In this document: piece by piece, positions 1-64,000 of the stretch
How the letters are laid out: each line of letters begins with the position of its first letter
Numbering within the stretch: the stretch's first letter is position 1
From: Branchiostoma floridae
Taxonomy: Eukaryota; Chordata; Leptocardii; Amphioxiformes; Branchiostomatidae
Length of the DNA: 64,000 nucleotides
Direction of reading: 5' to 3'
Assembly: GCF_000003815.2 (NCBI RefSeq)
Contig: NC_049988.1
Span: 6,476,004 to 6,540,003, forward strand
Notes under the pieces: model-generated
Told to the model about the DNA's origin: nothing
Database searches by the model: none
What the model saw: the letters and a program-made list of their open reading frames with translations, nothing else
Program-made: the position numbers and the translations under genes

Positions 1-203
1 TGTGCAAAATTTGTATTAGTTCCAAATTTAGTTAGAAGAGAGAATATCATGATCATGTTGTGCCCATTTACAATATTAGGACAAGTTTTCTTGATTGTGA
101 TTGTGATTGTTATGTGATTTTATCAAAGTTTTATACATAAACTCGAATTTTGCTGAAACATTTTCTAGAGTTGATCACCTGTTCTTTCCTACGATTGCTA
201 CAG

Positions 204-317
204 ACGTTCTTCTGCGTGGTGATTGGTGCCATGTCCCTGGGCCAGGCTGCACCAAACATCGAGTCCTTTGCGAAAGCGAAAGGTGCCGCTGCGTTCGTGT
301 ACAGTGTCATAGACAAT
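204..317 (+). CDS. abcb1: ABCB exon: TM6 end
   Basis: 38 codons, phase 0 at both ends, after acceptor ctacag and before donor gtaagt. It encodes the [16 protein letters not shown] segment at the end of TM6, which leads into NBD1. This is the first exon visible in the window. Confidence 0.93.
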
Positions 318-3300
318 GTAAGTTCAAAGTTTTTCCTTTTAAGAATTCTGCTCTGAAAGAAGCTGTTTGAAAATGGTCCATATTCGACTCTACATGCCTG
401 TAGCAGGTCTGTAGCTAGAAAATGCATTAATCAACTTGTCAAGAGAAGAATAGTAGTCTAGCTGCAGTTTTCAACATTGTTGATAGGGGGCACTGCTGAT
501 TAGCACATGATACAGTTACTGTATTACTTCAGTCCTATGAAGGATTCTTGGATCCCACAATGTACATATTAGTCTGGGTTTGTTAATTTTTCCTTAATTT
601 GATTATCTGAGTGTATGATGTTATGTTTCTAGCTACTGTTAATGGTAAAATTTCTTTTCCAAGAGGTTTGTTGACTTGAACTAAATCTCGTTTGCATTTT
701 GATTGGTTGTTCAGGAACCAGTGATTGACAGCCTGTCGGAGGAGGGTCACAGACCCGACAGCTTGAAGGGCAACATAGAGTTTAAAGACGTCAACTTCAC
801 GTACCCAGCTCGTCCAGACGTTCCAGTAGGTCACAATACGTCATATTTTGCTTTCTTTCGCTTTGTGACATATCATGATTTTGAAATTCTATCAATTATA
901 CTATAGGGGCAATGTCAGAGTCTTTAGATATGTCAAAAATTTCTCCAAATATCAAAACTAAAAGTTGCAGTTGTTTACAGTGCAAACATATATCATATTC
1001 AGAAATCTTTCCTGTCACAACAAAAAGTACAGCAACTTTCATTAGGTTTATTACATTACTACGTACAGTACATATAAACAGACAAGTGTATACAAATGCA
1101 TTATGTAATCTAATGTTTGATAAGTTGAATTTTAAGGAATGGATTTTTTGCTGTGCAAGACTTACATGATTGTATCGTCTTTAAGTTTGTGGTTACAAAG
1201 TTTTAGTTACCTAAGTTTGAAAAAAAATGTGTACAAACTCTGGCTGGATAGATTGGTTTCATATTTGGTGTGGTGGTTTGGGCCCCTTAGCAGCTTCTCA
1301 TGGTACTGCAGCTTAACGTTTAATATATTGTGTTCTGAACAAGCTATGGTCATGATGTTTGGGTGTTTAATAGCTCTTGTTGGTACTGATTTTGTTGTTG
1401 CGATCTCATTACCAGGTGCTGCAGGGCTTGAGTCTGAAGGCTGATGTTGGCCAGACTGTGGCGCTGGTCGGGTCCAGTGGCTGTGGGAAAAGTACCACGG
1501 TTCAGCTCATTCAGCGCTTCTACGACCCACAGGAGGGAGTGGTGCGTTTTCATTTCATTCATCATTTATCAAAACATAATTATGAACTTATGTTTGGGTC
1601 GATAGTGTACTGTTAATATGTGGTTTTAATGGCGGAGTGGCTGGTTGATACCTTGGCAAAAATGGTGTGAAATGCAGCCCTTAAATGCTTGAAATTTTAC
1701 TGCTGCTGTACTGTAGCATTAGTGACAACTGCCATGTTAATTTCACAGTTAAAATAGCTGTCCAAGATACTGTAAATGCATTTAAGTTTGTGGGGAGTTA
1801 ATGTCACGGAAGCGTGAGAAATGACTTTTCGCGGTGGTTTTAAGTTCGCGGTAGCACCATGCACTGTAGTCTCTTACTGCCATGGAAAAATGTTTGTGGT
1901 AGTTTTAAATTCGCAGTGAAGCGACCAGCGCAAAAACTGCAAACATTAAACCAACGCGAAAGTTTCTGCATTTACAGTACCTCTACCATGCTGTCAAAAT
2001 GACTAATTTTAACTGTTGACTGTTTTATATGAGATAAGTTGATAAATTGATAACTGTTTTTGCCAGACTCTATGCTACTTATTACTCATTTTTCCTCATT
2101 GTACCCCAATGTGGAAGAGCCGTTCATTGTATAAAAAGACTTCAGTTGTAAGATTTTGCAGTATCATCCATATAACATTGTACTACATCATCATGAGTAC
2201 ATGTACATGATTGTATGGTATCAGTGATGATTATCGATAATAACAAGTTTTGCAATGGCAGGTTGAGCTGGATGGCCAGGATATCCGATCCCTCAACATC
2301 CAATGGCTGAGGCAGCACATCGGTGTGGTGAGCCAGGAACCCATTCTGTTCGCTACCACCATCGCGGAGAACATCAGGTAGGTTTCGTTCTGTTCCTGTC
2401 AGGCACTGTCAAGATATTTTTCATGTAACTGTATCTCATTGAAGCTGTCACAGTAGCACATTGATGGTGGCACTTTATTTGAGCAATTTAATTGTGCTCA
2501 TCAAATTTCATCAATAAAAGTGAACTCTTTTAAACTTTTTTGGTGTTTTTTTGTCTGTTTAGTCACATTTGTACAGTTTGCATGATACAGCAAAAGCACA
2601 CCCCAATTGCCAGTGTACATGTATTTCAATGCAATTGTCAGGTTGGTGCAACAAAGCAAAGTTATCCAGCTGGACCACACCGGTTTGGGATTTGGAGATT
2701 GCGTAAAATTAACAGAAGTGTGCGTTAATCCTTTGTGCAATTAACTGGCTTCTACTATATTCCCATTGTAAAATCAAGGGTAGCACAAATTGAATTTAGG
2801 ATGCAGCCAATGTGCGGCAGTTCAGTAAAATACCCGCTGAGCTTGATAATTCTATAATTGGAATTACAAAGTTATCCATTTAATGCTGTAGGTATGGCCG
2901 TGAGGATGTGACCCAGGCTGAAATCGAGAAGGCTGCTCAAGAGGCCAATGCACACGACTTCATCTCAAAACTGCCACAGGTACGTAAAGGGATACTGTGA
3001 ATCTTTTAAATAGTTCCTATCGTGTCATCACTCACTCAACGGTTATACAGATGAATGAATTTATTGCTCAACAATCGCACAGGGTACAATGTATGGCAAT
3101 TAATAACAACTAATAGCTAAAAAGTATACAGACAATAGTACTAAGAGGCTACATACAAAACAACAACAAAACATTATCCATAACAGTACAGTTATGTATG
3201 ATTAATCTGGTCTCGCATTTGGAATACATTATAAAGAAACTGGCCTACGTAGACGGATATACATTTGTGTATGAGTTGAACATGAGAGCAATACATGGAA

Positions 3301-6300
3301 AATATCGCTTTCTGCACCAGTGAGAGAGATGTGTTAGATATTGTTTCTCTCTCTTACATACAGTGTATGTGTGCCTTACTGTGGTAGCCACTGAAACAAA
3401 GAAAAGAAACTTGCATTTTGCTGTGAGCCATTTACTGTACTCTGAACCTGCATAAATCATTGAACATGTATTTCAATGTCCCTAGTGCTGAAATGCCATC
3501 CATTTGATTTGTGTAAAATAAGTAGCTGCAATCCCACCTAAAATCATATCAGATTGAGGATTCACAGCTTTAGAGCCTTAATTCTTAGCCATTAGACTCA
3601 TTTTGTATCTAATGAAAAGTATTATCCACTAATTTAAAAATAAATATCACAATATTCATATTCCAATGATGCGTAATACTGTAAATTCATTTTTTTTGTA
3701 ATAAAAATGTTGTGTTTAAGTTTGCAGTTTTAAAAAATCTGTAGTGTAGTAGAAAGAAATGTTCAGGTAACATTCCCTGTGTCATGAAAACAGCAAAATG
3801 CGAACATTTCAAGAAGTGTCAGTGTCATATTTCATGCTTAGACTGATTTTGCTATGAATTAAGTGATGAATTTGCTTAAATCTCAATTTTGATAAAACTG
3901 AACTTCTTCATGTTCACCGCAGACATACGAGACCCTTGTCGGAGAGCGCGGCGCCCAGCTGTCTGGCGGACAGAAACAGAGGATCGCGATCGCCCGTGCG
4001 CTGGTGCGGGACCCACGGATCCTGCTATTGGACGAGGCCACATCTGCACTGGACACTGAGAGCGAGGCTACTGTACAGGCAGCACTGGACAAGGTTTGTT
4101 GGATGCTGTATTTGGGCTCTCAGTGGGTCTAACAAATACGTCTTGAATGGACCTATGGTCTAAATTATCAGACTGTTAGATAATATGAAACGTTTCCTTA
4201 TCGAAACATGCGCAGAAATTTAAAGCAGTAAATGGAATTTGACATTTTGGGGTTCGTTTGGGATTATAAGTGTTAGTGAATTTTTCAAAAGTCATTTAAG
4301 TTTTCAAGCAATTTACAATCTTTTAATAGACTAGTGTAGTCAACATTTCCTTGGCTTCAATTTATGTACACATGTATGATATTGCATTGCATGATACTTT
4401 GTCTTCATCTTAAGCTATTATAACAGTTGTACTGTAATTGATTGTAGCCTGGTGTTTTTCCTATTCCATGTATCTCTCAGTGACATCCCATAGCCAATAC
4501 TAGTACCAGCCCCTAAGGCATATCAAGGGCACTGGGAAAAACAATTAGTTTTGATAGAGCTGGTCTTGTTATTTTGTGCTCAAAATGGGTTGCATTAAAT
4601 ATCCATTTTATTTCTAGGACACATAGATTCAGGCTGTCTATAAACTTCCCCAAGTCAGTAATAGTCCATCTGTATGGAAACTCATCATAGAGTTTTACAA
4701 ACAAATGTCTTTTTTTGCCAGGCCCGTATGGGTAGGACCACGATTGTCGTTGCTCACCGGTTGTCCACCATCAAGACTGCGGACATCATTGTCGGTTTCG
4801 AGAACGGAGTGGCGGTGGAACAGGGAACTCACGACCAGCTGATGGCTCAGCAGGGTGTTTACTATACTCTGGTCACTACACAGGTATGTATGGACACATG
4901 GACTGCTAGATACAGGATTAAGAATGGGTTTGATTCCTGATCATTACACGGTCACATTTCTCGTAGGTCATCTAATGCTATTTAAAATTTACAGTAGTAG
5001 GATTACTAAGCAGGCTGTGATGGCTGAATTTTTGCATGACACAGTTGTGTACAACTGTCCTAAGAATGCTCCCAGATTGCTATTGTATGATGATTGTACA
5101 ACCAGAATGACTGCGCCCTTGAATTTTTTGTCATTGGGAATGACGCTAATACAATTTTCCTCACCCCACCCAGGTGTAAAATGGGTATTTGACTTTGGTT
5201 TTGGAGGTAAAATGCAGTGGAAGGAGAGGGATGGGCACTGCCTTTTAGTTTTACTACAGCCAAAATTGTGTGTTTATGCTATTTCACCTTTATTCCCAGG
5301 GTAACCTATATCTATTTTTTTTAATTGGAAAATTAAGGCAATATAGTTGACGGATTACAGCTTGAAACCACTGTCTGCTGACTTGATATCCCTAAATACT
5401 AGATTGTTTTTAAATTCAATGGATATAGATTACCCCATGGATAGAAGTTAGCTAGTGTTATATATAATACATTGTATATATTTATACTTAGTACTTTGCG
5501 TACCTATGACAAATTAAGCCTTATTGTCATCACTTGTTGTCTTTCCAGACATTTGCTACTGAAGATGAAGAAGAAGATGAAGAGACTGGAGAAGTGTATG
5601 CAGGTGTGTCTTGATGTTATCTTAGATGAAACTTTTGCCAATTTTCTGCTTTTTCTTTGGCTTTGAAACTGCCAATGCTTCCTTTAACTTGTGTAATCCA
5701 CAACTTAATATTATATAACATTGGATTAAAAGAAACTACAAATTAAACATTATTACTGTTTGGGTACATGTATAATGTAAACTTTTTTCAACTGAAGATT
5801 AACCATTGTTTTTTTTTTCTTCCTGATTATAAACAAAAATGCCTTCAAATTTGCAGAAAAAAATTGTTCAACTCTCAAAAATATGAAAAACATTTGATGG
5901 TTTTTCAGTTATTTGTAAAATTGTACTATTTTAAATGTATATGTATGAAATGTATCATTCCTGTGTTTAACATCATTTTTAAATTTCTGACCCTATCATT
6001 GCTGTTGCAATGTCTATTGCAACACTGGCTTTCTTAACCATCAACGAATCAACAACCGTGTGTAGAAGGTACAAATTTGAAAATGTTTAATATGCACGGT
6101 GGCAAAGTAGTCTTGTGGGAAATAATTGATAGCAAACCCTTCCCTTTTGTAGGTCCTTATTGATATTGTGCATGGCAACAAATGCTTGATAATTGAATTG
6201 TGCCATGCATTGTGAAATTAAAGTGTTAAATTAAAGTGTTTATAGTATGTTGCTTCTGCCTTGCTTGCTTGCTGATTGCTTTTCTGCTTACATTTTCAAC

Positions 6301-8703
6301 ATAAAATGGGGGTTTACCAAAAAACTTACCACAGAATTTGTTTCATTTTCATTTGCTGCACTTGAATTTCTTTGCATTTCATTTCAATTAATATCATTTC
6401 ATTGCCTTTCTTTGTGTTGATGTTTATGCAGAATTAATTTCTTATGCAATTCTTTCCGTTCCACGAAACTACAGAGGACTTAATGTCAGGTAAACAAAAA
6501 ATCCTGACAAATTATTGTATTCTTGTGGTGAAGTAGATAGTTTGTGGCATGATGGGTGTTTTTATACAACATTTAGTCAATGGACCATTTTCATGGACCT
6601 TCAGCCATCTTGAATTTAGAGGTCAAAATACATTTTGCTATCATTGGCGTCATATATAACATAAACATAACATTACAAGTTATGTCAAAAGCTGCACTGA
6701 CAATCAGTGCTGAAATCAATGTATTTTTCTTTCTCAGTGTCTTCAAACTTTAAGATTCGTGTGCTGTATGGTCAATGAAGTGGTCCATATAATAGTTTTC
6801 ATAATTTTTTATAGACATACATTTTGTACAGTAACTGTTGTACTTAATGCATATCAAACTTGAAGAAAGGAAATGTAATGCATGCTTCTTTCTTAATCAA
6901 TGTAAACAATTACCAGTGTATTACATTACATCATGTCAATACATATTCTTTCACAAATTTTGAAATCATTGCGACTATAAAATGTTAACTGTGCATGTCA
7001 TGAAGATTTAGTGTTTTTTTCATAACTTAATTACTTTTACTTTGGTCGAGCTCCCGCTCGAGCCAAGCTTGAAACTTGTCTCCACTCAGTTTTTTCTATA
7101 AAACTGCTAAATAACAAATGATAGATTTCAGTTCTTGTGTCCTACCTCGTATTTTAAAGGTAAAACTGCTCAGTCAAGTGTCTTTCAGAATATTTTGAAA
7201 CAATTGGAAAATAACTGTATTTTTGTTCAACCTGTATCACCACAAAAGGAAATGATAATATGTGTATTTTAAAAGAAATTAAAAACAACTAGCGTCCTAG
7301 GTGATCTTTTTGTCATTCAAAGTAACTGTGATGCTTGAAAACTGTGAAATTTAAAAAGTAAAATTTACATTAAAACCAGTAATGTCACAACGATAATTAC
7401 CAAATTAATTAATTTTATGCATGGCTCAATCCTCCATTTTTTTAAAAATCATTTAAAATTTGTAATCTAAGGTGCTGACTATTTTTTTTTTCAACAGAGG
7501 ATCTCGCGAAAAAGTCAAGTGTTGCCCTTACCCGGCAGATGTCAGCGAGGAAACTGGAACGAACCATGTCGGCCACGTCTAAGAAAAGCGTGAAAGATGA
7601 AGAAGAAGAGGTGAGTTTACTATGATCTTCATCATTTAGTGATAACCCTCACGTCGCTAAGGCCTAGGGGGAAAAAGGCTGTGTTTCCTGTTTCAGTCCT
7701 GAAAAAAATGGGGTCTTTAGGTAGGGATTAATTTTTTTAGGCTGGCCAAAACTCTAGTGAGACATACTGTAAATGCATTTAAGTTCGCAGGGATTTAAGT
7801 TCACGGGGATTTAATTTCGCAGAAGCGGGAAAAAGGACTTTTCGCGGTGGTTTTAATTTCGCGGTAACACAGTAGACTACAGTCTAATACCATAATAGAA
7901 AAATGGTCGCAGTGGTTTTAAGATTGCGAAAACCGCGAACACTAATCCACCGCGAAAGTTTCTGCATTTACGATATTACAATTTACAGTAGAGTTGAACA
8001 AAGTAAACTGAAATGGTTGACACTTGTCTTTCAATGTCAAACTTTGATTTTGTGCATCATTTGATAAGAAAGGAAGCAGGCTGGATAAACCTGACTCCAG
8101 TGCCCAACCCAAAAAAGTCTAGGGTTGGCAGGCTAGGTTTTTCTATGATAAACCTAAGTGAAACAGGAAACACAATATTTTTTACTAGACCTATAATAGG
8201 TGGTCCAGTATTGTATCAGTTATGGAGTTAGGCAGGCTAGAAAAGGTGAAATGAAAAAAAGAAAAACACAGGACAGTTTTAACACAAGCAAGAAAAAAAA
8301 GGACAAAAGGAAGTGAATTTAGGCAAAAAAAGAAGTATTTACAATGATCTTAAATTTGCAGTTGAAAAAACACACTAAACTTGTGAAATTTTCAACCTTT
8401 GTGTGAAATTGTATTTTCAGGAGGAGGTGCCAGACCCTGACATGGGGCGAGTGATGAAGCTGAACACCCCAGAGTGGCCCTACATCCTGGTCGGGACCTT
8501 CTGTGCCGCCATCAACGGAGCCGTCAACCCCTGCTTTGCCATCCTGTTTGCTGAAGTCTTGGGTGTAAGTCAACAATTAACTTTGTAGTCTCTGCATCAC
8601 AAAACCTGTATATCACTTACTGTCTGACATCATAAATTATACCAGGACTGTGCTTCGAGCTGATACACACACACACACACACACAAGCACACACATACAA
8701 ACA

Positions 8704-8744
<41 letters not shown>

Positions 8745-11700
8745 GCACACACACACATACATACACACACACACACACATACACACAATACCTCCATTTT
8801 TCATGGAGGTAACCAACAGCATCAACATTTTTTTATAAGATTTTGTGGGCTAAGTCCTATGGCTTTCGTTAGGTATCAAATACTAGTAAGTGCATGTAGC
8901 TCTCACTAATTGTGTTTTGTTACTTGTTTGTTGTGTTTTGAACGTAGCCTACAAAAATCTATGATAACCCTTGTGTGTGTCATGAGAACCATCATTATAT
9001 GATAATTGTTCTGAATTTACCTGCCTTGACCGGCTTATGTCACTTCATCCTAGCAGCTGTAAAAGAGAAGCTTTTTACAGTTCAGACAGAGTCAACAGTT
9101 GCTAAAGTGTGTAAATTGTAGGGATGGGAATAAAATGGAGGTCTAATGTTTTGTATTCCAGGCCTTTGGTATTGCAGACCCAGTAGAGCAGGAGAAGAAG
9201 ACCACACTGTACGCTCTCCTGTTCCTGGCTATTGGTGGAGGATCCATGATCACCATGTTCCTACAGGTAAATAAATTTTTTAGTTTGTATGGCGTATACC
9301 CAGTCAGCTGCCTCAAGGCACAACACACCAGGTTTGTACTGAAGAGTACAATATGCATATCCGGACAGATTTATTTGATCTACTCACACTGGGTCAGTTC
9401 CCTGTTAAAGTCTAAAAGATACGTTTTTCAATTTTGTATTTCTCTCTCAAGGCCAGCCCGTTATAAGGTCTCATTACACAATTTCGCCGTCCCATAGGAA
9501 TACAGCTTAAATCACACAACTTCTATGCCCGCAAATCCAATTAAAAAACAGTATTCTGGAGATGTTTTGCTTTCTATTGCAAGTGCACTAGTTCGTTGGG
9601 CAGTAAAAAAAATGACACCCAAATCTAGCCGACTCAACTATAAGTTATCGGATTTCAAACTGCGAGTACCCAATAGCCGCACGAGGGCCTTTTGAGCAGA
9701 GAAATGCCTGGTGGCAGCACTCAAAACAAAGGAACATACACGTCCGCAAATCGATGCCGCAGGGCTTTTTTTAAACCGGGGAACGGGGGCGCCGCGCCCC
9801 GATACTATCTACCTGCGCCCCCTTACTCAAATTACTGATTGTACTTTCTCTTTCAATGTAGCATTACTTTACCATATTCACAACATGCAGTCTGTTTCAA
9901 ACTGATCCTTTTTCCAGTGAACATGTAACAGAAACAACAAACAATAATGTATCTTATTATTACAAGCTTCATTACTCTCAAAATATCCCAAAACAGATTA
10001 ATAAAACCACAAAAATAGCAATTTCTGGCTTTGAGTAAAGCACACAGCAGCATGCCCACGTTCTCATTGATAAGTTCATGGGAGGTTGGAAGAGTTCATT
10101 TTAAGTAGTAACAGGGAAAACATCTTTTTCATGGACTGTAAATTAAACATCCTTTCTTGGAAATATTTGAATCCATATTGCACATTAAATTCAGATGGGT
10201 AAATCACTACACAAAAGTAGTTAAAAACATAGTAATCTATACTAACCATCACATCAAAATGTTGTAAATAAAATCTTTCCCCCAATAGATTTCTAAGAAC
10301 TGCAACATCCTTCTGTTGTTAGCTCCTCCCCTTTCTGTCTGGCCCCACCTACCTGACTCCACACACTGGCTACAACTCTTTTGATGTGAAACATGATATC
10401 CCTGTGACACACTGATACAGCAGAGATTGTATCAAACTTGAAAAAGTGTGAATATAACAGATCAAGTCTGCAGTTTCTCACAACATTGTAACAAAACATT
10501 TGTTGACGATTTAGCTGTACAAAATGAATATTTTATCTGCATATAACATACAAGGCTCAACATAGTGGTACAGAATGTATATAAAAAACTTGACTTGACT
10601 TGTATATAAATCTTTTGACTATTTTAAAATTTGTATACAAATGTTTATATTGAGAAACATTCTTATTAAGTGCTAAATGTTGATATTGAGAAAGAAGAAT
10701 AGCCTTTGAAGGTGTTGCACAATCCAAAAGAACTACAAAAATGTAACAAGTTTAGCCAGTTTTTTCATTGTGTTAATTGTATCTTACAGGCTACAAAATA
10801 TGCCTTCTTGTAGTTTTACATGGTAAGGACAAACACACATTCAAGCCATGATTTTCCCCTTGAAGTAGCCTCAAAATGTCCCATTTTTACCTCATATTTT
10901 CAAAGGCTTCGCACAGCGGAAGGGGGGAAAACCCCCTTCCGCACCAACCCCCCGCTTGGTCGCTCCGCTCCCTCGCCACACTGACCAAGCTCCCTCATAC
11001 TAATTTTTTCTAGAAAAACCCCTGGATGGCATTACGAAACTTTCCGGCATGATCATAGGAGTAATATACTAGCTTTCATCTCAAATCCTTCTTATATCAA
11101 GGGGGGGCGATGTAAGGGAATTTATCATCCACCTAAACACAAGCTTTTGACTCCAAATCATTTTTTGGGCACGGACTCTTTGTACATGTACCTACGTACT
11201 CGGAGTAATACAGGAATGAGACCATAATAGAAATCATGGCTAGTTAGGCGACCTTGGCTGCCCCCCAAAAAGACAATCTTGTAGGTAGCTACCAACCCCA
11301 AGATTCCAGAGCAGTAATCAAAAACACAATATTTTACAGGCCTAAGTAACTTTACAATTCAAAAAAAGATTCTGTTGCAATAACATGTCACATTTTAGTG
11401 TCTGTCCTTGGTGCTGAATGACATGCACAGTGTTGTTAGTTACATTTATCCTTCTCACCACCATTCTTCACTGTCTACAGGGCTACTGTTATGGAAAGTC
11501 TGGAGAAATGCTGACTATGAGACTCAGGCAGATGGGCTTTAGCGCTCTACTCAGACAGGTCAGTCTAGTGGCAAAATTAGTCATTAGTTTATTGAATACA
11601 ATTGTACATTCAGCTGTTCAGTGTTTGGCTTTGATATTCCTTTGTGGTATTGCAATGGGAATTGATTTTGACCCAAGTGTAGAATCTTGCTTTTAATTTT

Positions 11701-11936
11701 TGTAATTAGTATATTTACATGTGAGGATCTTTCCATATATCTCTCAAAGGAAATTGGCTACTTTGATGACCACCAGAACAACACCGGAGCACTGACCACT
11801 AGACTGGCCGTGCAGGCATCACAGGTCCAGGGGGTAAGGACAGATAATATATTCTTCTGTTTCTCATTTGTAGTTGTGATATTAATAAATTTTGTACATC
11901 TTGTTACCTTTATGAAAAATGGAGGTATTGTTTTTG

Positions 11937-11967
<31 letters not shown>

Positions 11968-14900
11968 TCTGTCTTTGTACCGTTTCTAGATATTTGTAGT
12001 TAGCAAACCTTAAGAACCTCTGGATGGATTTTGATGCTATTTGATAGAGAGATCTTTAAGTGTCTTTTCCTTGTCTTCTTTACACAATCGATTAAAGCAG
12101 GACATTTCTTGAAAAAGCCAATTTTTACAGGTTTTATCTTTTTTGTTAGCTATTTCATAATTATATAGGCATGGATGTATTAAACACTTTCAACATGGTA
12201 GATGCTGAAATAAGCATTCATGCATTTCAGAGTCAATCAGGTTACAGAATTTGATTCCTGTTTTCAGGCTACGGGTGCTCGCCTTGGCACTATCGTACAG
12301 AACATCTTCAACCTGGGAGTGGCCGTGATCTTGGCTTTCATCTATGGGTGGCAGCTGACCCTCCTGTGCCTCGCCTTCGTTCCCTTCATGATCTTCGCTG
12401 GTTTCCTGCAAATGAGGATGTTGGCTGGCTACTCTAGCGAGGAAAAGAAGGCTGTAGAGGATGCTGGGAAGGTAGGTCAAAGGTCAATGTAGGGGAAGGA
12501 AGCAAGCAGAAGTCTTCTACAAAATATAACTGAGGTTTTCTTTCATTAGAGCATTGTGAGCATAGCAAAACCTGTATTGAATTAGCTCCCACGCTTGGGG
12601 GCCGCCATTTTGTTTCCCAAGTGAGTGGTGTATGATGGGAACTGGTGAGGTGTTACATGCAACTGTGATGTGAAATGTTAGGAGCATATTTTTGTTTTGA
12701 ACTGTAATCAGATTGAATTTTGCCTTTTTATGTTCAAATTTTAACTAATATTTCCAATCCTCTCCTTCTCGTACTAAGTATTGTAAGATTTGTTCTTTGT
12801 AATCACAAATAAAAGAATTTAAAATTTGCACTTTTAGGAAAAGCCATCCCCAACAGATCCAGTCTCAAAGCCACACTTTCATACTACATTTTGTGAATAT
12901 GCTGTCTCACTTTTGACTGTCCTGGCCCAGTTGATACATTTGGAAACTGTTACAAAACCTGCATCTGCTGGGGCCGTCTTACATGTGGCATGCAGTTCTT
13001 GCCCCTGTGGAACTTAGCGCCAGTAGACAAGAGGGTGGAGAAGGAAGTACACACCCCTCCTTCACCATAAAAAGTCATGTGCAGGCCAGGCAGACAGGTT
13101 GCCAAAACCTCGATGGCGAGTAACTGTCTGCCTGCCATTGTCTTCCAAGACAAAGGAATGCCAACACACACAATGACTGGGGTTTTGTTCTTTTGCTACA
13201 GACGGCTGTCGAAGCTGTCGAAAACATCCGCACGGTCGCCTCCCTCAGCCTCGAGAGGAAGTTCTGTGACATTTACGCCGACAAACTGAAGGGTCCGTTC
13301 CAGAAGTCTCAGAAGAAGGCCCACATCACGGGGCTGGGGTTCGCCTTCTCCCAGTGCATCATCTACTTCGCATACGCCGCCATTTTCCGCTTTGGAGCGT
13401 GGCTGGTCGCGAACGGACACATGAACTTCAGGGATGTGTTCCTGTAAGTTATAGATTGTGTATTTTAGATATGTATGGCGAAGAAAGATGATGATTGGTG
13501 GATTGATTGATTGATTGAAGTATTGACCAATTGATTTCATTTTTGATCTTTAAATTGATTTCATTGTTGCTTGATTTGATAGCTGGTTAGTTGACCCATC
13601 AACTTATTGATTTTATTGGTTTATTCATTGGTGGAAGATATGGAGACTTGAAATCAAGGCTGATAATGAAGGATTAATTGATTGATGGATTAAAATATTT
13701 ATCTATTACTTGTTTGGTTGCTCTAATAACATCAATTTACTAAATGATTCATATGCTGAAATGAATATTATCAGTTGATTATTTTCTTTCTTTTAACCTT
13801 GAATTGTTGATAGACAACTAATTGTTTTGGCCAATGATCAATTGACAAAACCACTTAACTATTGCAGATGTATTTGCTTTTTCAACTGATCAATGTACTG
13901 TTTATTTAATTGCTATGTAAAAATGAAAGAAAGATACTGTAAATGCATTTAAGTTCGCGGAGATTTAATTTCGCGGTAGCGGGAAAATGGACTTTTCACG
14001 GTGGATTTAATTTCGCGGTAGCACAATGAACTGTAGTCTCTTGCTGTTATGGAAAAATGTTCGCGGTGGTTTTAAATTCGCGGTGAAGCGTTCGCCGCGA
14101 AAACCGCGAACATTAATCCACCGCGAAAGTTTCTGCATTTACAGTATTGATTGCCTGGCAGATTGACTGACTAACCAACTGATTGATTGATTGATTGATT
14201 TGGTTGATTGACTAACCGTATGAGAGATAGATCACTAAAATGCTTGCTGTTCCAAACAGTGTTCTTGGTGCCATCATCTTTGGAGCCATGGCAATTGGTG
14301 AAGCCAACTCCTTTGTACCAAACTATGCTAAGGCAAAGACTTCGGCCACCCTCATGTTTCGTTTAATCGACCGAAAACCCGCCATAGACAGCTCCAGCCA
14401 AGAAGGCGAGATACCCGTAAGTTTCATACATGTACATGTATAATTTGTATAATAAGATGTTTCGTCTTTTTTTCATTCCTCACAGCGTGCTAGGTGCCAT
14501 CATCTTTGGAGCCATGGCTATAGGACAAGCTAGTTCTTTTGCCCCAGACTATGCGAAGGCAAAATCTTCTGCGACCAAAATGTTCCAGCTTTTCGACCGA
14601 CAGCCGGCTATCGATAGCTCTAGCGAGGAAGGGGAAAAACCAGTGAGCTTTGCATGACAGTTTTCTTATATATTTCACTCCATACGTCTGGTATAGGAGT
14701 GAAACATATTGTTTTTATGTTTATATTTCACTCTACACCATACTGGTGTAGGAGTGAAATATACTGTTTCTTCTTCTCTCTCTCCTTTTTCTTCTTCTCA
14801 TGCCTTTTGGCCAAATTGATTAATCTTTTTTTTTTCCACTTTTGGACCAAATGTCTCAAATGCCCCCTTTCAGGCCAAATACTTCCAGACCATATTTTCT

Positions 14901-17900
14901 TCTTTTTTTTTTTTTAAATGGACCTTTGAAATATTTTATTGGCGTTTTTTGGCCATCTTCAGACCAAGAATGGAACAGCCCATTATGGAATAATCCACAA
15001 TGTGGGAGAGAGAGTGAAATATTCTGTAACTGCTCACAAATGTAGCCTGTCTAGTTTTGTTTTCGTTTGTGTTTCTTCGTCCAACTTGCCCCTGTGTTAG
15101 CAATGTAGGCTATTGTAGGCAGTAAAATTTAATGTAGTAATCCTGTAGATGTAGTGTAGCCAAGTTATTCCTAAACGTGTCTCTTGTAGTATCATAGGAA
15201 ACCTGCAATGAAACATGTGGCATATAATGTAGAAAAAAAATTGTTGTCTTGGCATACAACTATACAGTGGATGTAATATGTTAATAACTGCTCTAAACCA
15301 ACCTCCTGCTACACGGTTCCCCATTATGAATATGTACTGCTACAGTAGATCTTTTGGTTATATTTCTACAGAGAGCTTTCAACCGGAAATTCTTGACACA
15401 TTTTTAATGTACTACATTTGCCATGAGAACACATTTATGTTTCACCACAAATTCAGCCCCAGTGAACATAAATGAATTTACAGTTATCTTTGATTTCCGG
15501 CTTCTAGTATATGTCAGTGTCTTAATTTTACATTGCATATTATGTAGATTCTACATGACTATAAAATTATCTAAATTTGTTGAAACCAGATTTTGTGGTA
15601 TGAGGGCACAAGAGCCTTTGGCAGTGTTTAAAGTTTCACAGTTGATGAACAGACCAAAGTAATGAAATGAAAAACATTCTAGCAATATGTTTGTGATTGA
15701 ACAAGTTTGCAGCAAGATCTCGCAATCCACCAACATAACACCCTGCAAATATTATACAATTTGCAGTAACCAGTGCACGTGAGCAGATGATTGGTTTAGA
15801 TTAGTTACAGTAAAGTGTGTTACTAAGTGCGATGCCATTGGTCGTTTCCACAGCAAAGCTGCGAGGGAGAGGTGTCGTTCCGAGACGTCCAGTTCGCGTA
15901 CCCGACCCGTGAGAAGGTGACGGTTCTGAAACAGTTCAGCACGTCGGTAAGTCCGGGAGAGACCCTGGCGCTGGTGGGGAGTAGCGGCTGTGGGAAGAGC
16001 ACCTCAGTACAGCTGCTGGAAAGGTTCTACGAAGCACTTAGTGGCAACGTGGTGAGTTGATCATTTTTTAAGGCCATGTCGAGTTGATTTAATGGATGAC
16101 ATCCACTGATGATAGAAGCGTCAATTTGTAGCCGTATCAAAAAGAAATTGCATTAAATTAATTAAATTAATAAATGCAGTAAATAAGTATTAAAAGAAAT
16201 AATTGGCTTGATTGCAAGATTATTTGGCATCATGAAGTACAAAATTTAGTAAGCAAGGAAAAACTGCAAGCAGTATGTCAGATATTCCATTTTTTTTCTT
16301 TTTAAACCCCGAACATTTACTTTCTTGGTAGTAGTACTAATTAAGAATAGTTCAGGAAAAGATGGCCACTGTTTCGTGATGTATGTGCAACTAACAGTTC
16401 TTGTAACCTCTGACCTAGATGATTGACGGCAAAGACATCCGCACGCTGAACATCCAGTGGCTGCGGAAACAGATGGGCATCGTGTCTCAGGAGCCGATCC
16501 TCTTCAACACGACAATCCGGGAGAACATCGCGTACGGAGACAACGAGCGCGAGGTCACACAGGCGGAGATTGAAGCCGCAGCTCAGGCCGCCAATATCCA
16601 CAACTTCATCACAAGTCTGCCTGATGTATGTAGCGATAACGATGTCATGTATAACAGTAACAGCAATATTGCAATACACGCAAACTTTAAGATCTTTATT
16701 TAAGGCCACACCAATTTAATTTCTTGGTTCACGGATTCGCTCGCTCCTCTTTTTTGGAAAAAAAAAATAAAAATAGAAATTACCACTCAGCAAATTTTCA
16801 CCATTAATGAAACCATTCACCAACTTTCTGGTGTAGCAAACATAAAAACTGACACTACTTTTGTAATTTTCAACGAACAGGTGCCGTTACTGAACAGTAA
16901 TAGTGTTTTGTACTTTTTTCAAGCTGAAAACTTTTTATTCTTTATGTTTTGGATTAGCCCTTACCTTTACCCCAACCATTTTACAATTTTTATTTTTATT
17001 TCGCCCTCTCGCTCCATATTTTTTATGAAAAAATCCGTGAACCAAGAAATTAATTGGTGTCAGAAAAAGTCAGAAGCACACATTCATTCAAGGGGTCAGC
17101 CTAGGTTTCTTCTTTTTGATCATTCATCTTGTATGTTGATTTTAAATGTGTTTTGTTTACATATCAATAATGTCAACCCCTCTGTTGTAGTAGTATAGTA
17201 AGAGCTAATTCACTAGTCATAGAAAAGATCAGGAGGTACAATTAGACTCATCTCGATATTGATTGGACGTGTGAAATGACATGGTATGTGCCTAGGTAGA
17301 TCTTGACGAGACCTCAAAATGATTAGATTTTTGGCCCCCTAGCAGCATTCTACCGTACCAGGGTTGTAGCCAGCACATGTCCTTCAGTACTTTGAAGGAA
17401 TTTTGCAGCTGGGGACTGGAAAAAGTCTTCCCCATCCCGTCCCTGGGACAGACAAAACTTGATATATAAAGATATAAAAAAACTGAAACCCATGTGTTCT
17501 TCTTCACCAATTAACAAATGTCATTGAACAGCTTAGTCTACAAGCAAAATTTGCACCTCAAAATGCAGGAAATAGTGTTTCAGAGGGTCTTGATTAAAAC
17601 ATTTTCTGGGACCCAGACCCCCTAGAAATGACGCGCAACGTCACGCCATGCCTTCGGTGCTCGATAGGATTCCCATTCAAAATCAAGGGGACTGAAAATG
17701 ATTTCATGCTGGCTACAACCCTGTACCGTACTGTTCCAGAACTTCTGGTTTTACTGTTTATTCCATGTACTAGACACACTATTGTCATGATGGTTTTTGT
17801 TGACCTTCTTTTGAAGTGCAGGGGGACAGTTCTGTCAGTGGCAAACTCTGTTTTCTAATGAAATTCTGATGTTTTATTGTTTGTTTATTTATTTATCCAG

Positions 17901-18964
17901 GGGTACATGTCGCCTGGCCGGCGTTTTTCAAAGATCCCTGGGGGGAATCCCCGTACATACATAACAATAATCAATGACAATATAAAATTAAATAAAAGGT
18001 AACTTAGCAAGAATCGACAAAGAATAACGCAATTTAACTAAGACAAGATAAGGCAAATCAATTGTACAACTGTTAACGTTAATCCTAATATAACTCCAAA
18101 TCATAAGTGAAATCAAATAAGTAATGGGAATTTGCATACCAATGTGAACAGAAAAAGACATACCGGATTACATTTCAGACCATTACCATATGCATTCAGA
18201 GTACGTTTGTCCTGATAATATAAACGTTTAAACTTATCATTCTTGCATTCGTTTAAACTTATCATTCTTGTATTTTGCAGGGTTACGAGACCAACACCGG
18301 TGAGAAGGGTACCCAGCTGTCCGGCGGACAGAAACAGAGGATCGCCATCGCTCGCGCTCTTGTACGCAATCCCAAGATCCTCCTCTTGGACGAAGCTACC
18401 TCGGCTTTGGACACGGAGAGTGAAAAGGTAAGAGTCCTAATACAAAATATTTAATACTTCAAGTATGTAGTGAATAATCACTTTGAGATAATTCAAGGTC
18501 CCTAGATTTAACGTAGAAATGTATCTGAGAAAATTTGACACGTCAAACATGTCTGAGAAAATTTGACACCTAAATTAAGCATCTCAGAAAATATGACACA
18601 TAAAACTTCTTAGGAAATTTGACACCTAAATGAAATGTCTCAGAAAATTGGACACCTAAAAGTAAACATGTCTCAGAGACCTTTAAATCTCAGAAAAATT
18701 AGTCTCCAATTGAAAACATTTTCAAAATGACATTTGGTAAAAAAAATAATTCCTCTCTTATAGGTTGTGCAAGAGGCTCTGGATCGGGCGCGGGAAGGTA
18801 GAACCAGCATCGTCATCGCCCATCGACTGTCCACCATCTTTAATGCCGACAAGATCGCGGTGATCCACCACGGCAAGGTGCAGGAGATCGGCAAGCACCA
18901 GGAGCTACTGGCCAATAAGGGGCTCTATTACAAACTGGTCAACGCACAGATGCAACAATCTTAG
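204..18964 (+). CDS. abcb1: ABCB full transporter (P-glycoprotein type), 3' part of gene, 20 coding exons plus one alternative
   Basis: This is an ATP-driven efflux pump of the plasma membrane (ABCB1/4/11 clade); substrates in the family are amphipathic drugs, phospholipids or bile salts. Exons: 204-317, 715-825, 1416-1541, 2262-2377, 2892-2979, 3923-4093, 4722-4883, 5549-5603, 7498-7610, 8421-8564, 9162-9266, 11481-11558, 11750-11833, 12268-12471, 13202-13443, 14260-14416 or 14486-14642, 15854-16051, 16419-16625, 18281-18427, 18764-18964. All have GT-AG borders and consistent phases, giving 940 codons plus stop. The order is TM6, NBD1, acidic linker, TMD2, NBD2. Both NBDs keep Walker A (GSSGCGKST), Q-loop (VSQEPILF), signature (LSGGQKQR), Walker B with catalytic Glu ([11 protein letters not shown]) and H-loop (AHRLSTI). 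About 340 N-terminal residues (TM1-5) lie left of the window. The clade is certain. Orthology to one vertebrate paralogue is not, because amphioxus genes usually predate that split. Confidence 0.96.
715..825 (+). CDS. abcb1: ABCB exon: NBD1 start with A-loop
   Basis: 37 codons, phase 0. It encodes the conserved [19 protein letters not shown] block; the Tyr of FTYPARPD is the A-loop residue that stacks on adenine. Borders are ttcag/ and /gtaggt. Confidence 0.94.
1416..1541 (+). CDS. abcb1: ABCB exon: NBD1 Walker A
   Basis: 42 codons, phase 0. It encodes VLQGLSL followed by the P-loop GSSGCGKST and QRFYDPQEG. The donor is gtgcgt after GAG GGA GTG. Confidence 0.95.
1768..1980 (+). repeat. Palindromic ~210-bp MITE (TACTGTAAATGCA family), copy 1
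   Basis: It begins TACTGTAAATGCATTTAAG and ends TTTCTGCATTTACAGTA; the arms are reverse complements rich in 'ttcgcggt/accgcgaa'. It lies in an ABCB NBD1 intron. This copy is the most decayed of five in the window. Confidence 0.85.
2262..2377 (+). CDS. abcb1: ABCB exon: NBD1 Q-loop
   Basis: 116 bp ending in phase 2. It encodes [16 protein letters not shown] and the Q-loop VVSQEPILF. The Arg codon is split across the next junction. Confidence 0.95.
2892..2979 (+). CDS. abcb1: ABCB exon: NBD1 helical subdomain
   Basis: 88 bp that complete the split Arg codon and encode [19 protein letters not shown]. The exon ends in phase 0 before gtacgt. Confidence 0.94.
3045..3335 (-). repeat. Probable LINE 3' end (CR1/L2-like tail), decayed
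   Basis: On the minus strand this ends '...gtgcgattgttgagcaataaattcattca', resembling the short-repeat tails of CR1/L2-type LINEs. It has no coding capacity. The clade is a guess from the tail. Confidence 0.35.
3923..4093 (+). CDS. abcb1: ABCB exon: NBD1 signature and Walker B
   Basis: 57 codons, phase 0. It contains [16 protein letters not shown] and [15 protein letters not shown], so the C-loop, Walker B, catalytic Glu and D-loop are all intact. The exon is clearly GC-richer than the surrounding intron. Confidence 0.96.
4722..4883 (+). CDS. abcb1: ABCB exon: NBD1 H-loop
   Basis: 54 codons, phase 0. It encodes [19 protein letters not shown], which carries the switch His, and the end of NBD1 ([18 protein letters not shown]). 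Confidence 0.95.
5549..5603 (+). CDS. abcb1: ABCB exon: linker, acidic part
   Basis: 55 bp ending in phase 1. It encodes a very acidic stretch ([12 protein letters not shown]) that begins the cytosolic linker between the two transporter halves. The linker is poorly conserved in the family, so support comes from splice borders and phase. Confidence 0.85.
6475..6489 (+). CDS. abcb1: Candidate 15-bp cassette microexon in ABCB linker
   Basis: Fifteen bases lie between a good acceptor (gaaactacag) and a good donor (gtaaac). They fit the flanking phase-1 junctions exactly and would insert five residues (E-D-L-M-S). The following constitutive exon also begins E-D-L. It is optional because the reading frame is intact without it. 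This is inference from sequence only. Confidence 0.4.
7498..7610 (+). CDS. abcb1: ABCB exon: linker, basic/phosphorylatable part
   Basis: 113 bp in phase with the preceding exon. It encodes a Ser/Thr/Lys/Arg-rich segment ([17 protein letters not shown]) ending in an acidic run. The matching part of vertebrate P-glycoprotein is the phosphorylated linker; R-x-x-S/T-like sites are visible here. Confidence 0.88.
7765..7973 (+). repeat. Palindromic ~210-bp MITE (TACTGTAAATGCA family), copy 2
   Basis: Same termini and internal 'ttcgcggt' arms as the other copies; it lies in the intron before TM7. The right end is degenerate (tgcatttacgata). Confidence 0.85.
8421..8564 (+). CDS. abcb1: ABCB exon: TMD2 start, TM7
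   Basis: 48 codons, phase 0. It encodes [18 protein letters not shown] followed by TM7 ([20 protein letters not shown]). Confidence 0.95.
8655..8835 (+). repeat. (CA)n microsatellite inside a dispersed element
   Basis: About 130 bp of CA with interruptions, followed by 'cctccatttttcatggaggtaacc'. The same motif is reverse-complemented at 11905-11940 beside a (TG)n tract, so the microsatellite is part of a dispersed element rather than an isolated tract. Confidence 0.8.
9162..9266 (+). CDS. abcb1: ABCB exon: TM7-TM8
   Basis: 35 codons, phase 0. It encodes the first extracellular loop of TMD2 and TM8 ([20 protein letters not shown]). Confidence 0.94.
9290..9560. repeat. Dispersed repeat in ABCB intron
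   Basis: The segment 'acacaccaggtttgtactgaagagtac...atatccggacagattt' recurs at 43264-43320 in a patatin intron. It is therefore a dispersed, non-coding element of unknown class. The exact borders are not visible. Confidence 0.45.
9561..11480. other. Long ABCB intron, no gene seen
   Basis: Contains only short ORFs without domain signature. A GC-rich patch at 9775-9830 and a strong 27-bp hairpin at 10916-10942 are the only local structures I can name. Confidence 0.6.
11481..11558 (+). CDS. abcb1: ABCB exon: intracellular loop 3 (first part)
   Basis: 26 codons, phase 0. It encodes [20 protein letters not shown], equivalent to the conserved GEILTKRLR block of P-glycoprotein. Confidence 0.94.
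11750..11833 (+). CDS. abcb1: ABCB exon: intracellular loop 3 coupling helix
   Basis: 28 codons, phase 0. It encodes [20 protein letters not shown]. The [15 protein letters not shown] block is a family hallmark and contacts the NBDs. Confidence 0.95.
11905..12115. repeat. Dispersed element with internal (TG)n
   Basis: Contains 'gttacctttatgaaaaatggaggtattg' followed by (TG)n and 'ctggatggattttgatgctatttgatag'. It is the reverse-complement partner of the element at 8655-8835. Confidence 0.55.
12268..12471 (+). CDS. abcb1: ABCB exon: TM9-TM10
   Basis: 68 codons, phase 0. It contains TM9 and TM10 around the conserved [16 protein letters not shown] segment. Confidence 0.95.
13202..13443 (+). 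CDS. abcb1: ABCB exon: intracellular loop 4 to TM11
   Basis: 242 bp ending in phase 2 (CT|). It encodes [17 protein letters not shown], the second coupling helix, then TM11 ([18 protein letters not shown]). It must splice to an exon starting in phase 2; both alternatives at 14260 and 14486 supply the missing base and keep Leu. Confidence 0.95.
13935..14146 (+). repeat. Palindromic ~210-bp MITE (TACTGTAAATGCA family), copy 3
   Basis: A well-preserved copy ending about 110 bp upstream of alternative ABCB exon a. The transcript could fold this region into a long hairpin. Confidence 0.9.
14260..14416 (+). CDS. abcb1: ABCB alternative exon a: TM12 to NBD2 junction
   Basis: 157 bp completing the split Leu codon. 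It encodes 52 residues: TM12 ([17 protein letters not shown]), the amphipathic connection ([17 protein letters not shown]) and the start of the NBD2 leader. The acceptor is ccaaacag and the donor gtaagt. It is homologous over its whole length to the exon 69 bp downstream, with 11 of 52 residues differing by my count. Including both would shift the frame, since 157 is not a multiple of three. Confidence 0.9.
14486..14642 (+). CDS. abcb1: ABCB alternative exon b: TM12 to NBD2 junction
   Basis: Same length, phase and content as exon a. Relative to a it changes E to Q, N to S, V to A and N to D in and just after TM12, and L to K, R to Q and I to F in the connecting helix. Version b ([17 protein letters not shown]) is closer to the vertebrate consensus [14 protein letters not shown] as I know it. 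Borders are cctcacag/ and /gtgagc. Confidence 0.92.
14669..14765. repeat. Two adjacent perfect-type palindromes downstream of alternative exon b
   Basis: Two short hairpins in tandem: tatttcactccatac/gtataggagtgaaa, and atatttcactctacacca/tggtgtaggagtgaaatat. A related palindrome is at 30564-30600. They begin 27 bp after the donor of alternative TM12 exon b. Confidence 0.75.
15854..16051 (+). CDS. abcb1: ABCB exon: NBD2 A-loop and Walker A
   Basis: 66 codons, phase 0. It encodes [20 protein letters not shown] and the second P-loop [18 protein letters not shown]. Confidence 0.96.
16419..16625 (+). CDS. abcb1: ABCB exon: NBD2 Q-loop
   Basis: 69 codons, phase 0. It encodes [26 protein letters not shown], and the family-typical RENIAYGDN and [12 protein letters not shown]. 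Confidence 0.96.
17895..18240. repeat. Probable retroposon fragment in ABCB intron
   Basis: Begins with a (TTTA)n tract and 'ccaggggtacatgtcgcc', then 'ccctggggggaatccccgta', resembling a reverse-oriented retroposon end with a simple-repeat tail. There is no ORF and the class is uncertain. Confidence 0.35.
18281..18427 (+). CDS. abcb1: ABCB exon: NBD2 signature and Walker B
   Basis: 49 codons, phase 0. It encodes [20 protein letters not shown] and [16 protein letters not shown], with all catalytic residues present. Confidence 0.96.
18764..18964 (+). CDS. abcb1: ABCB terminal coding exon: NBD2 H-loop and stop
   Basis: 66 codons plus TAG. It encodes [20 protein letters not shown] and RLSTI, ending QMQQS-stop after the last helix of NBD2. 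Confidence 0.96.
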
Positions 18965-19002
18965 ACATTGGTCTACCACTGTATGTGTGCTACATGTATA
19001 TT

Positions 19003-19278
19003 CCCTTGTAAAAATGGTGTGTATTATGGCCCTAATGCTCAAAATATTGATGCTGCTGTAGTGTAGCATTGGTGCCAAGTGCCATGGTAATTTTACAGTT
19101 ATCATGGCTGTCCAAGATACTACCACCACTCACTAAACTTTCAAACCAACAAAGCCTTGGACGAATGAAATAGTGCAGCATTAGTGCCGGACTGAGGTAG
19201 CATTTATGATAAAATGCTATATATCCACCCAGCATCAATGCAGCACTAATCCAACATTACACGCCACTTTTACAAGGG
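19003..19278. repeat. Foldback MITE (CCCTTGTAAAA...) in ABCB 3'UTR
   Basis: The terminal inverted repeat CCCTTGTAAAAATGGTGT pairs with ACGCCACTTTTACAAGGG. A related, partly deleted sequence lies at 1655-1767 ('gctgtccaagatac' shared), directly abutting MITE copy 1. Confidence 0.75.
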
Positions 19279-19337
19279 TAACTTTTTTGTGAGCTGTTCT
19301 CCCTTCGTACTTTCTCTTAGGGGTGATGTACAGTATT

Positions 19338-19343
19338 AATAAA
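19338..19343 (+). terminator. Possible proximal polyadenylation signal
   Basis: AATAAA about 370 bp after the ABCB stop, in AT-rich sequence. It could define a short mRNA isoform. Support is only the hexamer. Confidence 0.3.
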
Positions 19344-21708
19344 TCAAATTTCAAGACAATTCAGGGTTATTTTCTAGAATCATCCTAATATTCATAAGAA
19401 AGGCAGAGAAGTCTGATTATCGATGTAACAGTTACTTATTCTAAAATGGTCAGTCGGTGTTGATGTGACCAAAGCAGCTAACATTACAGAGTTATACAAA
19501 ATTCCAATGGGAAGACTGATTAAAAGTAAATAATGACAATCGGTTCTCGAAAATAAAACAAAACAAAACACAACTACCAGGTTATACCTGATTGCTGAAT
19601 TTTGTCAAGAACCAAAGATTTTACTGGCAGAAAGGTACAATAGTCACAGACAAAATTCTAAGTTTCTTTTTTGAACTCCTAGATTGTAGTATTTAACATG
19701 TACGTGAATACATATTCTCTTTACAGTGTCTACTGTCAGACAATACTATCTCTACCTCTCCTTACATTGTACTTTATGCAAAATGTTTAAATTTTTCTAT
19801 GCAGCCAGTCGTATGTTTTGCTATGCAGCCAGTTGTCTAACTTATGATATTATGCAGAATGTTCTGACAATCTAGTACTATTAAACACATAGCATTATAT
19901 ATGCCCAAAGTCTTTTAATCGAGGTTTGAGGATGTGGTTGATGCATGTGTTGTACAACATTTTGGATTTTTCAAATTTTGGGGATCTGATATTGTACTGA
20001 GATTTAACGAAATTGTCTTCAAACTCATTGACCTCTTAAGTGGCATCTCACATTACTTATAGACGATAGAAGCTGGTATTTTTGTGCCTTTCTTTCCTAA
20101 ACGCTCTTAACATAAGCATCTACATGCTTTTCCCATTTTATAGTGTTAATTGATGTTCACAAACATTTTACAGTGCACATGTCTAATTATTATATGTATA
20201 CATGTATATAAAAATTTCAGGCAAAACTTGCCAAAGATGCCTTTTTCTACATTGAAAGGGTAAAACAGTAATTCCTGAAGTCTATCAGCTTCTCCCAATT
20301 AATAAGAAATGTAACAGTTAAAGAAGGATGGAAGAAAACGTTGCATTAACGTTAATGATGTACTAATCATCAGCCATATAAATTATATACCGAAGATGCG
20401 TCAAGTATTTATTTGTGGATACCACTAGTACTTATTGACCGGGCTTGAACCAAAGAATTTTGGGTACAAGCAAGTTTTATAGGGGTGCTGAATGTTATAT
20501 GATCAATACTATAGATAATTAACTGTAACATAATATTGCATATCTACATTTTTCAAGACTAACATGATTTTGTTTTAGTTTGAAAACTCCAGAATACACA
20601 ATACCAGTACAGCATTTGCACATTGCCAACTAATATCCGAAAACAATATCAGATAACTTTTAAGATTATTTACATCATATTTTGCCATCATTAAAACATT
20701 ACTAATTCTGTAAATGTGATTTGAAATAGTTTCACTTCTTAATTAGAACTTTTCTTAAGTGTTTATCAGGGCATTTGTAACTGTGTTTGGGTCGTTTTGT
20801 GATGGTTTTGTTGAAAACAATGTTTCCGTAATTGAAAAAATAATCTTTCTGTATATCAATATACAAGAGTATATTGTACATGGTGGTGTCTTTGTAAATA
20901 TTTGTTTCTGTATTTTATTGGTTTATAAAATGGATTGTAATTTGCAAAAAAGGTACAATCTTTATGCTAGGAAAATGTATGTGTTTAAATTTCACAGCAT
21001 AGCTGAGTGTTCAAATCAACTATTTTCTTTTCAATGATAACAGAGTGATATATGAATGTTATGGGGCTTAATTTTCATCCATGCAATTTTGCTCTTTCTT
21101 TGTATTTACTAGTTTTCATAAAATATGTAATATCTAACATCATATTATTAAGCAGCTGCCTTTTTTTCAATCTGGCCAGCTGTACTTTGATATTGGCACA
21201 CTATATTTGTAATCAATATTTCTTTTGCTTATTCGTTGTCTTTTCTAAAAAGAAATAGCTGTCTAACAAGTTCAAGTGTAGTAGGAACTATGCAATTGAC
21301 TTTGATTTAGTTAAGGATAAATTGTTCGATTTTGCTGTAAAACTGGCTTGCCTTTTGGACAATCAAAGAATCTAAGAAAGATCTTTTGAAAGAACCCCTT
21401 TTCATTCTCTATAGTTTAAAGGGGGCCCTATCAGACCATTATCGGATATTTTAGATATCTCTCTTAGTATTATGTGTTTCAGGTTATGTTAGTTACAAAG
21501 GAATTGCATCACTATTTGACATCATAGTTTGACATATTTAGCTTAAGTATCATAGTAAGCATGACAATAGACATTCTATTCAAAGAAAACCTGTTTCTTT
21601 GCTGCTCTATCATTGTGTTTTTATGGTGAGGTTCTTTGAATGGTTGTGTGATCGTCAGCTCTTGTGATTTTTGAAGGAAGTTATGTATTCAAGATTTCAA
21701 CTTCTTGT

Positions 21709-21714
21709 AATAAA
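21709..21714 (+). terminator. Probable distal polyadenylation signal of ABCB
   Basis: AATAAA followed within about 30 bp by a T/GT-rich stretch (ttatcctgtgtttttcc), the usual downstream element. The sequence changes character afterwards. Confidence 0.5.
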
Positions 21715-21759
21715 GTTTTCTTGTTATAAACTGTTATCCTGTGTTTTTCCTTGATTATG

Positions 21760-22212
21760 CAAATTTAGGATCAGTACGCCCCTGTTTTACACACCTAGTA
21801 CCCTTCTAAGCTGTGCGTTAAGAGTAAAATACCATTGACGTTAACGAACAGAGGAAATTGTGTTCCAGTGCACCTGCTAAATTTGGTGCGGTACGAAAAC
21901 GCCGCCTAGCAGGTCTAAGCGGAAACGCAAGCACCGTGGCTGCTTCGCAGTAATGATTATATTTGCAAGCGTTTACTTAGCATCAAGGAGCTAGGTTAAA
22001 AAAACACAACCTGTGTTTTAACCTCCTTGCTTAGCATGTGTAGTCAAATACGAACCGATGATACAGTAATATTTCTTCACTACTTTATGAGAAAAAATTG
22101 TTGACGCGGCTAGATTTGTAAGACAAGATAACCCGAAAAAGTAACGTTATTTCCACTGGTGGCGAGAAATGATGCTCAAAACCGTTACTTTTGATCAAGG
22201 GGATTCGATCAT
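21760..22212. other. Intergenic, no gene seen
   Basis: Spacer between the ABCB polyadenylation signal and the TMIE gene. I see no coding signature. Confidence 0.5.
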
Positions 22213-22582
22213 GATAAAACCTCCTTGCTATAACAGGATCAATAGCCTTGAGGCTCCCCATCTTTTTTTGAATGGAGGACAACCAAACGTAGTAAACACC
22301 CTACGGTAGTTGACCCTGAAAATTGTATTGAGGGTACGACAAAGGATCTACAAACCACTGTTATGATCAACGTGCCATCTCTGCCACGAGCTGGAAAGAC
22401 GACATTTTCACCAAATTCTAGAGTGTTTTCCCGCAGCATTTTGTCAAGCATCTTGCACACAATACCATAACAAAAAAAAGTCTCAGGCCCCATGGCCAGT
22501 CCATTAACATAATCTATGCAACTTGAGTCATTCACTGAATGAGAGGATCTAATTGGAATCGATCTTGTTAAAGCAAGGAGGT
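22213..22582. repeat. Foldback MITE (TGATAAAACCTCCTTGCT)
   Basis: Left end TGATAAAACCTCCTTGCTATAA pairs with right end TTAAAGCAAGGAGGTTTTATCA. About 370 bp, non-coding. Isolated copies of the 'aacctccttgct' end are at 22020 and as the hairpins at 28706 and 40210. Confidence 0.75.
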
Positions 22583-23108
22583 TTTATCACAGTGTACAGT
22601 GTCACTGACGAACGGTATAGCCTGGGTACCATCCGGAAAGAAGTTCCATCCGGCGTTCATTATATACTATATACAGTCGCTTCTCGCTCTGACATTCATT
22701 ATACACTATACAAATTTTATATCTCTTCCCTGCGGTGGCAGAAGCGAACATAGAAGCGACCTACGAGTACTACCGGTACCCCGATGGTACCTAGGCTAGG
22801 TTGTGGATTCTACCTGAAACGTCTGGCCGAAAATATTAATCATATCCAGTTGCTTGTATGAGTTTGCTATTTGGCGTATCTTATATTGAAATTAATAATA
22901 ATAAGCGATAATAAACATGCCAGTTTTGCAAACCTTTTGGCATACAATAAGATAAGCGCAATCGTTCTTGATCAGTTTTTTTTTCTAGTTTGGTGAAATA
23001 GATATTATGGCCATTTTAAAGTTAAGTTTGAACCACATTATAAGTATACGAAGAAGAAGAACACACCACCAAAGACAATGTTTTCCTACAGGCCTTAGGG
23101 AAATACAA

Positions 23109-23326
23109 TACTGTAAATGCATTAATTTCGCGGGGATTTAATTTCGCGGCAGCGGGAAAGTGGCGAATTCGTGGTGGTCTTGAATTTGCGGTAGCTTATT
23201 TACAGTACTGTACTGTTGTCGCATACTGTATTATGAATATTTGCGGTGGTTTTAAGTTCGCGGTTCAGCGGCCACCGCGAAAACCGTGAATATAAAACCA
23301 CCGCGAAAGTTTCTGCATTTACAGTA
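23109..23326 (+). repeat. Palindromic ~210-bp MITE (TACTGTAAATGCA family), copy 4
   Basis: A well-preserved copy whose right end is 69 bp upstream of the TMIE start codon. It must therefore be in the promoter or 5'UTR of that gene. Confidence 0.9.
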
Positions 23327-23395
23327 TTGTTGTTCATGATGCTCGCCGTTTCCCGTGATACACTGCGCCGGTACTTGAGTAGAAAAATTGAAGAC

Positions 23396-23488
23396 ATGGC
23401 GGCGCCAGCCTGCGTGTGCTTCGCGCTCCTCTGGACCATCATATTAAACCTCTACCTGGAAGCTACCGCACAACTAACCAGGAACAAG
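23396..23488 (+). CDS. tmie: TMIE exon 1: signal peptide
   Basis: 31 codons, phase 0, donor gtaaga. It encodes MAAPACVCFALLWTIILNLY then L-EATAQLTRNK, with likely cleavage after ATA. Intron 1 is 4.6 kb and full of repeats. Confidence 0.82.
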
Positions 23489-26400
23489 GTAAGAAAACAA
23501 AGGTGTACACTAGATAGATTATAGAATCCTTAAACGATTATTTCTGTAGTGAAAAATATTACGCCGACTACCCTTAAGATGGAGAGTGCAACTTGTGTTC
23601 CTATGTAACCTAGTCTTCTTAAAACATCATGTATTCGTGATACAACAAAATTTGCTGCCGAAAATCTCTTACATGTATTGTTATATATATGAAATAGTAT
23701 GTAGATTTGAAGATTTCTCAACCTAATATACTAATCTTTCATCACGTTATGAATATGCTGAAGATGATATCTGTATCAGGAAGTAGGCAGTTTATGTTAG
23801 CGTCTGGGATTTTTTTTCAAGTCAAACATATAAACAGCGAGATAGGAAAGACATATAATGTGTACTTACACCCCATTGGGAGAAACCGTATACACTAGTA
23901 CTAGTGACGTGTTCCACATTTCATTATTAGCACACCGGTGTTGAAAACCCCACTAGGAGGCCCCGTTCTACTATAGTGCGGCTCTCCGTACCGTGTAATT
24001 GGGACAGTTCTCCCATGCGGTACGGAGCGGAGATTGATTCTCTTACCGTTCATCTCCAGATAGCCTGGAATTCAGGCTTATTAGGCTTGTGTAATTGGGA
24101 ATATTCTCCTGTGAGGTACGGATGTAGATTGTTTCCTTCATTGTTCAGTTCGAGAACCAGACTTGTTAGGTGTGTGTAATTGGGACAGTTCTCCCATGCG
24201 GTACGGAGCAAAGATTCAATTCTCATTTCTATATAGCCTGGGATTAAGGCTTGTTTGGTATGTGCGGTTGGGACAGTGTGGTCCCTTGTGGTATCAGCGT
24301 AGGCTGATTCTCTTATTCATTTATTGCTCATATCCACTAAGCCTGGGTACAGGCTTGTTAAGTTCCATGTCGTATACTGTAAATGCAGATATGTTCGCGG
24401 TGGATTAATGTTCGCGGTTTTCGCGGTGACCACTTCACCGCGCGGTGACCACTTTACCGCGAACTTAAAACCACCGCGAACATTTTTCTATTATGGTATT
24501 AGATTGCAGTCTATTGTATTACCGCGAAATTAAATCCACCGCGAAAAGTCCTTTTTCCCGCTACCGCGAAATTAAATCCCCGCGAACTTAAATGCATTTA
24601 CAGTAATTGTGAGAGGTACAATTGATCCCCTAACTGTTCATCTCCACCTTGCCTTTGTTCCAGGCTTCTAATTATAATAATAAGGGTCTTTGCTATGCAA
24701 TCAGGACAACCAGTGTATATTTTGTGGAGGCTAGCAATAACCATTCAAGTGAATAACTGAGGAATAAATGTAGTATAATACATAGGATAATAAGATACCT
24801 AAAAGGTACCAATAATTAATTTTATGTCATTGATAAAATCAAGCTTCTACATACTCCAACGACGAGAATAAACATACTGACAAGGTTTATACTATGAAAT
24901 ATGAGATATTCGATTAAACAGCGTGCATTTTTTATGGAAAAATATCTATTGAGAGTTTTACCTTCAAATTTGACAGTTGCACGGGTGTAGGGTTTCTTCA
25001 TAAAAAAGATTACTACTGTTCAAGTCGGTTAATACAAACCACGTAAGCGGCGGCGGTGCGTTTAACGACTAACGGTTGGATACAGTTCCATCATAGCGAC
25101 ATCTGGTCCCCATTCACACATCGATACACGGGAATAATGTGAATGAAGTCAGAATACGCGGTTGCATGATTCTTTATTGGTCTGGGTTTATAGTGTTCTT
25201 GTACAATGGGATACACCTTATAAAAGGGATTTCGGAAAAACCGGTCCGGTCCGGACCGCGGAAAACCCGGTCCAGTCCGGTTTGGAGGCGGAAAAACCGG
25301 TCCGACATTTTTTATCTGTTTATTCATCTGCAGAAGAAAATAATATATGATACATAAACAATGCATATAAATAGGTGTAGGAGAATGGGGAAATGTATGG
25401 AGCTTAAACTAGGCCCGCCTAGCCTCCTCTATAATGTACAAAATGGATTATAATTGATTTATAAAGTAAAGTAACACATAGAATGTGAAAAAACTACATG
25501 GAATAATCAAATAATGAATGTCCTGCTACAGTACCAAAGACAGTCGCTAGGAGGCCTATAATCGAATTCGTCCTTTGTCTTGCTAACACCTACCCAGTAC
25601 CCACATACCATATATCTTATAGATCCAAGACTCTATAGTTGTGCTATACAGGCAAAAAAAAAGATGCAAATGGTTAATAAGTAGAAACTTTAAATGGATG
25701 TCAGTAAGCAGATCTACAGTTCGACAGCTTTGCTAGAATTTCAGCCATAGAGGGGCGTTGTAAAATTAATACTGCGGCCAACTGGTATACTAACACGAGA
25801 CTAAAGGTGGGGTCACACCTGCGTATATATTTAAGTCCGTATGAGGCGCGCATGGGAGTATTTGCCTCTACCAGGCTCCACGGGTCGTTGTAAAAATAAT
25901 ACAAACTGGACAAACGTAAACAGGTAACATGTAGAACGAGTTAGCTGGGTCGGAAACCATACTTCTCGGTCAGCTAACTCATCTGGCATGTTATGTATCT
26001 ATATTTGTCCTATTTGTACCATTTTCCCCGCGACCTGTGGAGCCTGGTAGAGACTAAGAGCTTCATACGCACCTCAAACGGACTTGAATATATACGCATG
26101 TGTGACCCCACCTTAAGATACAGCATGACACGTCCTTACACTATTCAATCAGGGGTTAGGCTCCAGCTGTTTTTGACATTTTTATGCGTTTTATTGGGCT
26201 TCCTATTGTGGCCGCGAAACGGTACGAAATACTAGTAGAAAGCCCGACGAAAACCCCTTAAACGTAAAAAACAGCCGGGGCCTAACCTCTACTGGGAGAG
26301 TACGCCCGTACGGTAGGCAATGATTTCGGTGCTTCTGAGGTTCCCCTAGCTCCCAACACACGCATACACTCACAGGTGCCGACAAAATAATTAGTGGATC

Positions 26401-29400
26401 TTCTCTTTATAAATGTAATCAAAAGTTTTCATTTTCAATTCTGAACAAAACGCAGGAAATGCCATTTCAGAGGGTTATTTTCAGAGGGAAGGAATGCCCT
26501 TGGACACCTCACCTCGGAAAGCTTGCACCTTAGGTGCTGTCTATTCGCTAAATTGTACGAAAGAACCCCAAACGAAATCCTGGCTATGGGCATGTGTATA
26601 CTATTGGTCTCTGTAGCGGGTTGACCCAGTAGCCGTTGTTGTGGTCGTTTAATACAACTCGATCGATACAGAGGGTCGGAGATGAATTGGCACCAATAGA
26701 TTTGATATCGCACTTGTCGTGCTTTTTAATTCTTCCCACGTCCCAGCCATTATACGCCGTCTAGCCAAACTGTGAAGGGCTCAGTTTTATGTTTCTTGGA
26801 AGACAATATAACGGGTAAATATCATGGACTGTAATGGCGAGAATGTCTCACTAGTTGTAGTCTGGAAGATATGTACTGCGGCACACATTCATTGTTATCA
26901 GTCGCTGTGCCTAGATTTCCGTTAATAATTTCATCATGTTGGTACAGCATATATAGGATATTGCAGTTTTCTTTTGTACAACCAGTAAAGTCACTTACCT
27001 TCTTTCGCTTCGATGTATATCAGACATGTGCTTCTGACTGGACAGCTGTTTCTCGCCACTATACATGTATGTAGCCGATGCAGGTGTACATTTGCATCAA
27101 AAACACAATCCCAAAACGCGGCAAGTTTCTTTCGTCCGTTGTCCCAGTTCATTACTGAAGTTAACTTACTTGTAGAGACAGCCTCCTTGCAATTGATCCA
27201 TCTCATAAAGCTAAGGACACAACCGTGCGTGCAAATACGTTCTGTCTACGTGCCAAAACGTGGGCAATCTTTTGGGATCCGTAAGTGGTAAGTACCACCT
27301 CCGTACTCGTAGGGAATCCGACGGATTTTGGAGCGCGCAGACACGCCGTAGAACTGTACGTGCAGGCAATTGCAAAACTTTGTGTGCCATCGGGCTGCGA
27401 ATTCGTCCCCCGTACGTGCCAGTACGGACGACGCGCCTGTCCTGTACAGCTTAAAGGTTTTCAGCAATACGTGGCGAACCTGGCCTCCGCAAAAACATAC
27501 GGACAAGTTGCACATGCGGCGGGTTGTGCCCTTAGCTTCATACGTCTGGCACCGAAACATAAAACGGGTTGTGAAAATTAAAATATCTAGATTTTTTTTC
27601 ATTTTGTGACTGATCTTTCCCTTATGTTTATTATACGACAACTGTTATAGATTAAAGATTATCATATCGGTGAAATGGAGGTTTTGTTTGGTAGTAATTG
27701 CTTTGGTGTCTTTACTGGCGATGTCTGTCCGCAAGATAACTAGAGATCGCTTGGATGGATTGTTTTGATTTTTGGTACATTGTCTTTATAAGACCTGGAA
27801 ATGCCATGGGTTAGATTCTGATATATAGCGGCATGTAATGGCACTGCCGTGGAACCTCTGGTTTTGATATCCTATCTTCTGGACATGATGTTTGAGCTCT
27901 TGGAAAGGACAGTAAGGCGTACATGTTTTGACAGGACAGTAAGGCGTACATGTTTTGACAGGACAGTAAGGCGTACATGTTTTGACCCCCAAACGATTTT
28001 TCTGTGACAGATTTTGACTAGGAAGGGGTTTGATGAATCGCCATGATTGTTGGTATGTACATAGCTTAATTAATGATGCACATACTTTGATTCTTGTCTG
28101 ATTTTGTTCTTTTTTTACTTTTTGCACAGAAAGTCGAGCCCATCACAGCAGAGACAGTGGTGCTAGGACCGCTCCGTTTGTGGCAACTCATCGCTATTGT
28201 CGTCACCGGGGTCTCCTCTATAGGTAACATATCTATCGTGAAATAAATTGCAACATATGGGAACGCAAACCATCAGATTTATCATTTAAATTTAGATGCA
28301 TAGCACTTGAGTCTTGGTGTACAATGTTAAACTTTCTTCCAATACAGAGTTAAACACGGATCAAATTTTTAATGACCACTGTTGCCTTCTTCAGGATCAG
28401 TGCTGATGACCAGTCACTTCAGAATGTAAACTTGTGAGAGTTACAAACACGTGATCTTATTGACATGTGATCTTATGATATAAACTCCCTGTCACGTTTG
28501 ACCGATTGCTGACGTCATGTTTATTCAAGATCATTTTGTTATGAAGTGATTAGTCGTTATATCGATCCTTTAGAAAGCGACTGTTGTCGTGGAAATTTGA
28601 TCCGTATGTACCTTTGTCTTGCAAGAAAGTTGTAATCTTTATGCACCCCATTGCATGACATATAGCATATATGACGTACAGCCAATAGGTACCCAATATG
28701 AGGCTGATCAAGGAGCTTTCATATCAGATGATATAAAAGCTCCTTGGGCTGATTGACACGACGTCTACACAGGTGCAGTACCGCATAGCATCACTAAGGG
28801 CGTTATTGTATTGTCCACAGTGATCACGGCTTGTTGCTTCTCCAAGTGTCGCATTCCACGAACCAAGAAGGAGATCGAGGCCAGGAACGCCAAGAGAGAG
28901 AACCCGATGGGGTACATGAACCAGGTCGCCATGCCGCAACAAGGGGCGCCCAGACCCGCCCCGCCACAGCAACAAGGCGGTAAGGACTTCGACCTAGAAA
29001 AGTTTGACATGAACATCAATCATTTATTTTTGTTTGTTTGTTTGTTTGTTTGAACCTTTGTTTATTCATGAAAACTCAAAATTGGCCTGCAAGCCGCTTT
29101 TCATTGAGGTCATGAGGGAAGATGCAAGGGCCAGACAAAGTATATACAGTTTATATCATCTAAAGTCCTAATGGCTATTTAAGATTGGCTTAAAGGAAGA
29201 CTTCCAGATGTTGCGTTTTTGGGTCCACGGTAGGCGATGGCCCTTCTGAAGGGTCTCAATATGGGGAGGATATTGGGTCACTTATTTCATAATTTTGTGA
29301 TGCAAATGTACTACGTATAAATGCCAAGTCCATATTTCAAGATTCCCCAAACACCCACTCAGTTACTCAGTCACTTACTCACCCAACTCACTCACCCAAT

Positions 29401-30032
29401 TCACTCACACTTATTCATTTTCTCTCACTCACCCATCCATCCATTTACTCACACACTCATTCACTCATTCACTCACTCACTCACTCACTCACTCACTCAC
29501 TCACTCACTCACTCACTCACTCACTCACTCACTCACTCACTCACTCACTCACTCACCTAATCACTCACTCACTCACTCAATCAGCCAATCACACACTTCA
29601 CTCATTGACTCACTGACTCACTCACTGACTCACTCACTCACTCGCTCACTCACTCACTCACTCACTCGCTCGCTCACTCACTCACTCACTCACTCACTCA
29701 CTCACTCACTCACTCACTCACTCACTCACTCACCATTTTTCACATCAACCTCTGCTTGGAGAGTAACTAACACATTATAATTCTCACTCGTTTGAAACGC
29801 AGTAAGTTTGTCAATGTTGTGCTCATAGCTTGACCATAATGACTGGTTTTGCTGCCACCATAAAACACAAAATTTATGGAAATAGCTATATAGGAAACTT
29901 TTGGAACATTTTGGCAAAATATATACCAACACTTTTCTGTTTTTTTTTCCAGGTGTTGTCCTCCAGCCCTCGGCTCTCGAAGCTGCAGCGTTTGAAGAGT
30001 TGGAGATGGCTTCCGGAGGGAGGGTGCCGTGA
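23396..30032 (+). CDS. tmie: TMIE homologue (transmembrane inner ear protein), 4 exons, 141 aa
   Basis: In vertebrates TMIE is a subunit of the hair-cell mechanotransduction complex with TMC1/2, LHFPL5 and PCDH15. Exons 23396-23488, 28130-28223, 28821-28979 and 29953-30032 splice with phases 0, 1, 1 to 141 residues; human TMIE is about 156. Residues 1-25 form a signal peptide (h-region ACVCFALLWTIILNLYL). A short ectodomain contains AETVVLGPLRLW. The TM helix is about residues 49-69. The family hallmark follows immediately: CCFSKCRIPRTKKEIEAR, against vertebrate CCVFNCRVPRTRKEIEAR. The tail is Pro/Gln-rich and lacks the Lys-rich end of vertebrates. The start at 23396 is chosen because it gives the signal peptide; an in-frame upstream ATG at about 23336 is possible. 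Identity rests on the RLW-TM-C.(V/I)PRT.KEIEAR block, which I regard as diagnostic. Confidence 0.9.
23990..24374. repeat. ~90-bp tandem repeat in TMIE intron 1
   Basis: Four diverged units starting near 23994, 24093, 24175 and 24263, each with 'gtgtaattgggacagttctcc' and 'gcctgg...aggcttgtta'. A fifth unit resumes at 24606 after MITE copy 5. Confidence 0.8.
24375..24605 (-). repeat. Palindromic ~220-bp MITE (TACTGTAAATGCA family), copy 5
   Basis: Inverted relative to the other copies; it interrupts the local ~90-bp tandem repeat in TMIE intron 1. Confidence 0.88.
25801..26117. repeat. Foldback MITE (CTTAAGGTGGGGTCACAC)
   Basis: Left end taaaggtggggtcacac pairs with right end gtgtgaccccaccttaag, and homology continues inward (gcgtatatatt/aatatatacgc). 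About 317 bp, in TMIE intron 1, non-coding. Confidence 0.85.
27210..27540. repeat. Foldback MITE (AAGCTAAGGGCACAACCCG), copy 1
   Basis: Left end aagctaaggacacaaccg pairs with right end cgggttgtgcccttagctt. Closely related to the copy at 63093-63380. Overlapping ORFs of up to 131 codons on both strands come from this element and are not genes. Confidence 0.88.
27907..27986. repeat. 27-bp tandem triplication
   Basis: Three near-perfect copies of 'ggacagtaaggcgtacatg' plus 'ttttgaca' in TMIE intron 1. Confidence 0.9.
28130..28223 (+). CDS. tmie: TMIE exon 2: ectodomain and first half of TM
   Basis: 94 bp after acceptor tttttgcacag, ending in phase 1 before gtaaca. It encodes AETVVLGPLRLWQLIAIVVT. 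The T/AETVV...RLW motif matches vertebrate TMIE. Confidence 0.92.
28329..28631. repeat. MITE (AACTTTCTT ends), intact copy
   Basis: About 303 bp with ends AACTTTCTTCC and GCAAGAAAGTT and inner inverted segments cggatcaaattt/aaatttgatccg. Related copies lie in the patatin introns at 42430-42920 and 57413-57600. In TMIE intron 2. Confidence 0.8.
28706..28747. repeat. Short palindrome (CAAGGAGCTTT)
   Basis: The hairpin caaggagcttt...aaagctccttg with a short loop is the same motif as the hairpin at 40210-40240. Confidence 0.7.
28821..28979 (+). CDS. tmie: TMIE exon 3: TM end and KEIEAR motif
   Basis: 159 bp, phase 1 on both sides. It encodes VITACCFSKCRIPRTKKEIE then ARNAKRENPMGYM and a Pro/Gln-rich stretch. 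If the donor at 28980 is not used, the ORF continues to a stop at 29051-29053, giving an alternative acidic then hydrophobic end. Confidence 0.93.
29378..29734. repeat. (ACTC)n microsatellite
   Basis: About 350 bp of ACTC/TCAC tetranucleotide repeat with few interruptions, in TMIE intron 3. The ORF through it is not a gene. Confidence 0.97.
29953..30032 (+). CDS. tmie: TMIE exon 4: C-terminal end
   Basis: 80 bp including TGA, after a long pyrimidine tract (ttttttttccag). In phase it encodes VVLQPSALEAAAFEELEMAS plus GGRVP. It is not conserved with vertebrates at the residue level, so support is splice site and phase. Confidence 0.65.
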
Positions 30033-31340
30033 TGTTGGAAGAACAACTCGTAAACATTACAAACGTACACCATGCATTTCCGATTGGTCGGCCGTTACGT
30101 CACGTCCAGTGTGACGTCACATCCGGTGGCCAACTGGTAGAAAAGAAATCTCCTCTCTTGTACGAGGAATTTCAGGTTCTTTCCTCAAGCCGAAAACGCA
30201 GAAAACAAGAAAAATGCCTGCAAAAAAACGTGGCTTTGATGCTGATGTGAAAGGCAAAATGGTGTATTCACCGCGACCAAATGCCGAGTTACCGGTAGTT
30301 TCTGTACTTTTCAGGCATTTCAAAGAAGTACTTCGTATTTCTTGACATGTCTTGCCACCATTCCTTCGGTGTATCGCCATCTTGACATTGTCTACAGACG
30401 TGCAGCTATATATGATAATAACAAATAGTCAAAATAACACTTCAAATTGACTATAATAGTGATAAATGTCGTATTGAAAGTTAGACTGAGTAAACAAGAA
30501 ATGGCTTGTTATATTTCAATCCATAACATAAGTATAGGAAGGATATGTAACGTTATTATAATTACATTTCACTCCCTACTACAGGTTTAGGAGTAAAATG
30601 GTTGTGTCACTTTTAACGTAATGATATTTCTCGTAGCTATCATTGTATTGTGATGCATTATCATAATAGACGTCCTTTTTTATCTGGAAGCTTTTAATAA
30701 CTGATATTTCAGAAAATGCTAAAAATGATAACTACTTTAATTGTTTTGAGGCCACATAGCAGCTTGTTACGGTACCTCAGAGATAGTTCTGGTTTTGATA
30801 CCCCGAGTTCTGTCCATGCTATGGTCGTGATTTTCGAGAGTTAGATTGCTGTTGGGGCAGAGAGTAAGTGGCGTAGGTTTGGGCCCCCTAGCAGCTTTTC
30901 TTGAAACTACGGAGGAGCTCGTCTAATTTCAGACATTGAAAGAGAATAACCCAAGAGGTTGACAAATCGTCATGAGGTTTGAAATGTAGATATATTGAAA
31001 ATGTAATATTATGTAACTGGTAAATATTATACAAATGAAGATTGTATTTGCATATTTCAGGAGGAAACGTTATGATTCCACATTGATGAATATTGTGAAT
31101 GACGGGAATTCCATAGGGATAATAGTGACAGCAATTTTCAAAAGATAGATTTTTTATCACAAGTTAAACAAATGATAATATTAATACCCAACACTTTCTT
31201 TGATCGTGTTTGTTGAGCGTGTCTGGAAAGAAATAAACGTCTCAAAGTGGAACTTTCATGTGTCATATTTGCTGCATAACATTTTAGATGAGTTTGTGAG
31301 ATGTTATTTATGATTGTGTTTTTATGACTATATGTTCATG
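30033..31340. other. TMIE 3' flank, no gene seen
   Basis: Non-coding. An AATAAA at 31232 followed by a GT-containing stretch could end the TMIE transcript 1.2 kb after its stop. A small palindrome at 30564-30600 belongs to the 'tttcactcc' type. Confidence 0.4.
31232..31237 (+). terminator. Possible TMIE polyadenylation signal
   Basis: AATAAA with downstream 'ttcatgtgtcat'. Assignment to TMIE is by position only. Confidence 0.3.
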
Positions 31341-31458
31341 AATGCGCGCACGTGTGTGCGTATGCTTATGTGTGCCTCTGTGTGTGTGTGTGCGTATGAG
31401 GGTGTGTGTGTGTGTGCACGCCCGTGTGTGTGTGTGCGTATGCGGCTGTGTGTGTGTA

Positions 31459-31522
<64 letters not shown>

Positions 31523-31565
31523 TGTCTGTGTGTGTCTGTGTGTGTGTGTGTGTGTGTGTGTTGTG
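31340..31565. repeat. (TG)n microsatellite
   Basis: Long TG tract with GC/TATG interruptions. ORFs of up to 108 codons on both strands are artefacts of the repeat. Confidence 0.97.
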
Positions 31566-31589
31566 TGCGTATGCTCAGTGATGGTTGAT

Positions 31590-31955
31590 GGTACTGCAGC
31601 GGCTGAATTCCACCCACAGTCACAATCCGACTGCACCTGACCCTGACATGGCGGGACTTTTAGCCCCGACTAGTAAAGAGTGAAGGTACTGCAGTCACAG
31701 ACTGCAGTCACAGGTCTCGGGCACCGTCACAATCAGGCTGCACCTGACCGTGCCTGACGGACAGCTATGGTGTTCATAAAGCGCCCTACAGTGCCATATG
31801 ATGGTACAGCAACCACTGAGGACTGCACCTGGCCGTGACATGGTGGCACTGAAGCGCCGACTAGTGAAGAGCAAAGGTACTGCAGCCACATGCAGGTCTC
31901 GATCCACTATCACAATCAAGCTGCACCTGACCGTGCCATGGTGGGAATGAAGACG
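31590..31955. repeat. Minisatellite with ~75-120-bp units
   Basis: Four imperfect units each start 'ggtactgcag' (31590, 31685, 31804, 31877) and share 'gctgcacctgaccgtg' and 'gccgactagtgaagag'. GC-rich compared with the neighbourhood. Confidence 0.75.
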
Positions 31956-33218
31956 TCTTTGCCTACTCATATATTCACATACAATGCATTAGCCTGATTA
32001 GGCATTTATTTAATCTTTCTGAATAGCTAATGCAAAACTGTTATGTGAGATAATTCAATTAATTATATCTCACACCAATGGATCTGAAATATCACCATAC
32101 AAACGCTTCATTCATTCGATGTAACCAGATGTTAAGAGGCTTTCAGTACCGACCACAACTGGTAACAACTGCGTATAATGGAGGTTTAAATCTTGAGTGG
32201 GATGTACTGTTGTTCGCCTAAGCGGTAAGACCAGTCTACGAGAGAGGGAATTGGGAAGGGCCTTCAGAAGGGCCTTTAGAAGGGCTGGGTTAACTTTGAA
32301 CCATTGAACCATTGAACGATTGATTGAAGAAAGAAACGGAGCACAGTGTCAAAAAAGAGGTGGGGAATTATGCTTGGAATTTAGGCTTGTCGTATCGTCT
32401 AGAGCACGCTCAATGTATCGTGCCAAACGCTTGGCTGCTCCTCCAAAAGTCTTCATCAAATGTTTGCGCGGTTGTGACGTGAGATAATTATTACGGCACT
32501 TCCAGTAAATGATTGCAAAATACCAATGAAATGTAATCCATACTGCATACCGTATCTATTCCGCAAGGGGGCGCAATTAGACCGTCAAGATCACCACCGT
32601 GGAACTCCGTCGCACCTTCTTGCCATGGAGTCGAGCTACAACTAAGTACATCCTAATATTATTATTTCATTCCTGCTGACAACCAATAATAACATGTGAT
32701 TATAATCACGACTTGACGTATACATTCCGGCTATGGCTATGAGTGTATTCGCAAGTCTAAATGAAGGGAAAAATCAAGAAGGAAATACGAAATGCTATGT
32801 TAGATTCCCACTGAGAGGATGGGACAAGAAGTACTACTAAATTACAAACAGTTGCGATGATCTTGGCTGACCGGTACCCCGGGTGACCGCGTTCTGCGGA
32901 GAACGTTACCATCACGTGGTCGTAGAACTACTAGAAAACGGACTTCAATGTGTCTACACAACTTGCGCGTTTCATTCAGATGCACTGCAAAATATTGATT
33001 TACTTCCCCGTAACAGGAAACTGGTAAGTCATAGAATAGAACTTAATACCTTAAAAACATTTTTAATGGATCTTTTAACGATTTCTGACCAATTGTAAAA
33101 GTGGCGAACTCAGGGTACACCCTTAGAACATACGCCCCATCTTACGTCGGAAAGTTGCTGATTGACCCTTGACCTCTACGTTCGCTCAATCACCATGGTA
33201 ACGCGTGCAAAAAAAGTT
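31956..33218. other. Intergenic, no confident gene
   Basis: Contains a small direct repeat (gaagggccttcagaagggcc, 32250-32285) and a 71-codon ORF at 32883-33098. The latter has no recognisable domain and may be a decayed piece of the adjacent LINE. Confidence 0.4.
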
Positions 33219-33219
33219 A

Positions 33220-33725
33220 AACATAACATATGCCGATGTATTCACTAGTCATAGAGAGGGTCATTAAACTTCCGTTTGAAAACGATGATTTATTGAAAAA
33301 AGTGGCGAACTCGGGGCCCCTCCCGCTACCTGTGTCCGAGAGGATTTGTAAATATTGCCCCTCAAATGCTGTGGAAGACGAGAGTCATTTTATCACTAAT
33401 TGTTCTTTTTATGATGATATAAGAAACCAACTATTTATGAGTGTATCCAAAATACACGCTTACTTTCCAACTATTCCTGACAATGAAAAATCAATCCTAC
33501 TATTAAAATCAAAGAACCCACACATTATAAAAGAAGTGGGTAAATTCGTCTTCCACTGCCTAAAGAGAAGAAGTCTAACCCAACAAAACGAGAATAATGT
33601 ACATTAGCATAGCATAGTCATAGAATGTAGCTCCAAGCACCTTTGTATTTTTCCTTATTTTACATGTTGTTTGTACCTGCAATTAGCCCTCGGGCAAGAA
33701 CTTGCAATAAACATATCATTGTTTT
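33220..33725 (+). mobile_element. LINE C-terminal fragment with 3' end
   Basis: A 125-codon ORF (33230-33607) encodes a Cys-His motif, ICKYCPSNAVEDESHFITNC, followed by SFYDDIRNQLF. This is the zinc-binding C-terminal region found downstream of reverse transcriptase in many marine non-LTR elements. It is followed by 'gcaattagccctcgggcaag' and 'aacttgcaataaacat', typical of a LINE 3' terminus. It is 5' truncated with no RT core. The element is a dead copy; its clade is not determined. Confidence 0.75.
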
Positions 33726-33842
33726 CTCTAGAAGTATATTCTAATACTTTCTACTAACTATTCCCGTTTGGTTGTTCACAGTCATCATGAGTCATGACAT
33801 CACAAGAAGAAGGTCTGAAGCCAGTAGTCAACTGAAACGTCC

Positions 33843-33848
33843 TTTATT
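33843..33848 (-). terminator. Probable polyadenylation signal of minus-strand patatin gene
   Basis: AATAAA on the minus strand (tttatt on plus) about 150 bp after the patatin stop codon, ahead of the convergent LINE fragment. Confidence 0.5.
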
Positions 33849-33996
33849 TAGGCCTAAACAAATTAACATAACTCCTTCTGTTATATGCTGCTTTGATATC
33901 ATATATTCTAGGTTTCAGAATCGTCTTTCTTTATATCCATACGACGGGCATTCTAGGCCATATGTGCTTCAAAGCAAAGTTAGATACCGTTAGTAG

Positions 33997-34275
33997 TTAG
34001 ATACCGTTAGTAGAGGGGCTCTCTGGCTTGGGGACTCCGTTAGTAGAAGGGCTCTGTTGTTCGAGGACTCCGTTGGTAGACGGGGTCTCTGACTCTGGGA
34101 TCGGGACTCCGTTAGCAGAAGGGCTCTCCTTCTCTGGGACTTTTTTAACCCGTGGAGAGAACAGCACACAGCGCTGTAGGCTCTTCCAGCGGCGTTTGGC
34201 GACGGTCCTGGCGGGTTTCAGATCGTTCTTTGCAATGTACGTCCGTAGGAAAGCTCGCGCACCGGTGGCTCCTCT
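33997..34275 (-). CDS. Patatin (minus) exon 12: basic helix, TNG repeats, stop
   Basis: 279 bp including TAA, phase 0, acceptor tccatgaacag on the minus strand. It encodes a basic stretch (LKPARTVAKRRWKSLQRCVL) and then four repeats built on SPSTNGV, ending STNGI. A 17-bp duplication carrying the stop context follows (33980-33990 and 33997-34007). Confidence 0.85.
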   Translation of the reverse strand, partial: RGATGARAFLRTYIAKNDLKPARTVAKRRWKSLQRCVLFSPRVKKVPEKESPSANGVPIPESETPSTNGVLEQQSPSTNGVPKPESPSTNGI

Positions 34276-37200
34276 CTGTTCATGGAGAGAAAATTGGTCA
34301 ACTTCAGATCAATAGATATCATAGATTTTGTAATACTAGTTATAGATTGAGACAGTTTCTTTGAATGTAAGTTCATCTGTGACGGTAGTCAATATTATGT
34401 TACACTTTTCAAGTCTATATCCGCACACAAAATAAAGCGCTTACCAACCGAGACGGGGTCGTTGCCGACTTCCAAGCAACTTTGACCCTTTGCTGACGTC
34501 ACACTTCCGGTCTGGATGTGTGACTTAGGCTTTGGGTCATTTCAATTTGATAAGGATTAGACGACTTATTGAAAGCTTGTTGTTAAGTACTTTATTTTGT
34601 GTGAGGATATAAAGTTTGAACTTGTGACATGATTGATACTAAATCGTTGTTTTGTAATACTATTTCAAGACTACATTAAGACAATTATATGTCTGTCTGC
34701 ATGTCTTTCTCTCTCTCTTTCTATGTACATATATATCAATGGTTTATTCAAACATACATATACATACATACATGGACATACTAAAACAACGTTGCAGCCT
34801 TTCATACAATGCTGTAAAACTGGCTGAATTAAGTTAGTTTTAGTCTTAAAAGCATCTTAATATATACAATATAACAGATTTAACAATAATTGCTGCACAC
34901 AAAGGCTTACATGAGCAGTAATCAAGATTCCATGTAGTAGTCATGTGACTATAAACAGGCTATAAATCAGTATTTAAGAGTGTGGACAAGTATGGAATAG
35001 CACTGTTTCTGTACCTATCATGTCTGGCAAAAGGTATGCTAAGCTCGAGCCCTCGTTTTAAGTCTCTGTTGTGAACTTCATTACGGGTAGCTGGCAACCA
35101 GCTTCGAAAAATGGGTGAATTAAACATGGATTTCGCGAACTTAAGACATAGAAATTCTCTTCTTGCTTTTAAAGTGTTCATATTTAGCCTACATAGAGCT
35201 TCGGTATAACAAGTATATTCGCTGCCCAGAATGATTCTTAGCGCACGCTTTTGTATGCGTTCTAATGCATCCGATTGTTGACATGTTAAACCTGGATGCC
35301 ATACTGGGGCCGCATATTCCATGATAGGTCGGACATATAATAGGTAAATCTCACAGAGATCTTCAGTGCAGACACCAAAGCGTTTTAGTTTTTTAAGCAA
35401 AAAAAGGCGACAGCTACCTTTTTTTATAATGACGTTAGTATGTTTTCCCCATTTCAAGTCCGCAGACATCCAGATACCTAGTATACAGGCATCTTCAGTG
35501 TACTCCAAGGCTTTGCCATTCAGTAATAACACAGGGGGTAGAGGGGGATCCTTCATGAAGGAAATACACATTAATTTGCACTTATCATCGTTCAATGTCA
35601 TACGTTTTTCGGATGACCATGTATCTAGTTGGTTAATTGTTGTCTGCATTGAGCTCTCTTCACTGAATAATCTACTCTCTTTTAACGACAGATCATCAAC
35701 ATACTTCCATCTATCCAGAAAAAATTGCATTGCATCATTCACATATACTAGAAACAGGATCGGCCCTAGTTTTGTCCCCTGTAGGACACCAGAGGCAATT
35801 TTTTCCCAACTGGAAATAACGCCTCGGTACCGGACACATTGTGTACGCTCAGTCAGAAAATCACAAAGCCATGGTAAAATACAAGTACGCACACCACATG
35901 TTATATGCAAATAAAGCCTCACCCTTTCCCAAATGGGAGAGACTCTGCTAAATGCTAAAGTCACCCTTCCAAACCAGGGCCAAGCCGCTATGTTTAAAGA
36001 AGCGAAAAAAATTGCTGAACAAGAAAAAAAACCCCACAAATTATGCTGATGAATATCTTTTTACAGTCTGTGTATGTTGCTTTACAGATTGGAAATCTGA
36101 CCATAGCATAAACCGGACTGAGTTTTAGACTTGTTGGCATTGCAAGACATAAAGCTGTCAGCCAATCAGAGAAAAACCTAAAGGTATTTTTGGATAAAGC
36201 CGATTGGCTGACAGTTGATTAGAGGCCACGCCCACAAAATTTGAAACCTCAGCCCGATACGTGGATTAGCTACGGTGACAATGATGCTAATGACTCGTTG
36301 CCAGAATTACCTTGAAGAGGAACATCTTATCCTCGTCCTCCAGCTGAAAGTCCGTTGTCTTCACGTAGTCACTGTCCACTCCAATGGTCCTCTCCATGTC
36401 GTCAACCTAAGACAAGGCCAACCATGGTGGCCAGTTAGTGGAATGATAAAAGAAAGATGCAATAGGAAGCTGTCCCTCAAGTAACTGGATATAGTTTTGA
36501 AAACCGTCAGGCGTTTCAGGTAGCATTAACCGTCTTTCGTCAGTGACACTAACGAGATCTTGTAGAAACAGATTATGATTGATCTTTAATGATATACAAA
36601 TGACTCCAGAAAAAAATTTAGATAATCCAAGGTGAGAGAAAATGTTAGACAAAGTCAAGACGCGGTTGGTTGACGCAAATGAGCAACTTAACTCATGTTG
36701 TTTGAGTACAGTGGCTAACATTGATGGGGTGAGAGATCGGAGAGGTTGTATAGGGAAAATCCCTAAGCTCTTATCGACAAGTACAATGAACTTGTAGACA
36801 TACACTACAGCTTAGCGTCCCATCATTCAAAACTGCAACCCTTAGGGCCCGATCACATAGGTCATAACTTCGGACATTTCGGAGGACAAAAATTGACGCT
36901 CTGTCACGGCTTGTTTGAAAATCCTATGGCATCAAAATCGTACGACGATCGCACAACCTATTTGACCGCGCCCTATTAAGTAAGCTTTCAAGTACGCGCC
37001 CTACACCCGTGTGTGTGACCTAGCCTTAAAGTTAACTTTTCTACCCACCTTGTGGTAGACTTTCTTCCCGAGAAAGCTAAGGAGATCCATGTACTTCAAG
37101 GTGTAGTCAGCAAGACTTGAGACGTGCTCTCTCTTGGTCTCCATCCCTCGAGTCAACCAGCTGAATCCTCTATTGGTGAAGAACTGGTGAATCTCTTGGA

Positions 37201-40200
37201 AGGTCAGCTTTAGAAACAAGGTAAGACACATCCGTGAATAGTTTCATCAGGTTGGTACGTCACTGAATTAAAAGACTCTTTTTACACAACCAATGTTTTA
37301 TTCTCACCTACGTCCGGTGAACGCATCTGAACTGTGAGCAGCGACACCTGTCCTGCAGTACAGTGTGAACCAGTCAGAATTGCCCTGAAGATGGTGACAG
37401 ACGGTCACCGAAGCGTCGATGGTAATATAGCATTGGTTATGTCAAAAGAGTCTCTTTATGAAGGGAAAGACGCAGTTATTTTATGTTCAACTTGTAATGC
37501 CTTGTGGGATATAGGTAAGCAGGTTTCCTTGCTGTTTCCGTAACAGGGTGTATTTTTAAGGGGAGGGGTTGCTAGCCCTGATTGAGACACCTCCTAGAAC
37601 ACGGGACCCTTATGCATAACATGTAACATGTTACATCCCTTACGAAAGACAGGTGCAGCCCTAAGGCCACAGCAAGTAAATGTTATGGATGACATCAGCG
37701 CGCGCATTAATTTTCGCCTGATTTCAGAAAAAAAAACAAGAATTTTTTTCTTCTGCAGGGATGGTCAACACGACGATAAAGTACCAAAATGAGCAAACAT
37801 GTTGTATTGTAGCCTAATAATTGTACTTGTAGAAGTGACACATGCAAGGTACCCAGGGCTGTAATTGTAGAAATGAAACTTATTGGATAGTTGTTAAAGT
37901 GACACCAATATTTAAGCCATGAGTGTGGTTACCAACTTTGTTGGTGATTACCACACTAGTGTCACTTTTACCACACCAGTATGTCTTGAATACAGGAATG
38001 AACGTCTTGTTGGCTCTGATACCATGTTTTGTCCCTTAAATTCTTGTTACAACATTCATCACAACTTTATGGTGCCTATTTTTGAAAATGTAGCCATCTT
38101 GTTTTTTTTCACCCATCGGCTTGTTTTTTTTCGCCCTATCGCACTATTTTTGCAGTCTGCAGAGGATGTCATCCATAAAATTTACTTGCTGTGGCCTAAC
38201 TGAAATTCCCTAACCAGGATTGAACCAGGGTCTCCCAGTTACCATTAATTGGAACCAGAAGCTCAACAGTGAGGCTGCTACCAGCTCCAACACAGTAATA
38301 CTGATAGCTAAATATTGCTACAAACATTAGTAACAGTTGCTAAGTAGTCATTGACTGAAAAATGGCAATATTCACATGCCACCATTGCACGAAATGACCT
38401 CGTATCGTGGTGGATACTAACAGGGATCTTCAGTTTGGGTTCCAAATAAAGGCCGGATTCCGGATCCGTCTGTATCCGCCCAAAATACTGAAAACTCTCT
38501 GAATGTATCTTTCAGGATACGAGATAATTTATGCAGCGCACATTACACCCCCCCCCCAAATCAGCCAAAGGCGCAATGTATATAACGTAACACCATGTAT
38601 ACATCAACGTAACAACATGTATATATAAACCATGTTTGCTATTAAAGTGAGCAATTGCAAATCCAGTGTAAAAATCATATTACCTTTCCGTCTTTGTTAG
38701 CGTCCATTTGATCGAAGAGTTGGTCAACGTTGTGTGCGTAGGCCTCCCCGAAGAGTTGCTTCTTTTCGTTCTTAGTCAGAGAGTCGTCTCCTGCCTGTGG
38801 GTATAAAGTACATTTAGGTAAATCGCCTAATCTATTTAGAGGATAAAGCTGATAATCTAAATTAGCTGTCAGCTGGTTAGTGACCACGCCCACAATTATG
38901 GAAACCTCAGTCCGGTTTCGAAGGAACTCCCAAAGGCATGTTGTAAAGGAGAATAAGAGACGAAACATCTGCCGAATGACACTGGGCACCAAACGATTAC
39001 AATCATATTTTTTCATCGTTTCGTTGCTTTCTTCTATGTTAGGTTTAGATTTTAACGTATAGGATATTTAGTATCTGGACTATGGTAAGGTCATGTTGAT
39101 TCAATTATATGGATGATATCTGCACGTGCATCGATTTTCATCTGACTTAAACAGTATTCGACCACAGGATATAGGAGAATTCTTTATACACAACCAGCAG
39201 GTACTCATTTACGTTTCGATGTCTCTCAGACACCTTCGCCAGAGCTCCTAACTGGAGTTCTGCTTCTTACCGCTGTATGTTGCCGATGTAGGAGGCCCTT
39301 TTGCGGTGAGAAAACAATCCCCAAACGTGGCTAAGCTGGTTGTGTAAAAAGAGTTCTTCTATATCCTATATTCTACCAACTTGATGAAACTATTTTCGGA
39401 AGCATTCGTCCACGCAGTGTATGTCGTACAAAACAGCTCCAAAATTTTAACGCATTGAATTGTAAAGAAATATGATCGGAAATGGAAACTATGGTCATGG
39501 AGTCCCAAATTCAATTCCAGAGCCAATGAAGACGAGAAAGAACGAAAAAGTAAAATCTATTTTTCGGTTAACCATAATTTTTTTAACCTTCCTGTCCACT
39601 TTGGAATATTATAATGAAAGCAAAGTCTCTTTTTTTAACTGTCTTTTTCTTCGTACGCTTAAATCATACAGTTCTTGGATTCCCAAGGGTGTCAACTACA
39701 TAATGTTAAGGGTATGGCCTAACTGGTTAAAAAGTTAAGGGTCATCATGATCTCCACAGACCTAGATTTAGTGTAAACCTAACTCACCGTTATCTGCGGG
39801 GTAACCTACATCTGTTGCTTCTGACATTGGTATTCAGGATATCAAATTAACGACCAGTGATTCAAATTGCAATATCTTAAAACTACTGTATTACTTTTAA
39901 CATATTGTAACGTCCGTCGAATTCATAGCCCTGAATATATTTTTTTTTAAACAACGGACATGGGTTACCCCGCGGATAAAGGTGAACTGACGTTAACACT
40001 AAGATACCTCCGCAAAAGCCCTGTGCAGTTCCTCTCTACTGATAGTCGAGGTGTCCTCAATGTTTTGGGCCTTCAGACTGGTCAGAAGTTTGTCGATGAG
40101 GTCTCGAATCTTCTTCCTGTTCTCCATGGCTTTGACTGTTTCAACGGTCCTCTTGTCTTCGTACGCCCTGTATGCATTTGTAAATTTTGAACATTTGTAA

Positions 40201-43200
40201 CGTTATAACAAGGAGCTTTTATCCTGATAAAAGCTCCTTGGTTATTACCTTCGCCAAGAAGGTTATGTTTTCGTCAGCGTCAGTGTGTGTTTGTGTGCGT
40301 GCTTTTGAATAATTGAAAGTGTGAAGTTTACATTTCAATTGCACTAAATGACAGGAATTTCATACATGGTGCACATGACATGTGACTTGTTTTATTTTTG
40401 TCTTACTTTTCCATTATAGGCTTTCCTACTTGTAAAAAAAACAGACAAACAAAATAATTAGGGTTATCATAATCTTTCATGGCCAAAAAACATGATACAG
40501 TTTTCCTAACCTTGCTGCTTCAGTATCAGGACGTTTCTTCTCATACAGTCTTTCCTCCTGCGTCAGACGGTCAGAGAGAACTTGCTGGTGCTGCTCAATG
40601 TCGTCATCAGAGTACTGATAAAGGAGACATCATATCATTGTAAGAAAATAAGCTGTCATTATCTTTGAGTATCATCATGTAAAAAGCATTTTTATCACCA
40701 GTTCATTTAAAGAGTACAACTCCAACAATACCGAACATGGTATTCTTCAACGTAGAACTTTAGTTAGTCATCGGCCAATTTCAATATAAGTACAAAAGGC
40801 TCTACTGAACCAAACTTAGGTTTCCACTTTTGAGGGGGTGTTCTCTAATCTATTGTCAGCCAATCAGAGGAGCGCCTAAATGTTTTGGGTTGGTAAAGCC
40901 GATTCTCTGATTGGCTGACAGTTGGTAAGAGGCCACGCCATCATTTATCGAAAGCTTTTCCCGGTTTATGCTTTGTTCACTTCCCCAAACTGGGGCCTGC
41001 TTTGACAGATTTTAAGACACTATAACATAATGGACAGCAAAACACACAGATACACAGAATGTAAAAAAAGAAGTCATCAGCATGCGTTATTTGTGTCTAT
41101 TCTTTTATAAACTCTTCTATATCCGTTTCCACGAACGGTTGGTGCATGGTGAATGTAAAGATTTCCTGACACCTACCAGCATGAGTCCGATCGTCTTCGT
41201 GTTGACTGGCTCGAAGCGGTTGGAACGGTGCATGCTTTTACTGAGATGGGCGAGATCATCCAGTCTACTGAAGAACGAATCTTCTTCTTTCATGGAAAGC
41301 CACCAGCCTATACAACAAGAGTTGAAGGATCTTAATAAAACTGACCCCAAACAATAATGAGGTTTACGGTTCTAAGTACGCATGTACAGAGAAATGCATT
41401 ATGGGTAACATGCCAAAGGTTAAACCATCTGGACATTGTTATGCAAATGAAGTAATCGTAGAAATAAGATCTCAAAGAATAAGGTAGTTCTCGATTCTAA
41501 TACACATGTGCAGCGAAATGTCTGGTAGGTAATATTTTCGAGGTACAGACCCCTGAAAGATAAGTAAGACACGTCTGGAAATTGTTATGCAAATCGCGGC
41601 AATGATCGAGAAAATATTTGTTCACAAATTGTTTATCTTTCACCAACTATGGGCCTTCAGCTTTAACTTGAATTATTAGCCACAATGATTTTCGCTGCAC
41701 ATGCGTACTTAAAGTCGTGAACATTGACATCATAAGGTCGGTTTCATCAATCAAAAATATTATGTCACCAGATGGTTCATGTTTTTCGGTATGTTGTTAC
41801 TATTGCAGTAGAGCTATGTATACTTATCCCTTATGTAAAAATACACCTCAAATATGTGAGTAGATGATAGTCTTGGTGTCGCATTAACAATGAGGCATGG
41901 GATGTACCTACCATCAAAAGAGTGGAGTGGGTAGTTACAGATCACACCTCCATCGACGTAGAACTCTTTGCTTCCGTGGTAGTCAGTCAGCACTGGCTCG
42001 AACAGTCCTGGTCAAATACATGTACCATGGAAAAACTTATATGGCTTCGTGTACAAAGTCTATGTTTTCTGTGTTTAACTTAAGACATTGTTTGAGTATG
42101 GTCGTAGCATCCTCCTACTCAGGAACATCCAACGGCGAAACCACCTGTCTGGATGTGCCCTGCTATCTCAACCGTCACCCTTAGTTCCTGTGGGCGTCGC
42201 CGTCGCCACAAACCGGCTGTCAGCCAATCAGAGAATGGGCCTTTCAGTTTTCAAAAGGGATCTCGCATACATAAGGGTAAGTTTATAAGCAGGGCGGTCA
42301 GGAACTAAGGGTGACGGTTGAGAAAGCAGGGTACATCCAGACAGGCGGTTTCGAAGTTGGATGTCCCTGTGTAGGAGGATGGGTCATAGTCATTGTCAAC
42401 AGAATGGCGTGCAGGAAGCAAACAACTTATAGATAATAACCAATCACTTTAGAAGGTGAACTCGTGAGAGTTACAGACACGTTATCTTACAATCAGACCT
42501 TGTACATGAGCGCACATGCATACCAGCCATCACTAAACAGAGACAGGGCATATCAAACTTTTTGGCCCGTTTGACCGATTGCTGACGTCATGTATACGCA
42601 AGATCACGGGCCAACAACGAGTTTACGTTCGTAGGTGATTTGTCGTTATACCCCCCTCACATTAGGCGCGATTCGATCGAACGACGAGTCTGCGAGCTCT
42701 AAATTACGAGGAGGCATGACCCTGACGGGAAGGGGGAACTCTGCCATTTCTCCGTCGGCATCAGGGTCATGCTTCCTCGTAAATTAGAGCTCGCAGACTC
42801 GTCGTTTGATCGAATAGCGCCTAATGTGAGGGGGGGGGGGGTATTATTGATCCTGAAGAAGATGACAGTGGTCGTTGAAAATTTGATCCGCGTATATCTT
42901 TGTGTAGGACTAAAGTTTAGCATTGTATTATATATATTTTTACCCCCAATAGTAGGAAATTGTTATTGGGAGAGGATTTGACAAGTAAGAACAACAAATC
43001 GAAGACCAAACCTGGAATAGACATGGACATCCTGACTGCCTTGCGGATGGGGAGGTTCGGGGTGGTTTTGACGTGGCAGTATTCTTCTGTCATCTGGTCC
43101 AAGTTCGTCACCACAATGCAGAGTTCTATCCCACTCATGTTGTACAGCTGAAACACAAGTAGTTTTGAGATTATTATCATTGGTCTTTTTTGTCGTTTGT

Positions 43201-46200
43201 TTATATTGCATACACTGTAAACCACTACCCTAAAGATCAATAAATAAAAAAATAAAAATGACGTAACACACCAGGTTTGTATTGAAGAGTACTAGTTGTA
43301 TATCCGGACAATTTTATTTGGTCCACTCACTGCGGAAAGGGCCCCTAATCTTTTCCATAAGTATGTTTTCTTTAACGCGCTCAAAGTGTGACTTTTCTCA
43401 ACCAAGGGACCTCCACTTAACGTCCTATCCGAAGGACGTCTCTAACCAAACCTAGGTACTCATTTTTTCCTTGGTTCAGTGAGATAATTCTAGTGTGATA
43501 AGTATATTTCCCAATGGCACAACGTCGTTTTAGGGCTACTCTAACCAAGGACCTCTGGGTTATTTAACGCCCAGTTCGAACACAATAAACAATAAACAAC
43601 AATAGCCGATGATGACTATTTCATCTGTTCCAGAGCCGCATACCTTTCAACAAGCTCTTTCACACTTCCGAGTACGCATGTGCAGCGACAGGACTTGTGG
43701 ATAATTTGTAAAAGGTGAAGGTCATATCACCCAACATTCCTGTCGCTGCACATGCGTACTGTAACAGTAATAAAGAGAGATTATTAGAGACACGCTACTT
43801 ATTTGTGTCAGGGTAAATTCATAACAATACCTGTTTGAAGGTGACATCTGGGTTTCCGGGCTTGCCATCCTTACGTGTGAACTTCTCCAGGATGCCCCCA
43901 AAGAACGCCAAGAACCCGTCACCTGTCTCCCAACCATACCGGCGGTACAGGTTGAGGGGTTTGATCAGGGTTTGCAAATATCCTCCTGTATGGGTACATG
44001 TACATGCAACTATTTTGAATAGAATAGGCAGAACCTCGCTCTCGGCTTATACAATGGCTCCGCTGAACTGGGCTGAGGTTTCCATTTTGTGGCTGTGGTA
44101 GCCTCTTGCTGTCAGCCAATCAAAGAAACAAATTTATGTAAAGAAAACTTTGAGGAGATTCTCTGATTGGCTGACCTACGATTGGAGGCCACGCCCACAA
44201 GTGAAGAACTCAGTCCGGCTTTCAACCCTTCCCAATGTACCAGTAAGATATAACTTTACACAATTATCCGTGTATGGAAGTTTAGGAAAAGGTATGGGCT
44301 ATCAAAAATATTACAAAAGACATGTAATATTTTCGTTCATCACCGTTCCATGGCGGAATAACAATAAATTTAACATAATTATGTTTTAGGGATTCACTGT
44401 CAAATTAAAAGAAATTCCTGCGTTCTGAAGGGTGGAAATAGGCCCTTTCATGGACATAATTGCATATGCAGAGGTCGAAGGTTGAGGTCAAGAAGACTGG
44501 AACAAAACAGCTCCGGACATTTTTTATGCAAACTAATCGGCAAAGGTCATATATTTGTGGACATCATATCAAACACGGTCATCAAAGAGTTGTTTACACA
44601 TTTGGGTTTTGACCTTTGACCTCCGCATGCGCAGTTGAATCCCTGAGGCAACCTATACTGCTATCATGTACATACCGGAAATGAGGATCTTGCCCATGTC
44701 CACCTCAGCCTGCTGTGCCACATCCGCACAGCTGAGTCCCAGCGCCACGAACGTCGCAGTGATGGCTCCCGCACTCACACCGGCAACTCTTTTGATGTTC
44801 TGGAGGATTCCGGCAGACTCTAGGACCTGGGAATATGTAAAAAAAAATTATTGTTATTCCCAGTTATGTTAGGCATACATGCATACATTATCGACCTGAT
44901 CTCGGGACTAGTCTTATACAAATTTCACTCTATGGGCGATTATGTGACATGAAAGCAAATGTATAGTGAAACCGATTGAAGACAGGCGAAAAGACGTCCT
45001 GTAGTCTATATAGTTTAATCCGATGTATCCATGTTCAACCACTGGAAGCCATATATATACGCATTGTATATTGTAGATTTCGTACCTTTATGAAATATTC
45101 AAATATTTTGCGAATCTCTTGCTAGTTTTGTCTGACAGTGTGCATTTTCACTGTGTCGTAAGACATACATGTGACAGCAAATATAAGATACAGCATTTAA
45201 TAGGCAAGTTTTCAAAGCCTATTCTGTGACTTTTGAACTACCTTCCTGTCACAGTTCCTCAAGCGGGGTCCACTTTGGACCAGGCCTAAGCCAACCTTCC
45301 CATTCTATAAGTTTCCGGTTACACCATTTCCTGAGTCACATCATGCCTCTGTATCCTAGAAAGCAGGGGTGCCTAATCATTTGCTCGAAACCTACGAGAT
45401 TCGTGCGAATATTATGTGATACGCACGAATCACTAAATTTACACGAATCACTATGCGAAAACGCACGAATCACGAACCTTATGAAAATTACACGAATCAC
45501 TATGCGAAAACGCACGAATATTATGAAAATCACACGAATCACTATGCGAAAAAGTACGAACCTTATGTGAGTTGCACGAACCGTATGCGAATGACGTGAT
45601 ATCAAGTGACCTTGCGGCGGTTGAGCGGTTTCGCATTAGGTTCGTGCAAATCACATAAGGTTCGTGTGCATCACATACGGTTCGTACGTTTTCGCATAAT
45701 GATTCGTGTGATTTTCATAAGATTCGTGCGTTTTCGTATAATGATTCGTGTGATTTTCATAATATTCGTGCCTTTTCGCATAGTGATTCGTGCGTATCAC
45801 ATAATATTCGTACGAATCTCATTGGGTTCGTGCAAATGCTTAGGCACCCTGGAAAGACACAAAGACAAACAGCACGCCGAAAACAATACCTCTATTTCAA
45901 CGGAGGTAAAAATAATCTGGTCGAACGATATCATGGTGCAACAGAGATGTTAGATATTCCTCTTTAGCAGAAACTAGATATCTGAAACAAGACCACATTT
46001 CCATCACATTCCTTCATACAACACACTGATGCGTCAAGTCCCAAATGGCGCCACCCTTTCCGTCATACGTATATCCACCGCAAAACAAAATGGCGGCGCC
46101 CGTACATGCCAATGAAAGCAGTACAGGTTTCGCTATCGCAAACCTGAAATGACGTTGCCGTACTTACCCGCAGCGCCCCAACATACGCTACTCCTCTGGC

Positions 46201-46330
46201 CCCTCCTCCCTCTATCACCAAGTTCTCGAACGGAAAGTCATAGTTTCCAAACTCCTTGTCTTGCGGGTGGTCTACTTCAGACACTTGCAGTCGTTTCTTC
46301 TCTACTTCTTGTGAGTACGTATTCCCCATC
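33997..46330 (-). CDS. Patatin-like phospholipase with C-terminal EF-hand, complete, 12 coding exons, 579 aa
   Basis: Predicted lipid acyl hydrolase with a Ser-Asp dyad. Exons (plus coordinates, transcribed right to left): 46168-46329, 44676-44826, 43831-43985, 43012-43147, 41912-42007, 41177-41307, 40511-40614, 40008-40167, 38684-38794, 37049-37207, 36311-36406, 33997-34275. Phases agree throughout and give 1740 bp including stop. The oxyanion-hole motif GGGARG is at 41-46, the nucleophile motif GVSAG has Ser72, and the catalytic Asp220 is in DGG. A helical region at 278-395 leads to one canonical EF-hand loop, D396-A-N-K-D-G-K-L-T-F-Q-E407. The tail is basic, then has four (S/T)PS(T/A)NG(V/I) repeats. 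The start M-G-N-T-Y-S fits an N-myristoylation signal. The combination suggests a Ca-responsive, membrane-associated lipase. I know no vertebrate PNPLA protein with this layout. Function is inferred, not shown. Confidence 0.92.
34960..36039 (-). mobile_element. 5'-truncated non-LTR retrotransposon reverse transcriptase
   Basis: One open frame of 359 codons on the minus strand. From about 35880 downward it matches a CR1/Jockey-type RT: the substrate-binding motif GVLQGTKLGPILFLVYVND, the catalytic YVDD box in WKYVDDLSL, then a 'thumb' region ending with ALERIQKRALRIILG. Motif A and everything upstream are missing, so it is dead on arrival through 5' truncation. The first ~60 codons look like chance read-through into flanking sequence. 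The frame is otherwise intact, implying a fairly recent insertion. Clade assignment is by eye. Confidence 0.85.
36154..36238. repeat. Palindromic repeat (GCTGTCAGCCAATCAGAGA)
   Basis: gctgtcagccaatcagaga is paired with gattggctgacag, followed by 'aggccacgcccacaaa'. Same family as 40854-40940, 44108-44200 and single arms at 38866, 42218 and 55645. Confidence 0.75.
36311..36406 (-). CDS. Patatin (minus) exon 11
   Basis: 32 codons, phase 0. It encodes an acidic segment, VDDMERTIGVDSDYVKTTDF and QLEDEDKMFLFK, between good minus-strand AG and GT sites. Confidence 0.85.
36504..36547 (-). ncRNA. Hammerhead-like motif 1 in repeat debris
   Basis: On the minus strand: CTGACGA, a weak stem, then GAAACG, the order of hammerhead core boxes. 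It is followed by 'ccgtttt...atatccagttactt', the context shared with 56264-56307. Activity is not shown, and the stem here is imperfect. Confidence 0.25.
37049..37207 (-). CDS. Patatin (minus) exon 10: second half of EF-hand
   Basis: 53 codons, phase 0. It begins LTFQEIHQFF; its Glu is position 12 of the Ca-binding loop. It continues SWLTRGMETKREHVSSLADY. Confidence 0.92.
37385..37420 (+). ncRNA. Hammerhead-like motif 2
   Basis: CTGAAGA, then a six-pair stem (ggtgac/gtcacc), then GAAGC, where a strict hammerhead has GAAAC. Likely debris of a Penelope-like element. Confidence 0.2.
38684..38794 (-). CDS. Patatin (minus) exon 9: first half of EF-hand loop
   Basis: 37 codons, phase 0. It encodes the E-helix (NVDQLFDQM) and the first seven loop residues DANKDGK. 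The loop is completed by the first residues of exon 10. Confidence 0.93.
39211..39242 (-). ncRNA. Hammerhead-like motif 3
   Basis: On the minus strand CTGGCGA, a short stem tgtct/agaca, then GAAACGT. The first box deviates from CUGANGA. Confidence 0.2.
40008..40167 (-). CDS. Patatin (minus) exon 8
   Basis: 160 bp ending in phase 0. It encodes RTVETVKAMENRKKIRDLID and a segment, DTSTISREELHRAFAE, that looks like a degenerate first EF-hand. Confidence 0.9.
40210..40240. repeat. Perfect hairpin (CAAGGAGCTTTTATC)
   Basis: caaggagcttttatc/gataaaagctccttg with almost no loop. It is followed by 'ccttcgccaagaaggttatg', a dispersed-repeat start, and a GT-rich tract. Confidence 0.8.
40511..40614 (-). 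CDS. Patatin (minus) exon 7
   Basis: 104 bp ending in phase 2. It encodes a charged helix (YSDDDIEQHQQVLSDRLTQE, RLYEKKRPDTEAA), probably coiled-coil or linker. Confidence 0.93.
40854..40940. repeat. Palindromic repeat (GCTGTCAGCCAATCAGAGA), second copy
   Basis: tgtcagccaatcagagg is paired with ctctgattggctgaca, followed by 'aggccacgcc'. In a patatin intron. Confidence 0.75.
41177..41307 (-). CDS. Patatin (minus) exon 6
   Basis: 131 bp ending in phase 0. It encodes SFFSRLDDLAHLSKSMHRSN and RFEPVNTKTIGLML, the last strand of the patatin fold. Confidence 0.93.
41373..41716. repeat. AGTACGCATGTGCAGCG MITE, composite copy
   Basis: Ends agtacgcatgtacag and ctgcacatgcgtact, with a third internal end at 41507. 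It lies between patatin exons 6 and 5. The homologous sequence in the plus copy is split at 58588 by a large insertion. Confidence 0.75.
41912..42007 (-). CDS. Patatin (minus) exon 5: catalytic Asp
   Basis: 96 bp. It encodes LFEPVLTDYHGSKEFYVDGG and VICNYPLHSFD; the Asp of DGG completes the patatin dyad. Confidence 0.95.
42430..42920. repeat. AACTTTCTT-type MITE interrupted by a foldback element
   Basis: Related to 28329-28631 ('accaatcacttta', 'gttacagacacgt', 'tgaccgattgctgacgtcatgt', 'atttgatccgcg'). It is interrupted by the palindrome 42651-42841. The counterpart in the plus patatin copy is at 57413-57600. Confidence 0.7.
42651..42841. repeat. Near-perfect 190-bp foldback element
   Basis: Starts CCCCCCTCACATTAGGCG and ends CGCCTAATGTGAGGGGGG. 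The arms pair over about 80 bp (gagctctaaattacgagga/tcctcgtaaattagagctc). It is nested in the MITE 42430-42920 and absent from the plus copy. Confidence 0.92.
43012..43147 (-). CDS. Patatin (minus) exon 4
   Basis: 136 bp ending in phase 1. It encodes the MSGIELCIVVTNLDQMTEEY strand and PIRKAVRMSMSIPG, the conserved patatin segment before the catalytic Asp. Confidence 0.95.
43671..43760. repeat. 90-bp MITE with 23-bp perfect TIR
   Basis: AGTACGCATGTGCAGCGACA...TGTCGCTGCACATGCGTACT: the smallest complete member of the AGTACGCATG family here, only about 44 bp between arms. Confidence 0.9.
43831..43985 (-). CDS. Patatin (minus) exon 3
   Basis: 155 bp ending in phase 0. It encodes GYLQTLIKPLNLYRRYGWET and GDGFLAFFGGILEKFTRKDG. 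Five residues differ from the plus copy. Confidence 0.94.
44108..44200. repeat. Palindromic repeat (GCTGTCAGCCAATCAGAGA), third copy
   Basis: gctgtcagccaatcaaaga is paired with tctctgattggctgac, followed by 'aggccacgcccacaa'. The arm at 55645-55680 in the plus copy is the corresponding intron position. Confidence 0.75.
44461..44634. repeat. AGTACGCATG-family MITE, ancestral insertion (minus arm)
   Basis: Ends tgcatatgcagaggtc and gacctccgcatgcgca; 42 bp from patatin exon 2. The same element lies 42 bp from exon 2 in the plus copy (54963-55133). Confidence 0.8.
44676..44826 (-). CDS. Patatin (minus) exon 2: nucleophile elbow
   Basis: 151 bp ending in phase 1. It encodes VLESAGILQNIKRVAGVSAG, where the Ser is the catalytic nucleophile, then AITATFVALGLSCADVAQQA. 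The protein sequence is identical to exon 2 of the plus copy. Confidence 0.95.
45364..45851. mobile_element. Foldback element with internal palindromic minisatellite, 5-bp TSD
   Basis: TIR CAGGGGTGCCTAA...TTAGGCACCCTG, flanked on both sides by GAAAG (45359-45363, 45852-45856). The interior is an array of ~20-30-bp units (acgaatcactatgcgaaaac and its reverse complement gtttcgcatagtgattcgt). The left half is on one strand and the right half on the other, making one large imperfect palindrome. It lies in intron 1 of the minus patatin gene and has no coding capacity. Confidence 0.9.
46168..46330 (-). CDS. Patatin (minus) exon 1: start codon and oxyanion hole
   Basis: The ATG is at 46329-46327, one base inside an exon with a strong acceptor upstream on the minus strand (ctcaacccttag), so at least one 5'UTR exon precedes. 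It encodes MGNTYSQEVEKK... and ENLVIEGGGARGVAYVGALR. 54 codons, phase 0, donor gtaagt-type. Confidence 0.92.
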
Positions 46331-47574
46331 CTAAGGGTTGAGAAAAACAAAAGTATCATACGGTATGATCAAGGACTTGGTATGATGAAATGGTTTCATC
46401 CGAGGAATCGACAATAAGCCCATGTATTAATACAAATGCGTATGCGCTGGTCAAAGGCCAAGGCCCCTGATTTGTAAACAGTTCTTGTCTCGGTCATGTT
46501 TTGTATATGTCCAAACTTCGTCGGTAGATTTGCATAACAATATCAAACTTGTTTTGTCTCTGGTTCCTTTACATTTGACCTTGCCCATACGTGCTCGAAA
46601 TGTTGAAAAAGCTAATAAGGTCTTCAATTTCGAGTATATGCACAGCGACATGAATTGTGGCTAATAACTCAAAGGTGAATGCCACTAAGACCTAAACAAC
46701 GCAATGCACGATTGGACCTTGTAATGTAAGCTGAAACAATGTCGTCGATACAAGAACTGTTTACAGGTCAAGAGACTTCATCATAGACAAATTACCCACA
46801 ATTATCTTGTCACTGCGCTTGGGCATCTGGGTCCCAGGGTCTCAGCTGTCCATCACCACAAAATCTAAGCTAATACAGGCTTTTCATTTGACGTCATCTG
46901 CGCCATGTTGGATCATAGCATACGTCTGTTAACCACATGCACGGAGATTCTACTGCTTAATTCAATTACCCGCCAACATGGTCGTCGGAGGATTCAAATC
47001 ATAATTAGTACGACGTCATTGAGAAGACTGTATAGCATCAGGAAGACACCGCTCTCATAAGTCTCTAACCAATCAGAGCTTTCCTATCAAGCTAATTAGG
47101 TGGGTCACAGCCATTACACAATCATGGTTGTTTTATCTATAGACTTTGTATGGATAGACATTGATAGCACAATCTCTTTTTTTACTCTTACACTAATCTA
47201 ACCACTATTTTCTTTAATGACGGCAATTGTGTCTCCCTTAGCGAGCTTGGAAGAAACACGTAGCTAATTATTTTGCAATTTTGTGTCACAGATTTGAGGA
47301 AAAATCTAAAAACTTTGGTCGGCCTATGCTTGGTAACATGTACACAATCCAAGTGTGACAAGGGGACTGGTATATTCTAGATTTTGTGTATAGAACACAA
47401 ATGACAAAACTACAATACACTTCTACCAGAACTGAATGAAAATGTAGAAATTACAAAAAAAGAATGGGAAATACTTTATCGAGAGGCTTTGCTATGAGAC
47501 TACATACCGACATATTCTAGGGTGGGAGTATAACTATAGTGGTTAGTTTGTAATGTAAAAGGTTCAATTCTTAC
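46331..47574 (-). other. 5' intron of minus patatin gene, no gene seen
   Basis: Between the probable 5'UTR exon and coding exon 1. A decayed AGTACGCATG-family MITE probably lies at 46435-46690. Confidence 0.45.
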
Positions 47575-47900
47575 CTTCCTTCGGTGCTGGTTGGAGTTTC
47601 TAACAATCTTCCAAGTGCTCGGAAGTTCCGGAAAATTGTTGGGCGACGTCTCTGCTTCAGAAAGGCCTGTCACTTGCAAATTAAACACACCTGTTGTGGC
47701 ATGTGGAGTCTTGACGTAGTTTGCAAATTGCGTTTGTGTGTAAATTGTAGCTGATTGGACCGATTTGATTGGGAGATTCCATGTTTTAGTGATCCCTTTT
47801 AAAAGCCAGTTGTATGTCTTTTTTATTATTTTTAGAAATCGGGTCGATTTATTATCCATTGGCATAATACCGGTCGGTTTACTGCAATTTCTCAAGTAAT
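47575..47900 (-). other. Candidate 5'UTR exon of minus patatin gene
   Basis: A consensus minus-strand donor (aag|gtaagaa) lies at 47574. The coding exon has an acceptor one base before its ATG, so an upstream exon is required. The 131-codon ORF here is out of frame with the MGN start after splicing, so I treat this as untranslated. The 5' border is arbitrary. Confidence 0.35.
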
Positions 47901-48885
47901 GCTAATTTGGCAAATGATCAACGCATCATTTTCTCCAGTTACATATTGCTGTTACAGCTTACCTTTGCCACTTCTTCTGTGTAAATTATTTTGTCTCTCT
48001 GGTCCTGCTAAAAACATAATATCGTAATTGGAACACACCGCGGAATTGCACGGAGAACGGGCGCGTGGTTGGAAGGGGGTGCACTATACCGGCCGAACGA
48101 AACACGGCACAATTAACTGCCGCTATGCACCTTTATACATCCTCTGTTGTTCCTTTCTTTCCTGTTAGTAGTTGCACAAAACAAAAATCTGCATGAGCAT
48201 ACAAAAAGTCATGAGAAAATGGGCGTATACTGACAAGAATTTTCATTTAATTTTGGTCTGTCACAACCGCTATGACGTAAAACTTTACTGCTGGCCGTAG
48301 CATTAAAAATGGCGGGAAAATGGCGGCGTACGTTCAATTTGACCCATTCAGCCGTAGATCCGGGGTGAGGGGGTGTTCTTGAAAAAATGGCAATAGTGGA
48401 GCAACCACTATGTGAATATATTACGTTCATGAGGTGCCGGAATCACCGTGGTCACGTGGTTCCACCCTTGCTCGAACATCAGACATTGTGATTTCAATGT
48501 CGTCTTGAATTAAAGCTCCATCAGAATCTAGTGCAATCATGTGTCTTAGCAAGGACGTTGTATGGTCTGAGTCGACCCTCAACGGCTTACTGGTTACCAA
48601 AATGACGATGCACGTGTCCGTAACGCCTGTTTGTCGCCGTTGAAAATGAACATTGAAAGGTAATGCAATGTGACAACTTGTTGTGTACATGTATCAATCG
48701 ATTTTTCCTTGTTTACTGAAATATCTACTTTATTTGTAATAAAAAAGCAAGATTAGGTTTTCACAATAGGCACCACGGAGCAAAGAGCGTTTTCCTTTTT
48801 GTTAGTTATGACGAAGGCACACATATAGTTCCTTGAATCGTCTTTACGTGTTTCGGTAAACTGTTTAATGGATGAGGCACGTGTA
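47901..48885. other. Promoter-side intergenic sequence, no gene seen
   Basis: The 48300-48340 stretch has 'aaaatggcggg' and 'aaaatggcggcg' on plus (YY1-like ATGGCGG on a promoter-proximal side). It could belong to the bidirectional spacer, but nothing firm. Confidence 0.3.
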
Positions 48886-49767
48886 CGAGGGGTGATCAAT
48901 AAGTCCTCGGCCTCACCAACAAATAACAAGCACAACTCAGATTTTCAGGCGAAATTTCATAGCATGAAGTCTTTTATCAATATCCTCCAAATTTCAAATC
49001 ATTGGAGTCATTACTTTCCAGGCATTCGTTTTTTCTAAATAAGAAGGTAAGTGGCGAGAAAAAAGTGGTGTGAATTGTGATCAGACATGTGTGGGTCGAG
49101 TTCCCCATGCCGTAAATTAACAAAAGACATTTTCAAAATGTTTGATAATGATTCTCTTCCTATTTCAAGCAAAAAGAATTGGGTTTCTAACTTCCAGTAG
49201 CGCAAATTGACCCGCACACTCAGGTCAGGTCATCAATTGTCCACGTTTTATGCCTTCTCCTTCACCTAACGTTACTGGGTGTCGCCTGCAAAGTAATGAT
49301 CACAATAATTTGAATTTTGGTACAAATTTATATAAGACTTTATACTTAACATCTATGCTTCGAAATCTGAGCTGGGCTTATTATTTCTCGGTAAATCCGA
49401 GGACTTATTGATAACCCCACGTACATGTATAAAGTCTTATATAAATGTGTACCAAAATTCAAATTATTGTGATCATTATGTTGCAGGCGACACCCAGTAA
49501 CGTTAGGTAAGTTATAACAAAAAAAAAGGTGGACAATTGATCTGCAACCTGAGGTGTGAGATCAAATTGTCTGATCACACTTCACCCTTCTTTTTTCCAC
49601 ACTTACTTTCTAATTTAGAAAAAACGAATGCCTGGAAAGTAATGACTCCAATGATTTGAAATCTGGAGGATATTGATATAAGACTTCATTCTATGAAGTT
49701 GTGCCTGAAAATCTGAGTTGTGCTTGTTATTTGTTGGTGAGGCCGAGGACTTATTGATCACCCCTCG
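48886..49767. mobile_element. Mariner-like non-autonomous element, nested inverted repeats
   Basis: Outer TIR CGAGGGGTGATCAATAAGTC, with its reverse complement GACTTATTGATCACCCCTCG at the right, flanked by TA on both sides (48884-48885, 49768-49769). This is a mariner-type terminus and target. The arms match for about 150 bp. A further right-end-like copy (gaggacttattgataacccc) is internal at 49401-49421, and an inner inverted pair (ctaacgttactgggtgtcgc/gcgacacccagtaacgttag) lies at 49266-49285 and 49488-49507. No transposase ORF. Confidence 0.88.
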
Positions 49768-49769
49768 TA

Positions 49770-50646
49770 TTTGTCCATAACACAACGTTTCATTAGATTG
49801 AAAGATAGATTTCCATGTTTTCTTTATCAATTTGTTTCAGTTTGGCGAAAGGAAAACATAGCCCAGACTATCAAGAATATTAGTCATGCAAAGCGGTTCA
49901 AAGCTTCAACCAATACTCTTGTTTCTTTCTCACCAATCAGCGGGTACAGGTATGAAATTTTCTCAGTTTTATCTACTTTTGGCTACACCAATTTTTTTTT
50001 CTCTTTCTGCTTGATTTTTTTTCCAGAAAAAAAAAATTGGACCGACAGGTCGAAATTTTTTGTCTGAGAGTCTTGGGTGAAGATATACGGCTTAAACAAC
50101 ACACACAAAAAACAAACAATAGCATGAGGATTTTAATGGAACGTTGTATGCAATAAATTCCTTCCTTTCATTTGTTAGTAATGTTCTGAAAAGGCTAGGC
50201 ATTTTATTTTAGACTGAAATTGTGTGTATGTTGCTCTGAATGGTAATATTTACAGGTTTGTAACAGCAAATCCTGTATAATTTTTTCTTGGGAGTTTTTT
50301 TTTTTTTTGAATGACAGACGAATCCGAGAAGCAACGAATAAAACTGATGTCGCCTTTGTAAAGAAGAAACATTGAATCTTCGATCAGGTAAATGTAGTAC
50401 CGGCAGCACCCCAGGCTCGGCCGGCAACACTCTGGGCCTTTAACTTTATTGTCTACATAACTGTCTTGTCAATCAGGCAGTGTTGTCTATCAGGAACTGT
50501 TCCATAGTAAACGTTGAAAACACACGATATTTTCTAACCAATGGCGATCGCGGGGAAGAGCTTATTCCATGAAAATGCATCCTAATATGTCAACTAGAAC
50601 ATGTAATATTTTCTATGCGACGAAGAAGGCACCGCACACTGGCAAG

Positions 50647-50706
<60 letters not shown>

Positions 50707-51110
50707 CGGACCGAAGTCAGCTCAGTCCCCGCATACACAATCAGTATGTAACTTTCGTAAACTTGTATCCTGTCTACCGTGGGTTAGCCAGCTTCTCTTC
50801 GGGGGACATGACGCGTTCTTCCGCCAGGGCAATCTTTTGCACCCGGTAAAAATTTTGTTGTATGTGGCCAAGATTACTACTAACGCGTAAAACTACTACC
50901 GAGTGCTAAAGATAACCCCGGCGGCGGAAAGCTTCTACTGGACCGAAGAAACTCCTACTAACCTACGGTAGATTGAATTGAATGGTGAGTTAGATATTCT
51001 GTGTCATACTGGATACTGAAATCAAGTAAATCCGCTGTAAAATTGCATAGTAGAATGTATTGTAGCATAGCATAAAGCAAAGTAGATTGTATTGTATTCT
51101 TTTAAGGGGA
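49770..51110. other. Intergenic, microsatellite only
   Basis: AT-rich sequence without gene. It contains the (GA)n tract 50649-50703, and at 50887-50970 a stretch ('accgagtgctaaagataacc') resembling the flank of the element at 51215-51740. Confidence 0.5.
50649..50703. repeat. (GA)n microsatellite
   Basis: Perfect GA dinucleotide tract of about 55 bp. Confidence 0.97.
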
Positions 51111-51214
51111 GTTCAAAGCCGGCTCTCCTCGGGGCACTAGGGGCGCCCCGCCGCTCAGGTTAACTTTGGCGCCCGGTAGTGGTTGAGCGGAGTTGGACTT
51201 GTAATCAGCTACTC

Positions 51215-51645
51215 AGGGTATACACTGGGAGCCAGACTCTAGCTAGAGAAAAATATGTTCGGCATTCAAAGCAGATCTTCCAGAAGGCCCTATAAGGTCC
51301 AGAAGGAACTATGGGGAGGTGTAGTCAAGCTTGCAAACTACCTATACTACCCTGGGGACCGGACTTCTAGCCAGGACAAGCTGAGAATCTGCTTGGCAGC
51401 CAACGCAGGTCTTCCCGAGGACCCTAGATGGAGCTCCGCAGAGGAATCTCCGGAGTGCGTATCTAAGGTGCTCGGGAAGACATGCAATGGCTGTCGAACA
51501 GATTCTATGTCGGTCCTGGTTAAAAGTCTGGTTCCCAGGGTAGCAAACTACCGGGGCGCTTACCTTACTTCTTCGGGACAAACTGCCTTGACTGCCGGAC
51601 AGATTATTTTCCGGGTCTCGGCTAGAATCTGACTCCCAGCCATCA
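51215..51645. repeat. ~430-bp imperfect palindrome
   Basis: Left ctgggagccagactctagct pairs with right gctagaatctgactcccag. Homology continues inward, so both strands encode similar ~100-codon ORFs (shared VLGKTC.GC and P.PRV). A foldback element, not a protein gene. GC content is above its surroundings. Confidence 0.75.
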
Positions 51646-52017
51646 GCCAACTACACAAGACTTCTACCGTGTGCGATAGTTGACTCGGGCGGCGGAGAAC
51701 CCTTGGTGACCCGTAGAGAGCCCGACCAACTCCCGATAGCTGTCAGGTTAAAGATGGCTCGTTACCATAATTTTTCGTGCAGCCTGTAAATTTTGTTATG
51801 CCAATAATAGCCATGAGGAAAATCATGACCTTTTTCTTATTAACGATTTTCCTCCTTTTTCTTCATAGGGAGTAATTTATGTAAGAAATTTTAAGTAACA
51901 GTTATTTCTAACCACGAACTGAATTTTGCTATCCTATGTTGTGTGCATCATCAACATAGGCAAACTTTAAAATCTACATGTATGTAGCATTTGTGCCTTT
52001 CTGGTCATATTTCAGAA

Positions 52018-53838
52018 ATGGAATTGGTAACTTCTTTTGTCATGTTGACGTTGATGACAACTACTGTAGGGAAGACGGTTGATTTTTCCGGCCGGGGCTT
52101 ACAGCACGTCCCGATAGACTCCATCACACCGGACGCCTACACTGTCAAGTTGTCAAACAACAAAATATCCCACCTCGGCTCCTTTAATACAACCCCGCAC
52201 ATACGGTCTCTGTTTATAGACAACAACAAGGTAAACAACTCCACAAACCTTCCAGGGTATGTGCGAACTTCGATTTCTTAATCTGAACATAAACTACATC
52301 GTTTCCCTTCGCGACTTCATATTTTCTGACCAGGCTGCGCTTTGGAATCTGCTCCTCTCCAACAACCTGATCTCCGCCATATCGGAGCGCGCGTTCCACG
52401 GGCTGGCCAGCCTGCAGTTCCTGGGTCTGGCCGGAAATCGTCTGTCCGTGTACCCGGCACAGGCCATCGGGCTCATCCCGAGTAACCAACTGTCACTAGT
52501 GTCACTCATGGTCAACAGCATCAGTCAGATCCCTGGAGATATAAAATCCACGCACCCGTTCGCTTCTTACCAACTCCAAGGAAACCCTTTGCACTGTCCA
52601 GATAAACAAGTCAACCCTGAGGATATGATTAACGTTGCTGACATAGATTTGTGGCCCCTGCAAAGATTTTACGTCGTCGACACAGATCCTGACTTGAACC
52701 GTTCCATCGTCACACAGGTTTTCTTCATCAAAAGTCGGCATGAATATTTTGGCGTACTTCCCAGGATCTACTACGTCTCTGAGGGTGGCTTTGTTGCACT
52801 GCCTTTGCTGACCAGTCTCGACCCGAGTGTTGAGCACTACACGTGGTACACCCCGACGGGCCGCAAGATCGTTATGCGTCATAATAAAACACTGGAGATT
52901 GGGGCCTTCACGGAGGAGGACACGGGTTGGTACACAAGTGAAGTTGTGATTGGCACGAAAATCTACCATTGCGACCTGCTGCTGTGCGTCGACTGGCGAT
53001 CGAAGAAGGATCAGAAGCAGAGCACGACAATCTCTTCGTCCGAAAACTTCTCACAAGAAAACTCACAAGAAAAACCCACCGTCACCTTCATCATTCCCAT
53101 CGTAGCTGTTGTCACCGTTCGTATGATACTCTTTCCGATCGCGTTTGTTTGTTGGAGAAAGCGAGAAGCTAGTCGAGAAAACAATCGCCCCTCCGCCGAT
53201 GGAACAGAAGCAGAATCGGAACCTAACGCCTTTCCTCTTAGACGTCTGCGGTCGCAAAAATCTCACAGAATGGGAGCCACGCGATATTTCATGTCAGACG
53301 AGCCCGGCCCCTAGCTTATACGATCGGTACGACAGAAGCGCAGGTTCATCACTACGACAACGTTGACGCATCAGATGCAGATGAGGAGGGCCAACATCAC
53401 ATTGTCTCTGCACCGCCGCCCCCACTGTCTGTCCGTGAGGGAAATGCAGCCCACGCCGTGCTGGAAGGGGCATCTGAACAACTTGCTCTTCAAGTCGAAA
53501 CTGGCGAGGAAGCAATGCCTTACGGAACAGCGGCAGAAAATTCGCTCTACCAACGAGATTCGAACTTCAACCGCGGAACTCTCGTGGCAAGAGAATATGC
53601 AAGCTCAACCAGCACCGCCACTGCAGATCCATATGAGATATATGCAAACATCATGGAAGAAAGCCTGTATGCAGAATCAGAGGCGAATGCACTTTATCAA
53701 CGAGAAGCGACCACCACTGAGTTGTACGGGCTGCAGACTGACCACGCTAACATGGCACGTGGCATCAGCACGGCATCTCAGGATTCTGAGTGGGAATTTA
53801 GCATTCTGTACGGGAGTGGACCGGCAACTGCGGAGTAA
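52018..53838 (+). CDS. LRR-Ig single-pass receptor with Tyr-rich tail, interrupted by frameshifts
   Basis: A nearly intronless receptor of the LRR-Ig type, a family expanded in amphioxus and thought to act in adhesion or innate immunity. The start at 52018 lies 3 bases after a good acceptor (catatttcag). Segment 1 (52018-~52258) has a signal peptide and LRRs (AYTVKLSNNKISHL). Segment 2 (~52260-53314) has more LRRs (LWNLLLSNNLISAISERAF, LQFLGLAGNRLSVYP), then an Ig-like domain (HYTWYTPTGRK, DTGWYTSEV), then a TM helix (~53080-53155, ending FVCWRKR). Segment 3 (~53245-53838) is an acidic cytoplasmic tail with many Tyr (HHYDNVDASD, DPYEIYANIMEESLYAE, TELYGL). The segments are in different frames, so the gene is a pseudogene, allelic null or assembly error. 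The domain calls are solid; the specific family is not. Confidence 0.8.
52262..53314 (+). CDS. LRR-Ig receptor: longest uninterrupted frame
   Basis: About 350 codons covering LRRs, Ig-like domain and TM helix. Segment 1 switches to this frame near 52258 (…ccagggtatgtgcgaa…), where one extra base would account for the shift. It ends at a stop inside the cytoplasmic part, while the frame starting near 53245 continues with Tyr-rich tail sequence. Confidence 0.8.
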   Translation, partial: CELRFLNLNINYIVSLRDFIFSDQAALWNLLLSNNLISAISERAFHGLASLQFLGLAGNRLSVYPAQAIGLIPSNQLSLVSLMVNSISQIPGDIKSTHPFASYQLQGNPLHCPDKQVNPEDMINVADIDLWPLQRFYVVDTDPDLNRSIVTQVFFIKSRHEYFGVLPRIYYVSEGGFVALPLLTSLDPSVEHYTWYTPTGRKIVMRHNKTLEIGAFTEEDTGWYTSEVVIGTKIYHCDLLLCVDWRSKKDQKQSTTISSSENFSQENSQEKPTVTFIIPIVAVVTVRMILFPIAFVCWRKREASRENNRPSADGTEAESEPNAFPLRRLRSQKSHRMGATRYFMSDEPGP

Positions 53839-54061
53839 ACATACCATCAGGACCGCCCCTGTATTCGTTTCTGTTCTTTATTTGGATACATCACGCAGCT
53901 ACAATGTGAAAGGGGATAGAGGGTAAAGTAGTTGCATAGTCACCTTTACAAGTTGCCTCCAGACGCTTATGGTAACATTCAGTAAAATCAACTATGTATA
54001 TGCAAATTTCGTGTACGTATATTCATTGCATGTGTATGTTTAGTATTTATATATACATTTT

Positions 54062-54189
54062 GCGGTGTATATTTGAGTGTATGTGTGTGAGTGTGTGTAT
54101 GTGTGTGCGTCTGTGTGTATGTGTGTTGTGTGTGTGAGAGAGAGACAGAGTGTATGTGTTTCTCTGTGTGTGTTTAGCGAGATAGAGGA
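54062..54189. repeat. (TG)n/(GA)n microsatellite abutting a gap
   Basis: TG-rich tract then 'gagagagagacagag', running directly into the N gap. It probably caused the assembly break. Confidence 0.9.
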
Positions 54190-54289
54190 NNNNNNNNNNN
54201 NNNNNNNNNNNNNNNNNNNNNNNNNNNNNNNNNNNNNNNNNNNNNNNNNNNNNNNNNNNNNNNNNNNNNNNNNNNNNNNNNNNNNNNNN
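54190..54289. other. Assembly gap, 100 N
   Basis: Exactly 100 N, commonly a placeholder for unknown length. Homology to intron 1 of the minus patatin gene resumes directly right of it. Confidence 0.99.
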
Positions 54290-54769
54290 GGCAGGATGGA
54301 AAGGTTGACTTAGCCCGGGTCCAAATTTTATCCACGTCAAGAACAGTGACAGGAACCTAGTTCAAAGGTCACAAAATAGTTCTTGCAAGTTTGTGTCATG
54401 TCGTGTATGTTTGTTGTCACGTGTAAGTCTATTGTATTATGACACAGTGACAAATGTACACTGTCAGACAAAATCAGCGAGAGATTCACAAAAATATTTA
54501 AATATTTCATAGAGGAATAAGATCTACAATCTATGGTTTACAGAGGTTAAACATGGACACATAGCATTAAACTACCTAGACTACTGGACGTCCTTTCGCC
54601 TCTCTTTAAGCGGTTTCATTGTATGTTTGCTTTCATGTCACATAGTCGCCGATGGAGTGAAGTATGTACTAGCCTGGTCCCGTTGTCATGGTTTATATAG
54701 GTTGATAAATGTACGCATGTACGCCTAACAAAACTGGGAATGTCCATCCTTTATCTTCCATATTCCCAG

Positions 54770-54920
54770 GTCCTAGAGTCCGCCGGAATCCTCCAGAACA
54801 TCAAAAGAGTTGCCGGTGTGAGTGCGGGAGCCATCACTGCGACGTTCGTGGCGCTGGGACTCAGCTGTGCGGATGTGGCACAGCAGGCTGAGGTGGACAT
54901 GGGCAAGATCCTCATTTCCG
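54770..54920 (+). CDS. Patatin (plus) exon 2: nucleophile elbow
   Basis: 151 bp, same protein sequence as minus-copy exon 2, including RVAGVSAGAITA. Acceptor cttccatattcccag, donor gtatgg. Confidence 0.95.
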
Positions 54921-57900
54921 GTATGGACAAAATGACAGCATTTAAGTTCTCTCACGGATCCAAGTACGCATGCGCAGGTCAAATATGAAGGCACTGACTT
55001 GTAAACAACTCTTGTCTTGAACGTGCTTGAGACATATTCACAAATATAGGACCTTCGCCGATCAGTTTGCATAAAAATGTCCAAAGCTGTTTTTTTCTTA
55101 TGGACCTTCACCTCTGACCTCTGCATACGCATTTTTTAAGATACTCATAACACAGTATTTGTCCGCAACCCCCGTCCCCAAAAGGTGTTCGGGTTTAAGT
55201 AGTGTACCGCAGTACTTGCAAAGGCCGTAGTTATTCTTTCGTGCGCAACAGCGATGTAGAAGCTGTAGTAAATGGTAGAGGCATATATCAGTGCTGATAC
55301 TGTATAAGTTGGATTACGTTGCTTCTTCGGCCGGCGGGAATTTGCGCCTTGATACTGTTACCGGCAATTCTTGTTCATCTCCTGCAGTTCCATTACCTCC
55401 GCTGGGGGTCAAATCAAAGTGTGTTTTATAAAGAAAACGAGCCGGCAAATCTATGCTCATTTTCAGATATTTTGTAGGTTGCACCCTCAACTTGATCATA
55501 CAAAATTCTTGTACATTGTATCTGCACCCTACTATAGTTTTTGAGTCGTCGAACCACCTCAGTTTGGGGTCCTTAACCAATCATGTAACTCTCCATATGC
55601 GAAAAACTATGTTCTAGACTTGTCTACCTTATATCCGCGTCTGGTTGGCTGACACCTAAAAACACAGAGGCCACGGCCACAAATATGGAAACCTTAGCCC
55701 AGTTCAGCGGAGCCATTGTATAAGCCAAGAGCAAGGCGCTGCTTAGTAGAATGCCCATTCCGTTCACAATGGTTGTATGTACATGTATTCATTCAGGAGG
55801 ATACATGCAGACCCTGATCAAGCCCCTCAACCTGTACTGTCGGTATGGGTGGGAGACAGGTGACGGCTTCTACAAGTTCTTTGGAGGCATCCTTGAGAAG
55901 TTCACACGTAAGGATGGCAAGCCTGGGAACCCGGATATCACTTTCAAACAGGTATAAGTTAGCTATTACTGTCCTTTGTCAAGTCATATTTTTGATTTGC
56001 CAAATGTTTTTAGTGAAGAGACATTGGTCTTGGTTCTTTTCAAGAAGAGATCTAAGAAAATAGTTTGAGGAGGAAGCGCTGTCGAGACAAACACTTTCCT
56101 GTTCTTACTCTAACCCTAGTCCTACCCTAAGCCCATGGCCCTAGTCCTAGCCCTACCTAATCCTAACGCCAAGCAAGCTTAAGCGCACTACCCTTATGAG
56201 CAAAATTATAATGGAAATATGCCCAAAAGCAATTACTAAAGCAACTGGATATGATTTTGGAAACGGTCATACGTTTCAACTGACATCCACCAGTTTTCGT
56301 CAGTGACAATGAAGTGATTTGGAAGAAACAGGTCTTTTATACTCTGACTATGAATGAAGACAAATTTAGATGCCCAATAGGAAACGTTGTGTTGTAAGGC
56401 AAAGTCAAGCTGAAAACATTTCTTAAACAGGAGTTCGGAGACCTCATACCTTCATGAAATATTCTATTTATTCAAATGTCTTTCACATTAGCATAATTTA
56501 TGCTTGCTTGTGTACACCTTTAACTAACGTACACAGGTCACAGTGTTGACAGACCAATCATTTACTACACGTACTAAGAAAAATTAGGACAGTTTCAAAT
56601 TAATTATGCAAATTAGGGACTTATTTGCATAATTAGTATCTGCTTAACTTCCGCCTGCCACAAACTACATATGTAACATGTAATTGAGTGATATATTGGA
56701 AAACACTGTAAATATAAATTTTCCTCATTAAGTATTCAAATGAAGTCCAAATTTGCATAATCTTGATTTCATTATGTACATCTCTGCCACATGTACCTGC
56801 ATACCAAATATCATGGAAATCCATCATTCCTATGTTCCGTTATGCTTCTTGGAAGATTTTGACAAAAATGCTCCTGCAGTTCCAGAGCAAGCTGCTAGGG
56901 GGCCCAAACATACACCACTTCTTCCTTACATCAAAAGCTATCCTATCCAAAATCATATCCAGTTACTTCAGTTGTTGCCTTTTGGCATATCTTATAACCT
57001 GGATGTCGAACCTTCATCGACGTATAGCGGAGATAAACCCCGCACATGAAACTATTCTCTAATGCAGTTATTGTACAGATCAAGAATTCCTCCATCCATA
57101 ATCATGGGTCACTATTATGTTCTTAGTTAGATGTAATCATGTCAAGCATGAGAGCATGTCTCAACACTGCCTTGTGTTACAGCTGTACAGCATGAGTGGG
57201 ATAGAACTCTGCATTGTGGTGACGAACTTGGACCAGATGACAGAAGAATACTGCCACGTCAAAACCACCCCGAACTTCCCCATCCGCAAGGCAGTCAGGA
57301 TGTCCATGTCTATTCCAGGTTTGGGCTTCGATTCGTTGCTCTCACTTGTCGAATTCTCTCCCAATAGCCAATTTCCTGCAATTGGGGGTAAAACGATATA
57401 CAGTACAAATACTAAACTTTCTTCCGACGCAAAAGTCCACACGGATCAAATATTTAGCGACCACTGTCACCTTCTCCAGTATCAATACTGATGACCAATC
57501 ACTTAAGAACGTAAACTAGCAAGAGTTGCAACCACGTGACCCTATTGGCACGTGATATTGCGTATACATGACGTCAGCAATTGGTCAAACGTGCCAATGA
57601 GTTTTGTATGCCACCGTTTCTGTTTATTGATGGCTAGTGTGCGCTGATGTACATGGTCTGTTAATAACATCATGTGCCCGTATCTCTGGCTAGCGTGATT
57701 GGTCATTATGTATAGGTTGTTCGCTTCCTGCACGCCACTCTGCTGACAATGACTAAGACCATTCTCAAGCAATGTATTAAGCACAGAAAACATAGACTTC
57801 GTACACGAAGCCGCTAGCCAAATATAAGTTATTCGATAATTTTACATGTATTTGACCAGGACTGTTCGAGCCAGTGCTGACTGACTACCACGGAAGCAAA

Positions 57901-60900
57901 GAGTTATACGTCGATGGAGGTGTGATCTGTAACTACCCACTCCACTCTTTTGATGGTAGGTACATTCCATGCCGCATTGTGACACAACATTACAACATTT
58001 ATTATCATTCCTCAAAAGTACATAGGCAGGGGGAGCTATACAAGCCTCCCTGAATTGGGTACAATATGTACAATAAGTTTGCTAAACAATCATAGTCAAA
58101 ACGTTAAAACATACACGCTATGTGCTATGCAGCATTGTTATACAGTCTGAGGGCACAGTGCACGAAAGACTGCTTCAGTCTTTTCGTTCTGGTAAATGGC
58201 ATTGAAACACCAAGATCTATGGAGATATTTAATGTGTACCTTTATCTTGGCATAAGGGATGTGTATACATAGCTCTACTGCAATTATAGTAACAGCATAC
58301 CTAAAAAATGTAACCATCTGGTGACATACTATTTTTGATTATGAAAACAATCTTATGATGTCAAAGTGCACGACTCTAAGTACGCATGCGAAGCAAAAAT
58401 CATTCTGGTAATAAGTTAAAGCTGAAGGCCTATAGTAGGTGAAAGGTGAACAAGTTGTAAACAGATATTTTCTCAAACATTGTCGCGATTTCCATAACAA
58501 TTCTTACTTATCTTTCAGGGGTCTTCACCTTCAAAATATTACCTACCATCATGACACTTCGTTGTACACATGTAATAGAATCGAGAAGTTACAGTCGAAC
58601 CGCAGAGCTCTATGCGCATCATGTTCTGCGCAGGTTCTCTGGACAGGTCATAAGCCAGAACGCAGTTTGTCCTGGTTTGACCCCGATGCATGCGTATAAA
58701 CAACTGCCTGTTGTGCAACAAAAAGATCTCAGACCTACATAATGTTTATACTTTTTCACATCTACAGGATTTGCCCAGCACAGCCACGTGGATATTTATT
58801 GCATTGCAAAAGTTCAGCCAACGTTGTGGCCCCCGAAACAAAGCAATTTTCGGTCTGTGTATTTGTGATTATATTTTCTCCAGTTTGCCGGCGCACAGTC
58901 AGTTTTGCCCACAGTCGGACAGTCAATTTCCTCACCTTCACATTGATATAAAACTTGAAGGGTAAATTTTAGGAGAAACGGTTTTGCCCCCAAAAAAACA
59001 ACAGCCATGTCAAATGCCCCGGCGTCTTTTTTCGAATGAGAAACCGCACACACTGATCTTTCACTATGCTTTACAAAACTCAGCCATGATGTTTTGACAT
59101 CATTACGCTTGCACATGAATCCTACTTATTCTGGCTTCTGGATAATGTTAGTTTTATTTTGGTGGGCTTCCCGAAATCTATTTGCGACGGCAAGACTTGA
59201 GCCGATAGTTATATCAACTTTTCCAAATGCTGGTTGAACTTGCAACATTAGGCCTGCCAAAAAAACAACAGCCATGTCAAATGCCCCGGCGTCTTTTTTC
59301 GAATGAGAAACCGCACACACTGATCTTTCACTATGCTTTACAAAACTCAGCCATGATGTTTTGACCATCATTACGCTTGCACATGAATCCTACTTATTCT
59401 GGCTTCTGGATAATGTTAGTTCAATTACGGTGGGCTTCCCGAAATCTATNNNNNNNNNNNNNNNNNNNNNNNNNNNNNNNNNNNNNNNNNNNNNNNNNNN
59501 NNNNNNNNNNNNNNNNNNNNNNNNNNNNNNNNNNNNNNNNNNNNNNNNNNNNNNNNNNNNNNNNNNNNNNNNNNNNNNNNNNNNNNNNNNNNNNNNNNNN
59601 NNNNNNNNNNNNNNNNNNNNNNNNNNNNNNNNNNNNNNNNNNNNNNNNNNNNNNNNNNNNNNNNNNNNNNNNNNNNNNNNNNNNNNNNNNNNNNNNNNNN
59701 NNNNNNNNNNNNNNNNNNNNNNNNNNNNNNNNNNNNNNNNNNNNNNNNNNNNNNNNNNNNNNNNNNNNNNNNNNNNNNNNNNNNNNNNNNNNNNNNNNNN
59801 TTTGATTATCATCATGCCACTTATTATATGGCATGTGACAGCCGCACCCATTCAGATTCTTGTACCAAGAAATGAGGTCTGTGACACAATGCGAAATGTA
59901 TAAAAATTGGGTCCGTCCGCAGGGTAGTGTGCTTTGGTAGCTACAAACAGCAGACTGAAACTTCACCACTGTGATTTGCGCATGTTCGCAGTTAATTTGG
60001 GGGCAAAACCGTTTCTCCTCATATTTGCCCTTCAAGTTTGGTATCAATGTAAAGGTGAGGAACTGGACTGTCCTACTGTGGACAAAACTGATTGTGCCCC
60101 GGCCAACTGGAGAAAATATAATCACAAATACACAGACCGAAAATTGCTTTTTTTGAGGGGCCACAGCGTTGGCTGATCTTTTGCAATGCAATAAATATCC
60201 ACTTGGCTGTGCTGGGCAAATCATGCAGATACGAAAAAGTATAAACATTATGTATATCTAAGGTGTCTTTGTTGCAAAATAAGCTGTTGTTTACACCCAT
60301 GCAGCGGGGTCAGTCCGTGACCCGGCGTAAGCCGTATTTCAGAGAATAACGCGTTCTACGGTGACCTGCGGTTCGACTGGTTATTGTTTAAGGTCTTACT
60401 CGACCATTATGTCAAAGTTCAAATGGTTTAACTTTTGACATGTTTCCCACAATGCATTTCGCTGCATATGCGTACTTAGAACCGTGACCCTCCTTATGGT
60501 TTAAGGTCTATGTTTTAAGATCCCGTAACTCGTTTAGGTTGGTGGCTTTCCATGGAGGAGGAAGATTCGTTCTTCAGCAGATTGGATGATCTAGCCCATC
60601 TCAGTAAGAGCATGCATCGTTCCAACCGCTTCGAGCCCGTCAACCCGAAAACCATTGGGCTCATGTTGGTAGGTGTTTTTTTTCTTTTTCTATAACTTTT
60701 TATTGATTTTTCAAACACAAGATACACATATCATACATAGAGCGATAATACTGAAAGTACATGTAGGACACAAAAGATAAATAAAACCAGAAAACTATGA
60801 GGATAACTTATAGCAGTGTACACATTTGTATATAACAAGGAAATGGTAAACAGAAGTTGTATATATGTTATTCACTATTCACAGTTTTAACGATAAAGCT

Positions 60901-63789
60901 ATTTTCCCCCATTTACCAAAGTGTTCTTTTATCTTATCCATCCTTCTTGCTATAATATATTCTAGCCTATGGAAGTATGACATATATGAAATAAAGGCTT
61001 GTAAATTAAGAGGTTGCGGTCGCATTTGTCTCGTCACGAAAATGCAAATGAGCAAACGCCCGATTTCACGACCACGAAATTGGGATATGACCTGACGTTG
61101 CGACGTTGCACGTGAGTTGCCCAATCCCGGCACGCGAGGAAGCCCAGGACAGCGATCGTGCCCCACGACGTATGTCTATGATTCTCAAACTGACAACATA
61201 CAATTGACGAATCGCTGGGAAAAATGATGCCCCACGACGTATATTTAACGTTATGTCTATGATTCTCAAACTGACAACATACAATAATTGACGAATCGCT
61301 GGGAAAAATGATGCCCCACGACGTATGTCTATAATTCTCAAACTGACAACATACAATTGACGAATTGCTGGGAAAAATGATGCCCCACGACGTATGTCTA
61401 TGATTCTCAAACTGACAACATACAATTGACGAATCGCTGGGAAAAATGATGCCCAACGATGTATGTCTATGATTCTCAAACTGACAACATACAATTGACG
61501 AATTGCTGGGAAAAATGATGCCCCACGACGTAATTGTCTATGATTCTCAAACTGACAACATACATCAGTTCTGTCATATCTGATTTCACATCTGACAGTG
61601 CTACCGTAATGATGTGAATATGTGACATATGACAATGCGAAGAACTTCTGTCATCTGCCCAGTATGATGACCTAAAATATTACACCAAGTCAGGTTTTTA
61701 ATGTAACATCTGACATTGGTCCTTACACCAAGTCAGGTTTTTAATCTAACATCTAACATTGGTCCTTGCGCCATGTCAGATTTTTAAATCAGATTTTAGA
61801 TTGAAATAATCTGACTGTTTGAAGACGAATGTTTGATGTTTGATTCAAAAATCTGACAGTGCTACAAAAAGTGTCAGATGTTAGACTAGAAATCTTACAT
61901 TGGGAGGATGATTGTCAGATGTCAGACAGGAAATCTGACAATAATATGAAAAATGTCAGGTGTTAGATTAAAAATCTGACATGGCGTAAGGACAAATGTC
62001 AGATGTTAGATTGAAAACCTGACATGGTGTAAGGGCCAATGTCAGATCTTAGATAAAACAAAAACTGACACCGGTTGTAAGGACCATTGTCAGATGTTAC
62101 TAGATTTAAAATCATAGTAGGGCAGATGACAAAATTAGTTCTTCGCATTGTCATATGTCACATATTCACATCATTACGGTAGCACTGTCAGATGCGTCAA
62201 TTGTATGTTGTCAGTTTGAGAATCATAGACATACGTCGTGGGGCATCATTTTTCCCAGCGATTCGTCAATTATTGTATGTTGTCAGTTTGAGAATTATAG
62301 ACATACGTCGTGGGGCATCATTTTCCCCAGCAATTCGTCAATTGTATGTTGTCAGTTTGAGAATCATAGACATACGTCGTGGGGCATCATTTTTCCCAGC
62401 GATTCGTCAATTATTGTATGTTGTCAGTTTGAGAATTATAGACATACGTCGTGGGGCATCATTTTCCCCAGCGATTCGTCAATTGTATGTTGTCAGTTTG
62501 AGAATCATAGACATAACGTTTATACGTCGTGGGGCATCATTTTTCTCAGCAATTCGTCAATTGTATGTTGTCAGTTTGAGAATCATAGACATACGTCGTG
62601 GGGCATCATTTTTCCCAGCGATTCGTCAATTGTATGTTGTCTGTTTGAGAATCATAGACATACGTCGTGGGGCACGATCGCTGTCCTGGGCTTCCTCGCG
62701 TGCCGGGATTGGGCAACTCACGTGCAACGTCGCAACGTCAGGTCATATCCCAATTTCGTGGTCGTGAAATCGGGCGTTTGCTCATTTGCATTTTCGTGAC
62801 GAGACAAATGCGACCGTAACCAATTAAGAGAGCGTTGACGGTTCTTGAAAATAAAGTGTTTGCCAAGAAGGATAATCATATTGGCAGAAACTGGGCACCG
62901 ACAATTCAAATCACCAAAGATAACTTTAAACAGGTTTAGATTTAAATGTTCCCCCGTATTGATGACAAACAAGGTGTTAGTGAAACTTCACACTCACAAT
63001 GGACCGTTGTCATATTTACAGCCTCTCCAATGGCTTTTATCGTACAAGTAAGGGTGGGGGGAGGTGGTGGGGGTGGTGGTTGCAGGTGGTTCTAAAGCTA
63101 AGGGCACAACCCACCGTACGTGTAAATACGTGCTGTCTACGTGCCAAACGTGGGTGGTAAGTGGTAAGTACCGCCTCCGTACAAACTCTTCGTCATCCGA
63201 CGGATTTTGGAGCACACAGACACGCCGTAGGCAAAACTTTGTGTGGCATCGGGCTGTGGATTCGCCCCCCGTACTTGACCCGTACAGTCTGAACGTTTTC
63301 AGAAATACTTCGGATGTGCCTACCCCCCCGAAAAGGAGTAGTGACAAATTGCACGTACGGCGGGTTGTGCCCTTAGCTTAAAATTTCTAAGATTACATTT
63401 CCCCAAAAAAAAGGCATAACCGGGATGTATACGGAAAGGAAAAACATGCTCATCAAGTAAACACGCCCACAAAAGAAGAAACCTCAGCCCAGTGTAGCAA
63501 AAGCATTCCAAATGCATTTTTACTGGCCAATCGCAAGGGTCTATATAGATAAGTACCATGGATCATTTCGATTTTATTGGAATGCTGCTGTACAATTGAA
63601 CTTCAAATGAAATCGCTCTTCTCGTGATGATACTCAAGGATTGAACGCTTATTTTCTTACAATGCTGCAATGTATGTTATACCAGTACTCTGACGACGAC
63701 ATTGAGCAGCACCAGCAAGTTCTCTCTGACCGTCTGACGCAGGCGGAAAGACTGTATGAAAAGAAACGTCCTGATACTGAGGCAGCAAG
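54770..63789 (+). CDS. Second patatin-like phospholipase gene (inverted duplicate), exons 2-7, incomplete
   Basis: A plus-strand paralogue of the minus patatin gene with the same intron positions, phases and exon lengths: 54770-54920 (151), 55797-55951 (155), 57183-57318 (136), 57860-57955 (96), 60538-60668 (131), 63686-63789 (104). By my count 11 residues differ over about 257. The nucleophile motif GVSAG and the catalytic DGG are intact. Exons 8-12, including the EF-hand, would lie to the right of the window. Exon 1, with the GGGARG oxyanion hole, is not in the sequence: it is either in the 100-N gap or lost. If lost, this copy cannot be an active patatin unless another 5' exon supplies the glycine-rich loop. 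Introns keep recognisable similarity to the other copy. It could be a real paralogue or a misassembled haplotype, though the inverted orientation and one-sided insertions favour a real duplication. Confidence 0.92.
54963..55133. repeat. AGTACGCATG-family MITE, ancestral insertion (plus arm)
   Basis: Ends agtacgcatgcgcaggtc and gacctctgcatacgcatt; 42 bp after exon 2, mirroring 44461-44634 in the minus copy. Confidence 0.8.
55797..55951 (+). CDS. Patatin (plus) exon 3
   Basis: 155 bp. Encodes GYMQTLIKPLNLYCRYGWET, GDGFYKFFGGILEKF; five residues differ from the minus copy, including an Arg-to-Cys change. Confidence 0.94.
56264..56307 (-). ncRNA. Hammerhead-like motif 4 (best of four)
   Basis: On the minus strand CTGACGA, then a stem aactg/cagtt closing a ggtggatgt-type loop, then GAAACGTATGACC. 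The two conserved boxes and a perfect stem II are present. The context 'catatccagttgctt' is shared with 36504-36547, so this is a repeat family, probably Penelope-like. Confidence 0.35.
57183..57318 (+). CDS. Patatin (plus) exon 4
   Basis: 136 bp. Encodes LYSMSGIELCIVVTNLDQMT and the SMSIPG end; two residues differ from the minus copy. Confidence 0.95.
57413..57600. repeat. AACTTTCTT-type MITE, plus-arm counterpart
   Basis: Starts aactttcttccgacgc and contains cacggatcaaatatttagcg and gaccaatcacttaagaacgt. It sits 95 bp after exon 4, mirroring 42430-42920 but without the nested foldback. Confidence 0.75.
57860..57955 (+). CDS. Patatin (plus) exon 5: catalytic Asp
   Basis: 96 bp. Encodes GSKELYVDGGVICNYPLHSF; only one residue (F to L) differs from the minus copy, so the catalytic motif is conserved. 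Confidence 0.95.
58000..58265. repeat. Possible LINE-derived fragment, plus copy intron 5
   Basis: 'aggcagggggagctatacaa' with 'cacgaaagactgcttcagtc' resembles minus-oriented LINE 3' debris. It is absent from the minus patatin copy at the same place. No ORF. Confidence 0.3.
59004..59449. repeat. Direct duplication, ~267-bp period, next to gap
   Basis: About 180 bp beginning gccatgtcaaatgccccggc at 59004 recurs at 59271 almost identically and runs into the N gap. It may be real or a collapsed or duplicated assembly path. Confidence 0.88.
59450..59800. other. Assembly gap, 351 N
   Basis: Run of N at the centre of the foldback element 58592-60379, as expected when a palindrome cannot be assembled. 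Confidence 0.99.
60538..60668 (+). CDS. Patatin (plus) exon 6
   Basis: 131 bp. Encodes WWLSMEEEDSFFSRLDDLAH and RFEPVNPKTIGLML; two differences. Introns on both sides carry large foldback insertions not present in the minus copy. Confidence 0.94.
60673..61011 (-). mobile_element. LINE ORF2 C-terminus and 3' end (part 1)
   Basis: On the minus strand it encodes the end of a LINE protein (FHRLEYIIARRMDKIKEHFG, KWGKIALSL then stop) followed by AT-rich 3'UTR. It is continuous with 62822-63050 once the intervening foldback element is left out. The style of the end (…KFE..WG..-stop) is L1/Tx1-like. Confidence 0.65.
61012..62821. mobile_element. 1.81-kb three-layer foldback element with 8-bp TSD, inserted in a LINE
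   Basis: TIR GGTTGCGGTCGCATTTG...CAAATGCGACCGTAACC, flanked by AATTAAGA on both sides (61004-61011, 62822-62829). The outer arms are unique sequence of about 150 bp, nearly identical (cgttgcacgtgagttgccca). The middle layer is ~60-65-bp tandem repeats (ccccacgacgtatgtctatg, ttctcaaactgacaacatac), about six per arm in opposite orientation. The core (61660-62110) has many 'tgtcagatgttagat' units. An 8-bp TSD is typical of hAT and P superfamilies. No transposase. Confidence 0.95.
62822..63050 (-). mobile_element. LINE ORF2 C-terminus (part 2)
   Basis: On the minus strand it encodes FGDLNCRCPVSANMIILLGK followed by HFIFKNRQRSLN. It is in frame with part 1 if one copy of the AATTAAGA duplication is discounted, which identifies it as the 5' half of the same LINE fragment. 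Confidence 0.65.
63093..63380. repeat. Foldback MITE (AAGCTAAGGGCACAACCC), copy 2
   Basis: Left aagctaagggcacaaccc pairs with right gggttgtgcccttagctt. About 288 bp, closely related to 27210-27540; in intron 6 of the plus patatin copy. ORFs in it are not genes. Confidence 0.9.
63686..63789 (+). CDS. Patatin (plus) exon 7
   Basis: 104 bp. Encodes YSDDDIEQHQQVLSDRLTQA, one difference (E to A). It is the last exon visible; the donor gtaaga follows. Confidence 0.94.
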
Positions 63790-64000
63790 GTAAGAAAAAC
63801 GTAGCATGCTTTTGTTTCTATGAGAAAATATAATATAATATAACACATAGAATATGGCACAGATAGTTGCTTTGTTTGCTTGTTTTTACAGGACTAGTAC
63901 AAGATCCTATTAGGGAAAAATAGGGCAAAAAAGAGTTACATATATATCGAGTATGAAGTTACTGCCATTTGATAGTAGTAGATATAAAATGTTAATTTTA

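Follow-up and report, generated by a model that had tools for sequence, protein, structure and literature searches.

The window analysed here is a 64,000-nt stretch of Branchiostoma floridae DNA (C10:6476004-6540003), and its positions 1-18964 carry modelled exons e9-e28 of a gene whose stop codon ends at 18964. The gene, with its exons and introns in the window, and the hairpins described below lie on the forward strand. Exons were modelled from the sequence, and the sites chosen were GT/AG. The N-terminal part of the gene is upstream of the window, and the model begins there with exon e2. The gene product consists of two TMD-NBD halves; in its translation the Walker A, LSGGQ and Walker B motifs were recognized by eye. 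Its best matches among solved structures are ABCB4 and ABCB1, and Pfam PF00664 and PF00005 are listed for the matching amphioxus records. Judged by architecture and best matches, the gene is an ABCB1/ABCB4-type full exporter. The first-pass annotation had called it an ABCB gene and had assigned two of its exons to TM12; both assignments are supported.

Several other exons of the gene were located. No tandem copy was found of the TM6 exon of the N-terminal half (204-317). An optional 15-nt microexon with its own splice sites (6475-6489) encodes EDLMS in the linker between the halves, and the exact motif is present in six of the 12 amphioxus database proteins. Alternative N-terminal exons beginning MPDETD, GREGSP and MFSDYQ occur in database isoforms and map to window positions -11888, -9781 and -6280, which suggests two promoters and an optional exon.

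Tandem exon pairs for TM12 and TM1

Two homologous TM12 exons lie between a constant exon at 13202-13443, whose end phase fits either of them, and a constant exon at 15854-16051, which encodes the start of NBD2 with its Walker A motif (GSSGCGKS). Exon a (14260-14416, 157 bp) has the acceptor aacag and the donor gtaagt, and exon b (14486-14642, 157 bp) has the acceptor cacag and the donor gtgagc. The intron between them (14417-14485) is 69 nt long and contains candidate branch-point adenines. The exons share phase and length and are identical at 116 of 157 nucleotides and 41 of 52 amino acids. The duplicated unit is 175 nt long (14250-14424 and 14476-14650, 74% identity) and thus spans both splice sites. 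By DNA search, the pair occurs at a single place in the 513-Mb assembly. As adjoining homologues of like length and the same phase, each with splice sites, the TM12 exons are a tandem exon pair.

The reading frame admits only one of the two. Joined singly to 13443 and 15854, either exon a or exon b leaves the protein open, and the open models have 1305 or 1344 residues depending on the choice of TM1 exon, the first exon being excluded. When exons a and b are joined, a stop is reached inside the exon b sequence; when both are skipped, a stop is reached inside the following exon. The coordinates, common phase, 69-bp intron, homology throughout and frame logic given for this pair in the first-pass annotation were all reproduced, the coordinates exactly to the base.

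The two copies differ mainly at silent sites. Of the 52 codons compared, 20 match exactly, 21 show only synonymous changes and 11 encode a different residue; eight of the 22 fourfold sites are identical. The corresponding rates (NG86) are a dN of 0.127 and a dS of 2.47, with dN/dS about 0.05; a dS of this size is near saturation and reads only as a sign of age. With synonymous sites close to saturation and a protein that has changed little, both copies are old and constrained, and the substitution pattern indicates that both have long been kept by selection on the protein. The earlier view that both copies look functional, with no stops, is borne out by this constraint.

A second pair, which the first-pass annotation missed although its TM12 arrangement was right, lies upstream of the window and covers TM1 and the first loop. 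The short TM1 exon a (C10:6471625-6471830, 206 bp) and the long TM1 exon b (C10:6472371-6472693, 323 bp) have the same phase, lie 540 nt apart and share 25 of 41 residues across TM1. The frame stays open with either one alone and is lost when both are included or both are skipped. Compared with exon a, exon b has 39 extra codons, three rather than two N-glycosylation sequons and three cysteines rather than none.

All modelled exons were compared with the 84-kb region at E 0.05, and neither a third copy nor another tandem pair was found. The remaining exon cross-matches in that region were similarity between the N-half and the C-half or read-through at exon edges, and were rejected as duplicates. 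A second ABCB-type gene is present on C10 (about 15997209-16021147), with R at position 990 and one TM12 exon; it resembles the bile-salt-pump type. The TM12 and TM1 exons each gave one match in this paralogue, so neither pair was found there, and its single TM12 exon is different. A palindromic MITE-like repeat with ends like ACTGTAAATGCATTTAAGTTCGC occupies 13934-14147, in the intron just 5' of TM12 exon a, and further partial copies of the ACTGTAAATGCATTTAAGTTCGC-ended repeat lie near 1955, 7766, 23302 and 24582.

Probable exclusive use of the exons

Twelve amphioxus records were listed from searches of 5.8 billion proteins; the 90% clusters of the database hide members, and the isoform counts that follow are therefore lower bounds. 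Ten records carry TM12 exon b alone, and one, P0014, carries exon a alone. P0014 comes from the floridae x japonicum hybrid and is labelled isoform X2; records with an 'isoform X' label are automatic models, usually based on RNA-seq. The twelfth record, the B. belcheri protein P0003, is a fused gene model in which exon b follows the initial 31 residues of exon a. Thus 11 of the 12 proteins contain exactly one TM12 exon, which fits exclusive use. For TM1, five records have the short exon, six have the long one and P0003 has pieces of both. The combinations recorded are TM1b with TM12b, TM1a with TM12b, and TM1b with TM12a; TM1a with TM12a was not found among the 12 records listed.

The pair was looked for in other Branchiostoma; in B. 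belcheri, exon b is present together with no fewer than 31 residues of exon a. All 31 comparable residues of exon a are identical to those of B. floridae, as are 49 of the 52 residues of exon b. Early splits in the main amphioxus clades have been dated to about 87 million years, and earlier estimates cited in the same source give 130 million years for B. belcheri and B. floridae (PMC6305399).

Splice sites were scored by leave-one-out against the other exons of the gene, and with so few sequences the scores are rough. The acceptor of TM12 exon a scored 1.0, below the lowest of the gene's other exons (2.1), and the donor of exon b scored 2.3, near the bottom of the range (0.3-10.7, median 8.2). 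The exon a donor (6.5) and the exon b acceptor (4.6) fell inside the range of the other exons. The acceptors of the TM1 exons scored low as well (1.3 and 0.1). The splice sites had been described as good; they are indeed all GT/AG in both pairs, but with these values for the exon a acceptor and the exon b donor the word is too strong.

The 69-nt intron is by far the shortest in the gene model, the next being 191 nt. Counted from the exon a donor, the predicted branch-point-like adenines in this intron that fall within the usual range of the acceptor are at 27, 36 and 39 nt, and all adenines located 28-42 nt before the exon b acceptor are at 27-41 nt. A distance of less than 50 nt between donor and branch point is regarded as a mark of steric interference (Hatje et al., PMC5740500). 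Similarly, joining of exons 4a and 4b of human OGDH is reported to be prevented by branch points that lie 25-41 nt from the donor, and alpha-tropomyosin is cited in the same source as another sterically enforced pair with branch points less than about 50 nt from the donor (PMC7969005). The predicted amphioxus spacing is like that of OGDH, although the amphioxus intron spans just 69 nt and, unlike in those two genes, the predicted branch point need not be unusually far from the acceptor. Since the predicted branch points, at 27-41 nt, fall under the limit of about 50 nt, the TM12 exons are probably mutually exclusive.

Three slightly higher-scoring matches to the branch motif sit 3, 10 or 59 nt from the exon b acceptor. 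The match at 10 nt is 59 nt from the exon a donor, and if it were the real branch point the steric argument would fail; splicing at a spacing of about 10 nt between branch point and acceptor does occur in animals with short introns. In the mechanism proposed here, the predicted branch point of exon b would lie too near the exon a donor for the two exons to be joined, and transcripts that escaped with both exons or with neither would be frameshifted and removed by decay. With an intron of 540 nt, a steric explanation cannot hold for the TM1 pair, in which the choice might be enforced by the frame alone or by some other regulator.

Pairing of the Dscam/MRP type between the 69-nt intron and its neighbours was not found beyond the level of shuffled sequences in this one genome. 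Its pairing with the downstream intron (-29.6) was equalled or bettered in 33 of 100 shuffles and that with the upstream intron in 94 of 100; for the upstream and downstream introns with each other the count was six of 30. A 13-nt stretch at 14442-14454 is complementary to 15750-15762. For MRP, by contrast, competing intronic RNA structures have been reported (PMC6071210). Soon after the exon b donor, at 14666-14769 (24-127 nt 3' of the end of exon b), come two adjacent strong hairpins (z -5.2 and -5.9) whose arms (TTTCACTC/GAGTGAAA) are related.

On the sequences at hand, these results are best explained by a genuine, old, mutually exclusive TM12 pair in an ABCB1-type gene, accompanied by a second pair for TM1 and with predicted exclusion by steric hindrance and frame, and we hold this explanation with good confidence. 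Among the points against it are that exon a alone was found in only one of the 12 listed proteins and that the exon a acceptor scores low. These two observations, together with the early stop that follows when a and b are joined, would suit a mainly regulatory role, in which exon a acts as a 'poison' exon, transcripts with both exons are destroyed to tune the level of the pump, and the protein with exon a is rare or unimportant. This role is unlikely. The protein encoded by exon a is conserved at 31 of 31 comparable residues in B. belcheri, the dN/dS of about 0.05 between the copies would be unexpected if that protein did not matter, and exon a has kept its FGAMA and YAKAK motifs in addition to its length and frame.

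The two TM12 types among homologues

In the numbering of human P-gp, set by alignment to chain 6qex, exon a has E990, N992, V995 and N997, and exon b has Q990, S992, A995 and D997; the other seven differences fall at 1003-1027, farther toward NBD2. Residues 990, 992 and 997 were compared in 196 non-amphioxus proteins (P0015-P0210), drawn from the best 120 of 1077 matches, the best 120 of 1686 and one of 13. Q/S/D was found in 115 of these listed proteins, E/N/N in 70 and other combinations in 11 (HSD in three, QNN in two, and QTD, ESD, ENS, KSD, QTS and QFD in one each). By record name, 67 of the 70 E/N/N proteins are from ray-finned fishes, the other three (P0060, P0138 and P0164) being without a name; ENS is from a bichir, QNN from two cichlids and KSD from a bonefish, Albula, in a fused protein. 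E/N/N is also found in two solved chains, 9ody (zebrafish Abcb4, species according to PMC13392234) and 9nfi (P-gp). Among the matches listed, Q/S/D was found in lungfish, tetrapods and beet and in all records of hemichordates (three), tunicates (two), sharks (two), chimaera (six), Lingula, Owenia and Mytilus, and no ray-finned fish was seen by record name among the Q/S/D proteins of the 196. By these residues, exon b is of the type of tetrapods, sharks, tunicates and hemichordates, and exon a is of the ray-finned fish type.

Trees were built from 40 TM12 segments (35 of the 196 proteins, four amphioxus exons and the C10:16.0 Mb paralogue) over 52 columns. When the three sites were left out, exon a clustered with the b exons (support 94/90, not starred), and a tree uniting exon a with the 16 fish rows was rejected (p-AU 0.022). 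When the sites were kept, exon a again clustered with b (93/88, bootstrap not settled), and the clade with fishes was not rejected (p-AU 0.29). At the 49 remaining positions, exon a agrees with exon b 41 times and with none of the 36 other rows, those beyond the amphioxus pair, more than 32 times. Seven positions were counted as fish-diagnostic: exon a agrees with the fishes at 990, 991, 992 and 997, exon b at 991 only, and neither does so at 978, 982 or 1020. In simulations with a branch of 0.33, the chance of exactly these three changes was 6e-5 (LG+G4) or 1.4e-4 (LG), figures that are rough, the sites having been chosen after the fact.

These results bear on whether the pair predates the chordates, with both TM12 versions in an ancestor from which fishes kept a, others kept b and amphioxus kept both. 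That exon a shares its combination of three residues with 70 of the 196 listed non-amphioxus homologues would agree with such an origin, as would the p-AU of 0.29 when the three sites are included. Nevertheless it is improbable, somewhat more so than a poison-exon role, given the grouping of exon a with b and the rejection of the fish clade when those sites are left out, the 41 of 49 other sites shared with b against at most 32 with any other row, and the uniform Q/S/D of the listed hemichordate, tunicate, shark, chimaera, Lingula, Owenia and Mytilus records. On 52 columns the evidence favours convergence between exon a and the fish E/N/N type over inheritance. The tree signal could be obscured if the two TM12 exons had undergone gene conversion, although the saturated synonymous sites speak against any recent conversion.

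Amphioxus genomes are highly heterozygous, and one TM12 copy might be an allele or a misplaced paralogue, but such an assembly or haplotype artefact is very improbable and was rejected on account of the nearly saturated dS, the single place in the assembly, the presence of exon b and part of exon a in a separate B. belcheri record, the isoforms with each exon in the floridae x japonicum hybrid, and the single, different TM12 exon of the C10:16.0 Mb paralogue.

The drug pocket and comparison with known exporters

The taxol-defined pocket of P-gp is listed as including L65 and M68 of TM1 and F983, M986, A987 and Q990 of TM12 (PMC11017244, Table 1). A search of TM1 against 6qex aligned ranges of equal length (3-51 to 34-82), and the alignment to the mouse protein was gapless. 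Residue 65 is L in the short TM1 exon and F in the long one, in B. floridae and B. belcheri alike; among 108 homologues it is L in 100 and F in one. Each exon pair therefore alters one listed pocket residue (65, L/F; 990, Q/E), and the other listed residues are kept. From b to a, a carboxylate would be lost at 997 and gained at the pocket-lining residue 990 (Q990/D997 in b, E990/N997 in a), so that net negative charge would be moved into the pocket. Together with L65 or F65 in TM1, this choice could yield four pumps from one gene, in which pocket chemistry or transport kinetics would be altered.

The first-pass annotation had proposed that the two TM12 versions confer different substrate ranges. 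Zebrafish Abcb4, which is E/N/N, argues against this, as its transport is much like that of human P-gp, which is Q/S/D. Its substrate profile was described by its authors as 'virtually identical' to that of human P-gp (PMC13392234), and the profiles overlapped in a screen of 90 P-gp substrates (PMC8683423). The two proteins are reported to differ in temperature response and in the activation energy of the ATPase (PMC11333832). Since they also differ at many further residues, neither the similar substrates nor these differences isolate residues 990, 992 and 997. The choice of TM12 may thus affect kinetics or coupling rather than substrate range. More tentatively, and somewhat against the odds, one gene may splice both natural TM12 types, the three linked residues having evolved twice as a unit and forming a functional switch that shifts the negative charge from 997 to 990 in concert with residue 65 of TM1.

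Mutually exclusive exons are already known in the MRP/ABCC exporters of insects and other metazoa. The MRP gene of D. melanogaster has a cluster of eight tandem mutually exclusive exons, and work finding independent duplications of MRP exons across phyla is cited in the same source (PMC6071210). As in the amphioxus gene, neighbouring homologous exons within an ABC multidrug exporter gene serve as alternatives. The amphioxus gene differs in being of the ABCB1 type and in having two pairs, for TM1 and TM12; the MRP genes of insects and other metazoa belong to the ABCC family. Human ABCB1 (6qex) and zebrafish Abcb4 (9ody) have the same full-length exporter architecture as the amphioxus product. 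At 990, 992 and 997 the human TM12 is of the exon b type and the zebrafish TM12 of the exon a type, one type per chain, whereas the amphioxus gene encodes both. No ABCB1-type exon pair and no study of amphioxus ABCB genes was found among the listed titles and opening lines of abstracts, in a literature search that covered few subscription papers. To that extent the earlier belief that such a pair is undescribed for a chordate ABCB gene stands, but the amphioxus exons themselves are already known from automatic NCBI records, in which isoforms with each exon exist. What is unusual here, as judged from the alignments, is that two pairs swap pocket residues and that one of them matches a difference between fishes and tetrapods.

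How P-glycoprotein recognizes so many drugs is a long-standing question. In the amphioxus gene the same backbone comes with two versions each of TM12 and TM1, which differ at pocket residues 990 and 65, respectively; among the changes in TM12 are the three residues that set the fish pump apart from the tetrapod pump. Comparison of the four isoforms of this one gene in one cell type would reveal the roles of the TM1 and TM12 segments. Also, this would be a chordate P-glycoprotein diversified through splicing rather than through gene duplication.
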